64,000 nucleotides of DNA, from the IMG/VR virus record IMGVR_UViG_3300028829_002484, positions 1 to 64,000 of that record, one strand, 5' to 3'. Within the stretch, counting starts at the first letter, position 1. Each line of letters starts with the position of its first letter. The notes below the pieces were generated by a model, which was not told where the DNA came from, did no database searches, and was given only the letters and a program-made list of their open reading frames with translations. This DNA comes from a virus. Shown here piece after piece: positions 1 through 64,000 of this stretch. The translations under genes were made by a program, and so were the position numbers.

Positions 1-627
1 TTGGTTTTCGTTTTTCGCCTTGTAATTTCTATCTACATAGTTGAAGAAATCTTTTTTGTCTCCATCATCCATATCTTCAATATTAGATACATTAAATTTT
101 TTCATAGCTTTTTTGAAGAATGCTTTGTAATCATCTTCTTCTCTAAACATCATTTTATCAGCTTCTGAATGTACATCTCTATCTTCGTCATCGTGTCCCG
201 TAACATGCCCTTCACCGATAGAATAATATCTACCTAATATATGTCCCATATCTTCATATAGTCCACTCATTCTTTCTTGTAGAGAATTAGCTTCACTAGC
301 TACTTTACCAAATTGTTTTGATAAACCTGTAAGTTCTTTCATATTACGACTGACTGTAATCTTATCAAACATATCATCTACTTCTGAGAGTGTGTGTTGA
401 GCAGCACCTTCAGCTATCGAAGAAAGATTTTCAGCAACCTCTTTTAGATTACCTTTACCATATATAGACTCACCAATAGAATTGAAGCTATTAATTTTTG
501 ATACTAATTCCTTTACATCTACTTTTGGTTCATCTTTTTCTTCTTCATTTACCCAAGGATTATGAGAAATCATTCCACCTTGAGTTGAAATTTCGTTTAG
601 TAAATCTTTTAGTTTTATGTTAGCCAT
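1..627 (-). CDS. Head-region protein, partial (possible prohead core/scaffold protein)
   Basis: The frame opens with ATG at 627, seven bases after a strong AAGGAG site, and is still open at base 1, so 209 residues are visible and the C-terminus is cut off by the window edge. I recognise no family. The visible part is hydrophilic and probably helical, with an acidic stretch near residues 150-170. The first residues (MANIKLKDLLNE) resemble the start of the next gene (MIKLKDILLE) and end in L-x-E, the sequence type cut by the T4 prohead protease. A gene in this slot, downstream of gp21, is the scaffold gene 22 in T4. Core or scaffold protein is therefore a reasonable guess, by position and leader only. 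Confidence 0.75.
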   Translation of the reverse strand, partial: MANIKLKDLLNEISTQGGMISHNPWVNEEEKDEPKVDVKELVSKINSFNSIGESIYGKGNLKEVAENLSSIAEGAAQHTLSEVDDMFDKITVSRNMKELTGLSKQFGKVASEANSLQERMSGLYEDMGHILGRYYSIGEGHVTGHDDEDRDVHSEADKMMFREEDDYKAFFKKAMKKFNVSNIEDMDDGDKKDFFNYVDRNYKAKNENQ

Positions 628-643
628 AGTTTTTCTCCTTAGA

Positions 644-651
644 TATAAATA
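644..651 (-). promoter_or_regulatory. TATTTATA box, 16 bases before the gene starting at 627
   Basis: In the coding direction the octamer TATTTATA sits in a short inverted repeat, AGATATTTATATCT, just before the AAGGAG site. It is one of eight exact copies found 10-45 bases before start codons. It is the reverse complement of the T4 late promoter. A promoter role is inferred from position and recurrence only. Confidence 0.5.
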
Positions 652-652
652 T

Positions 653-1057
653 CTATTTTCTTAATTTTCCTTTGGGCATATATCGTCTAAATCCGTTACG
701 AACTTTTCTCCATAACATTTTCATAAAAGTTCTTTCACCATTATGTGTTCTATTCCACGCACCAGTTTCGATACCTCTTATAATATCTAAAGCATCATAC
801 TTACCACCCTTTACACCATCCATCATAATCTTTATACATTGTTGTGAAGCCTTACCTAAAAGAGTTGACATTTTCTTTACATCATCATCCATATGTGATT
901 TTGCTTCAGGATTACTAAATTTAGCTGGTACATAATCCATATCTTCATTTACAGAAGTATCATACTTATCTTTTCTTCTTAGAAGTTCTATATCGTCTAT
1001 ATCATTATCAATATAGTCTATTGGATTTTCTAATAATATATCTTTTAGTTTTATCAT
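653..1057 (-). CDS. Small head-region protein with capsid-targeting-like leader
   Basis: This 134-residue protein is of unknown family. It begins MIKLKDILLE, nearly the same leader as the next gene downstream, with a possible prohead-protease site (L-L-E) at residues 8-10. The N-terminal half is acidic and the last 20 residues are strongly basic (WRK..RNGFRRY..KGKLRK), a layout that suits a small internal head protein that touches DNA. The start codon directly abuts the stop codon of the upstream gene and no good ribosome site is seen, so translation is probably coupled. It lies in the head operon between gp21 and the putative scaffold gene. A head-core role is inferred from the leader and neighbours. 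Confidence 0.7.
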   Translation of the reverse strand: MIKLKDILLENPIDYIDNDIDDIELLRRKDKYDTSVNEDMDYVPAKFSNPEAKSHMDDDVKKMSTLLGKASQQCIKIMMDGVKGGKYDALDIIRGIETGAWNRTHNGERTFMKMLWRKVRNGFRRYMPKGKLRK

Positions 1058-1795
1058 TTATTTTTTTATAACTTTGAAAGCAATATTCTGCATTTTCAGT
1101 ATCGGTAGTTTAGAAAATTTCTTTTTATTTGATGTATTGATAGCGTCATATACTTGAGTTATAGCAGATGCTGTATAACTATCCATTTTCATCTTTTTAC
1201 CAGAAACAGGATCTTTTACATTAGAGTACCCTTTCTTTAGAACACCTCTTATTTGAGCTATCACATCTGGATCTTTAGCTTCGTTCACACCATCTTTTAT
1301 GGGATTAGATACTTTAGCTCTTGATGAAAACTCTACAAAGTATTTTTTGTAAAGTTTCATAAGTTCCATAGCCTTATTCCTGTCTCTTTTAGCAACATCC
1401 TTAACCAAGCCTTTGATAATATTATCACTTCTTCTCATAGCAACATCAACTAAAGTAGCAATAACTTGCTGTGGAGTAAGTTCGTTCAAAGTACTTTCTT
1501 TCTTCAAACGACTTTTTTCAGCTCTTCCTCTGTTCTTAGATTGTGCTTCAAATCCCACTATCTTTCCCCCTTTGTGTGAGGCGTCTTTACCATCACCATT
1601 TCCATAAGTACCTTTCTTACGATTATACTTATTTAGTTCTGCTCTATACTTTTTAGCTTTTTTAGAAGATTGAAATTTTTTATATTCATCTTTATAATCT
1701 CTATCTTCCTTTTTATATTTCTTTTCCCACTTTTTAGCCATATCAGGCTTATTAGCATGCATCCATCTTCTCTGTTTTTCAGATTTGAATGGCAT
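1058..1795 (-). CDS. Basic head-region protein, unknown function
   Basis: This 245-residue, lysine-rich protein opens with MPFKSEKQRRWMHANKP, an N-terminal signature I know from many phage head-region proteins. Residues 1-100 are highly basic and probably disordered. A middle stretch contains S-T-L-N-E (about residues 101-105), another possible prohead-protease site. The last 75 residues form a compact module (LKKGYSNVKDP...DSYTASAI...FSKLPILKMQ) that recurs in marine T4-like phages without an assigned function. It starts one base after the stop codon of the protease gene, so the two are probably co-translated. The charge suggests DNA contact inside the head, which is inference. Confidence 0.7.
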   Translation of the reverse strand: MPFKSEKQRRWMHANKPDMAKKWEKKYKKEDRDYKDEYKKFQSSKKAKKYRAELNKYNRKKGTYGNGDGKDASHKGGKIVGFEAQSKNRGRAEKSRLKKESTLNELTPQQVIATLVDVAMRRSDNIIKGLVKDVAKRDRNKAMELMKLYKKYFVEFSSRAKVSNPIKDGVNEAKDPDVIAQIRGVLKKGYSNVKDPVSGKKMKMDSYTASAITQVYDAINTSNKKKFSKLPILKMQNIAFKVIKK

Positions 1796-2398
1796 TTATC
1801 CTCTCAATATATCATTGATAGTTGCTTCAACCTTACCATACTTAGTATCACGAATAGAAATGTTATTATCAACACTCTCGTTCATCGGATGAAGAAAAGC
1901 ACCATGCGTAGATGGATTGGAAACGAAGTCAAAAGCAATCAACTCAAAGTCATCACCAACTTCTTGAGCACCAGTTTCATTTACTGGTGAAACAGAACCC
2001 ATTCCACGAGAAGAAATACCCAACTTTATTCCATTTTTGAATAACTCTCTTAGTATATTACCACTTGGAGTTGTTAGGATTTCTACTGTACCAACTAAAT
2101 CGTCACCATTGAAAGCCATCTCTGTAATGTTATGAGATACATTTTGTAGATTTACTACTGATGACTCAGGATGGTCTAATTCACCCATAGCTCTTTTTTC
2201 TTTTACAAATCCATCAGAATATTTTTTAGCTTCACGCATTAGTATTTCTCTTGGATAAACTCTTCCATTTTGATTTTTAGTATCTGCTCTCTGTAAGATA
2301 CCTTTGACAACTAACTTTCCGTTGTTCTCTTTCATAGCCTCATTGATTTGTTCGGCTCCTATTTCAAATGGTAGATAATCTACTATTAATTGCTTCAT
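1796..2398 (-). CDS. 21: Prohead core protease, gp21-like
   Basis: This is the 200-residue serine protease that cleaves core, capsid and internal head proteins during prohead maturation. The family marks are clear: the catalytic histidine in G-E-L-D-H-P (His76), the serine motif G-I-S-S-R (127-131), and an acidic residue in F-D-F-V-S-N-P-S near 156-163. The size is close to T4 gp21 (about 212 residues). An I-N-E at residues 18-20 could be an autocleavage site. The start ATG overlaps the stop of the upstream gene by four bases. Its place between the portal and the putative scaffold gene matches the T4 order 20-67-68-21-22-23. Confidence 0.93.
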   Translation of the reverse strand: MKQLIVDYLPFEIGAEQINEAMKENNGKLVVKGILQRADTKNQNGRVYPREILMREAKKYSDGFVKEKRAMGELDHPESSVVNLQNVSHNITEMAFNGDDLVGTVEILTTPSGNILRELFKNGIKLGISSRGMGSVSPVNETGAQEVGDDFELIAFDFVSNPSTHGAFLHPMNESVDNNISIRDTKYGKVEATINDILRG

Positions 2399-3186
2399 TT
2401 TCTACTCCTAAATATTCTATCATAATTTTCTTTTAGTATACGATAATTTTTTTTTGATTCCTTTATTGGTTTATATTTTACACCATTAATAACTTTGGTT
2501 TCGTCTTTACCTTTCAAAAGAGATTCTGCATAATCACCTAAATCTGCTAAATCTTCCTTACCATCTTTATCCATTGACTTTCTAATTCTATCATCATTAA
2601 CCAGTTTTTTAGCAGCATCAAGCATTTTCTCTTTGTTGTCAAAGTAAATCATCTTATGTCCTGAACCAATATTTACTGCATATCCAACACCCTCTCCATC
2701 AGGAAAAGCATTTACAGCCATTTCTTTTTCTGGATCACCCTCACTTTCAGGATCAGCTAAAACAGCATACATACCATCATCTATTGCAGAATCCAAAAAA
2801 TCTATACCTAAACCATTCAAATCACCTTCCATAGCATTGAGGTCTTTTCCTATCTGACTATTTTCTTTTTCAGATTTTTCTTCTGCAGTTTCATAATCAT
2901 CGTCATCATCAGCATCAAATTGGTCATCTCTATCCATATCGTCAACATCATCACCTTCTCTATCGAAATCAGCGGTGCCTAATTTACCAGCAGAATCCTT
3001 TTCACTATCATCTCCATCATCATCCTGCATCTTATCCCAAGCTAACTTTGCTGGATGGTCTTTAGGCATCGACTTAGCTGAACCAGCTTTCATTTCACCT
3101 GACTCACCATCTTTCTTTTTATACTTGATGACTTTTTCGTCATCAACTTCATTTATACTTTGTGCTATTTCTAATAGTGATATCAT
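2395..3186 (-). CDS. Acidic prohead protein with possible cleavable leader
   Basis: The reading frame extends upstream to 3240, but I choose ATG at 3186. It has a good ribosome site (GGAGAAAG, 4 bases away) and overlaps the previous stop as TAATG. This gives 263 residues beginning MISLLEIAQSINE, with I-N-E as a likely prohead-protease site at residues 11-13. Residues about 45-120 are extremely rich in Asp, Glu and Ser and look disordered. A better folded segment follows (GIDFLDSAIDDGMYAVLADPES...GYAVNIGSG...). The family is unknown to me. The acidic composition and position before gp21 recall the small T4 core proteins gp67/gp68, but there is no recognisable homology. Confidence 0.72.
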   Translation of the reverse strand: MISLLEIAQSINEVDDEKVIKYKKKDGESGEMKAGSAKSMPKDHPAKLAWDKMQDDDGDDSEKDSAGKLGTADFDREGDDVDDMDRDDQFDADDDDDYETAEEKSEKENSQIGKDLNAMEGDLNGLGIDFLDSAIDDGMYAVLADPESEGDPEKEMAVNAFPDGEGVGYAVNIGSGHKMIYFDNKEKMLDAAKKLVNDDRIRKSMDKDGKEDLADLGDYAESLLKGKDETKVINGVKYKPIKESKKNYRILKENYDRIFRSRK

Positions 3187-3371
3187 TAATCTTTCTCCAT
3201 CATAATTTCTGTTCTGAGACTTTCCAATTGTTCTATCCATTGTCCAAGTCTCCTTATCATATAAGTCTTATCTACATCTTTCTTTTGTATCTCAACCTGC
3301 CATCTTTTCAACAGAGTCGAAATACTAAAAAGAGTATCCATATAGGATTTCTTTTTATCTTCAAACGGCAT
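3186..3371 (-). CDS. Small helical head-operon protein
   Basis: A 61-residue reading frame (MPFEDKKKSYMDTLFSIST...) predicted to be mostly helical, with regularly spaced leucines and charges as in a small coiled coil. Its stop codon overlaps the chosen start of the next gene as TAATG, which supports both calls. The ribosome site (GGAAC) is weak. No family is recognised. It sits between portal and protease genes, where T4 has small prohead core genes, so a core role is plausible but not shown. Confidence 0.6.
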   Translation of the reverse strand: MPFEDKKKSYMDTLFSISTLLKRWQVEIQKKDVDKTYMIRRLGQWIEQLESLRTEIMMEKD

Positions 3372-3382
3372 GTGAGTTCCAG

Positions 3383-3802
3383 TTACTGTAACTGTCCTAC
3401 TTTATTTGCTAGTTTTACTAACCTCTCACTTATTTTATGTAAAGCCTTATTCGTATTTTTCCAATATGATCTTGAATCTACATTCAATTCATTTTTTAAA
3501 CGTACATTCATTTTAACTAATTTTTCTAAGTTAGCAAGTCCATCCCTAACTTCTCTCATTGAACGACCAATCTTTTGTTTTGCTGTTAGAGTTTCATCGT
3601 TTCTATATTGATGATACTTACCCTCATTCACTTTTTTATATCCAGCAACTTCAGGATCTTTATGACCTTTTTTCTTTTTACTAAACGCATACGGCGTTTG
3701 ATAGCCAGGTACATTAGCAGTTACCGAAGCTTCTTCTAATGAACTTACTTCGTCAATTAACATTTCTTGAACTCGTTCTCTTAATTTACTTTCCAGCGAC
3801 AT
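3383..3802 (-). CDS. Conserved phage head-operon protein, unknown function
   Basis: This 139-residue protein contains the stretch E-A-S-V-T-A-N-V-P-G-Y-Q-T-P-Y-A-F at about residues 24-40. I recognise this signature from many T4-like marine phage proteins of unassigned function. The N-terminal 20 residues are an amphipathic helix ending in L-I-D-E, another candidate prohead-protease site. The C-terminal half (from about residue 80) is a long charged helix. The gene overlaps the upstream gene by 17 bases. It belongs to the head-assembly operon by position, and I cannot assign a function. Confidence 0.72.
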   Translation of the reverse strand: MSLESKLRERVQEMLIDEVSSLEEASVTANVPGYQTPYAFSKKKKGHKDPEVAGYKKVNEGKYHQYRNDETLTAKQKIGRSMREVRDGLANLEKLVKMNVRLKNELNVDSRSYWKNTNKALHKISERLVKLANKVGQLQ

Positions 3803-4646
3803 CCTTCAGCTCCTTTAATAATTGATAGTATCTCATCAAAGTAATAACTTGACTATCCTCTACGATTCTACCTCTCAGTAATTTATCGGATTGTTTGATT
3901 GCTTCTTTCAATTTTATGGATGTAACCTCATCATCTATATTAGGTAAAAACGATTGGAGTTGTTTTTTAACTTCAATAGATTCTTTTTCAACAAACTCTT
4001 TTAGTGAGTTTGTATTGGAAATATTATTTATATATTTTCTCAGCAAGTTTCGCTGTGAACCACTAAGTCCTTTATACTTTTTATTGAACTTCTCTACTAA
4101 TACTTGGTAAGTAAGTAATCTAAGGTCTTTTTCAGATTTTTTATAATTTTCTATGGTTTTATTTGATTTAACACTTTCTACCATTTTCTTTCTTGTAATA
4201 GATTCCACTATTGTATATCGAGCATTTGTTTCGGAAGAAGGATCTGAAATGGTTATTGATTCAAATAGTTTATATATACTAGCATTAAGTTTATAGTTTC
4301 CTATTCTAGCCATAAAAAAATCACTTATTTTATAAGTATTTTTTATTTCATTAACTAAATTATATTTTTCACGTCGAAGTTCAGAGCGATTGATTTTATT
4401 GTAAGTTTTCATTACAGCATTAATCAAATGATTAGCTTTACTTTCTGAATTATAGGTTTCCGTAGTCAATATCCTATACAATTCATATTCTTTCCCTAAT
4501 TGTGTCTTAGGGGAAAAGTACTTCTTCAATAAGTTGACTGCTAACCCATCTCTGTTTTCGATAATATCAGCGGTAATTTGTCTTGTAAGTAACTCAAATA
4601 GTATACCTGTATTTCTAACTTTTGAGTGTTTTATTTTATTACTCAT
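3786..4646 (-). CDS. Conserved head-operon protein following the portal gene, unknown function
   Basis: This 286-residue, lysine-rich, largely helical protein starts MSNKIKHSKVRNTGILFELLTRQ, an N-terminus familiar from uncharacterised proteins of T4-like marine phages. There is no catalytic motif, membrane segment or signal peptide. It is the first gene after the portal, separated from it by 46 bases that contain a TATTTATA box (4676-4683), so it may head its own transcript. The start at 4646 has a fair ribosome site (TTGGAGTTCGTAA before ATG). Position in the prohead gene order is the only functional clue. Confidence 0.72.
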   Translation of the reverse strand: MSNKIKHSKVRNTGILFELLTRQITADIIENRDGLAVNLLKKYFSPKTQLGKEYELYRILTTETYNSESKANHLINAVMKTYNKINRSELRREKYNLVNEIKNTYKISDFFMARIGNYKLNASIYKLFESITISDPSSETNARYTIVESITRKKMVESVKSNKTIENYKKSEKDLRLLTYQVLVEKFNKKYKGLSGSQRNLLRKYINNISNTNSLKEFVEKESIEVKKQLQSFLPNIDDEVTSIKLKEAIKQSDKLLRGRIVEDSQVITLMRYYQLLKELKDVAGK

Positions 4647-4675
4647 TTACGAACTCCAATCGTTTATTTCTCTTA

Positions 4676-4683
4676 TATAAATA
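4676..4683 (-). promoter_or_regulatory. TATTTATA box, 29 bases before the gene starting at 4646
   Basis: An exact copy of the octamer in the coding direction (context TATATATTTATATAAG), lying in the 46-base gap between the portal stop and the next start. Same motif as seven other copies in the window. Promoter activity is inferred. Confidence 0.5.
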
Positions 4684-4692
4684 TATAGTAAA

Positions 4693-6510
4693 CTACTTTT
4701 TCTTAGTATTTAACGAATCAACTTCGCTTTTATACTCTTTTTCTAACTCGCCACTTTCATTTAGTAACTCTTTAGCACTATCTCCAAAATGTTTTAGCAT
4801 ATTTTCATATTTTGCTAATGATTTAGTACTATATGCTTTGCCCATATCATGCGAACCGATAGGATCTCTTCCTCTAGTACCACTATCCTGACCATATTTA
4901 TCAGCTTCTTTAGGTCTTCCAGCGCCTGGTTGTCCACCTTCTTCTGAACCACCCTCATCATTCAACTCATGACCAGTTCTACCCATAGCCATATCCGATG
5001 GTGTACCTTGTGACTCACCACTTTTAGCAGGATCATTTCCTTCAGACTCTATCTGTGAGCGTCTAAACTTTGTTTTATAATCAAATGTTATTTGTTCATC
5101 TTGTTCTTTTATTTGATCATCCGTAAATCCAAATATATTTTTATAAATCCATTCAGATGATACCAACCCATCTCTTATCATTGATTCTGCCAATGATGTT
5201 TTGTTATTCCACAACTCAATCTTTTCTTGTTCGTAGATTGTAGATGGATTTGTCAAATTCAATTCAAAGTTTACAAGTTCTTGATCTCTAAACCCTTGTG
5301 AGTATAAATGAACTACAGCAATTTTTTGTAGCTCACTAACTAAAATTCTCTGTATTCTTTCGATTGTTCTAGCAAACCTAACATCTTCAGCAGCTAATGT
5401 AGCCTTAGAACCAAGCCCTTCTTCGTATCCTAAGAAAGCCTTTGGAACATGAAGTGATGCTAATAACTTATTCTTCAAATACTCAACATCGTCTGTTGCT
5501 TCATATTGTAATCCAGGCAAAGACTCTATGTTAGTACCACTGTCACCACCTCTTACAGGTAAAAAGAAATCTTCTGTAAGATTTTGTATATTATATCGAA
5601 GATTATATTCGCCTGTTTTCTCATCCATAATAGGTGCTTTTTTCATTTTGTTTATTACTTGTTGCATGTAATTATCAACTTCAGCAGGAGGAATATTTCC
5701 GATATCTAATTTAAATATTCTTTTTTCAGGAGCTCTCATTATTCTATGAATCAACATAGCATCTTCCATAAGAGTTAATTGTTTCCAAACTTTTCTACCA
5801 CCTTCTAATATAGAACGACCATATGGTACAAAATTAGAATCTGAAAGAAGTCTAAAGTGTGCTACTTCATAATTTTCTAAAAGAGTAGACTCTCTACCTC
5901 TAGCAGAATGCTTGGCACCGACATGACCACTTCCTTGTTGTGGGATATATTCAAACTGAACCATTTGAGGATTTTCTGGATCGTGTCCTTCTAATCTAGA
6001 AATATCATAAGCAGACATTGGCTGTACATTCATAACTCCATATTTATCTTGTACATCTAACTTCAAAAAGAAGTCTCCATACTTTACCATATTACGAACC
6101 CAAGGCCATAGATTGAATTCTATATTTATTATATCATAAAAAAGGTTATGAAGTATATCGTGTATTTGATCATTTGATGTACGAATTCCTAAAATCTTTC
6201 CATATTCATTTTTCATTGTCGATTCGTCTGAATATATATCTAATGCAGAAGCAACAATTGAATCCGAGTCCATTGATTCATAATCTCTGAATAAACCTAA
6301 ACGAAGTTGCTGTACTTGTAAAAGTTCATTATATGAATGATTAGCCATATTAGAGTGAAGTTTTTGAAATCTGTCAACTAATGTATTTTGTGCACCTGCT
6401 TGAATTTTGCTAGTGTCCATCACTTTTAATTTTCTTCCACCGATATTTCTAACGATGGTACTTCCAGAAAATAATCTTTTTAGTCTACCAGTTAATGTTG
6501 TGTCTGCCAT
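4693..6510 (-). CDS. 20: Portal vertex protein, gp20-like
   Basis: This 605-residue protein is the dodecameric portal through which DNA enters the head and to which terminase and neck attach. Recognisable family stretches include SYNELLQVQQLRLGLFRDYE near residue 60, PYGRSILEGGRKVWKQL near 230, the APEKRIFKLDIGN segment and the LASLHVPKAFLGYEEG region near 350. It is longer than T4 gp20 (524 residues) because of a low-complexity, Gly/Glu-rich tail of about 100 residues (from about 495) that probably is disordered. It follows the terminase gene by 11 bases, the conserved 17-20 order. The assignment is firm, and the role of the extra tail is unknown. Confidence 0.95.
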   Translation of the reverse strand: MADTTLTGRLKRLFSGSTIVRNIGGRKLKVMDTSKIQAGAQNTLVDRFQKLHSNMANHSYNELLQVQQLRLGLFRDYESMDSDSIVASALDIYSDESTMKNEYGKILGIRTSNDQIHDILHNLFYDIINIEFNLWPWVRNMVKYGDFFLKLDVQDKYGVMNVQPMSAYDISRLEGHDPENPQMVQFEYIPQQGSGHVGAKHSARGRESTLLENYEVAHFRLLSDSNFVPYGRSILEGGRKVWKQLTLMEDAMLIHRIMRAPEKRIFKLDIGNIPPAEVDNYMQQVINKMKKAPIMDEKTGEYNLRYNIQNLTEDFFLPVRGGDSGTNIESLPGLQYEATDDVEYLKNKLLASLHVPKAFLGYEEGLGSKATLAAEDVRFARTIERIQRILVSELQKIAVVHLYSQGFRDQELVNFELNLTNPSTIYEQEKIELWNNKTSLAESMIRDGLVSSEWIYKNIFGFTDDQIKEQDEQITFDYKTKFRRSQIESEGNDPAKSGESQGTPSDMAMGRTGHELNDEGGSEEGGQPGAGRPKEADKYGQDSGTRGRDPIGSHDMGKAYSTKSLAKYENMLKHFGDSAKELLNESGELEKEYKSEVDSLNTKKK

Positions 6511-6521
6511 ATTTTTACCTC

Positions 6522-8099
6522 TTATTTAATAAGCCATTCTAATGATTCTTTTATTTTTCCATCGGGACTCCATTCCCAATTTCCCTCATTTACTTGATTG
6601 CTATTTTGTGGTAGCATTTGATTTGCAACACCACTCAATGTCTTTCTCTGTAAACTAATACCTTCTTGCCTCAATCGTAAAGCAGTATCTCTTACCCACA
6701 AGCAAATAGCAAAACTCATTACTAAGTCATCATTATATCCTTGCATAGCTTCAGCTTTATTATTGTTATATATAAATACAAAAAGTTCATCTATTAATCT
6801 ATTTGAACGGACAATTACTGACTTTTCTCTAAAATATTCCTCTAATTTAGCAATAACTAGTGGTCTTGTTTTCATTGTCATACTAAATCCAGGAACCATA
6901 CTTTTATCTTGAGTTCTGTATCTATTATTTACTTGTCTTTCTGTATCTACATATTGTAAATCTTTACTTGTATAAAAAAGATTTTCATATCCTCTATCTA
7001 TTACTTGTTGTATTGTAGCCCATCCTATATTGTTATTTTCAATAACTAATAAAGCATTATTATATTCAGTTGATATGTTTACTAATAGATTACCAAAGTC
7101 TTTTGTTGATATCTTACCTTTATACTCAGCAACTTGTTCCATTGTTTCTATGTTCATTATATGAAATGCAGAGTAATCAGCACTATCTCCTCTACCGACA
7201 TCAGCCGATACTACATAATCATTGGTATAATTAGGTGGTTGCCACACCCAAAGATTACTATCAACTCCTCTTTTTTCTAATGGGTCATTACAATGTTTTT
7301 CTCTATACTCTTCTAACACAATACCATCAATTACAGTTTGTCCAGAAGTAATAAAATCACAATCACATTCTTGAGCAGCTAATGAAGGACCCAATAGTTT
7401 ATCTTGGTCTTTTCTCCACTCATCGTCCCTTTCAGGATGTAAACTCCAATGTAATCTTATAGTGTTCCAATCATTTGTCCCATCTTCCGCACCAACCCAA
7501 GTCTTATGAAACCAATTACCCACACCATTAGGTGTTGATAGAGCAATACACTGTCCACCAGTAGATAGTGTTTGTGAAGCAGCAGCCCATATCGGTTCAA
7601 TCTTATCGATGAAAGCAGCCTCATCTAATATGAGTAGTGATAGAGCCTCTGAACGACCACTATCCTCACCACTTGAAACAGCTTTTATCTGTGAACCATT
7701 GTTGTATCTCAACGACAGCTTGTTATCTTCCGTACATTTTTGTTTTAACCAACTTGGTAAGTTAGCATGCATAACTCTAACTTTAGTAACTAAGTTTTTA
7801 GCAGTATCTTGTTTTGTAGCAATTACCAGTATGTTTTTATCTTGATGAAATGTCATCATCCATAGAGCATACCCAGCAGATAATGTTGATAATCCTAATT
7901 GCCTAGCTTTCAATATAACATTGAATCTATGTTCTTCAAAAAGTTTTATTGATTCTTCTTGATACTCAAATAGATGAAACGGAACTTTACCTTTCATTGG
8001 GTGCTGAACTACACAGTACTTTTTTAGAAAGTATATTGGATCTTGAGCACATTTTACATACTCTTTTTTTATTACTTCTTTTAGTACTGTAGGTTTCAT
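6522..8099 (-). CDS. 17: Large terminase subunit, gp17-like
   Basis: This is the ATPase-nuclease motor that packages and cuts DNA. The frame runs up to 8156, but ATG at 8099 has a ribosome site (AGGAAA) and overlaps the previous stop as TAATG, giving 525 residues. In this numbering the Walker A-like motif is A-R-Q-L-G-L-S-T (65-72), Walker B with the catalytic Glu is L-L-I-L-D-E (155-160), and the coupling motif is A-L-S-T-P-N-G. The C-terminal RNase H-fold nuclease begins with V-S-A-D-V-G-R-G-D and ends with the acidic N-D-D-L-V-M motif. The size is somewhat shorter than T4 gp17 (610). No intein or intron is seen. Confidence 0.95.
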   Translation of the reverse strand: MKPTVLKEVIKKEYVKCAQDPIYFLKKYCVVQHPMKGKVPFHLFEYQEESIKLFEEHRFNVILKARQLGLSTLSAGYALWMMTFHQDKNILVIATKQDTAKNLVTKVRVMHANLPSWLKQKCTEDNKLSLRYNNGSQIKAVSSGEDSGRSEALSLLILDEAAFIDKIEPIWAAASQTLSTGGQCIALSTPNGVGNWFHKTWVGAEDGTNDWNTIRLHWSLHPERDDEWRKDQDKLLGPSLAAQECDCDFITSGQTVIDGIVLEEYREKHCNDPLEKRGVDSNLWVWQPPNYTNDYVVSADVGRGDSADYSAFHIMNIETMEQVAEYKGKISTKDFGNLLVNISTEYNNALLVIENNNIGWATIQQVIDRGYENLFYTSKDLQYVDTERQVNNRYRTQDKSMVPGFSMTMKTRPLVIAKLEEYFREKSVIVRSNRLIDELFVFIYNNNKAEAMQGYNDDLVMSFAICLWVRDTALRLRQEGISLQRKTLSGVANQMLPQNSNQVNEGNWEWSPDGKIKESLEWLIK

Positions 8100-8509
8100 T
8101 ATATTTTTCCTAAGATAAATCCTATTCCTAACCAAAGATACTGATTTTCGTACCATTTAGGTTCAACTAATTCTACTAATCTTTCATTAGCTTCATCACG
8201 AACTTTTAACAAATCAATTCGTTTTCTCTGAGCAAGTAACATCAAACTATCTAAATTTGATTGTTCTTCTAACTTGACAACAACTGCTTCACAATCAGAA
8301 ATTACTACTTTTTGTGATTCTATCAATGAATCTGCTTTTGCTAATTTACCTTCCCACTGTGCATCACGAGCTTTCAGCATTTCTAAAGCCTGTTCTTTTG
8401 TAAAAGTAGTTACTTCTTTTCCATCTTTCTTTATACTCTGTCCATCTACCATTGAAAGTACAAAAAAAGATATCAAAAAATATTTTAATATTTTCATAGA
8501 CATTCTCAT
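8099..8509 (-). CDS. Secreted or membrane coiled-coil protein, possible spanin partner
   Basis: This 136-residue protein has an N-terminal signal-like segment (MKILKYFLISFFVLSMVDGQS), a central coiled coil of about 80 residues and a short hydrophobic C-terminus (YLWLGIGFILG). It overlaps the preceding gene by four bases (ATGA), and that gene encodes an N-anchored coiled-coil protein. The pairing recalls the Rz/Rz1 spanins that fuse inner and outer membranes at lysis. However, no lipobox cysteine is visible here, so it is not a standard o-spanin. The hydrophobic segments at both ends could instead suit a single-chain spanin. The family is not recognised, and lysis function is inference. Confidence 0.62.
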   Translation of the reverse strand: MRMSMKILKYFLISFFVLSMVDGQSIKKDGKEVTTFTKEQALEMLKARDAQWEGKLAKADSLIESQKVVISDCEAVVVKLEEQSNLDSLMLLAQRKRIDLLKVRDEANERLVELVEPKWYENQYLWLGIGFILGKI

Positions 8510-8817
8510 TTGCTTTTAGCAAAATTTCTTAAGAAATCTTCAGCTGACTCGACCTCATCATTGTCATAAGCATCTTGCATCTTTTGAGTTTTCTTTTTAG
8601 AAATAGTAAGTTTTCTTTTTATATTACCTATTTCTTTTTTAGAAGATTTTTTTGCTGTTTCTAATTCTTTTATTTGCTTTTCAACTTTCTTTTCTTCTTT
8701 CTTATTAGCGTCAATAACTTTTTTTAGTTTTTTTACTTCTTCACTCTTTGCTTTATTTACAGCAAGTAAAGCACCAACACCACCAAGAAATCCTAAAATT
8801 ATTTTCCATAGTTTCAT
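8506..8817 (-). CDS. N-anchored coiled-coil protein, possible i-spanin
   Basis: This 103-residue protein begins with one membrane helix (residues 3-20, WKIILGFLGGVGALLAV). A very Lys/Glu-rich coiled coil follows (about 24-80), then a short acidic tail. That is the layout of phage inner-membrane spanin subunits (Rz type), though such sequences are too simple for homology to be certain. It overlaps both neighbours, by one base at the start and four at the stop, and the next gene encodes a second exported coiled-coil protein. The pair lies directly before the terminase gene. Confidence 0.62.
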   Translation of the reverse strand: MKLWKIILGFLGGVGALLAVNKAKSEEVKKLKKVIDANKKEEKKVEKQIKELETAKKSSKKEIGNIKRKLTISKKKTQKMQDAYDNDEVESAEDFLRNFAKSK

Positions 8818-9347
8818 TATTCATTCTCCAGTTGTTCTAATTGTTCTGTTAAGTTTTTTATTGCTTCTACTGCTTCAGAAACTATTTTATCAGTACCACC
8901 TTCCCACTTTTCTTTTTCTAATTCAGGATGATTTACTCCCACATTATTAAGCCATTCAGGTGCTTTCATAGTTTTGAATTCTTCTAATTGCTGTAATGTA
9001 TCTTTTATATAAGCTATTTTATTTTTCTTTATCTTATTATTAGCCCAATCATCAAACCTACCTTCTAATTTTAGTTTATGTTCAAAGGTTATCTGACAAT
9101 CAAAACAATGGTTATAAAGATTCCACATCTTATTATCTAATTTTTTCTTCATTACCTTATCACATTTTTTACAAAATAAAGGCATTCTAGCATCTTTCAT
9201 AAGTTCAGTCATCTTTGGAATTACATCACCTTTTGGTTTTTTCTTACCCTCATATCCAACTTGAACATAATTTTTTACATGCTCTTTTCCTGACATAGCA
9301 TCTCTCAATGCATCATTTTGTCTTTCTGTTTCTTTACTATATCCCAT
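8817..9347 (-). CDS. Zinc-ribbon protein next to the terminase module
   Basis: This 176-residue protein has a four-cysteine zinc-ribbon pattern, F-C-K-K-C at about residues 58-62 and C-F-D-C about 20 residues later, between two charged helical regions. I recognise the pattern (PLFCxKC...CFDC) from uncharacterised proteins of marine T4-like phages. The C-terminal 40 residues are a likely coiled coil (AVEAIKNLTEQLEQLENE). Its place upstream of the terminase gene makes a packaging role, such as a small terminase subunit with a DNA-binding zinc module, worth considering. No gp16 homology is visible. Confidence 0.68.
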   Translation of the reverse strand: MGYSKETERQNDALRDAMSGKEHVKNYVQVGYEGKKKPKGDVIPKMTELMKDARMPLFCKKCDKVMKKKLDNKMWNLYNHCFDCQITFEHKLKLEGRFDDWANNKIKKNKIAYIKDTLQQLEEFKTMKAPEWLNNVGVNHPELEKEKWEGGTDKIVSEAVEAIKNLTEQLEQLENE

Positions 9348-9356
9348 AACCTACTC

Positions 9357-11759
9357 CTATACGAATTTTAACATACCTAAGATTTGATTTGCTGGAGCAA
9401 ATGCTCCAGTATATTTATACAATTTTCCTTTGAATACAAAGGTAATACCTTCAGTTGGAACAACTGCTTTTAAACCACCAATAGCATTTAGTCTGTCTAA
9501 TTGGGTTTTTAGTGTATTCAATACCTTTGTATCCTTAGACTTTTTTACTTTTGATATTGCTTTCTTCAAGTCCTTACGAATTTGCTGAGTTGCTTTTGAT
9601 GGATTAGCAGCTATGAAGTCATCTAAATTTGATAATATTTCTGCTCCCAATTCAAAGAAAAGAACTTCCCAGTCTCTGATATGTTGCTTTTGTAACTTAG
9701 CGTGATCCATTTTATCAGTTGTTAGAACCCAATCTAAAAACTTTGGATACTCTTTTAAATCTTTTTTAATATTTGGTATCTTATATGACTTATCAAAGAA
9801 TGCCCATCTTTTTGTTAGACTCATCAATATATCATTTGGCGGATTTGGATAGTCTGTATTTTTAGCACCATTGTAAATATACTCCATCCAATATGCTTGA
9901 TGATAATTAGCTAATGTATCGTTATCACTCATTTTATATTCACTCTGTAGTTTATTCAACTTACCTAAGAAATAACTTTGTTTCTCTGAAAAGTTTTTTA
10001 CCTTTGGTAACTGAGTTATAAATGGCTTTGTGATACTATAAGTCTTTTGTATGTTCTGATTTATTTGTTTTATCATACCAGCTAACATTCTAGCACTTCC
10101 TCTGTCCTCTCCGACTGGCGAGCCAGCAGAATTATATTCGATAGTTCCGTGAAATTGTAAAAGTGATTTATCATAAGGTATGACATTTGATGTTGCTGGG
10201 TATATGACTTCTAATGACATAAACTTTTTACCTTCACCAAATATTTTGTCTTTTTGTTTTTTACTCAGCCCCTTTAATGCTTTTTGTAAATCTGATATAG
10301 CAGATACAAATGCTTTTTCAATATCGCCTCTACCAGCAAACATATTCTTTATACCATTCAAATCTAAAGAATTAGCACCAAAGTTTTTTATATGTCCTTT
10401 GTTTCTAGCTGCAACTAATTTATCATTTTTCCAACTAATCATAATATTTTGACCATCTGTTTTCTCTGTAACAGGACCTTCTTTATCTAGATTACCTTGG
10501 AGTGTATTAATAATTAGTGTTTTAAAATCTGAAAACGTTAAATTTTTATCATCAAATGGATGATTTAGATGTCCATAAGCACCACCTTCTAATAACAAAT
10601 CAACTTCTTTGTCTAAATTAATCTTTTCATAAAGGGAACTGATATCATAGGAATCGCCATCAGCACCAGCTGTAAATAAAGATCCTATTATGTTATCAAT
10701 AGCAGCTTCAGTACCCATCCAATTTACTACATTCCATCCCAATGGTTCTAAAACACCACTCATCCATTTCTTATATTTATTTACTGCTGTGCTAGAACCC
10801 TTTTCCTGACCATGATCTAAATAAGATAATGCAACGGATTTATAAGCATTTTTTATAGAGTTTTTAGCACCATCTCTTATAATATAATCTAATACCACCC
10901 AACCAGCATCTGAGTATAATGAATCAATCCATTCTTTAGAAACCTTTTTATATTCATTATAGTCTTTGTGAAATGTTGAAGGACCATCATCTAAATTACC
11001 CATTGAAGCAACACTAGCTTCCATCAAATATTCTTGTACCAACTCATCAGATAAAGTGTATGTCTCAAATAATTGCTTGAATTTATTCGTCATCATAGTA
11101 TACACACCCTTATCATAATACCCAAATACCTTTTTGAAAGTTTTTTTCTTTTCACTATCATCATACTTTGGATTTCCTAATAAGCTTCTCATTTCAGTAC
11201 CACTCATAGTTCCTGATTGTGGAGCAGTTATGATGTACCCATGCTCTTCAAATCCCATCATAGGTTTACTTTTGCTATAAGGTTGAAAATATTTACCACC
11301 TAATCTACCAGCATCTTTTCCACCGATTGCATAAACAACTGCTGTAGTATCAGCATCAAATTTTTTCAATAAGTTTTTTGCTACATATGGAGTTTTTTCT
11401 TGTACAATTCTATTTTTTGGAATTCCCATCTTTACCATATGACGAGCCTTTTCTTTGAAGTCCATAGGATGTCTTGGCAATTGTTTGAGATTAGAGGTGG
11501 TTATGTAAACTTCATCAAACTTTGACTTCATCCACTTATAAGTAGCAAGATGTCCTGAATGAAATGGTTGAAATCTTCCACCAAATACGCCAATGACTTT
11601 TTTGATTTCTTTTTGTTCTTTTAATTTTTTACCAGTATCTGTTTTTGTAAATGGGCCTCTTCTTATTGTTGAAAACCTTACAGGTGTCTCCATACCAAAT
11701 AAGTTCTTAGGTGCTATAATTTTTAACTTAATCATCTTTGAACTATTATCAACACTCAA
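9357..11759 (-). CDS. Adenylyltransferase-ligase-like two-domain fusion
   Basis: This 800-residue protein joins two nucleotidyl-transfer domains. Residues about 50-220 are an HxGH-type nucleotidyltransferase. They contain G-R-F-Q-P-F-H-S-G-H and a late S-G-T-x-x-R motif (SGTEMR), as in NMN adenylyltransferases and related enzymes. Residues about 415-800 resemble the covalent nucleotidyltransferase (DNA/RNA ligase) fold. They have motif I E-K-T-D-G near 433, with the lysine as expected nucleophile, a following R-N-K, a motif III-like M-S-L-E-V-I-Y-P, and a motif IV-like P-T-E-G-I-T-F near 770 with Y-K-Y-T-G after it. The linker (220-410) is unknown. The gene overlaps the upstream kinase gene by four bases. 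The substrate cannot be told from sequence; NAD-type cofactor or RNA/DNA end chemistry are possibilities. Confidence 0.78.
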   Translation of the reverse strand: MSVDNSSKMIKLKIIAPKNLFGMETPVRFSTIRRGPFTKTDTGKKLKEQKEIKKVIGVFGGRFQPFHSGHLATYKWMKSKFDEVYITTSNLKQLPRHPMDFKEKARHMVKMGIPKNRIVQEKTPYVAKNLLKKFDADTTAVVYAIGGKDAGRLGGKYFQPYSKSKPMMGFEEHGYIITAPQSGTMSGTEMRSLLGNPKYDDSEKKKTFKKVFGYYDKGVYTMMTNKFKQLFETYTLSDELVQEYLMEASVASMGNLDDGPSTFHKDYNEYKKVSKEWIDSLYSDAGWVVLDYIIRDGAKNSIKNAYKSVALSYLDHGQEKGSSTAVNKYKKWMSGVLEPLGWNVVNWMGTEAAIDNIIGSLFTAGADGDSYDISSLYEKINLDKEVDLLLEGGAYGHLNHPFDDKNLTFSDFKTLIINTLQGNLDKEGPVTEKTDGQNIMISWKNDKLVAARNKGHIKNFGANSLDLNGIKNMFAGRGDIEKAFVSAISDLQKALKGLSKKQKDKIFGEGKKFMSLEVIYPATSNVIPYDKSLLQFHGTIEYNSAGSPVGEDRGSARMLAGMIKQINQNIQKTYSITKPFITQLPKVKNFSEKQSYFLGKLNKLQSEYKMSDNDTLANYHQAYWMEYIYNGAKNTDYPNPPNDILMSLTKRWAFFDKSYKIPNIKKDLKEYPKFLDWVLTTDKMDHAKLQKQHIRDWEVLFFELGAEILSNLDDFIAANPSKATQQIRKDLKKAISKVKKSKDTKVLNTLKTQLDRLNAIGGLKAVVPTEGITFVFKGKLYKYTGAFAPANQILGMLKFV

Positions 11760-12871
11760 GTAAGATTGTGACCTGTAATAAACTTTGCTACTTTACTGCC
11801 CTTTACGGCTTGTGCTTCACTTACTTTCTTATAACCACTACCATAAGGAACTGAAGTGACACCTTTCTTCTTCATCTTCTTTACACCTTTACGGCTTGGT
11901 GATGGTAATGTTGTTTCCTTTACCATTCTAAACTTTAGTGCTGGTCTACCATTTATTAGTAAGTCTCCTTTGTCATTGTAATCAACAGACTTTACTACAA
12001 CTTTTTTATTTTTGAACTTACCCATCAAAATAGTATCACCTATCTCTACTGGTAGTTTTATACTTTCAGCCATTTTAGCTTTTTTTGCTAAATTCTTTAT
12101 ACCTATCTTATTTATTTCTTTTTGTTTTTTAACCCAATCTCTAGCAGTCTTACCCAATGGTGCTTTTATAAATTTACCAACACCTTTTTTAGCTAACATA
12201 TTAAATCGCTTTTGAGATTGTGCATATGATTCGTAGCTGTCATTCTGTACAACCATAAATTTATCCATTCCAAATAAGCCTTGTAAATATCCCATATTTT
12301 TTTGAACATCTTTCCAACTTTTTTCTACAATAGCTTCAGGTACAGATCTAGGTCGTCGTTCATTTCTTTCTAATGCTGCTTCTAAGCTTGTATTTACAAA
12401 AACCATAAAGGTATCATAACCCATACTCATTAGTTTTTGTCTGTTATCTTTTATAGATTTGAATCTATGACCAGTCCCATCAATAATAACACCTAATCTA
12501 CCTTCAGTATATATTCTTAGTCTTTCCATACTTAGAGATTTAGCAAAACTTCTCAATCCACTGTAATCTTTGTAACTAGGATCAGCTAACTGTCTGAATA
12601 AATCTACTGGCATATTAGCTAAATCTACAGTGCCATAATATTTTTTCAATAATATCTCAAGTTCTCTATCTTGATTTACCATTTTTAGTCCTGAAGCAGA
12701 TATATTTACCTTTTCAGGTATACCAAATAATTGGGAAGCCACATAAGACTTACCACTACCTGGACCACCAGCTAAAAATATACCTTTGAAGATGCCAGGA
12801 TCATTTACCCCTTCTTCTATCACTTCTTTGTCTATAAATGGTTCTACTAAGTATTGTGTGAGTTTATCCAT
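11756..12871 (-). CDS. P-loop kinase (zeta-toxin / polynucleotide-kinase-like)
   Basis: This 371-residue protein has a Walker A motif G-G-P-G-S-G-K-S at about residues 35-42 and a D-G-T-G-H motif near 151. An Arg-rich lid (LERNERRPRSVPE) near 185 completes the layout of zeta-toxin and polynucleotide-kinase type kinases. Residues about 280-371 form a separate basic module (ILMGKFKNKKVVVKSV...LLINGRPALKFRMVK) that I have seen at the end of other marine phage proteins, with no known function. A ribosome site (AGGAAA) precedes ATG 12871 and a TATTTATA box lies 23 bases upstream. The stop overlaps the adenylyltransferase-ligase gene, so the two enzymes probably work in one pathway. The phosphate acceptor is unknown. 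Confidence 0.8.
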   Translation of the reverse strand: MDKLTQYLVEPFIDKEVIEEGVNDPGIFKGIFLAGGPGSGKSYVASQLFGIPEKVNISASGLKMVNQDRELEILLKKYYGTVDLANMPVDLFRQLADPSYKDYSGLRSFAKSLSMERLRIYTEGRLGVIIDGTGHRFKSIKDNRQKLMSMGYDTFMVFVNTSLEAALERNERRPRSVPEAIVEKSWKDVQKNMGYLQGLFGMDKFMVVQNDSYESYAQSQKRFNMLAKKGVGKFIKAPLGKTARDWVKKQKEINKIGIKNLAKKAKMAESIKLPVEIGDTILMGKFKNKKVVVKSVDYNDKGDLLINGRPALKFRMVKETTLPSPSRKGVKKMKKKGVTSVPYGSGYKKVSEAQAVKGSKVAKFITGHNLT

Positions 12872-12894
12872 AATTTCCTGTGTTTCTATTCATA

Positions 12895-12902
12895 TATAAA
12901 TA
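12895..12902 (-). promoter_or_regulatory. TATTTATA box, 23 bases before the kinase gene
   Basis: An exact octamer in the coding direction (context TTTATATTTATATATG), in the gap between the fibre genes and the kinase gene. It marks the likely start of the transcript that carries kinase, fusion enzyme and packaging genes. Role inferred. Confidence 0.5.
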
Positions 12903-12934
12903 TAAAGTTTGTTAATTATCCACAATGAATTGTT

Positions 12935-13210
12935 TTATGGGTTAGATGAACCGGATAGAAATGCATTGTAATTGCCCTTTACAGTATCTGTCCACACTAT
13001 ATTTGCTACTGATTTAGTTTCCAAAGCTTCTGTAGCAAGACTAGCTGAAATTACTGTATTACTTCCACTAGGAGATATTGTTCTTCTGTGAAAATTTCTA
13101 GCTATCTCTACGCCATCTTCAGATATTATTGTAGCTTCTCGAAGATGTATTTTTTTATACTCTCCGAGTATTTCTAATTTATCTACTATTATTTTTTTTG
13201 TTATAGCCAT
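12935..13210 (-). CDS. Small fibre-cluster protein, unknown function
   Basis: A 91-residue protein, MAITKKIIVDKLEILGEYKKIHLREATIISEDGVEIARNFHRRTI..., predicted to be mostly beta-strand. I recognise the opening and the 'EDGVEIARNFHRRTISPS' region as typical of a small protein found next to tail fibre genes in marine myophages. Function is unknown; a fibre-associated or structural role fits the context. It follows the 692-residue fibre gene by 15 bases and is the last gene of the fibre unit, before the kinase promoter box. A ribosome site (AAGGAG) precedes ATG 13210. Confidence 0.7.
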   Translation of the reverse strand: MAITKKIIVDKLEILGEYKKIHLREATIISEDGVEIARNFHRRTISPSGSNTVISASLATEALETKSVANIVWTDTVKGNYNAFLSGSSNP

Positions 13211-13225
13211 TTTATTAACTCCTTA

Positions 13226-15304
13226 TTATGCTGTTGTTCTGTATGTAAATTGTCCGTACATATCATCATTATCTGTAATGTCGCCCCAAGTAATCGGATC
13301 CCAACTAGATCCACCGTCTTTAGTTTCATATACTCTTAAAGTTTCATCTGCTCTTACCCATATTGTAAGGTTGTTTACATTGTCAGGATCATCTGCGAAA
13401 TCAAAGCCATTACACATTACAGTTCCACCAACACAATCAAACTCTACTGCAAATGGCAATCCACCTATTGCAAAATCTACTGTTTGAGTTCCAGATTCTT
13501 GAATATTAACAAGCTTCATCCAACATGTTACTAAACTACCAACTTTTACATAAAGATTTCCAGTACTTGTAGTGACTGTACCACTATTATATAAGACAGG
13601 TGTCCAACTACCCTCTTCATAATCATGTAGTGTATTTGCAGCTGCTGAATCAGAACCGAATCTTATACCATCCTCTGATTGTATAGTACCTTCAACATGT
13701 AGATTTCCATCACCAGGATCTGTTGATGTTGTACCAACTCTAAGAGCATCAATTCTAGCATAATCATTTACAAATAAATCATTAGCAATAGTCACATTTC
13801 TGCTTGTGTCAACTGTAATTGCAGTAGTGCCGTCGTCTCTTATGTATAGAGTACCTCCTCCGTAGTCTATATACGAATTTGAACCATTGTTGTGGAATCT
13901 TAGATAATCATCATCTATGCTATTAGCAGTTGGAGTTGCACCTTGAATATAGATGTTCTGTCTAAAGACACTCCTTTGTTGCACTGAATCAATTATTGCT
14001 TGTGTTGTGCCTCCTACAACAACTGATATGCTGTCTCCAGAATCTTCTGTTAAATATGTATTTGATCCGCCATCTAGATAAAATTTATCTGTTGCTCTTA
14101 TTTGAGCGTCTCCATTAATTTGTACAGTACCATTGACTTCTAATGTAGAATCTGGATCTTCTTCACCAATTCCAACTTTACCATCGTGAGTTATGGTCAT
14201 TCTTTTTGTAAGACCAGAAACACCCGCATTATTTGTTGCAAAACTCATGTTAGCATCATAATTTGAAGTGCTACTATTTGCCGAAGAATCTCTTTCGACA
14301 ATTATACCAGCACTAATAGCTTGACTAAATATAACATCCTCTCCAGCATTAGCTCCATCTGTAGATCCAACATCAAATGCTATTCCAGCAAAATCACCTG
14401 TACTATCACCATGTCGATTCACAAGTGCTAATGTATAGTCTGTCGTATATAGACTGTTAGACCAAGTACTAGAGTCATTATGTCTTAGATGTAAATGTCC
14501 TCTCATAGCGCTTCTATTACTGCTTGTCATTGATATTTGAGCTTCAGCATCTGTTATATCAAAGCTGGTTCTATTATTTGAAAGAAGATTTAATGTTCCC
14601 CCTCTAACGTATCCATCTGTTCCCGTATTAATGTTACTATCGACTTCGGTTGCTGTCATATTATCAACACCAGATATTTCAAAAGTTGAAGCACCGGCAG
14701 CACTTATCTTATACTTATCGGTAACATTATCATAACCCATCAGCAATTTACCCGTACTACCGCTAACCCACTGTACCAGTCCCTCACCAAACTCTTCATC
14801 CCAAACCAAGTTACTTCTTACCCTTGCTTGTGGCGATAATTTAAGAGAATCTTTTACAGACAATCCACCAGCAATTATGTCACCTGAAATGTAGTTATCT
14901 GGATCGTTGGAGTCGTCTGATAGTTTGAAATTTTCTGTGTATATAGGTATTCCCTCAGGTAATCCTAAAACAGAACATACCTTAGCACCCCAAAATGTGT
15001 AATACTCTAATCCACCACCAACTGTATTTTCTTCATCGTGAAATTCTATTGCTCCTATATTTGGATCTGTGTGTGAACAAGACATAAAAAGATTTTTAGC
15101 ACCTCCAAATAGATGAACTGAAGTTCCACTTGGAGCAGCCACCCCATCTTCGTATGATGCACTAGGTATGTTATTGATTCTATCTACCATTACGCTAGCA
15201 CTAATCTGAGTATCGGCATCGGTTGCTAGTGATGCTGTATACCATGCCAAGTCTTTCGTTCCTAGCTTTGATTTCATATTTATTCTAAATGGATAATTTG
15301 CCAT
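13226..15304 (-). CDS. Tail fibre protein
   Basis: This 692-residue protein is beta-rich and rich in Gly, Ser, Thr, Asp and Asn. It carries phrases typical of phage fibre shafts and distal domains: M-T-I-T-H-D-G-K-V-G-I-G-E-E-D-P-D-S-T-L-E-V-N-G near residues 375-395, repeated 'GGTTQAIIDS / DDGTTAITVD' strands, and a tip-like domain N-T-L-H-D-Y-E-E-G-S-W-T-P-V-L near 570. The 'IG..DP...LEVNG' phrase often precedes intramolecular chaperone domains, but no S74 peptidase is seen at this C-terminus. It probably forms a trimeric host-binding fibre. It lies 17 bases after the giant fibre gene and is presumably co-expressed with it. Confidence 0.85.
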   Translation of the reverse strand: MANYPFRINMKSKLGTKDLAWYTASLATDADTQISASVMVDRINNIPSASYEDGVAAPSGTSVHLFGGAKNLFMSCSHTDPNIGAIEFHDEENTVGGGLEYYTFWGAKVCSVLGLPEGIPIYTENFKLSDDSNDPDNYISGDIIAGGLSVKDSLKLSPQARVRSNLVWDEEFGEGLVQWVSGSTGKLLMGYDNVTDKYKISAAGASTFEISGVDNMTATEVDSNINTGTDGYVRGGTLNLLSNNRTSFDITDAEAQISMTSSNRSAMRGHLHLRHNDSSTWSNSLYTTDYTLALVNRHGDSTGDFAGIAFDVGSTDGANAGEDVIFSQAISAGIIVERDSSANSSTSNYDANMSFATNNAGVSGLTKRMTITHDGKVGIGEEDPDSTLEVNGTVQINGDAQIRATDKFYLDGGSNTYLTEDSGDSISVVVGGTTQAIIDSVQQRSVFRQNIYIQGATPTANSIDDDYLRFHNNGSNSYIDYGGGTLYIRDDGTTAITVDTSRNVTIANDLFVNDYARIDALRVGTTSTDPGDGNLHVEGTIQSEDGIRFGSDSAAANTLHDYEEGSWTPVLYNSGTVTTSTGNLYVKVGSLVTCWMKLVNIQESGTQTVDFAIGGLPFAVEFDCVGGTVMCNGFDFADDPDNVNNLTIWVRADETLRVYETKDGGSSWDPITWGDITDNDDMYGQFTYRTTA

Positions 15305-15321
15305 TATTTCCCCCTACTTTA

Positions 15322-18300
15322 TTAGTCTGATATATTACCAGGTGCTGGAGCCGTAAGTGGATTGAATGGTACATCTGCGCCAGCTGCTGGTGCTATAGCT
15401 CCTAAACCAAATGTAAATTTTCCTACAGCACCTGTTGTTTTGTGTGCTGTATTTCCATAACCCCTTATAGCTTCGCCTGGTTTTAGTTCCAAACCTCTTT
15501 TAAATGTTGCTGAACTTGATATTGCGTTATTTGTAATACCAAATCCACCGATAGTTCCAGCAGTAGCAGTAATTGCTCCTTCTTTACTAACTTGAAATGG
15601 AGCACTTGCTGGTGTAAGATGACCAGCAGAAATTCTAACATCACCAGTGCCAGATAGCCTTACTATATCAGAACCAGTACCAACAATTATATCACCTGCG
15701 TTTGCATCAAGTGCTATATTACCAGCGTTTGATGTTAATTTATTCGAACCTACCTGCCAACCAGCAGTACCACCTATTCTTGCACTTTCAGCTTTTAGAA
15801 ACCCAGCTTTTGTAACACTAAATGGAGCATCAGCAAATACAGGATCTCCTAATTGGATACCCTCATCCCCATCGGCTATAAATATATCATCACCAGTACC
15901 TAAAGATATACGTTTATTAGCTGGATTTAATGAAAAGTTGGTTGCTGCTATTGAGCCTGAAGTTATTGTAAACCCACCGATATTACCAGCAGTTGCTGTA
16001 ATATCACCTGTCAAATCTACGCTTGTAGCAGTCACATTACCGCTTGAGTCTAATGAGAAGTTTCCTGCGTCTACAGTAAAATTAGCTCCATCAAATTTTA
16101 TAAACTTAGAATCATCTGCATTACCTACATTAAATTTTGCTGTACCACTATCTAAACCTATAAAAGCACCAGCCGTAGAATTATCACTAAAGCCACTTTT
16201 CTTAACATATAAACCTTCAGCATTTGTCGTTGAATCTAACTTAACATTATTTTTTGATATTGAACCTTGATTTATTGTCCATCCAGCTATAATATTTTGT
16301 GTTTCTGATATTTCAAATAATGTATTACCATTGTCTTTGAAGCCTTTTATTCCATATATACCACTTGATATTTGACCAAAAGCAACTTTTACATTATTTC
16401 TCGTAGCTGTGCCAGGTGAAAATGAATCTTTACCAACAGCACCGTGAACAGTAATAACCTTTGCTTCAGAATCTATTATTACACCATCTGTATCAGCAGA
16501 TGTTGAGCTTGATATTACATTATTACCAATCTTCCAACCACCAGCAGTAAGGACATCATTTACATAACTAAAGTTTTCTCCGACAAAAAAGATTGGGTCT
16601 GATGAAGCACTTACAAAAAATAGAGATGGTTGTGGTGTGGCACTTGTATGTGAAACAGCATTAGTACCAAGAGCTATCGTAGCAGTATTTCCATCTATTT
16701 TAGCAACAGTTCCACTTTTTAACTGACCAGGTACTAAATCCCAACCAGCTATTCTAGCTTCATCTTTTGTAATCAATACTGAGTATGTGGTGTCATCACT
16801 AATGTCAGCATTTCCTGAGCCAGCAAATACACCAAATCCATATTTAGCAGTTCCAGTAGTAGGTAAGTTACCAACTACCACTTTTGGTTTAGCAACATTT
16901 ATAGAACCAGTATAGATTGCTAATCTTTGGTTTGTAGCATCTAAAGCAATAGAACCATCAGCATCATTATATTGTAATTTACCAGGAACTAAGTCCCATC
17001 CAACTATTCTATTTCTAACAGAACCTAATTCTACTAATAAATCATCATCGAGCGTTCCAGTACCATCAAATATTTTTAGTCCATACGTTGAACTTCCAGT
17101 AACCTCTCCTAGTAAAATTCTATCTCTAGTACCATCATTTATTGTAATTCTTTTAGCAGCTGAACTTATAGTTATTATATCAGATGGACTTGTTATAGCA
17201 GCTGTTGATATTGTCCATCCAGCAATTGTATTTCCACCCTCGCCTAATTCTACAAGTATATCACTATCGGCTGGAGATGTTCCGCCAGTATTATCAAATA
17301 TTTTTATTCCGTAAGTTGTTCCACCATCAACTTCACCGATATAGATTCTATCATTAGTATCGTCATTTATTGTAAGTCTTTTCGTACTAGCATCTATTAT
17401 AAAATTAGAAACACCACCAGCACCATTATCTGAACTACTAATAGCAGTATTACTGATTCCCCAACCACCAATATTACCAGTTGTAGCATTTATAGCACCC
17501 TCTAAATAAGCAGAACCTGAAGCCCATAGCCCAAATCCACTTAGCGTACCAAATCTAGTAGAACTTACACCAGCAAGATTACCAGTTCTCACTACAGCAG
17601 AACCACTTGAGGAGTTTACATCTATAAAAGGGCTGTTTGGTGAAGAAGCATCAATTGTTACTGTACCACCATTTATTCTAGCAACCGTTCCACCGACATT
17701 TATATTATCTAAATCTCCTGTTACATTATTAACATTATATGTATCAAAATCTCCACTTGTAGATTTACTTCCATTTATTTGAAATTGTACAGCATTTATA
17801 TTTCCAGCATCATTCGCATCTTTGAAAAGCAATATATCATCATCAGAAAAAGTAGCAGATTTAGTATTATCAAATGTAACAGTACCACCACTTTGAGAAG
17901 ATCCTGATACGACACCACTGTCTGATACGAATAGTATACCATTAGTTGCTTTGACAACATCTTTTTGGAATATATGTGTTCTTAGTGTATTTCTTACTAC
18001 TATATTATCTACTTCTAAAAGCGTTCCATTTGAACCATTATCTTGTACCCTAAATCCATCACCAGTTATACCTGATACGAAAGTACTAGTACCTAAAGTA
18101 TCGCCGTCACCAAATGTTATATCATCATTTACTGTTAGGTTATCTGTAATTGTGACGCTATCTGGCAATCCAATTGTTACAGCAATATTACCACCTAATG
18201 CTTGAGCAGAAGAATTTGAAACTGTAATTTCATTTGAAGTTCCAGTAAATGTAGCAGTAGCATTACCTTGAACTGCTGTACCTGAAGATGAGCCATAATC

Positions 18301-21300
18301 AACAGATATTGAATGTGCAATACCTTCTCCTGAAGTAGCACCAGTAGATGTTATACCAGTTCCACCAGTTAGAGTTCCCACATAATTACCAGTTGTATCA
18401 GTACCTAAAGCAACAGAATTTGCTTGTATGGTTGCTGCTCCACCAGCAGCTATTAAAATATCACCACTAACATTACCAAATATCTCATCTTCAAAATTAC
18501 TGAATGTTATTTTTTGTGAGCCATTGTCTGTTGCATCTACCATAGCCACAAAGTCTGCTTGAGCTATAGTTGTTTCTGTACCTAATTCATTTAAGTCTAA
18601 AGATAAGCTATGTGTTATACCTTCTCCTGAAGTAGCACCATTGGAATCAATTCCAGTACCACCAGTAATTGTTGCTACATAGTTTCCAGTAGTATGTGAT
18701 GATAAGGTAATTAAGTTATCTAGCGATGTAGCACCTGTACCACCCCTCGCAACACTAAGTGTACCAGATGTTCCATCAACTATCGGAAGTCCTGTTGCAT
18801 CTTGTAAATCAAATGCGGGAGTTGTGTCTGAAGCACCTAATGCTACAGTGATTCCACCAAAATTTACAGTCGAATTTGAAAGTGATGAGTTTGCTATATT
18901 TGATAAAGTATTATTACTCGCATTAATTGTTTTGTTTGTAAGTGTATCAGTTGTTGAAGTTCCCACTATATTTGTAGTACTTCCTACTGTACCAGCAACC
19001 CATCGGTTTTCACTAACATCGTATAGTAATGAACCTGTAGCGTTGCCACCACTTGTTTCTTTTACAAAAAGTCCGCCATCGTTAGCACCAGCATTTAGTT
19101 CTATAATTCTATCTGCAACATTTAATGTTGTAGAATCAATAATTGTCTCTGTACCAGATACAGTTAGATTACCTGAAATAACAACATTATCATCCATTGT
19201 GATTGTTCCACCAGCAGAATCTATTGTAAGGTTACCAGAAGATGTATCAATTTCATTATCGCCAGTAACACCTACTTTAATATTTCCTAATGTACCACCA
19301 GCAAATGTCGGTGAGTTTCCTGTTCCAACTGCCTGACCGATTGCTATATCATTAGCATTTACAGTAACACCAGTTCCAGCACCAACGGCAAAAGTTCTAT
19401 TTGAGGCTATTGTCCCACCACCAGTCAAACCATCACCAGCAGTTAGTGTTACGCTTGTGTGGTCTATATGTTCATTTGCTACAAAGCCACTTAAATCATC
19501 ATGAACTATTTCTCCATCATTTGTAGTTAGTGTATCACCTGTAAGTGTGATACCTGTACTAGCTGCTAAATTTGTATTTGCTGAAATATCAATGCTACTC
19601 AATGTTGATATACTTCCTAGTCCTAAAGTAGTCCTAGCATTACTCGCAGCAGCATCGTCAATTAGAGTTCTACCAAAAGCTGATATTGTTGTACTTGCTG
19701 GTAATGATAAAGTTTTTATATCTGCATCAACTTCAGAATCCATTAGAGCGCCAGCTGCTGTTACGTTTGCTGTATCTGTTACATCAGCACTACTCTCAAC
19801 TGAATCTAATTTTGTTTCTTGAGCGTCTGTCATCAGTCTTTTGTTAGTAGCGTCTGTAAAATTAGTAGTGGTAAATGATGGTGTTGCTCCACTAACAACT
19901 GATTGGTCTAATGCTTTTACATCAGTAATAGATGTTAGTTCAGAATCCATCAGAGCACCAGCAGATGTTACATTAGCAGTATCAGTTACATCAGCACTAG
20001 CTTCTATCGCATTTAATTTTGTATGGTCATCATCCGTAAAAACATTGGAATCAGTAGCCGCTTCAACTGCAGCTCTAATTTCTGCATTACTTTGGTCAGC
20101 AGTAGCACCAGCTTCTATACCTAAGTCACTTCTTACTTCGGCAGCTGTTCTACCCTCAACAGATGTTCCATCAATTTTTAAGAAATCATTATCAGCTACT
20201 ACAGAATTAGCAACTAAAACATTTCCGTTAGAAATACCAGAAGCTAGCCCTTTTACAAAAGATAAATTTGTAACTTCTGAATCCATTAGAGCACCAGCAC
20301 TTGTAACATTTGATGTATCGGTTACATCAGCATTACTTTCAACTGAGTCCAATTTGGTTTCTTGAGCATCTGTCATAAGCCTTTTGTTTGATGCGTCTGT
20401 AAAATTAGCAGTACCAAATGTAGGAGAAGCGCCACTAATTACTGATTGGTCTAAAGCCTTTACATCAGCAATAGAACTCAATTCAGAATCCATTAAAGCA
20501 CCAGCTGAAGTTACGTTAGCAGTATCAGTTACATCAGCACTACTTTCAACTGAGTCTAATTTAGTTTCTTGAGCATCTGTCATTAATCTCTTATTTGATG
20601 CGTCTGTAAAATTAGCAGTACCGAATGTTGGTGAAGCACCACTAACTACCGATTGGTCTAAAGCCTTTACATCAGCAATAGAACTTAGCTCAGAGTCCAT
20701 TAGAGCACCAGCAGCTGTAACATTTGCTGTATCTGTAACATCGGCACTCGCCTCTATGGCGTTTAGTTTTGTGTGGTCAGCATCAGTAAAGACATTAGAA
20801 TCACTAGCAGCTTCAACAGCAGTTCTAATCTCAGCATTAGTTTGGTCAGCAGTAGCATTTGTTTCAATAGTATCTAATTTTGTTTTATTAGCAGTTACTC
20901 TAGTACTAAATGAAGCACTTGGTGCTGTAAAAGAACCACTAATATTTGTTCTGAATGTAGAATCTGAAAAATCTATTCCTAAATTTTCAGAACCTTCATC
21001 CTTTAGTCCTGTTCCAGCAAAATCACTTACATCAATATCTAATGTTACCGAACTTCCTAAATCTACCTCTCCGCCTGTTTTTAATCCGTCACCAGCAGTA
21101 ACAGTAACAGAATCGTTTGCTAATTCTACATTTGCTACTCCACCATTTTTTATTGTAACAGCACCACTGGATACACTAAAGTTATCAGAACTAAATGAAG
21201 CAACACCTTTGTTACTTGTAGTAGCATCTTCACCAGAAAATGTAACTGTATCCGTAGCACTTACTGCTACATCTATTCCTTCTCCAGCAGCAAATGTTAA

Positions 21301-24300
21301 ATTATTACCATCAGCAATTGTTTGTGAAGTTGAACCATCTGTAATATTGAAACTACTCATCGATCCAGCAGAACCTGATAAGATACCCGCACCTAATGCT
21401 CTTATAGCTTCAGCTGATAGTGAACCACTAATATTTGATTTCAATGTAGAGTCTGTAAAGTCTACTGCTAATGTTCTTGTAGAAGCAATTGTTCCACCAC
21501 CAGTCAATCCAGTACCAGCAGTTATTGAAACTGAAGAGTGATCTACATGTTCGTTAGGAACAAATCCACTTAGATTATCGTGAACAATCTCACTATCTGT
21601 GGTTGTTATTTCATTAGCATTAGCAGTTATTCCAGTTCCACCAACGACATTCAATGTAACATCACCAGAACTACCACCACCAGTAAGTCCATCACCAGCA
21701 GTAACCGCCGTTATGTCTCCTGTTTCAGCTTCTTCGGTTGTAATACGAGCAGCTAATGATTGTGACAAAGAAGTAAATGAGCCTGTAATTCTAGCTGCAG
21801 ATAATGTATTGAAATATTGTGATGACCAAGAACCAGTTATATATCCACTAACAGTACTACTGAAAGTTCCACCAAATATTGAATTATTTAGTGTTGTTCC
21901 ATTTAGAGCACTATTTATTGTTGCTCCAGTAATTCTATGTACGTGATTTCCCTTAGCGAAGTCACCAACATTACCATCTGAAGCAACTGTTCCTATATCT
22001 TCAGGATCTGCGTTATATGCCTGTATTGCTGGAGCACCAAGAGTACCCGCAACTTGACTATCGTTTGTAAATGATTCTCTGTTTATAGATTGCCCGAAAC
22101 TAGCCAAGCCACTTCCACCTCTATACTCAATACCAGTAGAATCCATTTTGAAGAAACTATCTTCTGAATTATAAATTAATAAACCTTGGTCTGTAAGTTC
22201 TACTCTTCTTCTATTACTACGAACCGAAAAGTTATCCCAAGTAAGTTCTGTTTCAGGAAACTCTGCTGTAGCACTTCCCTTTACTGTCTTTTTAAATTTT
22301 TTCCCACTAAGTGAAGAATCTACAGTTCCTTTAGCACCGACAAACAATGGCTTTTCAATAGTAAATCCAGTATCATCATTTATAGAACCACTCAATCTAA
22401 CTTTTACAAAGGTGGCATCTGCTGGTAACTCAGCACTAGCACCAAAACTATTGTATTGTCCACTACCTAAAAAGTATTCTCCAAATCCATTTGAAGAAGT
22501 AAAGTTTGCTTGTGGTAAAAACGGAACATATGTAGAACCATTATAATATTCTAATCTAAAATACTGAGGACCTAATGCTCTGTCCTTTCCTCTACCACCA
22601 AATGATGAACTAAAACGAGCAACAGAACTAAATGAAAGTACATCGCCAGCTGTAAAAGATGAAGTTATAACCTGTGTTATTTCATATTGGTTGTTCGAAG
22701 CATAACTAGCAGCTCCAGCAGGTACAACCATATCAAGAGTATTGTCACCACTTACTGCTTTATCATCATCAGCAAATCCACTTCTATCAGTTAGACTAGC
22801 ACTAACCTTTCCAGTAAGAGCAAAAGACCAACTTGTGGCAGTTGCTACTACATTTCTACCAGCAGATATGGAATCATCCTCAAAACTTTTATTACCTATA
22901 TATTGTGCGCCACCACCAACAGTTGATAATGAACCAGATTTTACTTCTACTCTACTTGTACCACCACCATCTCTTACTCTAAATCCAGGCAAAGCACTAT
23001 CTAATTCTATTGAATTTTCAATATTTTTTAGTGAGCCGGAGCCTACTACAAATCCACCTATTTTACCACCAGTAAAAAGAACCTCTGAACCACTTACTTC
23101 TCCGCTTGGAGTAACTTGAAAATTAGAAGATGATATAAAGTATGTAGCACTAGAAGCACCATCTAAATTGAATGATGTTCCTTGTTGTAACTTAGTTCCA
23201 CTAATATCAAATCCAGCAATCTTACCACCAGTAAAGAGAACTTTAGAGCCTGTAATATCCCCACTCGCCTTTACATTAAAATTACTTGTAGATATAAATT
23301 TGTCATTACCAGTAGCAGAACCACTTATAAAAAAATTATCAGAAAATAAAGAAGCACTACTTATTTGAAATCCACCTATCATTCCACTACTAGCAGTTAT
23401 ACTTCCCTCAAATTGAGCGCCACTAGCAATAAGAATTCCATCTTTATCAACCATAAAGTTAGGACCAAATTTTACAAAAAAGTTATCAGGATTTTCTACT
23501 GTAGGAGAGAAATCTAAATAATATTCGTTTCGTAACTCAGGAAAAGCAGCTGAAGAATCACTACCTGGACCTTGGTCTGATTTGAATATAGTCGAGTTAT
23601 TAGCATCCATAGTAATATTACTACCACTAATTCTGCCATCGTCTATTGAAAAGTTTCCTAAAAATCCAGCCTCAGCAGTAATTGTACCACTCATAGTAAC
23701 ATTACCTTCAGGCGTTAGGTGAAAGTTACTCGAACTTATTTCCACATTTCCACCTGAACCACTTAGGAATTGTGTGGTAGTTTTTCCTACGAAAAATGAG
23801 TCAGCCCTAACATCAAATACTGATGGATTCGTTCTGAATTTTAAAGAACCACTTTTAGCAACTAATTCTAAACCAACACCAGCATAGTTTTCTCCACTAT
23901 CTGGTAAAACAGAACCACTGTAAATCATAAATCCAGCAGTTCCACCAAGTGAATCATTTGAAGCACTTGTAAATCCTTGATATCCTATAGAACGAATAAA
24001 GCCTGAGCCTTCTGCTCCATCTCCGCCTGTTTCAGGTAGCTTTGAATCCACTCCTCCAAAATGTATACCACTTCCAGTAGTATCCCCACCTAAAAACATA
24101 TCACCACTTTGAATATTATCGTTACCGCTTATTACTATATTACTTCCATCGAATACAGAGCCGGTATTGAATGCAATAGAATCAGCAATATTATTATTAG
24201 CATCATAAAACTCTACTAAAAATTCAAAAGTTTCGGGTCTTTTATGTTGATACTCTTTTGGCATTTCTTGTAAGAACTGAAATAGAGACGGGGAGAATCC

Positions 24301-26118
24301 AGTATCTTGAGATGGTTTTATAGACACATCAGATATGTACCAAGAACCATCAAGAACTCTAAATTGTAAAATAGCATCACCATCTTTATCAGCAGTAAAT
24401 TGATGTTTTACTAAACCAAAATCTTTTTCAGTATCATCACTACTATTCATTTCCAAGCTTCCCAACCTTCTACCATATTGAGCAGGTTCTTCTAATACAG
24501 TCTGAGATGTCTCATCAATGAATTGTTGATTTGTCTTTTGGTATGATGATGAACCTGAAATGTAGGGAAGCAATGTTGCTGTATTACTTATACCCTTTTT
24601 ACCACAAGCAATAAATGATATAGTATAATCTAAACCAGCAACCAAGTTAAATTTATAATCACTTTTTTGTTGAAACCTTAATTGATTACCAAAGGTATCT
24701 AAGCTTCCTGAAAGATAAACTGCGTCTAATAATACATCATTATCATATGTAAATACTTCAGATGTGCTTGATTGTGTACCATTCGTACCACCGAACTTTT
24801 CCCAATAATTAGTGATGTCTGCTATATTCTCAAAATATCCAGTTCTTATTCCCTCACCGATTGAAGTTTTATCCACTAACAACTCAGATGATTCTACTGG
24901 CATTTCTGCTAAAGTTTTGAAATCATCAAAAGAACCCTCACTTCTAACCATAACCTTTGCTTTATATACATCGCCTGAAAATACTCTGAGGTTGCTCAAT
25001 GTTACATCAGCATAAGATATGATGTTCGCAACATTATAAGATTGTGTTGGTTCGGCCTCAAATTCTATATGAGCAGTACCTTTGAATGGTAAGATTATTT
25101 CACTACTTTCTCTACCAACAGCAGGTACTGAAAATGGTTTTGAGACAAGTGATGTACTTGAATTTATTACTTCGTCTAAAGAACTTGTATGCTTGTTGGT
25201 TAGAGATGGAACTTCAATCCCATATTCTTTTAGTTGTTCATCACTATAAATACTAGTATCTATACTATCAAATACCAGCTTACCGCCTATATGTTTACTT
25301 AGAAATTTACCATCACTTTTATAGCTATATGGAAATTCTTCAGGAGAGCTTCTTTTAGAAATCTGACCAATTCGTCTACCAAATTTTGACTTTCGTTTTC
25401 CTTTTTTTGATTTTAGTTTTTTTCTTTGCTTTGTAATTTCTCTTGTTTTATCTACTGGTTTAAAATCTTCTAATATTTTATCTTGTTCAGCAATTGAACC
25501 TTGTGCTGGCTCGTTTTGTGATATCTCTTTGAATTCAAATCCATCGGTTGGTCTACCTTCTATTGTAAACGATGGTGTTGATATAGAGCTAGTAGTTTCG
25601 GTTCTAACTAATGTACCAAATCTTTTTTCAGCTATTGATATTTTAGGAGCATTCCAAAATCTAATAGGCTGTGTATTTACAGCAGCTGAATTTATTATGA
25701 CCTCACGAGTCAATCTAACATTATAAGCACCTTTGAACTCATCAGGTACTTCTTCGACATCACTAAATAATCCAAGATCAGTAGGTACAGAATCTAACTC
25801 ACCTACAATTATCAGATTAGCAACGCCAGGAGCAGTATCATCGTATATTTCTACTGTTATTCTTCTAGAAGTTCCTTCAAGATATTCTGATATAGGTTCT
25901 GAATAAATTGAGTTTCCTTCTGAATCAATGAAGTCTATAAGAATTTCTACACCATCCTTCATATAAGGACCTGTCTCTATAAGAAAAGAACTCTTTCCTT
26001 GTGGGAGACTCTCAGGCATATCAGTAATGATGATGTGTTGAGATTTATCTCTATCATCAATCAATACATCTAATTCATCTAATTCGTGGGGTTTGTTGTA
26101 TTTTTTAGTAATGCTCAT
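15322..26118 (-). CDS. Giant tail fibre / tail structural protein (3598 residues)
   Basis: One uninterrupted frame of 3598 residues encodes a fibrous virion protein. The N-terminal about 450 residues look globular and probably anchor it to the tail. Two long zones (about 790-1030 and 2770-3560) repeat modules such as 'GGF.ISS..L', 'AGWTI....I' and 'ISGSGDNIT'-like strands. The middle (about 1400-2700) repeats D-G-L-T-G-G-G-T-I-A-S modules and an ADVTDTANVT unit (annotated separately). There is almost no cysteine. The start ATG 26118 has a GGAAAA ribosome site and a TATTTATTA box upstream. No frameshift is seen. A long host-contact fibre is the likely role; the exact receptor function is unknown. 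Confidence 0.88.
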   Translation of the reverse strand: MSITKKYNKPHELDELDVLIDDRDKSQHIIITDMPESLPQGKSSFLIETGPYMKDGVEILIDFIDSEGNSIYSEPISEYLEGTSRRITVEIYDDTAPGVANLIIVGELDSVPTDLGLFSDVEEVPDEFKGAYNVRLTREVIINSAAVNTQPIRFWNAPKISIAEKRFGTLVRTETTSSISTPSFTIEGRPTDGFEFKEISQNEPAQGSIAEQDKILEDFKPVDKTREITKQRKKLKSKKGKRKSKFGRRIGQISKRSSPEEFPYSYKSDGKFLSKHIGGKLVFDSIDTSIYSDEQLKEYGIEVPSLTNKHTSSLDEVINSSTSLVSKPFSVPAVGRESSEIILPFKGTAHIEFEAEPTQSYNVANIISYADVTLSNLRVFSGDVYKAKVMVRSEGSFDDFKTLAEMPVESSELLVDKTSIGEGIRTGYFENIADITNYWEKFGGTNGTQSSTSEVFTYDNDVLLDAVYLSGSLDTFGNQLRFQQKSDYKFNLVAGLDYTISFIACGKKGISNTATLLPYISGSSSYQKTNQQFIDETSQTVLEEPAQYGRRLGSLEMNSSDDTEKDFGLVKHQFTADKDGDAILQFRVLDGSWYISDVSIKPSQDTGFSPSLFQFLQEMPKEYQHKRPETFEFLVEFYDANNNIADSIAFNTGSVFDGSNIVISGNDNIQSGDMFLGGDTTGSGIHFGGVDSKLPETGGDGAEGSGFIRSIGYQGFTSASNDSLGGTAGFMIYSGSVLPDSGENYAGVGLELVAKSGSLKFRTNPSVFDVRADSFFVGKTTTQFLSGSGGNVEISSSNFHLTPEGNVTMSGTITAEAGFLGNFSIDDGRISGSNITMDANNSTIFKSDQGPGSDSSAAFPELRNEYYLDFSPTVENPDNFFVKFGPNFMVDKDGILIASGAQFEGSITASSGMIGGFQISSASLFSDNFFISGSATGNDKFISTSNFNVKASGDITGSKVLFTGGKIAGFDISGTKLQQGTSFNLDGASSATYFISSSNFQVTPSGEVSGSEVLFTGGKIGGFVVGSGSLKNIENSIELDSALPGFRVRDGGGTSRVEVKSGSLSTVGGGAQYIGNKSFEDDSISAGRNVVATATSWSFALTGKVSASLTDRSGFADDDKAVSGDNTLDMVVPAGAASYASNNQYEITQVITSSFTAGDVLSFSSVARFSSSFGGRGKDRALGPQYFRLEYYNGSTYVPFLPQANFTSSNGFGEYFLGSGQYNSFGASAELPADATFVKVRLSGSINDDTGFTIEKPLFVGAKGTVDSSLSGKKFKKTVKGSATAEFPETELTWDNFSVRSNRRRVELTDQGLLIYNSEDSFFKMDSTGIEYRGGSGLASFGQSINRESFTNDSQVAGTLGAPAIQAYNADPEDIGTVASDGNVGDFAKGNHVHRITGATINSALNGTTLNNSIFGGTFSSTVSGYITGSWSSQYFNTLSAARITGSFTSLSQSLAARITTEEAETGDITAVTAGDGLTGGGSSGDVTLNVVGGTGITANANEITTTDSEIVHDNLSGFVPNEHVDHSSVSITAGTGLTGGGTIASTRTLAVDFTDSTLKSNISGSLSAEAIRALGAGILSGSAGSMSSFNITDGSTSQTIADGNNLTFAAGEGIDVAVSATDTVTFSGEDATTSNKGVASFSSDNFSVSSGAVTIKNGGVANVELANDSVTVTAGDGLKTGGEVDLGSSVTLDIDVSDFAGTGLKDEGSENLGIDFSDSTFRTNISGSFTAPSASFSTRVTANKTKLDTIETNATADQTNAEIRTAVEAASDSNVFTDADHTKLNAIEASADVTDTANVTAAGALMDSELSSIADVKALDQSVVSGASPTFGTANFTDASNKRLMTDAQETKLDSVESSADVTDTANVTSAGALMDSELSSIADVKALDQSVISGASPTFGTANFTDASNKRLMTDAQETKLDSVESNADVTDTSNVTSAGALMDSEVTNLSFVKGLASGISNGNVLVANSVVADNDFLKIDGTSVEGRTAAEVRSDLGIEAGATADQSNAEIRAAVEAATDSNVFTDDDHTKLNAIEASADVTDTANVTSAGALMDSELTSITDVKALDQSVVSGATPSFTTTNFTDATNKRLMTDAQETKLDSVESSADVTDTANVTAAGALMDSEVDADIKTLSLPASTTISAFGRTLIDDAAASNARTTLGLGSISTLSSIDISANTNLAASTGITLTGDTLTTNDGEIVHDDLSGFVANEHIDHTSVTLTAGDGLTGGGTIASNRTFAVGAGTGVTVNANDIAIGQAVGTGNSPTFAGGTLGNIKVGVTGDNEIDTSSGNLTIDSAGGTITMDDNVVISGNLTVSGTETIIDSTTLNVADRIIELNAGANDGGLFVKETSGGNATGSLLYDVSENRWVAGTVGSTTNIVGTSTTDTLTNKTINASNNTLSNIANSSLSNSTVNFGGITVALGASDTTPAFDLQDATGLPIVDGTSGTLSVARGGTGATSLDNLITLSSHTTGNYVATITGGTGIDSNGATSGEGITHSLSLDLNELGTETTIAQADFVAMVDATDNGSQKITFSNFEDEIFGNVSGDILIAAGGAATIQANSVALGTDTTGNYVGTLTGGTGITSTGATSGEGIAHSISVDYGSSSGTAVQGNATATFTGTSNEITVSNSSAQALGGNIAVTIGLPDSVTITDNLTVNDDITFGDGDTLGTSTFVSGITGDGFRVQDNGSNGTLLEVDNIVVRNTLRTHIFQKDVVKATNGILFVSDSGVVSGSSQSGGTVTFDNTKSATFSDDDILLFKDANDAGNINAVQFQINGSKSTSGDFDTYNVNNVTGDLDNINVGGTVARINGGTVTIDASSPNSPFIDVNSSSGSAVVRTGNLAGVSSTRFGTLSGFGLWASGSAYLEGAINATTGNIGGWGISNTAISSSDNGAGGVSNFIIDASTKRLTINDDTNDRIYIGEVDGGTTYGIKIFDNTGGTSPADSDILVELGEGGNTIAGWTISTAAITSPSDIITISSAAKRITINDGTRDRILLGEVTGSSTYGLKIFDGTGTLDDDLLVELGSVRNRIVGWDLVPGKLQYNDADGSIALDATNQRLAIYTGSINVAKPKVVVGNLPTTGTAKYGFGVFAGSGNADISDDTTYSVLITKDEARIAGWDLVPGQLKSGTVAKIDGNTATIALGTNAVSHTSATPQPSLFFVSASSDPIFFVGENFSYVNDVLTAGGWKIGNNVISSSTSADTDGVIIDSEAKVITVHGAVGKDSFSPGTATRNNVKVAFGQISSGIYGIKGFKDNGNTLFEISETQNIIAGWTINQGSISKNNVKLDSTTNAEGLYVKKSGFSDNSTAGAFIGLDSGTAKFNVGNADDSKFIKFDGANFTVDAGNFSLDSSGNVTATSVDLTGDITATAGNIGGFTITSGSIAATNFSLNPANKRISLGTGDDIFIADGDEGIQLGDPVFADAPFSVTKAGFLKAESARIGGTAGWQVGSNKLTSNAGNIALDANAGDIIVGTGSDIVRLSGTGDVRISAGHLTPASAPFQVSKEGAITATAGTIGGFGITNNAISSSATFKRGLELKPGEAIRGYGNTAHKTTGAVGKFTFGLGAIAPAAGADVPFNPLTAPAPGNISD
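19733..20865 (-). repeat. Imperfect tandem repeats inside the giant fibre gene
   Basis: In protein terms a unit of about 67 residues (A-D-V-T-D-T-A-N-V ... A-L-D-Q-S-V-V-S-G ... K-R-L-M-T-D-A-Q-E-T-K-L-D-S-V-E-S) starts five times between about residues 1750 and 2130. Two copies are shortened or joined to an N-A-E-I-R-x-A-V-E-A-A module that itself occurs twice. Copies differ by scattered synonymous and coding changes, so they are old duplications kept by selection or by recombination. They probably form beta-prism or coiled fibre segments whose number can change. Confidence 0.85.
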
Positions 26119-26199
26119 TCAGTTTTCCGATATAGTAATAAATATAAAATCTTAAAAAAATAGTATTTATTATATATACAAACTAAGGAGATTATCGGT
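26119..26199. promoter_or_regulatory. Divergent promoter region with two mirrored TATTTATTA boxes
   Basis: This 81-base gap separates the giant fibre gene (minus) from a small plus-strand gene. It holds a mirrored pair: TAATAAATA at 26136-26144 (reads TATTTATTA on the minus strand, toward the fibre gene) and TATTTATTA at 26164-26172 (toward the plus gene). An outer inverted repeat CCGATA (26127-26132) / TATCGG (26193-26198) encloses both. An AAGGAG site at 26185-26190 serves the plus gene. The outer repeat may be an operator for the ribbon-helix-helix protein. Promoter and operator roles are inferred. Confidence 0.6.
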
Positions 26200-26376
26200 A
26201 TGAAAAAGAAATATTCTTTTACTATAGAAGAATCACTAATGGAATGGCTTAGAGTCTATGCTAAAGGAGAAAGTACTAGTATGAGTGCTATTTTGAATCA
26301 GTATATACTAAGTCTAAAGCGTGGTGAAACTAAACCAAAAAATATAATGTATTCGTCTAGTCGAAATGCACGTTAG
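26200..26376 (+). CDS. Small ribbon-helix-helix (CopG/Arc-like) protein, likely DNA-binding regulator
   Basis: ATG 26200 follows an AAGGAG site by nine bases and encodes 58 residues, M-K-K-K-Y-S-F-T-I-E-E-S-L... The layout is that of ribbon-helix-helix repressors: one short basic beta-strand (KKKYSFTIE), a first helix (ESLMEWLRVYAKGE), the turn S-T-S-M-S, then a second helix (SAILNQYILSLKR). A short basic tail ends the protein. It is the only convincing plus-strand gene here and its last 20 bases overlap the end of the gp47/46 gene, which runs toward it. It could repress the fibre promoter it shares a gap with, or its own. Family and fold are inferred from pattern; the target is unknown. Confidence 0.75.
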   Translation: MKKKYSFTIEESLMEWLRVYAKGESTSMSAILNQYILSLKRGETKPKNIMYSSSRNAR

Positions 26377-29300
26377 AAAAGGTATTTTCTTTTTTTATTT
26401 CTAATAAGGTATCTACAGCATCTCTCATAGAATCTATATGAGATACAATCATTGTAAATTGAAATTGCGACTTTAGATACTGAAATAGATTATAAACAGA
26501 ATTTAGATTATCCGAATCCATAGTTCCCCAACCTTCATCGATTGCTAAGAAGTTAGGTGCTGGTAGGTTAGATACATTTATCAATCCCACACGCATAGCT
26601 AAAGATGATATAAATCGTTCCATACCGCTAGATAGTTCTAAAGGCCATACATTATCATCATCATATACTATATAGCAATTTATATTTTTACCATCCATTT
26701 CTAATATCATAGAAAAGTCTACAATTTGAGATAGGATATCATTTACAGCACCCTCAATTGTTGGAAGTGCTTTTGATATCAACTCATATGGAATACCATC
26801 TCTTTTTACAGCATCCATATAATATTGATAAGCAGCATACTTATCTTCTAATTCCTCTACCTTTTTGATATTAGATAATATATTTTTACGATTAGTTTCT
26901 AATACCTTTATCTCACCATTTACAGATTGTAATTTTTTATCCAACTCTTCTATAGTATGTTCTAACTCTTCCGATTCCAATTCTATAGCTTCTATTTCTT
27001 TTTGTAAACCAATATTATATTGTATATCTTTTTCTTGTTCGTGATATAAGTTTATTTTATCTTCTGTAATTGCTAATTGGCTAATTAGATTTTTCTTTCT
27101 TTCAATAGTCAACTTTTCGTCACTATCTACTTTACTGATATTAGAAGTTAGTAAACTAAATTGCTGTATACACTCATCCATTTGCTGTTTATGTGATGTT
27201 ATATGAGAAAGACCATTTATTATAGTTTCTAATTTATCTGATTCTTTGATAAATTTATCAGCTAATTTTTTATCTTGATTCAATTTCTTTTCAGTTTCCA
27301 TAGCATCCAACGTAAATGGATTACTCATACAATAAGAACAATCAGGATCATATTCTAAATTACCTAATTTATTTATTTTGTCAAGTTTGTTATGTACTTC
27401 TATTTTTAGTTTATCTATTTCAATTTGATTGTTACCCTTTTCTAAAGTATACTGTTCCAATTGGGCAAACTTTTTATCAATCTCATTTTCTTTATAGATG
27501 CTTATCTTTTCGTTTAGTTCTGTCTCTTCTACCTTGTATTGTTCTGATAGAGTTTTCAACTTCCCAACTTTATCATTAGCGTTATCTAACTCAGATGATA
27601 ATTTAGCCTTTTCTTCTTCTAACTCAGAAATATTTAAAGCTGATGTGTCTACTTTCTTTAGTTTCTTTGTCAATGATATTATTGACTTATCTACTTCTTT
27701 TTTATCAATAATGTTTTCATTTTTTTCTTTAGATAAAGATCTTGAATTAGCTCTAAAATCAACTAAAGATTCTTTTATATCTGCTAATTCTCTATCATAG
27801 TTATTATTCTTAAAAGATTTTAGTAGAGAACTCACATCAGATATTTCGTCAGCAGCTAAATTATAAAGTTGGTCAAATACACCAATACCCATAAATTGTG
27901 CAAGCAAGTCTTTTCTTTCTTTTTGTGTCTTGTCAATAAATACAGTTGAGTTTGTTTGTAGAGAAAGTGCTGTCATTATAAAGTCATCATAAGTTCCAAT
28001 AACCTTACGAATGTTTACATCAGTAGTTCGTCTTTGGTCTCCGTTCATAGAAAGTTTATCACCAGCATCATCAGTTGTCCAAAAGTCTACATCAACTTTT
28101 ACGTGACCACTTCTTAACTTTTTAGCTTTTCTTTCAATATAATATTCACAACCATCAACTTCAATTGTAGCTTTACAATAGAAAGTACTCTTTTTACTAT
28201 TCAAAACATTGAGAGCTTTATAAGCTCTAGATGATGTGTCAAATAAACAAAACGAAAGAGCATCTAATAAAGAAGATTTACCACTAGCATTTGGAGCAAA
28301 TATACCTACGATACCATTTAGTTTGGTGAAGTCAACTACATTATCTTCTCCGTATGAAAACATATTTGAAAATTCAAACTTTTTTACTTCCCAAGTCACA
28401 CCTCTCTGAACATTGTCTGCTGGAAGTATCGTGTTTAGTTCTTTATTTATTTTTTTGATATCAAGTAAAGTATTATCATCTACATAATGATTTGTTTTCA
28501 AATACTCTTCTATCAATCCATACTGATAGTCAGCATCTCTCACATTACCTACTGCTATATGTTGTCCTCTGACTTTGTCTTGTGATGTTAGAGAATCTGT
28601 TTTTGTAATAGATACTTCCTTTACACCATAAGTACTATGAATCAAAGTCATAGCTTTCTTTAGCTGTGATGGTGTGGTGTTAGATACCCTAACTCTCAAT
28701 CGAGCCTTCTTAGGTATATCGTGACAATCAGGCACCTTACCATCTTCAATATCAATTGTATAATAGCCGTAGTCATTCGGTATTTCTATGTACTCAGATG
28801 TTCTCTTTGCTACATCCCATAATAAATAACCATGCGAAAGTCCTTCTCCGTGGTTCTGTTGAACCAAACTACCACAATAGGATATAGTTTCTTTTTTATC
28901 TAGGTGCTGTCTTTTGTGGATATCTCCAAGCAGCCCCAAATCATAACCTTTGAACTTAGATATTTTCACATCAGATGGTAAATGAAAACCCAAGTCTGTT
29001 TCTGACTTATCCACTGTTCCGTGAAAGAGAACTATTTTTGTTTCACCTTCAACATCTTTAGCCTCAATATAGTCATCTTCCTTTTCCCATACATCCCATA
29101 CGACAAATTTTACATCAGCACATTTGTAGATTCCACTACGTTTGAGGTAATGTAAATTGGGATGGCGTAAATTATTTACGATTGGAGAAAGGACATCCAT
29201 TCTAGACATATTATTTAAATTACAATCGTGATTACCAGCAATCAATATTGTAGGGCAGATGTCTGCGAGATTTTTAAATAATCTAGATAACTGGTCGACT

Positions 29301-29512
29301 AATTCAGGTGACATTTCGGTTTTTGAATGAGCTATATCACCACCGATATAGACTACGGCATTATCTTTATTTTTTCTTACTTCTTCGTATGTTCTTTCAA
29401 ATACTTGTTCATACTCTTTGTGTCGCTTTAGATTACGAATCTGTATATCTGAAATATGGTGGATGTGTTTTAGTTTACGAAAAGGAACTTTTACAACAGT
29501 TTCTTTTTTCAA
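26357..29512 (-). CDS. 47-46: Fused gp47-gp46 (Mre11/SbcD-Rad50/SbcC) recombination nuclease
   Basis: This 1051-residue protein combines both subunits of the recombination exonuclease that T4 encodes as separate genes 47 and 46. Residues 1-350 are the Mre11-type metallophosphoesterase with H-I-S-D-I-Q (usual DxH is D-I-Q here), G-G-D-I-A-H, A-G-N-H-D, F-H-G and G-D-I-H. Residues about 375-1051 are Rad50-like. They have Walker A A-P-N-A-S-G-K-S-S near 404, long coiled coils, a zinc-hook C-S-Y-C near 724, and the signature L-S-S-G-M-E-R with Walker B F-L-A-I-D-E-G-W-G near 990. It processes DNA ends for recombination-dependent replication. The fusion fixes 1:1 stoichiometry. The stop overlaps a convergent plus-strand gene by 20 bases. 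Confidence 0.95.
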   Translation of the reverse strand: MKKETVVKVPFRKLKHIHHISDIQIRNLKRHKEYEQVFERTYEEVRKNKDNAVVYIGGDIAHSKTEMSPELVDQLSRLFKNLADICPTILIAGNHDCNLNNMSRMDVLSPIVNNLRHPNLHYLKRSGIYKCADVKFVVWDVWEKEDDYIEAKDVEGETKIVLFHGTVDKSETDLGFHLPSDVKISKFKGYDLGLLGDIHKRQHLDKKETISYCGSLVQQNHGEGLSHGYLLWDVAKRTSEYIEIPNDYGYYTIDIEDGKVPDCHDIPKKARLRVRVSNTTPSQLKKAMTLIHSTYGVKEVSITKTDSLTSQDKVRGQHIAVGNVRDADYQYGLIEEYLKTNHYVDDNTLLDIKKINKELNTILPADNVQRGVTWEVKKFEFSNMFSYGEDNVVDFTKLNGIVGIFAPNASGKSSLLDALSFCLFDTSSRAYKALNVLNSKKSTFYCKATIEVDGCEYYIERKAKKLRSGHVKVDVDFWTTDDAGDKLSMNGDQRRTTDVNIRKVIGTYDDFIMTALSLQTNSTVFIDKTQKERKDLLAQFMGIGVFDQLYNLAADEISDVSSLLKSFKNNNYDRELADIKESLVDFRANSRSLSKEKNENIIDKKEVDKSIISLTKKLKKVDTSALNISELEEEKAKLSSELDNANDKVGKLKTLSEQYKVEETELNEKISIYKENEIDKKFAQLEQYTLEKGNNQIEIDKLKIEVHNKLDKINKLGNLEYDPDCSYCMSNPFTLDAMETEKKLNQDKKLADKFIKESDKLETIINGLSHITSHKQQMDECIQQFSLLTSNISKVDSDEKLTIERKKNLISQLAITEDKINLYHEQEKDIQYNIGLQKEIEAIELESEELEHTIEELDKKLQSVNGEIKVLETNRKNILSNIKKVEELEDKYAAYQYYMDAVKRDGIPYELISKALPTIEGAVNDILSQIVDFSMILEMDGKNINCYIVYDDDNVWPLELSSGMERFISSLAMRVGLINVSNLPAPNFLAIDEGWGTMDSDNLNSVYNLFQYLKSQFQFTMIVSHIDSMRDAVDTLLEIKKENTFSNVHFD

Positions 29513-29730
29513 GAATTATCCTTTATGAATTTTTTCACTTTTGTTATTTTATTGTCTGGTACTATAATATCCCAAGCAGTTTCTTTCTTAAAAGAACCAC
29601 TCTCATAATAAATAGTCACAGATTTTCCCAAATCAAAATTTATTTTTACTTTTTTACAAAGTTCTTTATCTGTAAAGTGTACTTTCCACTCACCATCGTT
29701 AAATTTCCATATATCGTTTTTTCTTACCAT
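29509..29730 (-). CDS. Small hypothetical protein between primase and gp47-46
   Basis: A 73-residue protein, MVRKNDIWKFNDGEWKVHFTDKELCKKVKINFDLGKSVTIYY..., predicted mainly beta with one basic helix at the end. It overlaps the primase gene by 32 bases and the gp47-46 gene by four (ATGA), so it is translated as part of the replication-recombination operon. No family is recognised and no catalytic motif is visible. A role as accessory factor of replication or recombination is guessed from context. Confidence 0.65.
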   Translation of the reverse strand: MVRKNDIWKFNDGEWKVHFTDKELCKKVKINFDLGKSVTIYYESGSFKKETAWDIIVPDNKITKVKKFIKDNS

Positions 29731-30646
29731 TTAGCCTCATCCTAATAAAATCAGAAAAAGTTGTTTTGCCTACACCTTTTATAAGATTTGTAACTGATTC
29801 AAATCCCATATCTGATGGATCTTTATCTGTTAGTTTAACATAATAAACATTTATACCATTTCTCATAAGTTTGTCTGTAATTCTTATTGAGTCTTTTACG
29901 GCATCGTTGTCTAATAATATATATATCTCATTGACCTTTTTTTCGTATATTTTTTTCATTAGCGAATTTGGTAGAGTTTTACCAAATAATGGAATAGCAT
30001 TTCTTTTTATGGCTATAGCATCAAATATACCCTCACATAATACAATAGGCTCGTCCCAATTTATAAATAAATCCAAACCAACAACATCTTTAGATACTGG
30101 TGGATTTTTGTATTTCATCCCGCCATCAAAAATACTTCTGGCTATAAAATAGTTTAGTTCTCCAGTATCATCATAAGATGGTACGATTATTCTATTTCCA
30201 TATAAGCCACTTTCACAATAACCAATATTGTATCTAATAATATCACACATCTCTATCTTTCTTTTTTTCAAATGTACTAATGCGTGTTTTTTGACAATAC
30301 TATTATCACTTTCCCAAAGTGGCTTGTACTCATCAGGTAATCTTAGAACTTTTTGCTTGACATCATCACGATTTGATGATAGTGATAGTGATTTTTTTGG
30401 GGAGCCAACTAATTCTGATAGTTCTTCAAAGTGTTCTCTACTAGCTTTTAGTTTTTTGAGTAACTGAAATAGGTTATGTCCACCTTGATTAGAAACCCAA
30501 CAATGCCATTTGCCAGTTTTTACATTTATCTGTAGTTTTGGTTTATGATGATGTACAAATGGAGACCACCAAACATATTCATTTAGTTTCTTTACAGGCC
30601 TACCATTGTTACCTATTACTCTATTTAGTAGATTTGTTATTTTCAT
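29699..30646 (-). CDS. 61: DNA primase, gp61-like
   Basis: This 315-residue protein is the primase that lays RNA primers for lagging-strand synthesis. The N-terminal zinc-binding/CHC2-like region (W-W-S-P-F-V-H-H-H-K-P-K and W-H-C-W-V-S-N-Q-G-G, residues about 26-56) recognises template. The catalytic Toprim domain contains L-C-E-G-I-F-D-A-I-A-I near 203-213, I-L-L-D-N-D-A near 244-250 and D-K-D-P-S-D-M near 275-281. Length is close to T4 gp61 (342). It overlaps the upstream nuclease gene by 26 bases and the downstream small gene by 32, so the operon is tightly coupled. Confidence 0.92.
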   Translation of the reverse strand: MKITNLLNRVIGNNGRPVKKLNEYVWWSPFVHHHKPKLQINVKTGKWHCWVSNQGGHNLFQLLKKLKASREHFEELSELVGSPKKSLSLSSNRDDVKQKVLRLPDEYKPLWESDNSIVKKHALVHLKKRKIEMCDIIRYNIGYCESGLYGNRIIVPSYDDTGELNYFIARSIFDGGMKYKNPPVSKDVVGLDLFINWDEPIVLCEGIFDAIAIKRNAIPLFGKTLPNSLMKKIYEKKVNEIYILLDNDAVKDSIRITDKLMRNGINVYYVKLTDKDPSDMGFESVTNLIKGVGKTTFSDFIRMRLNGKKKRYMEI

Positions 30647-30974
30647 TTATTAGTTCTATAAATTTCTCAATGTTTATGACAGCATATGTCTTACTTCTGT
30701 TTCTTTTAAATATCAATACAGGATCGTAAACACCACAATTTTTTTCTGCTTGTTGTAAAGAATCCCAAATATTTAGTTTTTCTTGATTCTTACACTCAAA
30801 TGAATATGGTATTAGTCTACGAGCTGCAGGAGAAAGGACGATATCCTCACCACTCACTCCCATTATTTGTGAACCAATGTCATCTGGTTCTAAGTCTGAA
30901 AATGTTTCTAATAGTAAGTCTCTTACATTATTTTGTAATCTCTTACCTTTGTTCTTTGCGCTTCTTGTTTTCAT
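30621..30974 (-). CDS. PD-(D/E)XK nuclease (phage endonuclease / resolvase-like)
   Basis: This 117-residue protein starts M-K-T-R-S-A-K-N-K-G-K-R-L-Q and carries G-E-D-I-V-L-S-P followed by F-E-C-K-N (residues about 43-66). That is the D...E-x-K metal site of PD-(D/E)XK nucleases, with W-D-S-L-Q-Q-A-E behind it as the usual helix. I recognise the pattern from a small nuclease common in phages and related to Holliday-junction-resolvase-like enzymes. It heads the primase/gp47-46 operon, so cutting of branched or replicated DNA is a likely role. Upstream lies a 215-base gap with direct repeats. Confidence 0.82.
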   Translation of the reverse strand: MKTRSAKNKGKRLQNNVRDLLLETFSDLEPDDIGSQIMGVSGEDIVLSPAARRLIPYSFECKNQEKLNIWDSLQQAEKNCGVYDPVLIFKRNRSKTYAVINIEKFIELINENNKSTK

Positions 30975-31189
30975 ATTTATCTCTATTATTTCTTCCTGGT
31001 ACTTGTTAATACTTGTCTTGCTTGCCTTGCTTATCTTGCTTGCTACCTGGTTAAGTACTTAAGCCATTATTTGTCAAAAAGGTCAAACGGTTCTTGTATA
31101 AAAAACTTTCTGTGATTTTTTATATAACCAGAAATTAATAATATTATTAGTAATATATATTACAGAATTATTTGTTAATCAAAAATATT
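30975..31189. other. Largest intergenic gap: direct repeats and a 12-base palindrome
   Basis: No gene is seen on either strand. Bases 31011-31043 hold short imperfect direct repeats (minus strand GCAAGCAAGAyAAG, twice). They are flanked by similar CCTGG-containing segments at 30995-31008 and 31045-31055. A perfect palindrome TTAAGTACTTAA lies at 31051-31062. The rest (31063-31189) is very A/T-rich. The gap lies upstream of the nuclease-primase operon, so it may hold its promoter, an origin or a protein-binding site. I see no promoter of the TAGCTTTA type and no TATTTATA box. Confidence 0.5.
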
Positions 31190-31909
31190 TTACAACCACT
31201 TAGATAATTCTTTTCTTGCAAATCTTTCAGCCTTCTCTTCCCACTTATTATCGTCATGTGGGTCTAATCCTTTGTAGGTAGCCATTGTTCCAGCCTGAGT
31301 ATATTTTTTTATATACTTTTTGACTCCTAATCTTTTAGCATCAAGTGCATGACCTATTTCATGCAGTATTGTCAATAGGAACTCTTTTACAGATGGGTAT
31401 GACCTTCTTAGAGTTACAGTATCTATTTCAGGTACATACTCTCCAAAATCTTTTCCGCTTCCAAACTTTACTTTAGACTTCAGCCCATACTGCTTTACTA
31501 AGTTTGTAGCTACATCTAAATAATCTATTCTTTCCAATAAACTAAACTTCATAGCTTTACTGTAATTTGACTCTTCAATTTTATCAGTATTTTGTGTCTC
31601 AAAATCTTCATCAGCAATCCAATCTTCCCAACTTTCAAAATGTGCTTCAAAATCATCATTGATATCATTGACGAATGCTGTTTTAGTTACACTAAATTGT
31701 TCCTCTCCATCTTCACCATAAATGAAATCAGCTTCTGGAAAAGAAGTTTGAGTGTAACCACCCCTTTCATACCAAGGTTCAGGTCTTCCTTGTAATATAC
31801 CTAAAGTTCTTTTCTCTTTACCTTTTATAAATCCAGTATCAGGTTCACCTGAATCAGCAGAATAGCCTGGAACATTAGATACTTCCCACAGTTTCTTAAA
31901 TTTACCCAC
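31190..31909 (-). CDS. Zinc metallopeptidase-like protein (HExxH)
   Basis: This 239-residue protein contains T-I-L-H-E-I-G-H-A-L-D at about residues 185-195, the HExxH zinc site of gluzincin-type metallopeptidases. A downstream E-E-K-A-E-R-F-A helix supplies the likely third ligand. The N-terminal 100 residues are acidic and probably flexible (VPGYSADSGEPDTGFIKGKEKRT...). It overlaps the previous structural gene by one base and ends the baseplate operon. It may process a virion protein or act on the cell surface. No signal peptide is present, so cytoplasmic or virion-associated action is more likely. Confidence 0.8.
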   Translation of the reverse strand: MGKFKKLWEVSNVPGYSADSGEPDTGFIKGKEKRTLGILQGRPEPWYERGGYTQTSFPEADFIYGEDGEEQFSVTKTAFVNDINDDFEAHFESWEDWIADEDFETQNTDKIEESNYSKAMKFSLLERIDYLDVATNLVKQYGLKSKVKFGSGKDFGEYVPEIDTVTLRRSYPSVKEFLLTILHEIGHALDAKRLGVKKYIKKYTQAGTMATYKGLDPHDDNKWEEKAERFARKELSKWL

Positions 31910-32931
31910 TATAAATCGAACCTAACAACAATTCCCAAAGACAGATCCTTTTCGTTCTTTATGGGTGCTGATAGTTGTCCTATCGCTATAAGTTGGTTGA
32001 AGTCGTTATACAACCCAACTTTAGTTACATATGGTCTAAATTCGGAATGTGTGACGAAATTTTCATATGAATCAGCAGCTGTATATGAATTATTAAATGA
32101 GCCTGATTTAGCAGTTGCATGTCCTGGTGGAAACAATTTCCACGCATCAGCACCTGTAACACTTATACTACCACTTCGTTCTTTAGTAGCAGTTATGTTC
32201 ATCGTACCATTGAATTCATTTTCACCAACTACACAAGTATATTCATACTCTCTAATAGTTTGTTGAGCTTTATATCTCAAAGAAAATCCATCAGTACCTT
32301 CTTTCTGACCAACATCGATATACTTACTTCCAGTATCTGTCATAACAATTATGCCGTGTTCGTAAAAAACATTACCAACTACAGATCCTGTAGTAGCTGT
32401 TATTTGAGTAAAATCAAATTTCCCATTAGCTAAACTACCACTTCTAAATTTAGCATATGAAGCTGAATAATTATTATCATATAAATTACCATCACCATCG
32501 TCTTTTATAGTTAGCGTAGTCTCTCCGCTGTCATCTGACAACGTAATAGATTTTGGTTTTATTCTCTCACCAAATAAATTTTGAGGAACAGAAATTATTG
32601 ATGCTGATTTATGTAAGTGTCTATATTGTTTATCATTATTAGCACCAAAGTTATCGTATGGATTCAGTTCCGTCCAGTCCTTTGGTGTAGACGCATTTAT
32701 CTGATTATAATACATTTTATTTATCATAGCCCAAGAAGGACCTGAATAGAATGAAGCACTATTTGGATAAACTTTTACATTAGCAGAACCTGTTAGAAAG
32801 TTATGTAAACTGCCACTAATTGCTCTAAATGAATATACACCACTCCCACTATCAGTATTGGAAACAGTAAATTCCTTACCAACTTTGAATGGTGTTATTC
32901 TTATATCGCCTGGGTCTAGTGTCTTAAACAT
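31909..32931 (-). CDS. Tail/baseplate structural protein A (paralogue pair)
   Basis: This 340-residue, beta-rich protein is rich in Ser, Gly, Thr and Asn. Its C-terminus (Y-V-T-K-V-G-L-Y-N-D-F-N-Q-L-I-A-I-G-Q-L-S-A-P-I-K) matches the end of the next gene upstream (F-V-T-Q-V-G-L-Y-N-D-S-N-E-L-L-A-V-A-K-L-S-K-P-L-L-K). Both are exactly 340 residues, so they are diverged paralogues. I recognise this family from structural modules of marine T4-like phages but know no specific role. Position downstream of the 2279-residue tail protein suggests a baseplate or tail-tip component. Confidence 0.78.
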   Translation of the reverse strand: MFKTLDPGDIRITPFKVGKEFTVSNTDSGSGVYSFRAISGSLHNFLTGSANVKVYPNSASFYSGPSWAMINKMYYNQINASTPKDWTELNPYDNFGANNDKQYRHLHKSASIISVPQNLFGERIKPKSITLSDDSGETTLTIKDDGDGNLYDNNYSASYAKFRSGSLANGKFDFTQITATTGSVVGNVFYEHGIIVMTDTGSKYIDVGQKEGTDGFSLRYKAQQTIREYEYTCVVGENEFNGTMNITATKERSGSISVTGADAWKLFPPGHATAKSGSFNNSYTAADSYENFVTHSEFRPYVTKVGLYNDFNQLIAIGQLSAPIKNEKDLSLGIVVRFDL

Positions 32932-32949
32932 GACCTAATATCTCCCAGT

Positions 32950-33972
32950 TTAGAAATCTAATTTGACTTTTATAAGAGCTTCTCTCGAAAACGATTTCAA
33001 TAGTGGTTTACTTAATTTAGCAACTGCTAACAATTCATTAGAGTCATTATACAATCCCACTTGCGTTACAAAAGACTTTGGATTTTTATAATAGCTTGGA
33101 ACAGAAAACGAACCATCTGATGCTGTAGCAAAAGTTGGATTAGAACTAAAATTAAATTCCTGATTAGGTACTCTCACGAAATAATGCTGTGAAGTAATCA
33201 CTTCTTCTCTACGAGCCTGAAAGTGAGAACCAGATGCAATCTTTGAAAATAATTTGAATGAATTGTCTCCGTTTGTATTGGAAGTAATATTAGTAGCCAA
33301 GGAAGCACTTGTATTTAGTACAGGTCCATTGAATATCAATATTCCCAAATCAGGATAAAATAGTCCATAAGCACCACCCTGTTGATTAGCTGCTGTTGTC
33401 TTAGTTACAGCAACACCACTAGCAATAGAACCACTAACAATATTGAATACTCTACCACCTTGATTTACAGTTGGATTAGTAGTAGCACCACTATCGTCAA
33501 TAAATCGTAAAGTTTTACCACCAGCATTACCTAATCTTAGCTCCCAATTGCCTGGATCCATTTTTTCTCTCAAAAACTCTCTGCTAACAGATAAAGCATA
33601 CACATACTTTGGTGTTGTATGGTCTCCACTACCAGCAAAAGTAAATTGGTTTTCGTTAGGACCTAATAAAGTATTTGATAATTGACGATATATAACAGCA
33701 GATGCTCTATTACCATCGACTCCTTTAGCACCTAAAGAACCACTTCCATTGAAGTGACCAAAGGCTACTGAAAATTGAGTTTTTCTAGCTGTTGTAGTTG
33801 ATGGAGATCCGAAAACATCTAAATAATGTTCGCCAGAACTACCTGATTGAACTGATGATGTGTAAAAAGCAGTTAATGTTCCTGAACCATTTTCCCACAT
33901 TCCTGAGGAAACAGTATCTTTTACGTTACTTATTACATCACTATCGGAATTGAATAATTTATAAATTGCCAT
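32950..33972 (-). CDS. Tail/baseplate structural protein B (paralogue pair)
   Basis: This 340-residue protein opens MAIYKLFNSDSDVISNVKDTVSSGMWENGSG and is mostly beta-strand with Ser/Gly/Asn-rich loops. The last 40 residues share the V-T-x-V-G-L-Y-N-D-x-N-x-L-x-A motif with the neighbouring 340-residue gene, which marks a tandem duplication. The gene follows a 225-residue structural gene by ten bases and precedes its paralogue by 18. No enzymatic motif is present. Structural role in the tail tip or baseplate is inferred from composition, neighbours and recurrence of this family in similar phages. Confidence 0.78.
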   Translation of the reverse strand: MAIYKLFNSDSDVISNVKDTVSSGMWENGSGTLTAFYTSSVQSGSSGEHYLDVFGSPSTTTARKTQFSVAFGHFNGSGSLGAKGVDGNRASAVIYRQLSNTLLGPNENQFTFAGSGDHTTPKYVYALSVSREFLREKMDPGNWELRLGNAGGKTLRFIDDSGATTNPTVNQGGRVFNIVSGSIASGVAVTKTTAANQQGGAYGLFYPDLGILIFNGPVLNTSASLATNITSNTNGDNSFKLFSKIASGSHFQARREEVITSQHYFVRVPNQEFNFSSNPTFATASDGSFSVPSYYKNPKSFVTQVGLYNDSNELLAVAKLSKPLLKSFSREALIKVKLDF

Positions 33973-33982
33973 TATCTACTCC

Positions 33983-34660
33983 TTAACCTGCGGCTGTCAA
34001 CGTACCAGTCAATCTGACCGCGTTAGTAATTGTTATCGAACTCGTAGCACCAGTATCATTTCCAATAACTGTTAGTTGTGTTGACTTACCACCTACAGGA
34101 GTTGACTGAGGTAAAGGTAGTAAACTTAATCTAACAGAATTAGCAACTACAGTTTTACTATTTGGTGCATCATCTTCTCCTAAAAAGAAAGGTGTAGTAG
34201 CACCTGGTGCTCCAGCACCACCTCCTGTAGCCACATTCATAGTTACTACAGATTGATCATGTAGTATGAATGTATAACTTGTGTCGTTTACATTTGTTGT
34301 TGTAGCTTGTACCACAATAGCTGACTGATTCAATCCACCAGCTGCAGTAAATGTTACTGAGTTTGGATTTACATTGAGAACCGGCATTCTAGCTGTATTC
34401 TTTGGTAGTGTTACCAATTTATACCTCATTACATGATTCTCATCAGAAAAAGCTTCTAATAGTGGCATATTTTCAATTGTTTTACCATAAAAGTCACTTC
34501 CGTTAGGATGCGTTACATCCCAAAGTCTGTAGTCCACCTCATCATCAGATAGAGCAAATTTTGTAATATTGAAAGCATCAGTTCCCTGAGCTAGCAACTC
34601 CCTACCTTTTTTAGTGAGTATAGCGTCTACGGTTATGGTAGCGTTGTTTAAGAATCCCAT
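33983..34660 (-). CDS. Tail/baseplate structural protein
   Basis: This 225-residue protein opens MGFLNNATITVDAILTKKGRELLAQG...FNITKFALSDDEVDYRLWD. I recognise this opening from structural proteins in marine T4-like phages; it resembles small baseplate or fibre-attachment proteins. Residues about 85-225 are an immunoglobulin-like beta domain (NVNPNSVTFTAAGGLNQSAIVVQATTTN...). It is the first gene after the 78-base gap behind the giant baseplate gene. That gap carries a TATTTATA box enclosed by an ATTGTG/CACAAT inverted repeat, so it likely starts a transcript. Ribosome site AGGAGT precedes ATG. Confidence 0.78.
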   Translation of the reverse strand: MGFLNNATITVDAILTKKGRELLAQGTDAFNITKFALSDDEVDYRLWDVTHPNGSDFYGKTIENMPLLEAFSDENHVMRYKLVTLPKNTARMPVLNVNPNSVTFTAAGGLNQSAIVVQATTTNVNDTSYTFILHDQSVVTMNVATGGGAGAPGATTPFFLGEDDAPNSKTVVANSVRLSLLPLPQSTPVGGKSTQLTVIGNDTGATSSITITNAVRLTGTLTAAG

Positions 34661-34705
34661 ATCTTACTCCTAATATTTTTTGTATGTTTGGATTGTGGTA
34701 TCATA

Positions 34706-34713
34706 TATAAATA
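34706..34713 (-). promoter_or_regulatory. TATTTATA box, 45 bases before the gene starting at 34660
   Basis: Exact octamer in the coding direction, between the arms of an ATTGTG ... CACAAT inverted repeat, in the only gap of the 31-48 kb structural block between 31.2 and 45.9 kb. It is the most distant of the eight copies from its start codon. Promoter role inferred. Confidence 0.5.
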
Positions 34714-34738
34714 TCACAATATTAAATTTTTCATTTTT

Positions 34739-37700
34739 TTATTTCTCATTTTCCTCATCTCTCTGTATTTCATCATCTTTTTTCTTAGATATATTCTTTG
34801 ATGATTCGCCTTTCACCTCAACAAATCTATCCTTAGGCTTTGAAAACATTTTTCTCTGTTTTTCAATTTCCTTTACATCAGGCATACCACTAGCAAGGAA
34901 TCCTTTCTTACTTACTTTCTTGATTTTTTTCTTCTTTTTCTTATCTTTGAATTTGAAGTTAGATACCTTACCATCACCAGTTTCCAAAGTAGATTCTCCA
35001 CTTTCTTGTGTGACAAGTTTAGTTGGAGATGTTATTGTAATTTCAACTGGTCTTCCACCATCGATTGTAGTCTTTGAAGTATTCTTTACGCCAGAATAAA
35101 AAGAATTTAGTTTGGCTTGTGAATGGTCTGCTAAATTATCTAAGTCTACATTATAGAAAGAAGAAGAGTTAAACAAGTTTAGTGAATGACTAGCTTCGGT
35201 GGTATAGAATTTCATTTGCTTTTGATTTCTTCCATATATTCTTGATCCTGAAATAACAGGCTGATGAACTTCTACTACTCCATTCAAAGTGTCGGATTCA
35301 AGAGACATAGTTACATTAGAATATAATCCAACATTACCTAATTTTTGAAAAATACTTATATCAAAATTTCTCGCTTTTAGTTCATCGATTGTACCATTGT
35401 ATGTATCATATGAACCAGTAGCAGTTATTATAGATCCTGACTCAGTTGTTCTTGATATACTGATAGTATCTGAATAAGCATCAAATGTACTAACACTAAC
35501 ACCCGCATTATAAGATGATGTTATAGCTATAAAGTCTGTACTGACATCTATCGTACCTCTATAATTTTCTTGTGTGACTACAGGTTCTTTTCCTGCTACA
35601 ACCTTAGACCTTTCAAATATATTTGGCTCAATTAATATTCCAATATCAGCTTTTGCTCTAGCAGGAATTAGTTTTCTAAGTTGTGGAAATAAAGAAGAAT
35701 CGTAGTATTTCAGTAATCTAATATAGTCCCAAAAATTATTTGGTTCGGTGTATTTTTGCCAGTAATTATCAGCAACACCTTTTAGACCTCTGTAGCTATT
35801 TTCTAACCTATCTCTTGGGTCTCCTAAGTAATTTTCAAAATTCAAATCACCCACAGATTGTATAATATCATTATTTATAACATCAGTAGGAGCAAAAAAT
35901 ATACCTAATTTATTAGAGTCATTAGCTGCTGTATCATATTGACTATTAGTAACTCTTTTAGTTCTCTGTAAAATCTGACCATCTTTTATATTATTTGATT
36001 CTATTCGTATTTTCTTAGTAGTTCTTCTCAAAGCACCTATACTTGGTATATGAGATTGTAATTCATCAACAACATTACTGAAAAAGTTACCAGTAAATCC
36101 ACTATGTGATCCTGACAATGTTGCTGTTTGATTTGAACTTACATCTCTAATCCCACCAGTATCAGAACTCAAATCTTTGTTATCATTCATTGAGTATCTC
36201 AAAACTAAATTATCATATGATGATGATATAGTATTTCCATTATATGCTTGTGGATTAGCCACATGATTTTTGAATTGTTTTACACCCAATGTTTCAGTCC
36301 AATGTCTATACTCCATCATAGAACCTGATAGTTGACCACCAAAAGAGCCAGTCTGAGAAGCAGCTCCTCTTGTAGTGTTTGAAGCACCACCGATAAATAT
36401 TGTACCATTATTAGCATAAGCAAGATTATAAGATCCTGAATCAGCAATATCTGTAGACATAGTAGCTGCAGAAAACAGATGTATCTTACTTCTACTAGAA
36501 TCATATTTACCAACAGATAATTGAAATGATTGAGTTACCTCAGCTGAATCTGAGCCTGAAGTTCTCCTCAACATCACAGAATAAAAATCTCCATCATATA
36601 TAGGAAGTTCACCACTTTGAACCTGTTTTTGACCATCTGAGCCTGATAGGGTAAATGCGACATAACCATAATTGTCAGCGGAATTATTATCTTTTAAACT
36701 AATGTTGAAGCTAGATGTAAAGTCACTACCTATCTTTTCTACCAATACTTGATTAGAACTACTGACTGCTCTAAATCTAAACTCTATAGTATCAGGCTTT
36801 CTTTCCGAATCAGTATCATTTGCCCAAGCTACTTTTACAAATTGACTTGACCTAAAATCTAATGCTTTTGTAAATTTTCTTGTTATCTCAAATTGTGGTG
36901 CTTCATCATCTGATATAGCGGGACCCCCATATTCCTTTACTCTCAATATTGTTGATGGTATACCATAAATATTTATGAGTCCTTTCAATGCTTTTACAGT
37001 ACCTTTATTTTTTAGAAAGAAAGGCATGTTGTTTATTATACGACCCCAAATTTCTCTTGTTATATCTTTCTGAGAAACCTCAGAGTAAACAGATAAACTT
37101 GAACCTGATACTTCGTGTCCTGAATGAAATCTGGATAACTCAACTGTATCCGAACTATCATTTAAATTCCATCCCAAAGACCTACCTACACTATATAATA
37201 AATCTTTAGAAAGTCCTTCATCTAATTTATCTCTTCTATCAAAAGTGTCACTCAATCCTTTTATGTAAATCCATATATTATCAAAATGATGTGCTATCAT
37301 ATCAGTAAATTTTAGATAATCTGTGTTGCTGTTATCGTCAATTATATGCTGTGGTAACAACCCACTTAATTTATTACCATTCTCTTCATCGAATAAAGAT
37401 GCCGAAACTACATTTTTTTCAAACCAAGTAGTTGCTTGTGAAGAAGTAGTGTGTGCTAATACATATGGACTTGTTAAAGTTCCAGCACCACTAACTTTCG
37501 GCCACGCATTATCATAAAATTGCCCCAATGAACTGCTAACATATGATGAACTAATATGATACATATAATTTTCAAATCCATCAAAGTCATTTTTTAGTTC
37601 ATTTGTTCTTTGTAACCACAAATCTCTATTATCGCCAGAACCTGAAATAGAAACTAAAGACGCACTTGATGCGTTATAACTTTCAATTAGTTCTAATTTA

Positions 37701-40700
37701 TATTTGAAGTTTTCAATTCTTCTCTCAACGGAACCAAAATTATTAAAATTTTCATATCTGCTGTAGTCAACATTTATTTCAGCACTATCTGTACTAGCAG
37801 AAACTATTTTGTTTTTAAGTTCAGCTGAAACTATTGAATCCGATGTTAGAATTTCTGATTCATTTTTGAATTGTGTAGTTCTTCTTTGTAAAGGACTGTC
37901 TACATTGTTCAAATCAGGACTCTTTAGTAGTCTATCTCCAAGAGGACTGTCTGTAAAATTTACAATTCTAACGGTTTCGGATAGTGGCTCAATCATTTCC
38001 TTTACAACTGTAACTTCGGAAAACTTTTGTATACTTGGTGGTAAAGGTTCGTAAGTTTTAAAATTTATAGAATGTGGCCATTTTATAACTGATGCTCTAT
38101 CTTGTCTAAAGTTTGTTGTTAGATAATGATTGTTTCCAAATTTCAAATAAGTTCTAAGTTCTCTTGGATTGAATATAGTATATGTTACTTCAAATCCAGT
38201 ATAAGATCCTGCTTGAGCACCATCTTGATAATAAGCATTTGCTGGATCATCATCATCGCTAACTTCAATTGCTCCATCCTCAAAAGTTTTATCTAATTCC
38301 ACCAGTGTTCCAGTTTCATTTACAGAACTTATTTGAGCAACAAATGGCTTTTTTACTAATTGATCAACAGATTGACTATCCAACCTAAATCTAACATCAA
38401 TATCATCCATCCATACTATGCCAGGTTTAGATCCTATATTTCCTTCAAAGACAACTTGCCATCCAGGAACACCCAATCTCCAATTAGGATGAACAGGTAC
38501 AGCAACTTCAAACCTTTCCCATTCATTTGCTGTTACATTTTCTATGAATTTAGCATAATCACCGCTTGTTGGTCTGGCAAAACTATATTGTGGTGGCATA
38601 GGACCTGAATATTTCCAATAGTGTACGGAACTAGCATCATCTGGTCCTGTCCAAATCCATTGTTCTTCAGGACTTACCGTACCAATTCTATCGGATGTCA
38701 TTCCGATTATTAAATTTCCACTTCCATTATCAATATATGGTACATTAGGTAAAGTATTACCTTCATCATCTAATAACCAATTATCTTTTCCAGGATTTCT
38801 AGTACCAACTACAAGTTCTTCACCACCACTCTGTACTGTACCAGCTCCTATAAAGGCTTCATCAAAGGTAGATATCAGTACATGCTTATCATCTTCTTGT
38901 TTATAGTATTGGCTACCTTTTATAATACCCCATTTTGTCCAATCGCTTTCATTTGGTGTTAAATCTCTTTCAAATACAACATCAGGATTTTGAATAAAAT
39001 CTTCAAAGCCATCTTCATTTATTGTTCTTGGATAGTCATCTTTAAACCAATTAGAATCACTCTCATTTATTTCGTAAAGATCTCCATCTCCATCATCGAC
39101 TCTGTAATATTGGTTTCCTACGAAAGCATAAAATCTAAAATCTCCATCGTCCCTATTTACAGTCCACTTTACCTTAGAATCATTATCATTTATAGTATTA
39201 TCAAATGGTTCATCTAAATCGCGTATATTATATACTCTATCACTTCCTATGTTTGGATAAATAGTATTATTAGAAAGTGTTGAGCTAATTGTATTCGTAC
39301 CAGATCTAAACGTATCAACTCTAAAAGATTTATTATTTCCATTTCCATCATTATAGAATATATGAAAACTGCCCATTACAGTAACATTTTTATTTCTATG
39401 CTGTGCCGGTACTATACTTTGTACAAATCCAAATTCAAATATATCTTCATAAATACTTACTTGTTTAGTTTCACCATCGACTTCTCTATCTATATAGCTT
39501 GTTCTCAATTGAGGAAATACTTCATCCCACGTACGAAGTAATACTTTATCTGAGCTTGATTGATTAACTTTTGTTATCCAAATTAAGTCTTGTTTACCAA
39601 GCATAACATATTTAACAGAAATATCTCCTCTGTTAATAATGGTACTATTTACTTCCCAACGTCCATCTAATAACCACGCATAAAATGCCTTTCCTATCGT
39701 ACACCCATACTCAAATCCAGTAGATGATGGTAAAGACCTTTCAAATAACGGCCTTCTAGTCTGAACTAATTCTTCGCTTTGTCTGTAAGGGTGTGCATTT
39801 ACAGCCGTAGGAAATTGGTTTGGATTTACAGTTCTATATACCCCACCATTAGAATCATGACCAACTATAGGTTCTACTTCAGTAGCTATTGGGTATCCAG
39901 TCCATTGTTCTCCGTCCCATTTCCAATCTCCACCTTCACTAAGTGTACCAGCACCGTTACTGTATCCGTTTGCATCACCCCAAGAGTGATTGAGTTCTAA
40001 ACTAATTACGGCTTCTGATTGGTCTGTTTCTATATGAAGTTTCCAAACTCCTGTTCCATAAGTGGCTGGTCTTGGTGGAGACTTACGATTTAGTTGGGTA
40101 CTGTCATTACCAGTAGCAACATTAGGCGTCTGTCCAACACTCCACCCGTAACCTTCCCTCGCATTTAAAAACGCTGTAATATTCATTCCAGTCGAATATC
40201 CATTTTCCATTATAGCTATAGCTGGAACATTTTCTATTGACTGAGCTGCTTCAATTGTTAGGGGATTGTAATTATCAGGAGGAGATGATGGCTTTTCTTC
40301 TAATAAAGGACTACCCTCTACAAAAAATCCTTCTGGCGGGCTATCAGGTTCCGCTTCAGATAATAAATCTTGTGGGAACTTAGTTGTAATTCTTATTTGT
40401 TTATTATTGACATTAGACTTTATGTATCCTGATATCAAAATACTATCTTCGCCTGTTACACCCAATACCTCTAAACTTTTATCTTTAAAGGTATGAGATA
40501 ACATCAAACCTCTATGTGGATTTTCTAATGGCCACGCAGTAAAGTCCTCAGCAAAAGATTGATTTATATCAGGAAATTTAAAACATACACCACCATCACG
40601 ACCTTCTCCTTGAACCCAATGTCCCCAATACCCTAAATGAGTTGAGTTGCCCCATAATTCACTGTTAGCATACCATTGTAAATATCCTGCACTCCAATCG

Positions 40701-41578
40701 CCTAATGGTCTTACTGCGTTTGCGTGTAAGTTGCTATCCCAAGGTAAAGATTCTCCATATTTTATAACTTCGCCGTAATCATCTTTTCTTAGTTGTTCTT
40801 GATCTGTTACTATATTATTTTCAGTAGTTGGAGTAGTAGTTATAGTCGAAGTATGGTATACATCTTTTACATAAAGAGTACCACCTACCATACGAGGTGT
40901 AAATATAAACCCACCATCTTCAGGAGTAAGAGTCATAACATTTGTATTTGTAATGAAATTTTCATCACCACCAGTACCAAATTGAACTATGCCAGTTGGA
41001 ACTTCTGTTCTCCGTACAGATTCTCCTAATCTAGAAAAATCTTCAAAATTACCTCTTCCATTTACATCTGAAGCCTTTATCCGTATTTCTGTTCTTGATG
41101 GTGAGACAGCATCCACTAATAGAGTCATCTTCTTTAGCTGTAGTTCTTGTCCTCTGTCACTACCTATTTTTTCAAATATTTTACCATCATCTGTTATATC
41201 TATTGATTCAACATCTTCAAAAATATCAAATTTTCCTTGTTCATTAGGAACAGTACGAACTAGCACATCATCTTCACTACCTGCTAACTTTCTAAGAAAT
41301 CTATATTGTAAATCATATGTTCCAGATTCTAATCCAGCTAAAGTTAAATCAGCAACCGGCCTTAGTAATAATTTATCATCGTTATCAAATTGTATATCAC
41401 TAAAAGATTTAGTGATAGAATCTATAAGTCCTCCGCTTGTATTGAATATAGTAAGTTCAATAGTATCTCTATTTGGATTTGATCCAAAAATTCCATTTTC
41501 ATAAGGCTTATTACCTATACGAATTTCATTACCAGCATCTAGTAATTGCTTATCTATATTTGTTAGTTTACTTGACAT
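34739..41578 (-). CDS. Giant baseplate/tail structural protein (2279 residues) with lectin-like domain
   Basis: This 2279-residue protein belongs to the baseplate cluster, just downstream of gp25, gp6 and a DNRLRE-type gene. The N-terminal 1100 residues hold many beta domains with repeated D-G-D/G-D-D-x-Y-x-I-N-E-S-D-S-N-W type segments. A helical region around 1250-1500 contains G-L-S-D-T-F-D-R-R-D-K-L-D-E-G-L and N-M-P-F-F-L-K-N-K-G-T-V-K-A-L-K-G. I recognise this region from large structural proteins of marine T4-like phages. A concanavalin/LamG-like domain follows (about 1565-1750). The extreme C-terminus is very basic and low in complexity. It may occupy the place of T4 gp7/gp10-type wedge proteins, and carbohydrate binding is possible. 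The precise role is inference. Confidence 0.85.
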   Translation of the reverse strand: MSSKLTNIDKQLLDAGNEIRIGNKPYENGIFGSNPNRDTIELTIFNTSGGLIDSITKSFSDIQFDNDDKLLLRPVADLTLAGLESGTYDLQYRFLRKLAGSEDDVLVRTVPNEQGKFDIFEDVESIDITDDGKIFEKIGSDRGQELQLKKMTLLVDAVSPSRTEIRIKASDVNGRGNFEDFSRLGESVRRTEVPTGIVQFGTGGDENFITNTNVMTLTPEDGGFIFTPRMVGGTLYVKDVYHTSTITTTPTTENNIVTDQEQLRKDDYGEVIKYGESLPWDSNLHANAVRPLGDWSAGYLQWYANSELWGNSTHLGYWGHWVQGEGRDGGVCFKFPDINQSFAEDFTAWPLENPHRGLMLSHTFKDKSLEVLGVTGEDSILISGYIKSNVNNKQIRITTKFPQDLLSEAEPDSPPEGFFVEGSPLLEEKPSSPPDNYNPLTIEAAQSIENVPAIAIMENGYSTGMNITAFLNAREGYGWSVGQTPNVATGNDSTQLNRKSPPRPATYGTGVWKLHIETDQSEAVISLELNHSWGDANGYSNGAGTLSEGGDWKWDGEQWTGYPIATEVEPIVGHDSNGGVYRTVNPNQFPTAVNAHPYRQSEELVQTRRPLFERSLPSSTGFEYGCTIGKAFYAWLLDGRWEVNSTIINRGDISVKYVMLGKQDLIWITKVNQSSSDKVLLRTWDEVFPQLRTSYIDREVDGETKQVSIYEDIFEFGFVQSIVPAQHRNKNVTVMGSFHIFYNDGNGNNKSFRVDTFRSGTNTISSTLSNNTIYPNIGSDRVYNIRDLDEPFDNTINDNDSKVKWTVNRDDGDFRFYAFVGNQYYRVDDGDGDLYEINESDSNWFKDDYPRTINEDGFEDFIQNPDVVFERDLTPNESDWTKWGIIKGSQYYKQEDDKHVLISTFDEAFIGAGTVQSGGEELVVGTRNPGKDNWLLDDEGNTLPNVPYIDNGSGNLIIGMTSDRIGTVSPEEQWIWTGPDDASSVHYWKYSGPMPPQYSFARPTSGDYAKFIENVTANEWERFEVAVPVHPNWRLGVPGWQVVFEGNIGSKPGIVWMDDIDVRFRLDSQSVDQLVKKPFVAQISSVNETGTLVELDKTFEDGAIEVSDDDDPANAYYQDGAQAGSYTGFEVTYTIFNPRELRTYLKFGNNHYLTTNFRQDRASVIKWPHSINFKTYEPLPPSIQKFSEVTVVKEMIEPLSETVRIVNFTDSPLGDRLLKSPDLNNVDSPLQRRTTQFKNESEILTSDSIVSAELKNKIVSASTDSAEINVDYSRYENFNNFGSVERRIENFKYKLELIESYNASSASLVSISGSGDNRDLWLQRTNELKNDFDGFENYMYHISSSYVSSSLGQFYDNAWPKVSGAGTLTSPYVLAHTTSSQATTWFEKNVVSASLFDEENGNKLSGLLPQHIIDDNSNTDYLKFTDMIAHHFDNIWIYIKGLSDTFDRRDKLDEGLSKDLLYSVGRSLGWNLNDSSDTVELSRFHSGHEVSGSSLSVYSEVSQKDITREIWGRIINNMPFFLKNKGTVKALKGLINIYGIPSTILRVKEYGGPAISDDEAPQFEITRKFTKALDFRSSQFVKVAWANDTDSERKPDTIEFRFRAVSSSNQVLVEKIGSDFTSSFNISLKDNNSADNYGYVAFTLSGSDGQKQVQSGELPIYDGDFYSVMLRRTSGSDSAEVTQSFQLSVGKYDSSRSKIHLFSAATMSTDIADSGSYNLAYANNGTIFIGGASNTTRGAASQTGSFGGQLSGSMMEYRHWTETLGVKQFKNHVANPQAYNGNTISSSYDNLVLRYSMNDNKDLSSDTGGIRDVSSNQTATLSGSHSGFTGNFFSNVVDELQSHIPSIGALRRTTKKIRIESNNIKDGQILQRTKRVTNSQYDTAANDSNKLGIFFAPTDVINNDIIQSVGDLNFENYLGDPRDRLENSYRGLKGVADNYWQKYTEPNNFWDYIRLLKYYDSSLFPQLRKLIPARAKADIGILIEPNIFERSKVVAGKEPVVTQENYRGTIDVSTDFIAITSSYNAGVSVSTFDAYSDTISISRTTESGSIITATGSYDTYNGTIDELKARNFDISIFQKLGNVGLYSNVTMSLESDTLNGVVEVHQPVISGSRIYGRNQKQMKFYTTEASHSLNLFNSSSFYNVDLDNLADHSQAKLNSFYSGVKNTSKTTIDGGRPVEITITSPTKLVTQESGESTLETGDGKVSNFKFKDKKKKKKIKKVSKKGFLASGMPDVKEIEKQRKMFSKPKDRFVEVKGESSKNISKKKDDEIQRDEENEK

Positions 41579-41892
41579 TATAATTCCGTTATATCTCTAT
41601 CTATTACTTCATCTAATATTTCATCATTTATTCTATATTGTGGTGTACTGAGATTTTTTACTATTACTGTAGTTTCGTCATCATATAATACACCACTATA
41701 AGGATCTTCAAATAATAACATAGTTCCATTTGTATCTCTTACAACTAAACTTCCATCGTTAGAACCAAATTCTGGACTATCATAAAATTGAGTTTTATAA
41801 TATTCTCTTTGTGCTAAATACGCTTGTTCATCAGCATCTTTGAGATTTTGGTAATACTCATTTTTCTGAAGCTGCTCTTTTGTATATGGCAT
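41578..41892 (-). CDS. Small baseplate-operon protein
   Basis: This 104-residue acidic protein (MPYTKEQLQKNEYYQNLKDADEQAYLAQREYYKTQF...) has a helical N-terminal third and a beta-rich remainder with S-L-V-V-R-D-T-N-G-T-M-L-L-F-E-D. It overlaps the giant baseplate gene by one base and follows the DNRLRE-type gene by two, so it is part of the baseplate transcript. No family is recognised. A structural or assembly role is inferred from position. Confidence 0.7.
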   Translation of the reverse strand: MPYTKEQLQKNEYYQNLKDADEQAYLAQREYYKTQFYDSPEFGSNDGSLVVRDTNGTMLLFEDPYSGVLYDDETTVIVKNLSTPQYRINDEILDEVIDRDITEL

Positions 41893-41894
41893 TT

Positions 41895-43016
41895 TTACCT
41901 CACAACTTTGAATGTAAAATCATCATCAAAATAGTTTACCATCTCTTCAGTAGTATTACTACCACTAACTACTTTGAATTCAAATTTATAATATCTTTCC
42001 GACTGCAATCCGTTCATCCAAAGATTAAAATAATTGCCATCTGAATCGCAACTTATCAATGAACCAGTGCTAAATGGAATTATTACATCCTTAGTATCAG
42101 CATCAACAACTGAATAATAAGCACCATCATTTACTAACTTACTTCCACTTGGTAAATATTTAGAAGTTAGATAAGGAGACGATGTATTCGAATAAGATTT
42201 TGTTGGATATCTTCCTCTACCAACTAATCTAAACTTAGCTTTTGATTTTTCTTTATATTCAGGTCTTATATTTTTCATATAAATTTGTAAATCTTCTAAT
42301 TCTGATTTAGGTAATGCTGATAATGAACCAGTTGTCCATTTTGTATCATACCACTCAACCTCTAACTTTGGCGGATATATGGTATTAGTTTGTCTTGAAA
42401 AGAAAGATAAACTACCAAGTCTTTTTGTACTACCCTCATCGGTATTGGTATCACCATTACCAAAACTACCACTTCTCTTTACTATGAATCCTTCGTTAGT
42501 ATATGTACCATTCAACCAAGAAGTTACGATTGGCGTAACATCCATTCTTATGTCTCTTGTCTCATACTGAAGTGATTGGGAAGCGTATACATCTGTAAAC
42601 CAAGTACCACCAGAACCAGTTAGAGGACCATACCATTGAGTTTTAGTATCAGCATCATCTAAGTAATTCCAACTAGCACCAGCTTGTGTTGCTGGACTGT
42701 CAGCTTTGAATCCTTCACCTTCAGCCCAACTTTGACTTATAGGATAAGCCCATAGTGACTGACTTACTGATAATTCTCTTGGATTAGCATCATATAAATT
42801 TAGATAGTATTTAGCATCAGTAGATATCTGTCCTCTTACAATTGATTGTGATATTTCAGCCAAGTCAAACTTTAGTAGAGCTCTTGATACTTTTGGATTA
42901 GTTCCAGCAGCACTTAGCTCTTTCTGAACTTCTAAAATTTCATCAAGCCCAGTATTCTGGCTACCGCTTTCTTGATATAAGGTTGTATCTTTGTCTGGAA
43001 AAATAAAATAGTGCAT
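41895..43016 (-). CDS. Baseplate-cluster protein with DNRLRE-like domain
   Basis: In this 373-residue protein the N-terminal 220 residues resemble the DNRLRE fold of secreted cell-surface proteins. The marks are D-K-D-T-T-L-Y near 8-14, R-A-L-L-K-F-D-L near 45-52, and D-V-T-P-I-V-T-S-W-L-N-G...N-E-G-F-I-V-K-R near 160-182. The C-terminal part is another beta domain ending in a strand-rich Y-Y-K-F-E-F-K-V segment. The start overlaps the gp6 stop by one base. In T4, gene 6 is followed by 7 and 8, so a wedge or peripheral baseplate role is likely. The DNRLRE resemblance could mean surface or glycan attachment. Domain call is from pattern only. Confidence 0.75.
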   Translation of the reverse strand: MHYFIFPDKDTTLYQESGSQNTGLDEILEVQKELSAAGTNPKVSRALLKFDLAEISQSIVRGQISTDAKYYLNLYDANPRELSVSQSLWAYPISQSWAEGEGFKADSPATQAGASWNYLDDADTKTQWYGPLTGSGGTWFTDVYASQSLQYETRDIRMDVTPIVTSWLNGTYTNEGFIVKRSGSFGNGDTNTDEGSTKRLGSLSFFSRQTNTIYPPKLEVEWYDTKWTTGSLSALPKSELEDLQIYMKNIRPEYKEKSKAKFRLVGRGRYPTKSYSNTSSPYLTSKYLPSGSKLVNDGAYYSVVDADTKDVIIPFSTGSLISCDSDGNYFNLWMNGLQSERYYKFEFKVVSGSNTTEEMVNYFDDDFTFKVVR

Positions 43017-44971
43017 TAGTTATCTCCTGATGAAGAACCGACTACTCTTCCTTCTACATCTGTTGCTGGAAACTTCAATTCAAAACAACTTGGATCCATA
43101 GATGGATAGACAACTCCGTCTTTAGTAGCAGATGCTATATCATACATATTTCCTGAATACCCATCAGAACTCAAAAATTTATTAGTAAGTAATATTGGTA
43201 ATCCGTTAGGATTATTTTCTTCAGGAGGAACGACTGCTGATACTCCATCCGTAAGTGAGATTTTATAAGCTAAATCAGATAAAATTATAGGTTGTCCGAT
43301 TTGCCAGTTATCAATATTGAAAAAACTTCTTACTACCTGTATTGCTCTTAGCAATACTTCTTCTCCATTATATCCGACTTTAGTTATAATATTAAATTTT
43401 ACTGCTATATTGATTACAAAAGCATCTTTTATATTTACAGCATCCGTTACCATCCTAAACTGAGTTAGGTAAGTTTGTATATTTTCCTTTACTGCCTGAT
43501 TCAGATTAGTTAGTTTTTTTATAGAATTATATCCTAATACATATAAATTTAGTGCCAATGGATTTATAATTCTACTATCAGAATTAGCACCTGTATCTAC
43601 AGTATCTAATTGACTGTCTTGTACGATATATGCTTTAGCTATATTACCATATTTAGGTGGTATAGCATATACTCTTGTTATATAATCTTCTTTAGTTACA
43701 GCTCTTGATTGTGCCTGAAAGTATGCTAGTGCGTTATTTTTAACTTCAGTTACGCTTTCAGCAGACCTACCTCCTGTAGCAGGTTGAGGATTTGTAATCC
43801 CCACAGAGTTTCTTGTTTGTGACAATAAGGGAGCTGATAATCCATTTGTGTCAATAGCTACATCTATTTTTTGTACAGTGGTTATTGTATTTGAAGCAAC
43901 ATTACTACTTATACCACCACCATATCTATAAGTAATTTGTAAAGTAGTATTTGATGGTGCTTGACCATATGCTTTAGTCTTTAAAAAGTTTGATGGATCA
44001 AAAGCATTTCCTAATTGTGATGGTGAGCCTGGCAACGAAGAGCCAACCGAATCAGGATTAGGTATAATCTCTTCATCAGGACTATCTGATATACCAGCAC
44101 CAAATCTGATTTCAGTTCTACCATTTTCCATTATATATGTTGTAAATCTTCTTGATGTTTTTAATAATTTTAGTAAATACGGAGATTGGTCTGATTGGGA
44201 TGCTAAATCAGGATCTGATGCTGTTGTATTTTCAGCATCTGTAAATACTGTATCTTGTGCTAAAAATGGAACTTCATACCAACTATTATTATCGCTGTCT
44301 ACACAAGAAATAATCTCAGTAACATCAGCATTAGCTAAAGCAATTCTTTTATACTTTTCAGCACTCCCTACAGTAATATATTCTGTAGTTACCTGACCAC
44401 TCTTTGCTCTAACAGATTTTCTCAATAAATAATTTACTGGTACATTACCAGCAGTTTCAAAAATACTAATACTCATTGGGTCGTATGAAGAAGAAAATTT
44501 GAAGTTACAATCTTCAGTAGATGAAAATGAAATACCAGATGCTGACTGAACTTTCATATTACTTTTTATATTTAGAGCATATGATAAATCAGGAGAAGTA
44601 GTAAAGTTAGCACCTGTACCACTTGACTTTGCTGGCACTGTTTGGAATATATCTAATACTACAGAAGCTGGTGAAGCTTGTTTGGGTTTGTATCCCAATG
44701 CTTGAGCCATATTGTATACTGTCTTTTTTTCTTCTGCATATGCTAGTAAACTTTCTTTGAATTGGTTATCTACATAATAGGATAGAACATCTCCCACATA
44801 TGAAGCCATTTCTATAAACATCATTCCTGGTGAAGATTCATTAAAATCATTATAACTATTTGGAAAATAAACCTTAGCAAATTCTATCAAATTTGATTTT
44901 AGAGAACTAAAATCTTTATTTAGATACTTTACTTCTTTTATTGAATTATTTTTTGGTGCTGTATATGGCAT
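43016..44971 (-). CDS. 6: Baseplate wedge protein, gp6-like (baseplate J family)
   Basis: This 651-residue protein is the wedge component that forms the inner ring of the baseplate. The opening carries the family's landmark region: V-K-Y-L-N-K-D-F-S-S-L-K-S-N-L-I-E-F-A, then Y-F-P-N-S-Y-N-D-F-N-E-S-S-P-G and M-F-I-E-M-A-S-Y-V-G-D-V-L-S-Y-Y. A gp6/baseplate-J segment follows near 420-450 (AVTKEDYITRVYAIPPKYGNIAKAY). Size matches T4 gp6 (660). It directly follows gp25, the usual order in T4-like phages. Assignment is firm. Confidence 0.93.
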   Translation of the reverse strand: MPYTAPKNNSIKEVKYLNKDFSSLKSNLIEFAKVYFPNSYNDFNESSPGMMFIEMASYVGDVLSYYVDNQFKESLLAYAEEKKTVYNMAQALGYKPKQASPASVVLDIFQTVPAKSSGTGANFTTSPDLSYALNIKSNMKVQSASGISFSSTEDCNFKFSSSYDPMSISIFETAGNVPVNYLLRKSVRAKSGQVTTEYITVGSAEKYKRIALANADVTEIISCVDSDNNSWYEVPFLAQDTVFTDAENTTASDPDLASQSDQSPYLLKLLKTSRRFTTYIMENGRTEIRFGAGISDSPDEEIIPNPDSVGSSLPGSPSQLGNAFDPSNFLKTKAYGQAPSNTTLQITYRYGGGISSNVASNTITTVQKIDVAIDTNGLSAPLLSQTRNSVGITNPQPATGGRSAESVTEVKNNALAYFQAQSRAVTKEDYITRVYAIPPKYGNIAKAYIVQDSQLDTVDTGANSDSRIINPLALNLYVLGYNSIKKLTNLNQAVKENIQTYLTQFRMVTDAVNIKDAFVINIAVKFNIITKVGYNGEEVLLRAIQVVRSFFNIDNWQIGQPIILSDLAYKISLTDGVSAVVPPEENNPNGLPILLTNKFLSSDGYSGNMYDIASATKDGVVYPSMDPSCFELKFPATDVEGRVVGSSSGDN

Positions 44972-44984
44972 TTATTTTCTCCAG

Positions 44985-45440
44985 TTATCCACCTAATTGT
45001 CTACTAAAAGGTTGTCCAACTTCGCCTGTTTCCGAATCTTTTAAACTACCCAACTCTAAAGTTATATCATCTAATGTAGTAGTATCCGTATTTATTGAAA
45101 AAATTATTCTTGGAGATAACACATTTTCAGAATCTTCAAATAGTACACGAACAACTTTTACATGAGGTAAAAATTCACTAATAGATGCTCTTATTTTTTC
45201 TTCTATAGAATTTTGGGTATCATCATTTATTGGTTCAAATACTACCGATAATAAATCCGAACCAAATGTAGGATTACCTAATCTTTCTCCTCTTCTTGTC
45301 AATAATAAATTTCTGATATTTGATTTAGTTTGCTCTAGCAAAGTCTGTGTTTGCTTGAACACTCCATCTTGATGAACTCCTAATGGTAATTGTAGTCCTA
45401 TCAGTACATCTGGATCTAAATCATTTTGTATTACACTCAT
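44985..45440 (-). CDS. 25: Baseplate wedge protein, gp25-like
   Basis: This 151-residue protein has the gp25/GPW fold. The marks are L-L-L-T-R-R-G-E-R-L-G-N-P-T-F-G-S-D-L at about 46-64 (the lysozyme-like landmark), then V-F-E-P-I-N-D and I-R-A-S-I-S-E-F-L-P-H-V. It nucleates sheath assembly at the baseplate and contacts gp6 and gp53 in T4. Length is close to T4 gp25 (132). It lies 13 bases before gp6 in the same transcript. A ribosome site (GGAG) precedes ATG 45440. Confidence 0.93.
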   Translation of the reverse strand: MSVIQNDLDPDVLIGLQLPLGVHQDGVFKQTQTLLEQTKSNIRNLLLTRRGERLGNPTFGSDLLSVVFEPINDDTQNSIEEKIRASISEFLPHVKVVRVLFEDSENVLSPRIIFSINTDTTTLDDITLELGSLKDSETGEVGQPFSRQLGG

Positions 45441-45453
45441 TATTTATTATCTC

Positions 45454-45924
45454 CTAAATCTTGCCATCCTTTTTATCTAATGCTTTCATAACACCACTAT
45501 AGTCTTTGGTAAGATTACTCATTACATCTTGAACTGCTTTATTTGATGTATCAGCACCAGCTGCTTGTGCAGTTTGTATAGCACCTAGCTTTCTCTTATC
45601 TTCAGGATTACCCATCATATTTCCATATCCCATAGCCTGTGCCATCTTTGTACTATCAAATGTCCCACCACCCATCGTTGGATATTCTTCCATTTCATTT
45701 TGTTGTGCTGTTTCATTGAGTACTTTATTCAACATAGGGTTTTTAGTATAACTAACTTCTTCTCTATTTTTTGGTTTAGGTAAAACTTCGGGCACATCAT
45801 TGACAATTTTATTAGATGGTACTTTCATACCTTCACTAATAAATATCTTCTTTACCTCTTTTTGTACCTCACGTTTGATGATTTCTCTCAACATTTTTAC
45901 CAATTTATTTTTCTTTGTAGACAT
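45454..45924 (-). CDS. Baseplate-operon protein, unknown function
   Basis: This 156-residue protein begins with a very basic amphipathic helix (KKNKLVKMLREIIKREVQKEVKKIF). It contains the segment N-P-M-L-N-K-V-L-N-E-T-A and later Y-P-T-M-G-G-G-T-F-D-S, a phrase I recognise from uncharacterised proteins beside gp25 in marine T4-like phages. It is the first gene after a TATTTATA box and likely starts the gp25-gp6 transcript. Two ribosome sites (AGGAG) lie upstream of ATG 45924. No function can be assigned beyond baseplate association. Confidence 0.72.
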   Translation of the reverse strand: MSTKKNKLVKMLREIIKREVQKEVKKIFISEGMKVPSNKIVNDVPEVLPKPKNREEVSYTKNPMLNKVLNETAQQNEMEEYPTMGGGTFDSTKMAQAMGYGNMMGNPEDKRKLGAIQTAQAAGADTSNKAVQDVMSNLTKDYSGVMKALDKKDGKI

Positions 45925-45949
45925 TTAAGACTCCTAACTCCTGTTATTA

Positions 45950-45957
45950 TATAAATA
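45950..45957 (-). promoter_or_regulatory. TATTTATA box, 25 bases before the gp25-gp6 transcript
   Basis: Exact octamer in the coding direction (context GTTTATATTTATATAATAAC), in a 54-base gap. It precedes a strong AGGAG site and the 156-residue gene. Promoter role inferred. Confidence 0.52.
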
Positions 45958-45978
45958 TAAACATAAGGGAAAATCCAC

Positions 45979-46689
45979 TTATTTTTGATGACTCACTAAT
46001 TCTGCCTTTGGTGGATCTTCTCCTGTTCCACCAAGACTATCTTTAAGATTTTCAGTTAATTCTTTTCCTGCATCAGCTAAGTTTTTTGCAGCATTATTTA
46101 TTCTCGCAAGTCTCTTTTGTCGTAATTTTTCTCTCCTTACCTTTCTAATCGCTCTCTTATCAGCCAATCTCTTTTCTAGCTGTTCTATTTTTTCATTGAA
46201 AGTTCCTTTTACCACGACATTAGAAGAGGTACGACCGCCTGAAAATGATATGAACTCATCTTGCGTTGGCTCCATTATCGATACAACATCACTCAATGCT
46301 GTAATTTCAGATTGTAATAATTCAATCAGCAGTTTTGTAGCATATTGTACAGCAGCTACTACTGGATTCAACGACATAGATATTGTACTAGCCTTATCAG
46401 TAGTCTCACCAGCCTTTTTTGCTGTTGTAGCAACTTTTATTGCTGATTTAACTTTTTTTCTTGTTTCAACAGTATCTGCCCAAAACTTCTTTATATCCTC
46501 AATGCCTTCTTTTATTTTCATCAATGATTGCCAATACTTATCAGCAGTTTCTTCATTCGATTCAATTTGTTGAATTAGGTCATCGGTAATCTCATTTAGA
46601 CGAACTACTTCTTCAGCACTTTCCTTTCTTATTGCTTCTTTTAGTATCGTTGCTAAAACAGGCTTTTTGTGCCAATCAGCGTGTGGCAT
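45979..46689 (-). CDS. Coiled-coil baseplate-region protein, unknown function
   Basis: This 236-residue protein is mostly alpha-helical. It has a charged N-terminal coiled coil (residues 8-85), a less polar middle (S-L-N-P-V-V-A-A-V-Q-Y-A-T-K-L-L, about 105-145), and a strongly basic stretch near 170-200 (RRLADKRAIRKVRREKLRQKRL). It has no membrane segment of convincing length and no signal peptide. It sits between the gp5-like hub gene and gp25. It may be a hub or tape-associated protein, but I recognise no family. Confidence 0.7.
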   Translation of the reverse strand: MPHADWHKKPVLATILKEAIRKESAEEVVRLNEITDDLIQQIESNEETADKYWQSLMKIKEGIEDIKKFWADTVETRKKVKSAIKVATTAKKAGETTDKASTISMSLNPVVAAVQYATKLLIELLQSEITALSDVVSIMEPTQDEFISFSGGRTSSNVVVKGTFNEKIEQLEKRLADKRAIRKVRREKLRQKRLARINNAAKNLADAGKELTENLKDSLGGTGEDPPKAELVSHQK

Positions 46690-46701
46690 ATATCTCCCCC
46701 A

Positions 46702-47826
46702 TTATTCAGAATATACTTTTTTACTAAAAAGATTTTCTTCTTGTATATACTTTTTACTCATAGAAGTAATTCCAGCCCTTAGACTATCAGCAGCAGACTG
46801 TATTTGAGCAGAACCATCTCCTTCAAATGCTGCTAAAGTATTACAAAATCCTTCTATATTTATTAGCAAATCATTTACAAAATTTCTCATAGCAGTACCT
46901 TTTACTATTGGACTTTGAGTGTCACTTGATCCTAAATTTACCCTACCACCAATAGTTGCTAAATTTATTTCATCCATTGCTGTCATACTTATACTATCAC
47001 CTGATGTTACATACATAGAACCAGGACTATTAGAATTTATATGTATAGTATCGGATGAAATTGTAATTGTATCTCCTGTAGTATCGAAAAACTCTTCTTG
47101 TTCTTCTTCAAGAGCTGATGGTTCTAAATCTGCTTGTTGAGGATTGCTTGTCATTTCAATAACCGAACCCATAGAATTTGGTTCGTGAAAGTGTGGAAAA
47201 TGTTTATCGTAGTTTTTATGACCTACTTGTAAAGTATCTTTATCTTGATTATTTCCAATTACAATTTTTGGGTAAGACCTATAACCATTCACCTCAGGTT
47301 CAGAAGTAAACATCATATAGTTACCAAATCTTCCTTGAATAGTAGTATCTCCGTGATTTGACATTACTGGTCTAGCCATATAAGTAGTTGATTCAACTAC
47401 TCTCTCTTCACCAATCACCTTATCAGACCTATTGTGATTTACCTTTCCCATTCGATTCAACGGAAAGTCGTAAAACACTTGTCCGTCATGTTCTACTAAA
47501 ACCACTTCTTCATCAACTAACGGCATACAATTGAAATGTGAGCACAAAGGCCCTACATTTGTTACAACTTTCTGATTATAATTTAGTTTTACATCTAAGT
47601 TACCGTGAAATTCCCAAGCATATGTTGATACGCCATCCTTTCTAGTTCTTGTAGGTAAATCTTCTTGAGTTGAATAAACCTTTAGTACTCTCCCACTCAC
47701 ATATTGTTTGTGTTCAACTTCTCCTTGCATCGATTTAAATAATTCGATTGCCTCATTATGTGATAATAAACCAGCTCTTTTTTGTTGAGGGGATGTACTC
47801 GCAATTCTAGTTTCAGCTATTGACAA
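46702..47826 (-). CDS. 5: Baseplate hub / tail spike protein, gp5-like
   Basis: The open frame reaches 47871, but I choose TTG 47826. A perfect GGAGAGT ribosome site stands at the right distance, whereas upstream ATGs have none. This gives 374 residues beginning (M)SIAETRIAST. Residues about 40-180 form the OB-fold hub region with G-R-F-G-N-Y. From about 255 the chain has short repeats rich in I-T-I-S-S-D-T-I-H-I-N-S, S-M-Y-V-T-S-G-D-S-I-S-M and I-N-L-A-T-I-G-G-R-V-N-L-G. These match the triple-stranded beta-helix spike of gp5/VgrG. No lysozyme domain is seen, unlike T4 gp5. It punctures the outer membrane at injection. Confidence 0.85.
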   Translation of the reverse strand: MSIAETRIASTSPQQKRAGLLSHNEAIELFKSMQGEVEHKQYVSGRVLKVYSTQEDLPTRTRKDGVSTYAWEFHGNLDVKLNYNQKVVTNVGPLCSHFNCMPLVDEEVVLVEHDGQVFYDFPLNRMGKVNHNRSDKVIGEERVVESTTYMARPVMSNHGDTTIQGRFGNYMMFTSEPEVNGYRSYPKIVIGNNQDKDTLQVGHKNYDKHFPHFHEPNSMGSVIEMTSNPQQADLEPSALEEEQEEFFDTTGDTITISSDTIHINSNSPGSMYVTSGDSISMTAMDEINLATIGGRVNLGSSDTQSPIVKGTAMRNFVNDLLINIEGFCNTLAAFEGDGSAQIQSAADSLRAGITSMSKKYIQEENLFSKKVYSE

Positions 47827-48196
47827 TTTTACTCTCCAAATCATCAGAATGTCTTTGAACATCACTAGCAACTTCTTCTACAGCATTTAGAAGTTGTTCT
47901 TTTTCAGCATCCGATAAACCAAACTCATCTTCAGAGCTACCTTTATTTTCAGTAGATATGATTCTCTGTACGATAGCTGCCATCTTTACAAGTTGGTCAT
48001 CATTTTTAACATTTATTTCCAAATACTCTTTGAGCATAGGAATTATTTGAACGGCAGTATCACCATCTTTTATGAATGAGGTCACTTCTTTCATAAGAAC
48101 CTCTAATTGTGTTTTATTCCGTTCTGTATTTTTGTAAATATCTTCAAATAAATCAGACAAAGATTTACCTTTGAATATTTCGTAATCATTAGCCAT
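47813..48196 (-). CDS. Hypothetical protein coupled to the hub/spike gene
   Basis: This 127-residue, acidic, helical protein (MANDYEIFKGKSLSDLFEDIYKNTERNKTQLEVLMKEV...) recurs, as far as I recognise, next to hub genes in marine T4-like phages with no known function. It overlaps the spike gene by 14 bases. A TATTTATA box lies 39 bases upstream, and beyond that is the terminator of the gp55 operon, so it starts the baseplate transcript. A chaperone or structural partner of the hub is plausible. Confidence 0.7.
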   Translation of the reverse strand: MANDYEIFKGKSLSDLFEDIYKNTERNKTQLEVLMKEVTSFIKDGDTAVQIIPMLKEYLEINVKNDDQLVKMAAIVQRIISTENKGSSEDEFGLSDAEKEQLLNAVEEVASDVQRHSDDLESKIVNS

Positions 48197-48235
48197 AATT
48201 AGACTCCATGGATATATAATAAAATGTTGGTTATA

Positions 48236-48243
48236 TATAAATA
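48236..48243 (-). promoter_or_regulatory. TATTTATA box, 39 bases before the hub/spike transcript
   Basis: Exact octamer in the coding direction (context GGATATTTATATATAACC). It lies just downstream of the terminator of the gp55 operon. A switch here from the operon that makes gp55 to a late-type transcript is the natural reading. Inferred. Confidence 0.55.
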
Positions 48244-48284
48244 TCCAATTTTATAACTTTTGATAAAAAAATATAACAAGGCAC

Positions 48285-48310
48285 AAAAAAGGGAAGTATT
48301 ACTTCCCTTT
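48285..48310 (-). terminator. Intrinsic terminator after gp55
   Basis: Minus-strand hairpin GGGAAGT-AAT-ACTTCCC (stem at 48291-48307) directly followed by a run of six T residues. It lies 20-45 bases after the gp55 stop codon. The stem is perfect and G+C-rich for this genome, so it is a textbook rho-independent terminator ending the 53.3-48.3 kb operon. Confidence 0.9.
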
Positions 48311-48329
48311 AGTGATGTGAGTTGAAAAG

Positions 48330-49091
48330 TTAGTAAGTAGCTTGTATATCCAATGGATTATCTTTTTCTCTTACTAAAGAGCCTGTATATGAAATATCAA
48401 CTGTACCATAGTTATCAAACTCATGATATAACCTATCATTGAACTTTTTCATAACATTGATAATACGAGTAATGTGCTGTGTATTAGAGCCTGTCATTTC
48501 ACGAATAAGAATATAAAGAGCCTTCTTATTGAAGTTCTCAATATTTTCTTTTATACGAAAAATATGTAATACAGAATCAGCTACCCTAATGTCTTTTTGT
48601 CGTTTGAAAACATTAGTAAGGTTGGTATCCCAAAACCTATGTAACTCATCTATAAATAAAGAAGCACTTTCACTAGCAGCCTCAGCAGACCTTTCACTTT
48701 GTGTATTTCTCTTATAATCTAATACATCCATTTGTGAATGAATCTTACCCATCTTATAGTTTTTATTATTATTTAGGATAAGGTAATTTTTAGCAACAAT
48801 GCTAAAATAAGAGAATGCCCTACCTTTACCCTCTTTGAATTTATGCATGTTCATTACTAAGAAAGAAACGACTTCATGCTTTACTTCTTCAGACGATACA
48901 TCAAAGTAGTAGAACTTAAATGTATGAATAATGTTCTCAACTAACTTTTCAAAAGACTTTCTGATATGCTCATTGTATATCGTATTTCTCAATCTAGGTT
49001 TGTCTGGTGCATTATTGTATCTGATAATTGCTTTTTCAGTATCCATTGTGAAGTAATATCTACTACTTCCTTTTTTTGCTTTTCTACCCAC
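48330..49091 (-). CDS. 55: Late sigma factor, gp55-like
   Basis: This 253-residue protein resembles the T4 late sigma factor that directs host RNA polymerase to late promoters with gp33 and the sliding clamp. A reduced sigma-70 region 2 is visible: F-E-K-L-V-E-N-I-I-H-T-F near 48-60, then V-S-F-L-V-M-N-M-H-K-F-K and G-R-A-F-S-Y-F-S-I-V-A-K-N-Y-L (about 95-112). This is followed by a charged C-terminal tail. It is longer than T4 gp55 (185). It overlaps the upstream small membrane gene by eight bases and is followed by a strong terminator. Its likely targets are the TATTTATA boxes, which read as the reverse complement of the T4 motif. Confidence 0.88.
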   Translation of the reverse strand: MGRKAKKGSSRYYFTMDTEKAIIRYNNAPDKPRLRNTIYNEHIRKSFEKLVENIIHTFKFYYFDVSSEEVKHEVVSFLVMNMHKFKEGKGRAFSYFSIVAKNYLILNNNKNYKMGKIHSQMDVLDYKRNTQSERSAEAASESASLFIDELHRFWDTNLTNVFKRQKDIRVADSVLHIFRIKENIENFNKKALYILIREMTGSNTQHITRIINVMKKFNDRLYHEFDNYGTVDISYTGSLVREKDNPLDIQATY

Positions 49092-49350
49092 TTACAGGCT
49101 CCTTTTCTATTTCTAGTTCATTAACTGCTTTTTCTATTTCTTTGAATATAATTCCTACCTCATCATCTTCAGCAAAGTAATCTTTATAGTCAAGTTGTTT
49201 TATGGTTTTGTTTACATTCAACATTCTCGTACTATATTCATCTATCCAATCTTCCATCATTTCCATCTTTTTCATAGTGTTCCATAATCCATAACAAGAA
49301 GCTACACATAAAAGTGCCAATAATACAAGGATTATTTCCAGAATCATCAT
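49084..49350 (-). CDS. Small single-pass membrane protein beside gp55
   Basis: This 88-residue protein has one N-terminal membrane helix (M-I-L-E-I-I-L-V-L-L-A-L-L-C-V-A-S-C-Y-G-L, residues 2-22) and a cytoplasmic or periplasmic acidic helical tail. I recognise similar short N-anchored proteins next to gp55 in marine T4-like phages, with no assigned function. It overlaps gp55 by eight bases and the HD-domain gene by one. A C near residue 16 could be lipidated but the lipobox is not convincing. Confidence 0.7.
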   Translation of the reverse strand: MMILEIILVLLALLCVASCYGLWNTMKKMEMMEDWIDEYSTRMLNVNKTIKQLDYKDYFAEDDEVGIIFKEIEKAVNELEIEKEPVSG

Positions 49351-50117
49351 TATTTTTCTCCAAATAGTTCTTCAAATAAATCAGCTGATTTAGTTTTCAA
49401 TCTATCACTATCATCAGTTTTTGTTTCTACTGCTTTTTTCATATTAGTAGCAACCTTTACATTTGATTCTTCGTCTAATCTATTCCATTCGTCACCCTCA
49501 ATATGAGTAGCCATCATATCAGCCTGATGAAGTATGTAAGCTATATTAGACTTTAAAGACCAATCAGGATTATAATTCATATAATATGTCTTATTAGCTT
49601 CTTCATACATTCCATCCGTAAGTCTCAATCCAATATATTCCCATTCCGACATTGGTATTCCGAAGTGCTGTAAAATAAATAATGCTCTATCAGTAACAGA
49701 CATATACTGTAGTTTCGGATTGTGTTTGAATATAGAACCTTGATTCTTTCTATGCCATTCCGAATCTTGTGGTATATAGTAATCCTCTTCTAAGTCACCA
49801 ACCTTACCCAAGTCATGATGCATAGCAGCGAAGATAAGTTCTTCGTCTGTAAAGTTTATTGTAGCACCATCTTCAACCCATAACTTTTTTATCTTCAAAG
49901 CGCAATTTGTAACATGCAATACATGCTCTACATATCCACCCACCATAGCATTATGGTAATGTGCTTTTCCACTAGCAGGCGCTACTGACATTCTATCTTC
50001 GAAATACTTATACATTCCTAAGAGTTTCTCTTTACGTTCTCCTTCAAATGTATCTTCGATAAGTTTCATTAGGCTTTCCCAATTTTCTACTATCTGTTTT
50101 TCTGTTAGCTGTTTCAT
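49350..50117 (-). CDS. HD-domain phosphohydrolase
   Basis: This 255-residue protein has the HD metal-site series: H-Y-H-N-A-M-V-G-G-Y-V-E-H-V near 53-66, A-A-M-H-H-D-L-G-K near 97-105 and an Asp in H-Q-A-D-M-M-A near 195-201. HD enzymes of this type dephosphorylate nucleotides or cleave RNA and cyclic nucleotides. In a phage a dNMP phosphatase or an anti-signalling enzyme is plausible. The substrate cannot be told. It overlaps its neighbours by four and one bases, in the operon that also makes gp55. Confidence 0.82.
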   Translation of the reverse strand: MKQLTEKQIVENWESLMKLIEDTFEGERKEKLLGMYKYFEDRMSVAPASGKAHYHNAMVGGYVEHVLHVTNCALKIKKLWVEDGATINFTDEELIFAAMHHDLGKVGDLEEDYYIPQDSEWHRKNQGSIFKHNPKLQYMSVTDRALFILQHFGIPMSEWEYIGLRLTDGMYEEANKTYYMNYNPDWSLKSNIAYILHQADMMATHIEGDEWNRLDEESNVKVATNMKKAVETKTDDSDRLKTKSADLFEELFGEK

Positions 50118-51475
50118 TTTCTTACCTCATATCCATATTTAGTTAATATTATTGTAGGTTCAGTTCTAAGTCTATTTCTGTAGATATTGAAAGGTATTCC
50201 TCTACCCCATCCAATATATTCTAACAGCTGCTTTTTTGTTACTGAGCCAATTTTGTGGATATAATCCACAACTTTTTTATAGCCATCTGTTTCCTTCACC
50301 ATCTTTAGACTATCTTCTGCATTTACAAAATGTTCATTATATTGCTTTACAATCTCTTCCCAAGAGTTTTGCTTTCCCAATGTCTCTGATTTCTCAGAAT
50401 ATAAATTTCTATAATCTTCGTCATCTAATATATTATTCATTTCTTTTATGAACTCTTCATCTTTTTTGAAGTAGATACCAGCATCCTCAGCATATTGTGA
50501 GTAGTAATCAGCATCATAAAAGATATAAGGTACACCAACAGCCATACCATCGGAAGCAGAGTTAGCCCATCCTGTATGATGTGATTGTCCACAAGCACCT
50601 ACCCAACACTTAGATAGTTCTGTAAAGTATCCTTGTCTATCAAATTTATCATTATAGATATATTCTCTATCTATTGAATCAGCTAGCGGCACCCATACTG
50701 TAAAATCTTTTCTTTGTTCCCATAACTTATCCATCTGTTGTAAGAACCAAGGATAGCTTTTGTAACTATTAGCCCTATGATTCCAAACAATTACTTTAGA
50801 CTCTGAGTTTGGTTTTTTTCTTGGGCCTTCTACATTATCCCAACCACGAGGTAAAGGTTTTATCTTATCTTTTAGTACCTCTACATCTTTATCAGGTAAA
50901 CAACTTGGTGCGTGTTCTATAATAGTATCTTTTACTGCCTGTGAATTTACACCAACACTATTCATAGACATCAAGCCAGCATAATGCTGTCTAAGTAAAC
51001 TTGACTCATAACCAGTCGTCTTTGGTATTTCTATATAAGCATCATAACCAAATATAATAGGTCTACAATTAGTCATATTGTTGAAATGATTTTCTAATTG
51101 TAGCGCATGTTCAGGTAAATAACAATATACAAAATCCCAATCTTTAGTTTTATAGTCGGTAATCTTTTTCAGTTGATAAGTATCGAAATGTTGTCTCATC
51201 TCATTTGGATAAGTTGGTTGTTTGTAAAGAACTTGTTCAGTATTCTCATATTGAAAGCCAGGCATTATTTCTGGAGTAAGCACTGTAAAGTGTATATCCT
51301 CTCTCAGCGCTGTCAAATACTTTAGTATGTTAGACATTATAATATAATAACTATCCTTAGTAAAGTCCTTCTGAAAGGTTATATTAGGATATACCAAACA
51401 CCTATATTTATATTCTCTACTTTCGTCTGATTCTTCAAAAAATTTTCTCATCATGCAGTCTTTTTTCTTTGCCAT
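50114..51475 (-). CDS. Glycosyltransferase-like protein (GT-B type) with possible winged-helix tail
   Basis: This 453-residue protein resembles GT-B glycosyltransferases. The C-terminal nucleotide-sugar half has V-I-V-W-N-H-R-A-N-S-Y-K-S-Y-P-W near 225-240, then V-W-V-P-L-A and finally S-A-S-D-G-M-A-V-G-V-P-Y-I-F-Y-D. That is the acidic-sugar-phosphate loop expected in such enzymes. The last 60 residues (V-D-Y-I-H-K-I-G-S-V-T-K-K-Q-L-L-E-Y-I-G) look like a winged helix, which would suit a DNA-directed glycosyltransferase. It overlaps the HNH-helicase gene by 25 bases. DNA base glucosylation as in T4 is a fair hypothesis, but no base-modifying hydroxymethylase is visible here. Confidence 0.7.
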   Translation of the reverse strand: MAKKKDCMMRKFFEESDESREYKYRCLVYPNITFQKDFTKDSYYIIMSNILKYLTALREDIHFTVLTPEIMPGFQYENTEQVLYKQPTYPNEMRQHFDTYQLKKITDYKTKDWDFVYCYLPEHALQLENHFNNMTNCRPIIFGYDAYIEIPKTTGYESSLLRQHYAGLMSMNSVGVNSQAVKDTIIEHAPSCLPDKDVEVLKDKIKPLPRGWDNVEGPRKKPNSESKVIVWNHRANSYKSYPWFLQQMDKLWEQRKDFTVWVPLADSIDREYIYNDKFDRQGYFTELSKCWVGACGQSHHTGWANSASDGMAVGVPYIFYDADYYSQYAEDAGIYFKKDEEFIKEMNNILDDEDYRNLYSEKSETLGKQNSWEEIVKQYNEHFVNAEDSLKMVKETDGYKKVVDYIHKIGSVTKKQLLEYIGWGRGIPFNIYRNRLRTEPTIILTKYGYEVRK

Positions 51476-53343
51476 TGAAATTCATAACCTAATATATCTA
51501 TAGCACTTACAGCATAACCATTTACTGGATGTGTAAACTCTTCGATAGTCTGTTTCCATTGTGGTGTATCTGGTACCTCAATATCAAAAGTGTTTAGTTG
51601 AGAAAAAATTTGATAGCTTATTTCTCTTGATAGAGAATTTATTTCCTCTAAAGATAAACCACCCCAATTCTTACGAACCCATCTACCTAATAATTGTAAT
51701 GGATTTCTAACAATCCAAATACCTAACTCTTTGTCTCTTGGTGTTGGATTTCTAAAAATCAATCCATCTGTTAGTGTAGGTACATTTATACCTTTATCAC
51801 CTTTATTCACAACAACAAGTAATCTAGCAGAACTATTTGGATCATTTATTTCACTCAACCATCCAAGACCTGTATTCTTTTGTTCAACTCTACCTTTTGA
51901 ATTATACTCTACCCATCCATCTGCAGTAGTTTCAATGAATGTCCAATCACTTGGAATACCAGCTTTTACTAAAAGTTTTTTTACTCTATACAAACATGCT
52001 TTATGTTCTTTATCACTTCCAACATCAACCTTTATCATACCAGTAGTTTTAGTTATCAGTTTATTTAGTATTGGAAAGTCCTTTGAGTTTGATTCTACCA
52101 TCTTATCCATAATCAGACTTCTACTTTCTACACGAGACATTAGTCTCCTCAAAGACTTCATCATATAATTATCATCACAATACTTTTTCAAATCTAATGT
52201 TTGATAGATATTACCTATCCAAGCACTATTTGCTATACAATCTTTTGGAGAAACCCAACCATTTATTATTTGATACTTACTTGTTCCAACTTCTTCTTCT
52301 ATTTGTTCTGATGTTGGTGTTGCTGAAAACCCAAATACCCAAGGAGTAACTTCCGTAAACTCAGACATAACATTGTACATTCTGGCTTTATACTTTTCGT
52401 TCTCAGAACCACCCATAACCTTTTTCAATAGTTTCTTATCCGATACAGAACCATAGTGTATTTCATCTCTCAGTAAAGCAAACCTTTGCCCTAAAGACTT
52501 CAAGTATTTATAATCTTCAGTTGGTTCATATGTATCTTTTTCTAAGAGCACTTTACCTATAGTGGCATCGGTAGAAATAAATATAGTTGTATAACCATCT
52601 CTAATTTTTTTCTTTGCTTCTCTCCAAGGTCTTGCATTAAGACCACCAACTTTTATTATCTTTATCTTTCTAAGATTCATACCCTCAAATCGTTCATCCC
52701 CATACCACTCATCCAAATAATCATTGAACTCATCCTTAGGTATGTTGTCACAATTTGGAGCAAAGAACCATATTACATCAACATCCTTTTTAGTAATCAG
52801 TTCAGGAATAAGATGCATGAATGCTGTGTAAGTTTTACCAGCACCCATCGGTGCTTGTAAGATATTTATCAAACCCAACTGAGCTGCTTCAAGAGAATTA
52901 GCTATAGGTTTATAGAATAGTTCATCGTATGGTATAGGTGGAAAGTACCAAGGCCCAATTTCATAGTCTGCAGCTTTTATAGAATTTATAGCTGCTACAG
53001 CTTCATTTACTTCACTTTTTCCACGACCCATATTTACAAATCTTAGAACGATATGAACATTATCACGATGGTATCCATAGTTATTAGATATCCTATCGAT
53101 AGATGGTGCTAATGGACTGTTAGGTATGTACAAAGCATCTAAGTCTAAATCAGCTCCTGATAAAGCACACTTTCCATCTTGTTCGTTGAATATATCCTCA
53201 ATTATCTGAGGTGTGAGTGAAACTTCTCTAGCCTCAGTTCTACCCTTACCTTCTACTCTTACACCCAAACCCTTTTCTTCAGGTGGTTTAGCAGATGATA
53301 GAACATTGTTGAAAAGTTTATTGAATGGTTTTCTGTTATTCAT
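51451..53343 (-). CDS. HNH nuclease - SF2 helicase fusion
   Basis: This 630-residue protein joins two domains. Residues about 40-120 are an HNH variant: C-A-L-S-G at 59-63, S-I-D-R-I near 81-85, G-Y-H-R-D-N near 90-95 and a following V-N-M-G-R-G-K. Residues about 150-600 are a superfamily 2 helicase: Q-A-P-M-G-A-G-K-T (163-171), D-E-I-H (293-296), F-S-A-T-P-T near 339-344, and Q-L-L-G-R-W-V-R near 545-552 as motif VI. It could be a restriction-like nuclease-translocase or a UvsW-type recombination helicase with an added nuclease. An early-type promoter lies 25-56 bases upstream. No ribosome site is seen, as is common in Bacteroidota. Confidence 0.83.
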   Translation of the reverse strand: MNNRKPFNKLFNNVLSSAKPPEEKGLGVRVEGKGRTEAREVSLTPQIIEDIFNEQDGKCALSGADLDLDALYIPNSPLAPSIDRISNNYGYHRDNVHIVLRFVNMGRGKSEVNEAVAAINSIKAADYEIGPWYFPPIPYDELFYKPIANSLEAAQLGLINILQAPMGAGKTYTAFMHLIPELITKKDVDVIWFFAPNCDNIPKDEFNDYLDEWYGDERFEGMNLRKIKIIKVGGLNARPWREAKKKIRDGYTTIFISTDATIGKVLLEKDTYEPTEDYKYLKSLGQRFALLRDEIHYGSVSDKKLLKKVMGGSENEKYKARMYNVMSEFTEVTPWVFGFSATPTSEQIEEEVGTSKYQIINGWVSPKDCIANSAWIGNIYQTLDLKKYCDDNYMMKSLRRLMSRVESRSLIMDKMVESNSKDFPILNKLITKTTGMIKVDVGSDKEHKACLYRVKKLLVKAGIPSDWTFIETTADGWVEYNSKGRVEQKNTGLGWLSEINDPNSSARLLVVVNKGDKGINVPTLTDGLIFRNPTPRDKELGIWIVRNPLQLLGRWVRKNWGGLSLEEINSLSREISYQIFSQLNTFDIEVPDTPQWKQTIEEFTHPVNGYAVSAIDILGYEFQWQRKKTA

Positions 53344-53368
53344 TTTTTATTTTCCATTTTATTATATC

Positions 53369-53399
53369 TAAAGCTACAAATAATTATGCTAAAAGTCAA
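53369..53399 (-). promoter_or_regulatory. Early-type promoter TTGACT-N17-TAGCTTTA before the HNH-helicase operon
   Basis: TTG at 53397-53399 and TAGCTTTA at 53369-53376 (minus strand), 20 bases apart, matching three other copies in the window. It fits the Bacteroidota TTG / TAnnTTTG pattern. It drives the operon that ends with gp55. Its upstream part overlaps the last four bases of the methyltransferase gene. Confidence 0.7.
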
Positions 53400-54187
53400 G
53401 TACTTTTTCCTAAAATATCAATTAGTTTATTACTTGTAAACTTACCAATACCAGTCAACTCATCAATTCTCTTCAGAGACTTATCATAATATTCTTTATC
53501 TAACTCGCACCCTAAGAAATCTCTTTGAGTATTAGCACAAGCTATAGTAGTACTTCCACTTCCATTGAATATATCTAATACTACATCATGAGGATTTGTA
53601 TGAGCTTTTATAATTCTTTCCAATAACTCAACTGGCTTTTGAGTTGGATGCCATCCAGCATATTCTTTTGATGTTGTATGATTATTTTTAGGCCAAACAT
53701 CAGTTGGTATCTTACCAAGTGGATTTAGTTCTGTTCCTTTACGAACACTTTTTTTCATAATATAAGGAATTCTAATATCGTCTCTATTGAACATAAACTC
53801 TTTACCTTTAGAATACATAAGTAAGTCCTCATGCTTTCTAGCAAAGTTTTTCTTCGTTCTACCACCCCAATCATAAGACCATATTATCCAACTTTGGTAA
53901 ACCATATCTTCAAAAGAGTTTAGAATATCTAATTTATATTTCAAAAATGTATCGGTTTTAGTAGTACCCCAAACATACATACACCCACTAGGTTTCAAGA
54001 CTCTTACACATTCTTCACTCCACTTCATGCACCAGTCTAAATATTCTTCTTCACTGTCCCAAGCAGAATCCCAGCCCTTACCACCATCATAACCTATAAA
54101 GTAAGGTGGGTCTGTTAGAACTAAATCTACTGATTCTGTATCTAACTCTGATAAAAATTCTAAACAATCTTTATTTTCTAATATCAT
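53396..54187 (-). CDS. DNA (N4/N6)-methyltransferase
   Basis: This 263-residue protein has the catalytic motif T-D-P-P-Y at about residues 25-29, preceded by the acidic S-V-D-L-V strand. The SAM site D-I-F-N-G-S-G-S-T-T lies later, near 208-217, followed by F-L-G-C-E-L-D-K. DPPY before the SAM motif places it in the beta class of amino-methyltransferases. A T-Q-K-P motif near 185 is typical. No restriction partner overlaps it, but the DUF4338 gene overlaps its start by four bases. It may protect phage DNA or mark it for a function. The target sequence cannot be inferred. Confidence 0.9.
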   Translation of the reverse strand: MILENKDCLEFLSELDTESVDLVLTDPPYFIGYDGGKGWDSAWDSEEEYLDWCMKWSEECVRVLKPSGCMYVWGTTKTDTFLKYKLDILNSFEDMVYQSWIIWSYDWGGRTKKNFARKHEDLLMYSKGKEFMFNRDDIRIPYIMKKSVRKGTELNPLGKIPTDVWPKNNHTTSKEYAGWHPTQKPVELLERIIKAHTNPHDVVLDIFNGSGSTTIACANTQRDFLGCELDKEYYDKSLKRIDELTGIGKFTSNKLIDILGKST

Positions 54188-55377
54188 CTACCTACTTCTC
54201 CTAAATACTTTTTCTTTGTTTCTTCCCATTCAGTTCCTACGATATCACCATAGAAAAGTTTTTCTGGCTTTAGTCTACCTTCATCAAATAACTTACTATA
54301 TCTCTTGATAGCCTTTGGTTTCCACCACTTCATAATATAATCAGAATCTTCGACATACTTTTTCTTCATCTTCAAATCTTTTTCTTCTATCTCACCACGC
54401 AAAAACTCTTTACCATTTTCATAGATATCAGCAAAGTAAATACCACGTTTGAATCCGTGTTGATATTCAGATGCTTTGATTCCAACTGCTTTGAAAATCA
54501 AATTGATTGTCTTTTGTTTTACTCCAGTTGGAGGACCAGCAACGCCCTCTTTTTGTGTAGTAGCCGCTAAGTACTCTTCTTCTTTATTTTCCTTCAACCA
54601 CTGGTGCCATATATCATAAGTCTCATCGTCAGGCTTTAGCGCAATCCTACCTTTAGAAGAACCCATAGTTCTCCAAAGTGGTATAGAGTTATACATAGAA
54701 TGTATTCCGTATAGCGATGTAGTTGATAGTCCAACAAGTGTCTGCCCGTATAGTTTCTTCCAAGCGTCTCTTACAACCGATGAAGTTACTAAAGCGGCTA
54801 CTAACTTACCCCCCAAAAAATTAAAACCTAATGGTTGAGCACAACAAATAGTAGTACCGATGGAAGTATATTTCAATTTACCATCTTTGAACTTATTATC
54901 TTTTGTCCAACCAATAAAATTATCTCTAGCTCCCAATGATGTTACATCAGAGCCTAAACATATAATACCTAAAATCTTTTTAGTTACTTTATCTTTTACA
55001 TAGAACTTTACATTTCTGCCAGGATTAGCAGTAAATTCCATAGTATGAATCAACCTACGAACCAATGTCCACTCTTCATTATGTTTAGTGTTACCTTGTT
55101 CTGTCATCTCAACATAAGGTTCTAAGGCTTCTATCTCTTTGATAGTTTGTTCTTTATTATTTATATCTTTTGGTGTCCAAATAGATTTCTCTATCTTAGA
55201 AAAGTGTGGAGCTTTCTGAGTCATAGAATAGACATCAGCATTGAACTCTAACCATTTTTTATAAAGCGTTTGTTCTTGAACAGACATAGACTTTAGATAG
55301 TCTAAATTATCGATAAACTTCTTACGTTCAGCTTCGAAGTCAAACTTGGGTTCGTCAAAAAAGTCGGTGAAACTCAT
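54184..55377 (-). CDS. DUF4338 / DruA-like protein
   Basis: In this 397-residue protein the central region has G-I-I-C-L-G-S-D-V-T-S-L-G-A-R-D-N-F-I-G-W-T near 140-162. It is followed by a Cys-containing region, N-F-L-G-G-K-L-V-A-A-L and a later Y-G-Q-T-L-V-G-L-S-T. This resembles the DUF4338 family, of which DruA of the Druantia anti-phage system is the known member; its chemistry is not established. The gene overlaps the methyltransferase by four bases, so they form a pair. A ribosome site (AGGAAAA) and a TATTTATA box lie before ATG 55377. Assignment is from pattern and should be checked by profile search. Confidence 0.65.
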   Translation of the reverse strand: MSFTDFFDEPKFDFEAERKKFIDNLDYLKSMSVQEQTLYKKWLEFNADVYSMTQKAPHFSKIEKSIWTPKDINNKEQTIKEIEALEPYVEMTEQGNTKHNEEWTLVRRLIHTMEFTANPGRNVKFYVKDKVTKKILGIICLGSDVTSLGARDNFIGWTKDNKFKDGKLKYTSIGTTICCAQPLGFNFLGGKLVAALVTSSVVRDAWKKLYGQTLVGLSTTSLYGIHSMYNSIPLWRTMGSSKGRIALKPDDETYDIWHQWLKENKEEEYLAATTQKEGVAGPPTGVKQKTINLIFKAVGIKASEYQHGFKRGIYFADIYENGKEFLRGEIEEKDLKMKKKYVEDSDYIMKWWKPKAIKRYSKLFDEGRLKPEKLFYGDIVGTEWEETKKKYLGEVGR

Positions 55378-55387
55378 AACATTTTCC

Positions 55388-55395
55388 TATAAATA
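55388..55395 (-). promoter_or_regulatory. TATTTATA box, 10 bases before the DUF4338 gene
   Basis: Exact octamer in the coding direction (context GAATATTTATAGGAAAA), the closest of the eight copies to a start codon. With the AGGAAAA ribosome site overlapping its end, it may be a promoter with a very short leader or a chance match. Lower confidence than other copies. Confidence 0.4.
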
Positions 55396-55439
55396 TTCAA
55401 TTAGTAATTAGTAAATAGCCTTTGATGGCCGAAAGTTTG

Positions 55440-55511
55440 AGCGGGTGGTGGGAGTCGAACCTACATCTCTTCGATGGTATCGAAGTGTGTTTCCTATAAC
55501 ACTTCACCCGC
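55440..55511 (-). tRNA. tRNA-Gly(ACC)
   Basis: A full cloverleaf can be drawn: acceptor GCGGGTG / CACCCGC, D-arm GTGT ... ACAC with GG in the loop, and anticodon stem CTTCG / CGAAG around loop ATACCAT (anticodon ACC). The T-arm GTAGG / CCCAC has one A-C mismatch and loop TTCGACT. Discriminator T fits glycine. No CCA is encoded. Anticodon ACC reads GGT; glycine tRNAs with A at position 34 are rare in bacteria. It lies between the restriction-like gene and the DUF4338 gene. Confidence 0.88.
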
Positions 55512-55553
55512 AATAATATATATCTATATAATACCTGAAATACAATTTTATTT

Positions 55554-56147
55554 TTAGTATTTCTCATTTACATAGACAAACTCTATAATTGGGTTTGAAT
55601 CAACAACCTCAACTGATACAGAGTTACAATTAGTAGTTGGAAGTTTCTTAGCACCTTCAGCAATCAACTTCATAGTCTTTTCTTCTCTCTTATTGTTATT
55701 AGCCATCAAAGTATCACATACATAAGTTGTGTCTACTTTTACAATAGCGACAACATCACCACCATAATGAAGTGAGAAGTAGTGGTTACATTCTCTATAC
55801 CTATTGATACTTTCAGCAGAGTAAGCACCATTATAGACACCAGCTGCTTTCAAAGTAGTTCCACGAACATTGTTACCTAAGAACTTATCTAACTCTTTCT
55901 TATCCAAAGTTACAGACTTATACTCAGCTTTAGAACCATCTGCTTCATGAGCATCAGCACCAAATGTCTCATCATTGTCTCCACCATTAGAAGCACCTTC
56001 GAAAACCTCATGTCCTAAAATAGAACCAACCTGAAGTTCTCTAAATTTATATTTATCAAATGGGTTACTTACTCCCATATTTGAAGCCAATTCATATACC
56101 ATAGAAATATGATAATTGATGTCTGTTTCGATTTGATTCTTATTCAT
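55554..56147 (-). CDS. PD-(D/E)XK restriction-endonuclease-like protein
   Basis: The frame opens at 56165, but ATG 56147 has a GAGGAAAA ribosome site, giving 197 residues (MNKNQIETDINYH...). Near residues 38-78 it has F-R-E-L-Q-V-G-S-I-L-G-H-E-V-F-E-G, then G-A-D-A-H-E-A-D-G and A-E-Y-K-S-V. This D...E-x-K metal pattern is like that of type II restriction enzymes and related phage proteins. A G-x-Y-x-G/Y-S-L-H-Y-G-G segment follows. No membrane segment is present. An early-type promoter lies 25-55 bases upstream. With the methyltransferase two genes downstream it might form a restriction-modification pair, but the gap and a tRNA lie between them. Confidence 0.68.
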   Translation of the reverse strand: MNKNQIETDINYHISMVYELASNMGVSNPFDKYKFRELQVGSILGHEVFEGASNGGDNDETFGADAHEADGSKAEYKSVTLDKKELDKFLGNNVRGTTLKAAGVYNGAYSAESINRYRECNHYFSLHYGGDVVAIVKVDTTYVCDTLMANNNKREEKTMKLIAEGAKKLPTTNCNSVSVEVVDSNPIIEFVYVNEKY

Positions 56148-56171
56148 TTTATTTTCCTCTTTCATTATATA

Positions 56172-56202
56172 TAAAGCTACACATTTTTGAGCATATATAC
56201 AA
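56172..56202 (-). promoter_or_regulatory. Early-type promoter before the restriction-like gene
   Basis: TTG at 56200-56202 and TAGCTTTA at 56172-56179 (minus strand), 20 bases apart. The upstream AAATCTGGACTTTTT matches the copy at 58272-58302. TATATATAATG follows. The gene begins 25 bases downstream. Bacteroidota-type promoter by pattern. Confidence 0.7.
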
Positions 56203-56317
56203 GTAAAAAGTCCAGATTTATTGATCTTTTTTTATACTCACTCATTTGTGTTTACATGATCCATGGAGTGAGAAATTGCAGTATCGGCATACTTTTATTC
56301 CAGAAAAGCTCATTTAT

Positions 56318-56581
56318 TTACCAAAAGGGATTTTCACTTTCAATATTAGGTATATCTTTTGGGTCTGGTATCATCTCAATAACCGAATTTTCATCTACTG
56401 AATCAGCCCATTCAGGAGTCCACTCTTCTTCTGTACTATCTAATATACTAATATCAACACAATTTTTATCAGCTAATATCTTACTGAGTTTCTTTTCATC
56501 ATCAGCCCAAATAGAAAATGTAACAACTATTCCATTTGGTTTACCTAACGACATATCTTTTGCTTTTATTTTATACCACAT
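56318..56581 (-). CDS. Small hypothetical protein directly after tRNA-Ala
   Basis: An 87-residue acidic protein (MWYKIKAKDMSLGKPNGIVVTFSIWADDEKKLSKILADK...) of unknown family, with a beta-strand rich N-terminal half and an acidic, Pro-rich tail. ATG 56581 lies only six bases after the end of tRNA-Ala, so any ribosome site would be inside the tRNA. The true start could instead be M10. It is the last gene of the HAD-UvdE transcript. I see no motif. Confidence 0.6.
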   Translation of the reverse strand: MWYKIKAKDMSLGKPNGIVVTFSIWADDEKKLSKILADKNCVDISILDSTEEEWTPEWADSVDENSVIEMIPDPKDIPNIESENPFW

Positions 56582-56587
56582 AATATG

Positions 56588-56660
56588 TGGAGCTGACAGG
56601 GATCGAACCTGCGACTTCTTCCGTGCAAGGGAAGCGCTCTCCCAACTGAGCTACAGCCCC
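56588..56660 (-). tRNA. tRNA-Ala(TGC)
   Basis: Cloverleaf: acceptor GGGGCTG / CAGCTCC (one G-T pair), D-arm TAGCTCAGTTGGGAGAGC, and anticodon stem CTTCC / GGAAG with loop CTTGCAC (anticodon TGC). The T-arm is GCAGG / CCTGT with loop TTCGATC. Discriminator A, no encoded CCA. Its first ten bases overlap the last codons and the TAG stop of the UvdE gene, and the next gene starts six bases after it. Confidence 0.95.
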
Positions 56661-57595
56661 ATATGTAATTCCTTATATTTTTCTACTGCTAGTTCTTTGT
56701 GTTTAGCTTCTACCATAACATCAATCTCATTACCATAAGTATTGATTTTTTGTAAAACATAATCTGAATGAGCTTGAACTCTGATAGTCTCATCTTTCTG
56801 TTCATCTCGTCTACTCTCTGAATAGTGAGTAGCTGGTGTGATACCATCAGGCCAAGTTGATATAGCCAACTCCAAAGCTTGTTGTTCTGATAAATCGCCT
56901 GTACAAAACTGATGGTGGTGGTAATCAAATACGATAGGAATACCAATTACTTTGTAAACACCATCATACAAATCCCTAACTGAATACATACTAGCTTTGT
57001 CATCGTTTTCTACTGTTAGTCTACTCTGTACAGATTTTGGTAACATTTTGAAGTTTTCACAGAATCTCTTCATAGCTGATTCTTTATCTCCATAAGCACC
57101 ACCAATATGAATATTGATTTTGTTGTATGGCGTCTCACTTAGTCCCATCATATCAAATGTAGCAGCATGGTCAGTCAAATCACCAATACAATTTTCAACT
57201 ACATGCGGATGTGGCGATGTAAGTACATTGAAAGGACCTGGATGAGATGTGATACGAATATTATGAGTTTTAGCTTTCACGCCAGCAGAGTGTAAGTATT
57301 GTCTAATCTTTTCAATATCTTTCAAGTCATCCCATTCATACTCAGACTTCCAAGGTGCGAGGCCTGATGTGATACGAAAGAAATTGTACCCATTCAGTAT
57401 ATTCCAATCCATAATCTTATCTAAGTCCATAGCATTGGCTAGTGTAAGTTCACTAGCATAGTCTACACCCTTAGATAGAAATGTTCGTTTTATCATACTC
57501 CTACCAGTAGTTATCGGCTTTACACCTTTAGGTTGACCACCATATTTTTGTGGGTACGACAATTGCATGTTGATACAAGCATATCCTATATTCAT
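56651..57595 (-). CDS. uvdE: UV-damage endonuclease UvdE/UvsE-like
   Basis: ATG 57595 is chosen over 57601 because AGAGG then stands at a good distance and the stop of a 47-residue gene overlaps it as TAATG. The 314-residue TIM-barrel enzyme nicks DNA at UV photoproducts. Family motifs: M-N-I-G-Y-A at the start, F-F-R-I-T-S-G near 73, I-T-S-H-P-G-P-F-N-V-L near 113, V-E-N-D-D-K near 200, V-F-D-Y-H-H-H-Q near 225, H-S-D-Y and V-M-V-E-A-K near the end, which include metal ligands. It runs into tRNA-Ala. It probably repairs phage DNA in sunlit water. Confidence 0.93.
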   Translation of the reverse strand: MNIGYACINMQLSYPQKYGGQPKGVKPITTGRSMIKRTFLSKGVDYASELTLANAMDLDKIMDWNILNGYNFFRITSGLAPWKSEYEWDDLKDIEKIRQYLHSAGVKAKTHNIRITSHPGPFNVLTSPHPHVVENCIGDLTDHAATFDMMGLSETPYNKINIHIGGAYGDKESAMKRFCENFKMLPKSVQSRLTVENDDKASMYSVRDLYDGVYKVIGIPIVFDYHHHQFCTGDLSEQQALELAISTWPDGITPATHYSESRRDEQKDETIRVQAHSDYVLQKINTYGNEIDVMVEAKHKELAVEKYKELHMGL

Positions 57596-57738
57596 TACCA
57601 TTCCTCTCTTCTTCCAAAGTTATTTTTTTCTATTCGCTTTTTTAGATGTCTCTTATACATCATCATAAAGATTACATTTTTAAATAGTGAGATGATGCCA
57701 TCAAACCACCAAAAAATTTTTAGTAAAAAGTACGGCAT
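57595..57738 (-). CDS. Translationally coupled micro-protein (47 residues)
   Basis: A frame with ATG at 57738 overlaps the stop of the HAD gene as TGATG, and its TAA overlaps the uvdE start as TAATG. It encodes MPYFLLKIFWWFDGIISLF..., a hydrophobic, aromatic first half (residues 1-27, possible membrane helix) and a basic second half (KRHLKKRIEKNNFGRREEW). Both junctions are typical of coupled translation, which is why I accept it. No family is known. Confidence 0.6.
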   Translation of the reverse strand: MPYFLLKIFWWFDGIISLFKNVIFMMMYKRHLKKRIEKNNFGRREEW

Positions 57739-58250
57739 CAAAAATCACCAGGAGCAACTTGAAATGTATTCAATCCCAAATCTCTCCACATCTTCACAAC
57801 CTTATCTCTATCATCAACGACAAGAAAAACATCATTGATATCAACAAAGGTATCTAACATAGATTTCTTTAGGATTTCATCAGGCATAAATCTCATAGCT
57901 TTAGTAGCTGGATTTCCAATAGCAATTGGCCATGAATCAGCTTTGAACTTATCAGGCCTCATCACTAACAAATCAAATGGTACATTGTGAATTTTCAACC
58001 AATCTTTAGTAGCATAGAAAGCCCTATCATTTCTACCTGAGAAGATTACAATTTTGAATCCATCAGCTTTGAACATTTGAGCCATTTTGATTACTGGTAA
58101 ATTTGGTTTATCCCAATCCATAATAGAAGTAGGTGAAGCAAATATCTTCCAATCTAATTTACCATTAGGTTTGAGAGATTTATCCCTACGAATATCGATA
58201 TCAGCAAGAGTCCCATCCAAATCAAATATTATTGTTTTTTTATCTTTCAT
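57738..58250 (-). CDS. HAD-family phosphatase, PseT (Pnkp) phosphatase-like
   Basis: ATG 58250 is chosen over 58265 because AAGGG stands before it. The 170-residue protein has the HAD nucleophile motif I-F-D-L-D-G-T-L-A-D (about 8-17), motif II F-S-G-R-N-D, a lysine in P-D-K-F-K, and the acidic V-V-D-D-R-D-K near the end with W-R-D-L-G-L-N-T-F-Q-V-A-P-G-D-F. The last segment resembles the C-terminal 3'-phosphatase of T4 polynucleotide kinase. It would clean 3'-phosphate DNA or RNA ends, sensible beside the UV endonuclease. No kinase domain is attached; a kinase lies at 11.8-12.9 kb. An early-type promoter lies 22 bases upstream. Confidence 0.83.
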   Translation of the reverse strand: MKDKKTIIFDLDGTLADIDIRRDKSLKPNGKLDWKIFASPTSIMDWDKPNLPVIKMAQMFKADGFKIVIFSGRNDRAFYATKDWLKIHNVPFDLLVMRPDKFKADSWPIAIGNPATKAMRFMPDEILKKSMLDTFVDINDVFLVVDDRDKVVKMWRDLGLNTFQVAPGDF

Positions 58251-58271
58251 ATTTATCCCTTTCATAACATA

Positions 58272-58302
58272 TAAAGCTACGAATAAATTTGCTAAGATAC
58301 AA
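58272..58302 (-). promoter_or_regulatory. Early-type promoter before the HAD-UvdE transcript
   Basis: TTG at 58300-58302 and TAGCTTTA at 58272-58279 (minus strand), 20 bases apart, with AATCTGGACTTTTT just upstream as in the copy at 56172-56202. TATATG follows. It drives the HAD, micro-protein, uvdE and tRNA-Ala genes. Bacteroidota-type by pattern. Confidence 0.7.
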
Positions 58303-58328
58303 GCAAAAAGTCCAGATTTTTTTATTTT

Positions 58329-58736
58329 TTATACTGTTTGTGGTGTTATTAGAGTAGTGAGTATAGCAGCCGATAATGTTGCTAATTGTGTTCCGACTAA
58401 AGCGGCTGATGCTGGAAATGATGGTGATGGTGCTCCCGCAACAGCAACAGATTGTGGTATAGTAGCGACTATGGTTCCTTGTATAGTAGCTATCTGAGCT
58501 AAAATAGTTGCTGTAGTATTTAGTCCAATTTTAGCTGGTGGTTGTATTGCTCCGCTTGGTAAAAGAGTAGTCTGTATAATTCCAATTGATGTACCAGCGG
58601 ATGTTATAGCTGTAACTGCTGGTACGATAGCAGCTCCATATCCAGCCAAAGCAGCTGTAGCAGTAACATTGATTGGTATAGCCGCATCAATAAATCCTTT
58701 AGCTGCTATTGCTGGTGGTAATAATATACTAGCCAT
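58329..58736 (-). CDS. Nearly charge-free hydrophobic protein (Ala/Ile/Thr-rich), unknown
   Basis: This 135-residue protein has only three charged residues (K13, D17, K69) and no Glu, Arg, His, Cys or Trp. Ala, Ile, Thr, Val and Pro dominate, in blocks such as V-P-A-V-T-A-I-T-S-A-G-T-S-I-G and T-I-V-A-T-I-P-Q-S-V-A-V-A-G. Several segments of 15-20 residues are hydrophobic enough to insert into a membrane, but the many Thr and Ala also suit a beta-rich or virion-internal protein. Its start overlaps a 25-residue membrane peptide gene as TAATG. No family recognised. Confidence 0.7.
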   Translation of the reverse strand: MASILLPPAIAAKGFIDAAIPINVTATAALAGYGAAIVPAVTAITSAGTSIGIIQTTLLPSGAIQPPAKIGLNTTATILAQIATIQGTIVATIPQSVAVAGAPSPSFPASAALVGTQLATLSAAILTTLITPQTV

Positions 58737-58813
58737 TAGTCATCCATATAAATAAAAAGTAATGACATAAAAACACAATGAAATATTACGAATATTAGTA
58801 GCATTGTTCCCAT
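58736..58813 (-). CDS. 25-residue membrane peptide coupled to the charge-free protein
   Basis: ATG 58813 follows a perfect ACAGGAGAT ribosome site. The peptide, M-G-T-M-L-L-I-F-V-I-F-H-C-V-F-M-S-L-L-F-I-Y-M-D-D, is essentially one membrane helix ending in two Asp. Its TAA overlaps the next start as TAATG. The strong ribosome site and coupled junction argue that it is made. A structured region lies directly upstream. Confidence 0.65.
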   Translation of the reverse strand: MGTMLLIFVIFHCVFMSLLFIYMDD

Positions 58814-58829
58814 TTATATCTCCTGTAAT

Positions 58830-58936
58830 TTTAGCCTGGTTCCACGTTCGGTAGTCACCAGTAACCAACCATAGGCCTATTTGTTCAGATAGACTAACTG
58901 GCAGTTTCTTTATCCACTAACTTCCCTCTGGCTAAA
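58830..58936 (-). ncRNA. Candidate structured RNA / cis-regulatory leader
   Basis: This 107-base stretch between two small genes has no reading frame and is clearly richer in G and C than its surroundings. Minus strand: a terminal stem TTTAGCC (58930-58936) / GGCTAAA (58830-58836) encloses several hairpins: AACT-GCC-AGTT, CTAT...ATAG, and GCCT-AT-GGTT pairing with AACC-AGGC around an inner GTTGGT/ACC-GAAC hairpin. The GGC of the terminal stem is also used by the AGGC arm, so the two pairings exclude each other. The ribosome site of the 25-residue peptide follows by 12 bases. A riboswitch or attenuator is possible. It matches no family I know. Confidence 0.5.
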
Positions 58937-58951
58937 GTGGTAATTATATTT

Positions 58952-59083
58952 CTACTCGCCCATCCAAGATTCATCAGCCATTTCTGAATATTGTTCAATA
59001 TAAGAAATCACTTCTCTTACTAAATCCCAATCTTCGTCATCTCTAGCTTCTTTCAATGTGTTTAGTATCCAATCCATATCCAT
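58952..59083 (-). CDS. Small acidic protein (43 residues)
   Basis: ATG 59083 begins MDMDWILNTLKEARDDEDWDLVREVISYIEQ..., a helical acidic protein ending SEMADESWMGE. A GGAG site stands nearby and a TATTTATA box lies 24 bases upstream. The box and ribosome site support a real gene. Its composition recalls small DNA-mimic-like or inhibitor proteins of phages, but that is only a guess. No family recognised. Confidence 0.6.
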   Translation of the reverse strand: MDMDWILNTLKEARDDEDWDLVREVISYIEQYSEMADESWMGE

Positions 59084-59107
59084 ATTACATTTCTCCGACT
59101 TGATGGA

Positions 59108-59115
59108 TATAAATA
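59108..59115 (-). promoter_or_regulatory. TATTTATA box, 24 bases before the 43-residue gene
   Basis: Exact octamer in the coding direction (context CATATTTATATCC). It would start the transcript of the 43-residue gene, the structured leader and the charge-free protein. Promoter role inferred. Confidence 0.5.
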
Positions 59116-59117
59116 TG

Positions 59118-59441
59118 TTACTTAGTCAATTTTTCTTCTAAATCATTTCGTAAATCAAAATATTTTTTTGCAAGAGATGGTATGTTTGATAAATTAGATA
59201 CCCCACCCGTTACATCAGTATTTATGTCTAACTTTGTTGTAAACATATTTACCAACATAGAAAATCCAAATGTCTGTAGTATAGTGAGTTCTGGTAATCC
59301 AAATATAAATGGCATTAGCCAATTCCATAAAAGCATCATAGGTAAGCTAAGTAAAAATCCAACTAATACAAATGTACCCATGCCATACAGAAATGACTTT
59401 GCTAAAATAAAGTATTTATTAGATAAATAATTCTTCTTCAT
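59118..59441 (-). CDS. Small membrane protein with LWNWLMP motif
   Basis: The frame extends to 59495, but ATG 59441 gives a natural membrane protein of 107 residues (MKKNYLSNKYFILAKSF...). Two membrane helices lie near residues 16-38 and 52-70, joined by L-L-W-N-W-L-M-P-F-I-F-G-L-P-E-L-T. I recognise this motif from small Bacteroidota and phage membrane proteins of unknown function. The tail is a soluble helix with a coiled-coil look. It overlaps the upstream small membrane gene by 23 bases. It belongs to the chain of small genes behind the peptide deformylase. Confidence 0.65.
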   Translation of the reverse strand: MKKNYLSNKYFILAKSFLYGMGTFVLVGFLLSLPMMLLWNWLMPFIFGLPELTILQTFGFSMLVNMFTTKLDINTDVTGGVSNLSNIPSLAKKYFDLRNDLEEKLTK

Positions 59442-59595
59442 AATCTTTCTTTTTCTTTTGTTTATAAAAAAATATAGAGTATATAGATTTAGCAATATAA
59501 CTAAATACTAATGCTAAATAGAACTGTATCTTTAGAAGATACATCCCTATATCTAAATCTTTTATGATACTTTCTATGTATCTTTTTGTAATCAT
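59419..59595 (-). CDS. Small membrane protein (58 residues)
   Basis: ATG 59595 is chosen because it overlaps the previous stop as ATGA; a start at 59604 is also possible. The protein (MITKRYIESIIKDLDIGMYLLKIQFYLALVFSYIAKSIYSIFFYKQ...) has one membrane helix near residues 20-42 and a basic then acidic tail. It overlaps the next gene by 23 bases. No family recognised. Confidence 0.55.
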   Translation of the reverse strand: MITKRYIESIIKDLDIGMYLLKIQFYLALVFSYIAKSIYSIFFYKQKKKKDYEEELFI

Positions 59596-59747
59596 AAATG
59601 CCATCCCATTATTATAAAATGAAAATATAGATATGTCAATAATAAGTATAATGCTATTTTCAAATAATCAAAAAATTCGTCTTGTTTTGAATAAGTTTTT
59701 ATTCTTTTTTTACGTTCAACCGTATCCCACTTTCCTAGTCTGCCCAT
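59592..59747 (-). CDS. Small membrane protein (51 residues)
   Basis: ATG 59747 lies inside the end of the upstream gene and TGA overlaps the next start as ATGA. The protein (MGRLGKWDTVERKKRIKTYSKQDEFFDYLK...) has a basic N-terminal half and one C-terminal membrane helix (ALYLLLTYLYFHFIIMGW). The ribosome site is weak, so coupled translation is likely. The shared junctions are the main support. Confidence 0.55.
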   Translation of the reverse strand: MGRLGKWDTVERKKRIKTYSKQDEFFDYLKIALYLLLTYLYFHFIIMGWHL

Positions 59748-60091
59748 TGTTGTCCATCCGTAAAAGGTAATCTAACTAAATAATAAGGTTTATTGTCTAC
59801 ATAAAACATTTCTCTCATAGCATATCTATTGGTTTCTTCAAATACTATTCTATCCATAATAACTTCCATAGTCTCTTCCATTTGAGGTTTATGTAGATTG
59901 TCCCAACCTAACCCCTCTACAATTTCTATTTTTATTTGACAATGAACGTCCCAAGACGGAACTAATCTGTACGCTATTATTTCAGGCTTCTCTGATAGTA
60001 ATATAGGATTTTGCTGTCCCTTTAGACTACCAAACATTACTGCTACTAAAGCAATTATTATATGAATTACTGTTAGATTTATTCTTTTCAT
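59735..60091 (-). CDS. Secreted or membrane-anchored small protein
   Basis: This 118-residue protein has an N-terminal signal or anchor (MKRINLTVIHIIIALVAVMFGSLKGQQ; possible cleavage after about residue 25). A soluble domain with alternating strands follows, including I-E-I-V-E-G-L-G-W-D and the closing D-N-K-P-Y-Y-L-V-R-L-P-F-T-D-G-Q-Q-W. It overlaps the upstream gene by four bases and the next gene by 13. It could act in the periplasm. Function unknown. Confidence 0.65.
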   Translation of the reverse strand: MKRINLTVIHIIIALVAVMFGSLKGQQNPILLSEKPEIIAYRLVPSWDVHCQIKIEIVEGLGWDNLHKPQMEETMEVIMDRIVFEETNRYAMREMFYVDNKPYYLVRLPFTDGQQWAD

Positions 60092-60642
60092 TTTTTATCC
60101 TTTTTGACTTTTAGTTTTTTCAATTCCTCTTCTGAGAAGTTATCGAAATATTTACTGTCTAATAATTTTGTATGTGATAAATGTAACTCTTCTCTTGTAG
60201 CTACATTTATAAGAAAGTATGGCGACTTTTTTCTAGTAGACTCACCAGCTGCTGTTCTTTCTTCAAAAGGTGAAAATAATATTGCTTTATATTTTCTACT
60301 TTCATCAGACCAATTCTTTAGAAATCCTTGTATACTTTTCTGATAAGAATCTCTTGGTACATCTTTCCATTTTAGTTCTTCTGTATCCATACATATAAAT
60401 ACTGCTGAAGTAAAATCTGAATCGAAGAACTTTCTCCATAATTCGTTTAGTGGTTTTTCACCAGGTCTCCAAACCTCTATCATAAGTTTATAACTTTGTA
60501 ATTCAGCTTTTAGAAAAGGACATACTGGCATTCCACTAAATGCTTCGTTTGGCGTTTGTAAATAATCTAAATAGACATTTACTTCATCCTTTACTTGTAA
60601 ATCACTTTTATCTATATCAAATAATTCTAACTGATACAACAT
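60088..60642 (-). CDS. Hypothetical protein downstream of the deformylase
   Basis: This 184-residue protein contains E-A-F-S-G-M-P-V-C-P-F-L-K-A-E-L near 33-48 and V-F-I-C-M-D-T-E-E-L near 82-91, with a very basic C-terminal tail (EEELKKLKVKKDKK). The C-P-F motif occurs in several uncharacterised proteins and may bind metal or sulfur, but this is uncertain. The gene overlaps the peptide deformylase gene by 16 bases and the next gene by four. No membrane segment is present. Confidence 0.68.
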   Translation of the reverse strand: MLYQLELFDIDKSDLQVKDEVNVYLDYLQTPNEAFSGMPVCPFLKAELQSYKLMIEVWRPGEKPLNELWRKFFDSDFTSAVFICMDTEELKWKDVPRDSYQKSIQGFLKNWSDESRKYKAILFSPFEERTAAGESTRKKSPYFLINVATREELHLSHTKLLDSKYFDNFSEEELKKLKVKKDKK

Positions 60643-61265
60643 TTTTTATATTTTTTTCCTGAACCACAATGACAAGGTTCGTTACGTCCTGGTTTCTTTT
60701 CAGCAACATAAGTAGTATCTACTTGTCTATCATGAATTGTTTTACCCATAAGATGGTCTATTTCGTGTTGGACACACACAGACTCTAATATTACCTTCTC
60801 ATCATCAGAGCCACCAAATACTAACTTAGCGTCTGTTTGCGTGGAGGTTACAACTATATCTCTATATCTTTTAGTATGAATACCTTGTTTAGGAAAAGAT
60901 AAACATCCTTCGTAATAAGGTATCTCATTTTCTTTTATAATTATTTTTGGATTGATTAGAATCAATGGTTCAATAACATTTACTACAGCTACTTGAGCAT
61001 CAATACCAACTTGATTAGCTGCCAGTCCTATACCATCTCCTCTTTTATTTAGTATCTGAAATAGTTCAGTAGCAATTTCTAAGCCTTCGTTTACTGATAC
61101 TTCTCTGAGTTCTTTATTTATTATTGGATTTTCATTTTGATAACAATCTATAACTTTTTTCATAACTACTGTATTATCCTTTTTATGTTTTGGGATGTAT
61201 GGGCACATCAAACATCCGTGCCCACAACAATACCCTCTTTCCAACAGAAAGTCCTCTGATAACAT
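60627..61265 (-). CDS. def: Peptide deformylase with added Cys-cluster and SEC-C zinc domains
   Basis: This 212-residue enzyme removes formyl groups from new proteins. The three deformylase motifs are intact: G-I-G-L-A-A-N-Q (78-85), E-G-C-L-S (119-123, metal Cys121) and Q-H-E-I-D-H (166-171). Two additions are unusual. Residues 12-23 form a cysteine cluster G-Y-C-C-G-H-G-C-L-M-C-P, like small Bacteroidota proteins. Residues 192-210 are a SEC-C zinc motif, P-G-R-N-E-P-C-H-C-G-S-G-K-K-Y-K-K-C-C, as at the end of SecA, where it contacts SecB and ribosomes. An internal ATG (M35) could start a shorter form. The gene overlaps both neighbours. Confidence 0.93.
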   Translation of the reverse strand: MLSEDFLLERGYCCGHGCLMCPYIPKHKKDNTVVMKKVIDCYQNENPIINKELREVSVNEGLEIATELFQILNKRGDGIGLAANQVGIDAQVAVVNVIEPLILINPKIIIKENEIPYYEGCLSFPKQGIHTKRYRDIVVTSTQTDAKLVFGGSDDEKVILESVCVQHEIDHLMGKTIHDRQVDTTYVAEKKPGRNEPCHCGSGKKYKKCCIS

Positions 61266-61696
61266 TACTTACCAAGTTTATGATTGATAAAGTCCTTCTG
61301 TTGTTGTACAGCTTTCTTCAAAGCAGCTTTCTTTTCAGCCTGTCTAGCAACAAGTATTTCTTGTTTAGTCCTACGTTTTGTTTTTTTCTTAGCCGGTTTC
61401 ACCTTAGTAGGTGGTAAAGTACCTTTCAACTTTTTTTGTTCTTTACCTTTATGAAACACATTACCATCTTTATCTACGAACTCATTCATAAAATGCCAGC
61501 CAGCAGGTCTGCCGGTTGATACTTTTTGTTTAGGTTCGTCTGGCATTCCTACCATACCCATCACAGCCCTACTACCTATTACAGATGCTGCTTCTGTACT
61601 CACATTAGCAACAGGCTCACCTGTTACTTTGCAATCCATATACGCTACTCCATCAATGAAGTAACCACCGTTCTTTTCAAATGTACTTTTAGCCAT
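61265..61696 (-). CDS. Lysine-rich conserved hypothetical protein
   Basis: In this 143-residue protein the N-terminal half has V-T-G-E-P-V-A-N-V-S-T-E-A-A-S-V-I-G-S-R-A-V and G-R-P-A-G-W-H-F-M-N-E-F-V-D-K-D-G-N-V-F-H-K-G. I recognise this sequence block from marine T4-like phages, without function. The C-terminal 55 residues are strongly basic and helical (KPAKKKTKRRTKQEI...), suitable for nucleic-acid or ribosome contact. It overlaps the deformylase start by one base, which suggests a shared role in translation, but this is only context. Confidence 0.72.
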   Translation of the reverse strand: MAKSTFEKNGGYFIDGVAYMDCKVTGEPVANVSTEAASVIGSRAVMGMVGMPDEPKQKVSTGRPAGWHFMNEFVDKDGNVFHKGKEQKKLKGTLPPTKVKPAKKKTKRRTKQEILVARQAEKKAALKKAVQQQKDFINHKLGK

Positions 61697-62219
61697 TCGT
61701 TGTTTCCTTTTTGTTTGTTATCCAGTTCAATTTAAATATATGAGCATCTGTATATTTGTAAGGTTCTACATGCTCTGATTCTAAAATATCTACTACATTT
61801 ACCCATTTAGGATTCATAGTATCTCTTACTTGGTATACACCACTTTTTTTGTCAGCACCTTTGAGTAATATAAAATCACCATAATCAAAAGGCCCACCCC
61901 ATCGTTTTAGTAAGTTACGGGATAAAGCAACAAACTTATAATCTGATGCTTTACTGATACGAATCTTAGTTCCATCAGCAGTAACGTCTGGCGTATCATC
62001 ACATTGAATAGTATTTGGTTGATACATAGTTACATCTACTACAATACCATATTCATCATAATGAGATAGTTCATCTTTTAGAATCTGATTTTCTTTCTCT
62101 AAATGTTCTATCTTACCTGAGTACATATTTTTGTAAGACTCAAACATATTAGTCGAAAAAATTCCGTTTACTAAAGTTACTGCTACTACAGCAGTAATTG
62201 CTGTTTTTGTTTTTATCAT
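61689..62219 (-). CDS. Anchored 3D-domain (RlpA/MltA-like) protein
   Basis: ATG 62219 is chosen because GCGGAG stands seven bases upstream; the frame itself runs to 62285. The 176-residue protein has an N-terminal membrane anchor (residues 5-22), a short coiled coil (about 30-50) and a beta domain. The domain resembles the '3D' double-psi fold: V-D-V-T-M-Y-Q, then V-A-L-S-R-N-L, Y-G-D-F-I-L-L and Y-Q-V-R-D-T-M-N-P-K-W. Such domains occur in cell-wall lytic transglycosylases and RlpA-like proteins. It could remodel peptidoglycan. An early-type promoter lies just upstream. Confidence 0.75.
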   Translation of the reverse strand: MIKTKTAITAVVAVTLVNGIFSTNMFESYKNMYSGKIEHLEKENQILKDELSHYDEYGIVVDVTMYQPNTIQCDDTPDVTADGTKIRISKASDYKFVALSRNLLKRWGGPFDYGDFILLKGADKKSGVYQVRDTMNPKWVNVVDILESEHVEPYKYTDAHIFKLNWITNKKETTNG

Positions 62220-62240
62220 ATATTGTCTCCGCATTATGTC

Positions 62241-62272
62241 TAAAGCTAACATTAAAATGCAATGCAAGTCAA
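62241..62272 (-). promoter_or_regulatory. Early-type promoter before the 3D-domain / deformylase transcript
   Basis: TTGACT at 62267-62272 and TAGCTTTA at 62241-62248 (minus strand), 21 bases apart, one base longer than the other three copies. GACATAATGCGGAG follows. It drives the 3D-domain gene and probably the deformylase and small membrane genes behind it. Confidence 0.68.
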
Positions 62273-62301
62273 GGACTTTATGCATTTATTTCCAGTTTTT
62301 T

Positions 62302-63189
62302 TTATATTATTTTTCTTCCTTGTCTTGATTGGACAGGGTCTTCTTTAGGTTTTGTATCGAATCGTTCATCGTTACTAACTGTAGATTTTATGTTATCTTT
62401 CCATTCTTTCTTTTTTTGTTTAGCACTTTCACCATATACTTCCCACCATCTTTTTTTATTTTTCTTTTTTGGTGTAGGTGTAATATTATCTTTTTCTAAA
62501 ATAACATTGTAACTAATAACAAAAAGAACTGCCATTGGATCAAAAACAAAGATAAGAACAAAGATAAAAAATTTCACTACTGTATCTACATCGGTGTCGA
62601 ATACCCTAGCTAAATAAATAGCTGGTCCTACTTCTACTCCTGTTTCTACTAGTGCTATTTTTAAATCTCCAATATCAGACTTCAAATTCATCATATCAGT
62701 ATTGATTTGATTTATTTTTGGTTGATACTCTTCTCTTAGTTTTCTTTTAGCAGTACGATAGTTTTCAGGTAGTTCACTTACAGCTGCTTCTAATTCCTCT
62801 TTCAGAAATTTTTTGTCATCTTGTAATTGGTCTAACCTATCTTCCTTATATATCAATGCAGTAGATTCCTTTTCAAATCCTACTGTAGCACCTTGATAAG
62901 CATTGGATAAAAATCCAAATATGCCAGCAGATGTTATCAGTACGAGTATGATGGTTGCTATTGTCATATAAGTTTTATGCATGATATTGATTCTTTCCCA
63001 ATATCTATATAAAAACGATGCTGCTACTAACTTACCAAATTCTAATGAACCAGCCATTATAACTACAGCAAATTGAGCACCAGCAAATAATTTTGATAAC
63101 CCAAAAACCGAAAAGAAAGCAGCGCTCCCAGCTATTGCTAATGCTGAAAATCCTACTAACTTATGAAATGATTTTGATGATTCAAACAT
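62302..63189 (-). CDS. Four-helix membrane protein with central coiled coil
   Basis: This 295-residue protein has membrane helices near residues 10-32, 37-58, 73-98 and 207-231. A long soluble coiled coil lies between helix three and four, and a very basic tail follows. The segment V-F-G-L-S-K-L-F-A-G-A...M-A-G-S-L-E-F-G-K-L-V-A-A-S-F-L-Y-R-Y-W is one I recognise from marine T4-like phages, where it has no known role. Holin, superinfection exclusion or membrane anchoring are possible. A 19-base palindrome containing TATTTATTA precedes its ribosome site (AGGAG). Confidence 0.75.
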   Translation of the reverse strand: MFESSKSFHKLVGFSALAIAGSAAFFSVFGLSKLFAGAQFAVVIMAGSLEFGKLVAASFLYRYWERINIMHKTYMTIATIILVLITSAGIFGFLSNAYQGATVGFEKESTALIYKEDRLDQLQDDKKFLKEELEAAVSELPENYRTAKRKLREEYQPKINQINTDMMNLKSDIGDLKIALVETGVEVGPAIYLARVFDTDVDTVVKFFIFVLIFVFDPMAVLFVISYNVILEKDNITPTPKKKNKKRWWEVYGESAKQKKKEWKDNIKSTVSNDERFDTKPKEDPVQSRQGRKII

Positions 63190-63201
63190 CGGGTAATCTC
63201 C

Positions 63202-63220
63202 TATTTATTAGTAATAAATA
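63202..63220 (-). promoter_or_regulatory. TATTTATTA palindrome before the four-helix membrane gene
   Basis: TATTTATTA (63202-63210), one G, then TAATAAATA (63212-63220): a perfect 9-base-arm palindrome. The same two arms occur, further apart, in the divergent gap at 26136-26172. In the coding direction one arm reads TATTTATTA, a variant of the TATTTATA box. It lies 12 bases before ATG 63189. Promoter or operator, inferred. Confidence 0.45.
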
Positions 63221-63228
63221 TGTAAAAC

Positions 63229-63435
63229 CTAATTAATGTCCAAATATTCAGCTTCTTGTATTTTTTGACAAACATATAATTCATCGTGATTTGAGCCGTT
63301 CTTTAGAACGGTATCAGCTAATCTCCACATACTTTTAATTTTTTCACCAGTAAAACCAGAAGATGCCGATACCGTTCCAAGAACGATATACAGGTCATTG
63401 CCTAAGGTAATAAGTTTATTACCTAATTTTGACAA
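63229..63435 (-). CDS. Small hypothetical protein
   Basis: A 68-residue protein (MSKLGNKLITLGNDLYIVLGTVSASSGFTGEKIKSMWRLADTVL...) with a beta-rich N-terminal half and a helical C-terminal half ending AEYLDIN. It overlaps the small heat-shock gene by 17 bases, so it is translated with it. No motif or family recognised. Confidence 0.62.
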   Translation of the reverse strand: MSKLGNKLITLGNDLYIVLGTVSASSGFTGEKIKSMWRLADTVLKNGSNHDELYVCQKIQEAEYLDIN

Positions 63436-63892
63436 TATTCTTCTTTGGGAGTTCGGGCTCTATCTTTGGTATATCTACGGATAGAATGCCATCTTTGAAG
63501 TCTGCTGTAATACTTTCCCCATCTAATAGATCACCCAAGGTAAAAGATCGTTTGAAAGATGATTGCTTCAATTCTCTTCTGAGAACTTTAGCTTTAGCTT
63601 CATCAATCAATCCGTTATGCTTTTCACCAGCTATAGTAAGTACGCCATCCTCAACTTCAACATTTAGGTCTTTCTTATCAAGACCAGGTATTTCAGCAAT
63701 TACGGCTACCTTTTCATCAAATTCATATACATTTACTTTTGGGTATGCTGTACCTTGAAAAGGATTTACTCCGACTTGCTTGTTGATTTCAGGAAATGAT
63801 TTTCCTATGATGTCATCAAACATTTTGTCAAAGGGTGTTAGAAAGGAATCTCTATCGATTACGGGTATTCCGTGTAAAGTAACTTTAGTCAT
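63419..63892 (-). CDS. Small heat-shock protein (Hsp20 / alpha-crystallin)
   Basis: This 157-residue protein has the alpha-crystallin domain at about 50-145. The marks are P-K-V-N-V-Y-E-F-D-E, V-I-A-E-I-P-G-L-D-K-K-D-L-N-V, L-T-I-A-G-E-K and D-G-I-L-S-V-D-I-P-K, with an I-x-I-like end for oligomer contact. It is an ATP-independent holdase. Cyanophages and other marine T4-like phages carry such genes, perhaps to protect proteins during particle assembly. An AGGAG site precedes ATG 63892, and an inverted repeat lies upstream. Confidence 0.93.
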   Translation of the reverse strand: MTKVTLHGIPVIDRDSFLTPFDKMFDDIIGKSFPEINKQVGVNPFQGTAYPKVNVYEFDEKVAVIAEIPGLDKKDLNVEVEDGVLTIAGEKHNGLIDEAKAKVLRRELKQSSFKRSFTLGDLLDGESITADFKDGILSVDIPKIEPELPKKNIVKIR

Positions 63893-63928
63893 TTTATTTC
63901 TCCTATTTTAGTTACATTAGTCAACTAT

Positions 63929-63959
63929 GAATATCAATTTCATTTGAACCTTGATATTC
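63929..63959. promoter_or_regulatory. Inverted repeat upstream of Hsp20
   Basis: GAATATCAA (63929-63937) and TTGATATTC (63951-63959), perfect 9-base arms with a 13-base spacer, 37-67 bases before the Hsp20 start. It has no T-run, so it is not a terminator. It differs from CIRCE. It may be an operator or an RNA hairpin; the function is unknown. Confidence 0.45.
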
Positions 63960-64000
63960 GTTTTACATATGTTCTCTTATAGAGCAACATAATTCTTTTG

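What the first reader, a model, noticed from the sequence alone, without database searches (positions are those of the whole stretch)
49350..56147. Modification/defence-like cluster: methyltransferase, DUF4338/DruA-like, PD-(D/E)XK, HNH-helicase, glycosyltransferase, HD hydrolase
Within 7 kb lie a beta-class DNA methyltransferase overlapping a DUF4338 (DruA-like) gene, a restriction-like PD-(D/E)XK gene, an HNH-SF2 helicase fusion, a GT-B enzyme with a possible winged helix and an HD hydrolase. Such a mix is more typical of bacterial defence islands than of a phage replication module. In a phage it could protect its DNA, attack competing phages or degrade host DNA. The DruA-methyltransferase pair is the most distinctive part.
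Basis: inference. Interest (0 to 1): 0.75.

Follow-up and report, generated by a model that had tools for sequence, protein, structure and literature searches.

The report
Swappable restriction-modification islet in marine phage
This T4-like marine phage carries what looks like a complete PvuII-type restriction-modification system at a genome spot where related phages swap different DNA-cutting, DNA-modifying and other conflict genes, which suggests that lytic phages exchange such weapons as ready-made cassettes.

Summary
The DruA-methyltransferase neighbourhood is incidental: this methyltransferase family lies beside DruA in only three relatives. The conserved pair is the methyltransferase plus the small PD-(D/E)XK gene upstream of DruA. 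In other phages the two genes overlap or lie within about 0.5 kb; they are within 2 kb in 7 of 9 lineages, against about 2% expected. The nuclease model matches PvuII endonuclease (Foldseek E 1.6e-6, probability 1.00), and its D-x9-E-x-K motif is invariant. It is most likely a phage-borne type II restriction-modification system, here interrupted by the resident tRNA-Gly and DruA. DruA is a divergent GNAT-fold protein; no Druantia system was found. The region upstream of the HD hydrolase is a cargo hotspot: relatives carry EcoRI plus D12 methyltransferase, a TdeIII-like nuclease plus D12, Mom, GmrSD-like HNH, GHKL or ParB-like proteins, or nothing. Two 92-96% identical backbones (L228, L230) differ exactly between the DruA stop and the glycosyltransferase start. 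Antiviral hotspots are known from temperate P2/P4 phages; this is a variant in a T4-like marine group. No activity is demonstrated.

The parts
55554..56165 (-). PvuII-fold restriction endonuclease candidate (203 aa; likely start at 56147, 197 aa); catalytic motif D71-x9-E81-x-K83
   Evidence: AlphaFold model (pLDDT 81); Foldseek PDB top 11 hits all PvuII, best E 1.6e-6, prob 1.00; motif invariant in 12 homologs
53396..54187 (-). beta-class DNA methyltransferase (DPPY then FNGSGST; probably N6-adenine), the likely cognate modification enzyme
   Evidence: Pfam N6_N4_Mtase 7.7e-57; nearest solved structures MboIIA, RsrI; paired with the PvuII-like gene in 7 of 9 lineages
54184..55377 (-). DruA/DUF4338-family protein, divergent GNAT-like fold; semi-resident gene of the locus
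   Evidence: Pfam DruA 1.5e-25; model pLDDT 86; Foldseek hits dominated by GNAT-type acyltransferases; in relatives it is followed by varying cargo
55439..55511 (-). tRNA-Gly, upstream of DruA; conserved at this place in close relatives
   Evidence: ARAGORN, Rfam, relatives
51451..53343 (-). HNH endonuclease fused to SF2 helicase; cargo, absent from sister locus L003
   Evidence: ResIII 4.6e-7, HNH phrog_3322 1.7e-15; found only in near-identical contigs; absent in L003
50114..51475 (-). GT-B-like glycosyltransferase with conserved C-terminal winged-helix-like tail; semi-resident, fast diverging
   Evidence: sub-threshold Pfam GT hit; mostly 33-46% identical (84% in L003) in relatives whose DruA is 50-94% identical
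49350..50117 (-). HD-domain phosphohydrolase; backbone gene that marks the downstream edge of the hotspot
   Evidence: alignment A6; followed by the gene at 48330 in most relatives
48330..49091 (-). backbone gene downstream of HD, judged to be the T4 gp55-like late sigma factor (no family hit)
   Evidence: no significant Pfam, PHROG or NCBIfam hit; assignment by sequence reading and position (inference)

Best explanation
The stretch is the cargo hotspot of a T4-like marine phage group, lying just upstream of the HD hydrolase and (probably) the late sigma factor gene. In this phage it holds a type II restriction-modification system. The methyltransferase (53396-54187) marks a short sequence in the phage's DNA, probably as N6-methyladenine. 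The PvuII-fold endonuclease (55554-56165) cuts the same sequence when it is unmarked, in host DNA (supplying nucleotides and shutting down the host) and in superinfecting phages. Shown: the genes, the predicted PvuII fold with intact motif, the recurrent nuclease-methyltransferase pairing, and cassette replacement at exact gene borders in relatives. Inferred: enzymatic activity, base type, shared recognition site, benefit to the phage. DruA is a semi-resident GNAT-like protein, possibly an additional DNA or protein modifier. The HNH-helicase is a further cargo gene of unknown target.
For: (a) The PvuII-like gene and this methyltransferase family lie within 2 kb in 7 of 9 lineages, overlapping by 4 bp in L079-L082 and L091, by 32 bp in L178, and 149 bp apart in L168-L171; background about 2% per 4 kb, rough P 4e-11. 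Prochlorococcus phage P-TIM68 has a distant PvuII-like homolog between two methyltransferases. (b) Foldseek: PvuII, E 1.6e-6, prob 1.00, TM 0.70 on the target; D, E, K invariant. (c) Same locus in relatives: EcoRI family plus D12 methyltransferase (L005), TdeIII-like nuclease before and D12 methyltransferase after DruA (L012), nuclease plus methyltransferase (L244), Mom (L019, L045, L207), Mom upstream of DruA (L052), GmrSD_N-HNH (L193, L219). (d) L228 and L230: 92-96% identical backbones, with different cargo exactly between the DruA stop and the GT start.
Against: No activity, base modification or recognition site is known. In the window the two genes are not adjacent: tRNA-Gly and DruA lie between them. 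The window nuclease is only 39% identical to that of sister locus L003, while the methyltransferases are 90% identical, so matched specificity is not assured. PvuII-fold domains also occur in modification-dependent nucleases (Eco15I, NhoI; ranks 12-22). The Pfam PvuII model does not hit the window protein by sequence. Two lineages (L175, L176) show no neighbouring methyltransferase within the DNA held.
Confidence: 0.72

Rival explanations
1. The methyltransferase is an orphan that only protects phage DNA from host restriction, and the PvuII-fold gene is an independent nuclease for degrading host DNA or for recombination.
For: Many members of the methyltransferase family (for example L083-L086, L095-L098, cyanophage S-BM3) have no PvuII-like neighbour. 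Phage methyltransferases of this superfamily are common (1,753 phage records).
Against: The PvuII-like family is found with this methyltransferase in 7 of 9 lineages, with overlapping reading frames in several, and at the same locus other unrelated nuclease plus methyltransferase pairs occur.
Confidence: 0.15
2. DruA is itself a Mom-like DNA acyltransferase and, with the winged-helix glycosyltransferase and the HD hydrolase, makes a hypermodified base; the nucleases at the locus are the matching restriction arms.
For: GNAT-like fold; DUF4338 called GNAT in PMC10853773; a distant cyanophage homolog is annotated 'methylcarbamoylase mom'; true Mom genes occur beside DruA; conserved GT C-terminal tail.
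Against: Profile-profile comparison with Mom is negative; Mom (8bv8, found) is not among the 50 best fold matches; DruA is missing upstream of HD in 24 of 40 relatives with more than 3 kb of upstream sequence, and GT is missing in several; no CoA site was demonstrated.
Confidence: 0.12
3. A phage-borne Druantia-like defence system built on DruA.
For: PADLOC and Pfam DruA hits.
Against: No hit to another Druantia protein in the neighbourhood; DruA homologs in isolated T4-like marine phages lie in replication modules without such partners; the helicase has no PADLOC match.
Confidence: 0.04

Closest known systems
PvuII type II restriction-modification family (R.PvuII fold)
   Same: Nuclease fold and D-x9-E-x-K active-site spacing (R.PvuII D58/E68/K70, own knowledge); linked beta-class DNA methyltransferase
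   Different: About 20% identity; the methyltransferase has DPPY and resembles N6-adenine enzymes MboIIA and RsrI rather than N4-cytosine M.PvuII; the pair is split by tRNA-Gly and DruA; virus-borne, with no relative found in the prokaryote genome collection
[quoted passage not shown] 2022, PMC9122126)
   Same: One locus between conserved genes with exchangeable antiviral cargo
   Different: Temperate E. coli phages and satellites there; here a T4-like, presumably lytic, marine group with restriction-modification and Mom genes among the cargo; no activity tested here
DNA-modification and nuclease systems of jumbo phages (PMC7824862), and Chlorella virus restriction-modification systems (own knowledge)
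   Same: Virus-borne modification plus nuclease, predicted to attack host or superinfecting DNA
   Different: The jumbo-phage examples are mainly Mom-REase fusions; here separate genes of rotating families at one locus
DruA-like proteins of cyanophages (Phold paper, PMC12774648)
   Same: DruA-like proteins in T4-like marine phages
   Different: Reported there as single structural hits; here placed in a locus with exchangeable cargo

Membership tests
Type II restriction-modification system (PvuII-like) | PD-(D/E)XK nuclease of PvuII fold | tested here: met
   predicted structure and Foldseek
Type II restriction-modification system (PvuII-like) | Intact catalytic D, E, K | tested here: met
   D71, E81, K83 invariant in 12 homologs
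Type II restriction-modification system (PvuII-like) | Cognate DNA methyltransferase genetically linked | tested here: met
   7 of 9 lineages within 2 kb; 1.37 kb apart in the window's lineage. That it is cognate is inferred
Type II restriction-modification system (PvuII-like) | Sequence match to the curated PvuII family | tested here: not met
   Pfam PF09225 finds nothing in the window record; only distant homolog P-TIM68 gp050 scores E 0.002, below cut-off. Hence 'PvuII-fold', not 'member of Pfam PvuII'
Type II restriction-modification system (PvuII-like) | Nuclease and methyltransferase act on the same site; cutting blocked by methylation | not testable with these tools
   needs biochemistry
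Druantia defence system | DruA homolog | tested here: met
Druantia defence system | DruE helicase and the other type I partners | tested here: not met
   no PADLOC hit to other Dru proteins among the 10 proteins of the neighbourhood
Mom DNA-modification family (for DruA) | Sequence profile similarity to Mom | tested here: not met
   hhalign probability below 1%; the cyanophage, HTVC008M and Mosig homologs hit Pfam DruA, not Mom
Mom DNA-modification family (for DruA) | GNAT-like fold | tested here: met
   Foldseek PDB hits are mostly GNAT-type acyltransferases but weak, best E 0.004
Phage antiviral hotspot | Different cargo between the same conserved flanks | tested here: met
   83 HD clusters with varying cargo; exact replacement in L228 versus L230
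Phage antiviral hotspot | Cargo shown to block other phages | not testable with these tools
   needs plaque assays

The most novel reading that the evidence does not exclude
DruA, the glycosyltransferase with a DNA-binding-like tail and the HD hydrolase together make an undescribed bulky DNA modification in T4-like marine phages. The hotspot swaps restriction nucleases and extra modifiers (Mom, methyltransferases) around it, so that each phage attacks DNA lacking its own mark. That would be an exchangeable self/non-self DNA coding system used between lytic phages.
Probability: 0.12. Interest if true: 0.88.

Novelty: new variant of a known kind. Interest (0 to 1): 0.6.

Why it matters
Antiviral hotspots and complete restriction-modification systems are known mostly from bacteria, prophages, satellites and Chlorella viruses. 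Finding that a T4-like, presumably lytic, marine phage group keeps a single locus through which PvuII-fold, EcoRI-type and TdeIII-like nucleases, adenine methyltransferases, Mom and other conflict genes are exchanged would mean that phage-against-phage and phage-against-host restriction is carried by the predator itself. It would make the locus, bounded by DruA or tRNA-Gly and the HD gene, a place to mine for new restriction enzymes and DNA modifications. It also identifies a PvuII-fold family seen so far only in viral contigs and phages.

Tried and rejected
DruA-methyltransferase as the functional pair: rejected by synteny. Druantia system: rejected, no partners. DruA as a Mom-family member by sequence: rejected; as a Mom-like DNA modifier: left open. 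DruA as a core gene: my first impression from DruA-anchored loci was biased; an HD-anchored search showed DruA in only 16 of 40 loci with more than 3 kb upstream. HNH-helicase as UvsW: no useful similarity to Mosig UvsW; as the restriction arm of the methyltransferase: unlikely, since sister locus L003 has the methyltransferase and PvuII-like gene without it. Solved-structure searches by sequence for DruA, GT, HD, the helicase and the PvuII-like alignment gave nothing useful. PvuII-like relatives in 84,980 prokaryote genomes: none at this sensitivity. PHROG, NCBIfam and PADLOC gave no function for the PvuII-like gene. A literature search for PvuII-like phage restriction systems returned no paper in the held library.
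Full report
What the window is. The window is 64 kb of a 64.7 kb IMG/VR virus record. The large terminase is 55-56% identical to those of Microcystis phage Mel-JY01 and Flavobacterium phage Immuto, and the HD gene is 46% identical to Immuto's. It is a T4-like myovirus of a mostly uncultured, apparently marine group. The host is not known.

Check of the observation. All six genes are intact minus-strand reading frames. Pfam finds DruA (1.5e-25), N6_N4_Mtase (7.7e-57) and ResIII (4.6e-7) above cut-off; HD and glycosyltransferase are sub-threshold. PHROG adds an HNH endonuclease at the helicase N-terminus (1.7e-15) and metal-dependent phosphohydrolase for HD. The PD-(D/E)XK gene had no informative family hit. 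The methyltransferase and DruA frames overlap by 4 bp. Two tRNA genes, Gly and Ala, flank the PD-(D/E)XK gene.

Is DruA-methyltransferase a unit? A DruA scan of viral contigs gave 59 loci. In nearly all of them DruA is followed by HD, often through GT, and then by the gene at 48330. The methyltransferase family is present in only three: L003, L021 (a near-identical strain) and L049. In isolated phages, DruA homologs (Mosig, HTVC008M, S-SCSM2R, S-CAM9) sit in replication modules without a neighbouring methyltransferase. In S-BM3 a 63% identical methyltransferase has no DruA neighbour. So the overlap is real but not a conserved pair.

The real pair. A scan with the methyltransferase showed that in unrelated phage contigs (L079-L082, L091) the gene directly upstream is the PD-(D/E)XK gene, with 4-bp overlap. 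A scan with the PD-(D/E)XK family found more cases: L168-L171 (149 bp apart), L177 (477 bp) and L178 (32-bp overlap). Counting lineages, 7 of 9 have the methyltransferase within 2 kb. In the DruA/HD-anchored loci (1.43 Mb) the same methyltransferase HMM hits 7 times (four contigs, three of them sampled twice), so chance is about 2% per 4-kb neighbourhood and a rough binomial P is 4e-11. That estimate ignores relatedness between phages and is only a guide. Prochlorococcus phage P-TIM68 has a distant homolog between two methyltransferase genes, with a weak Pfam PvuII match (E 0.002, below cut-off).

What the nuclease is. An alignment of 12 homologs (A5) has invariant D71, E81 and K83. AlphaFold with that alignment gave pLDDT 81 and pTM 0.76. 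Foldseek against the PDB put PvuII endonuclease first to eleventh (best E 1.6e-6, probability 1.00, TM-score 0.70 normalised by target), then Eco15I and NhoI. The D-x9-E-x-K spacing equals that of R.PvuII (D58, E68, K70; from my own knowledge). The Pfam PvuII model itself does not hit the window, so I call it PvuII-fold, not a member of that Pfam family. The Eco15I and NhoI entries describe methylated target DNA, so a modification-dependent nuclease remains a rival, but the recurrent methyltransferase partner favours classic restriction-modification.

The methyltransferase. Motif DPPY precedes FNGSGST, the beta-class order; DPPY, the nearest solved structures (MboIIA, RsrI) and the NCBIfam relatives point to N6-adenine. 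Window, L003 and L079 enzymes are 80-90% identical over their length, including the likely target-recognition region. The nucleases of L003 and L079 are 85% identical, while the window's is 38-39% identical to them. Either it diverged quickly or it was replaced; matched specificity in the window is therefore inferred, not shown.

DruA. The model (pLDDT 86) has as best PDB matches GNAT-type acyltransferases and related folds with modest scores (E 0.004 to 0.1; 8q6u_B probability 0.99). This agrees with PMC10853773, which calls DUF4338 a GNAT domain. Comparison with Mom profiles is negative, and Mom's solved structure 8bv8 is not among the 50 best matches. No other Druantia proteins were found nearby. 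DruA-like proteins in cyanophages were already reported (PMC12774648).

The hotspot. Between DruA and GT or HD, relatives have: an EcoRI-family nuclease with a D12 adenine methyltransferase and a helicase-like gene (L005); D12 methyltransferases (L008, L012); one or two Mom genes (L019, L045, L207, L208); a second DruA (L044, L045, L047); GmrSD_N or GmrSD_N-HNH proteins (L013, L193); HNH proteins (L007, L030); GHKL ATPases (L230); a ParB-like protein by reading (L034); or nothing. Upstream of DruA: the PvuII-like gene (window, L003), a TdeIII-like nuclease (L012, E 3e-4, partial, sub-threshold) and Mom (L052). L012 repeats the window's split layout: nuclease, tRNA-Gly, DruA, methyltransferase.

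An independent scan anchored on HD gave 80 loci. HD is followed by the 48330-type gene in most of them, while DruA is found upstream in 16 of the 40 with more than 3 kb of upstream sequence. L219 and L231 have GmrSD-HNH genes, L225, L227 and L247 GHKL-type genes, and L244 and L248 a nuclease-like gene overlapping a type II methyltransferase directly upstream of HD. In all, 105 loci form 83 clusters at 98% HD identity. Labels there come from BLAST to Pfam- or PADLOC-typed representatives, and some are approximate.

Cassette exchange. L230 and L228 align at 92-96% nucleotide identity up to the DruA stop codon and again from the GT start, with unrelated cargo between (1,569 bp against 1,997 bp). 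L004 and L014 (about 92% identical over DruA) also carry unrelated cargo at that place, and L028 against L030, L034 and L042 show the same pattern. Window-like L021 and L003 share tRNA-Gly-DruA, methyltransferase and GT, but not the nuclease gene by DNA, and only the window's lineage has the HNH-helicase.

How it most likely works. After infection the phage makes the methyltransferase, marks its own replicating DNA, and uses the PvuII-fold nuclease to cut unmarked host and competitor DNA. Homologous flanks (DruA, GT, HD) and cargo HNH nucleases would allow cargo replacement by recombination during co-infection. The molecular activity, the timing and the benefit are inference.

Comparison with the known. 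Rousset et al. [quoted passage not shown] A jumbo-phage survey describes Mom-nuclease fusions and DNA modification for attack and protection (PMC7824862). T-even phages have hotspots of injected anti-restriction proteins (PMC12373910). The present locus is a new variant of the phage antiviral hotspot: T4-like, marine, with full restriction-modification pairs among the cargo.

Limits. The contigs are metagenomic and some are short. Lineage counts are small and not phylogenetically corrected. The gp55 identity of the 48330 gene rests on reading the sequence and on position. GT and HD functions are sub-threshold assignments. No methylation data exist for these phages.

Noticed in passing
window 26357-29512 (-): One 1051-aa frame reads as a fusion of gp47-like (SbcD) and gp46-like (SbcC/Rad50) recombination nuclease subunits; near full-length homologs at 40-41% in Microcystis phage Mel-JY01 and an uncultured 484-kb phage record. 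They are separate genes in Mosig, HTVC008M and S-CAM9.
   Followed up: partly
L004:6015-6536, L007:6588-6990, L013:2519-2939, L014:6340-6759, L019:3823-4243: Phage-encoded tmRNA genes upstream of DruA in relatives, with tags ending in YAYA or similar; none found in the window.
   Followed up: no
window 55439-55511 (-): tRNA-Gly read with anticodon ACC by ARAGORN, while the syntenic tRNA of relatives has TCC; A at position 34 is unusual for bacterial tRNA-Gly.
   Followed up: no
L091:1073-3659: Tandem of PvuII-like nuclease, methyltransferase, PDDEXK_11 nuclease and Mom in one small contig: a compact double modification-restriction cassette outside the DruA locus.
   Followed up: partly
L044, L045, L047 between DruA and HD: A second, about 35% identical DruA paralog in the cargo slot; in L045 it accompanies two Mom genes.
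   Followed up: partly
window 56651-57601 (-): UvdE-type UV endonuclease (Pfam 1e-54), present upstream of DruA in several relatives.
   Followed up: no
BFVD matches of the DruA model: DruA-like folds in giant viruses (Faunusvirus 469 aa, Yasminevirus 1260 aa, Dasosvirus 1157 aa), some inside long proteins.
   Followed up: no
L021:11903-13180: The near-identical strain has a shorter GT frame (425 against 453 aa; 94% by tblastn), suggesting recent variation within GT.
   Followed up: no
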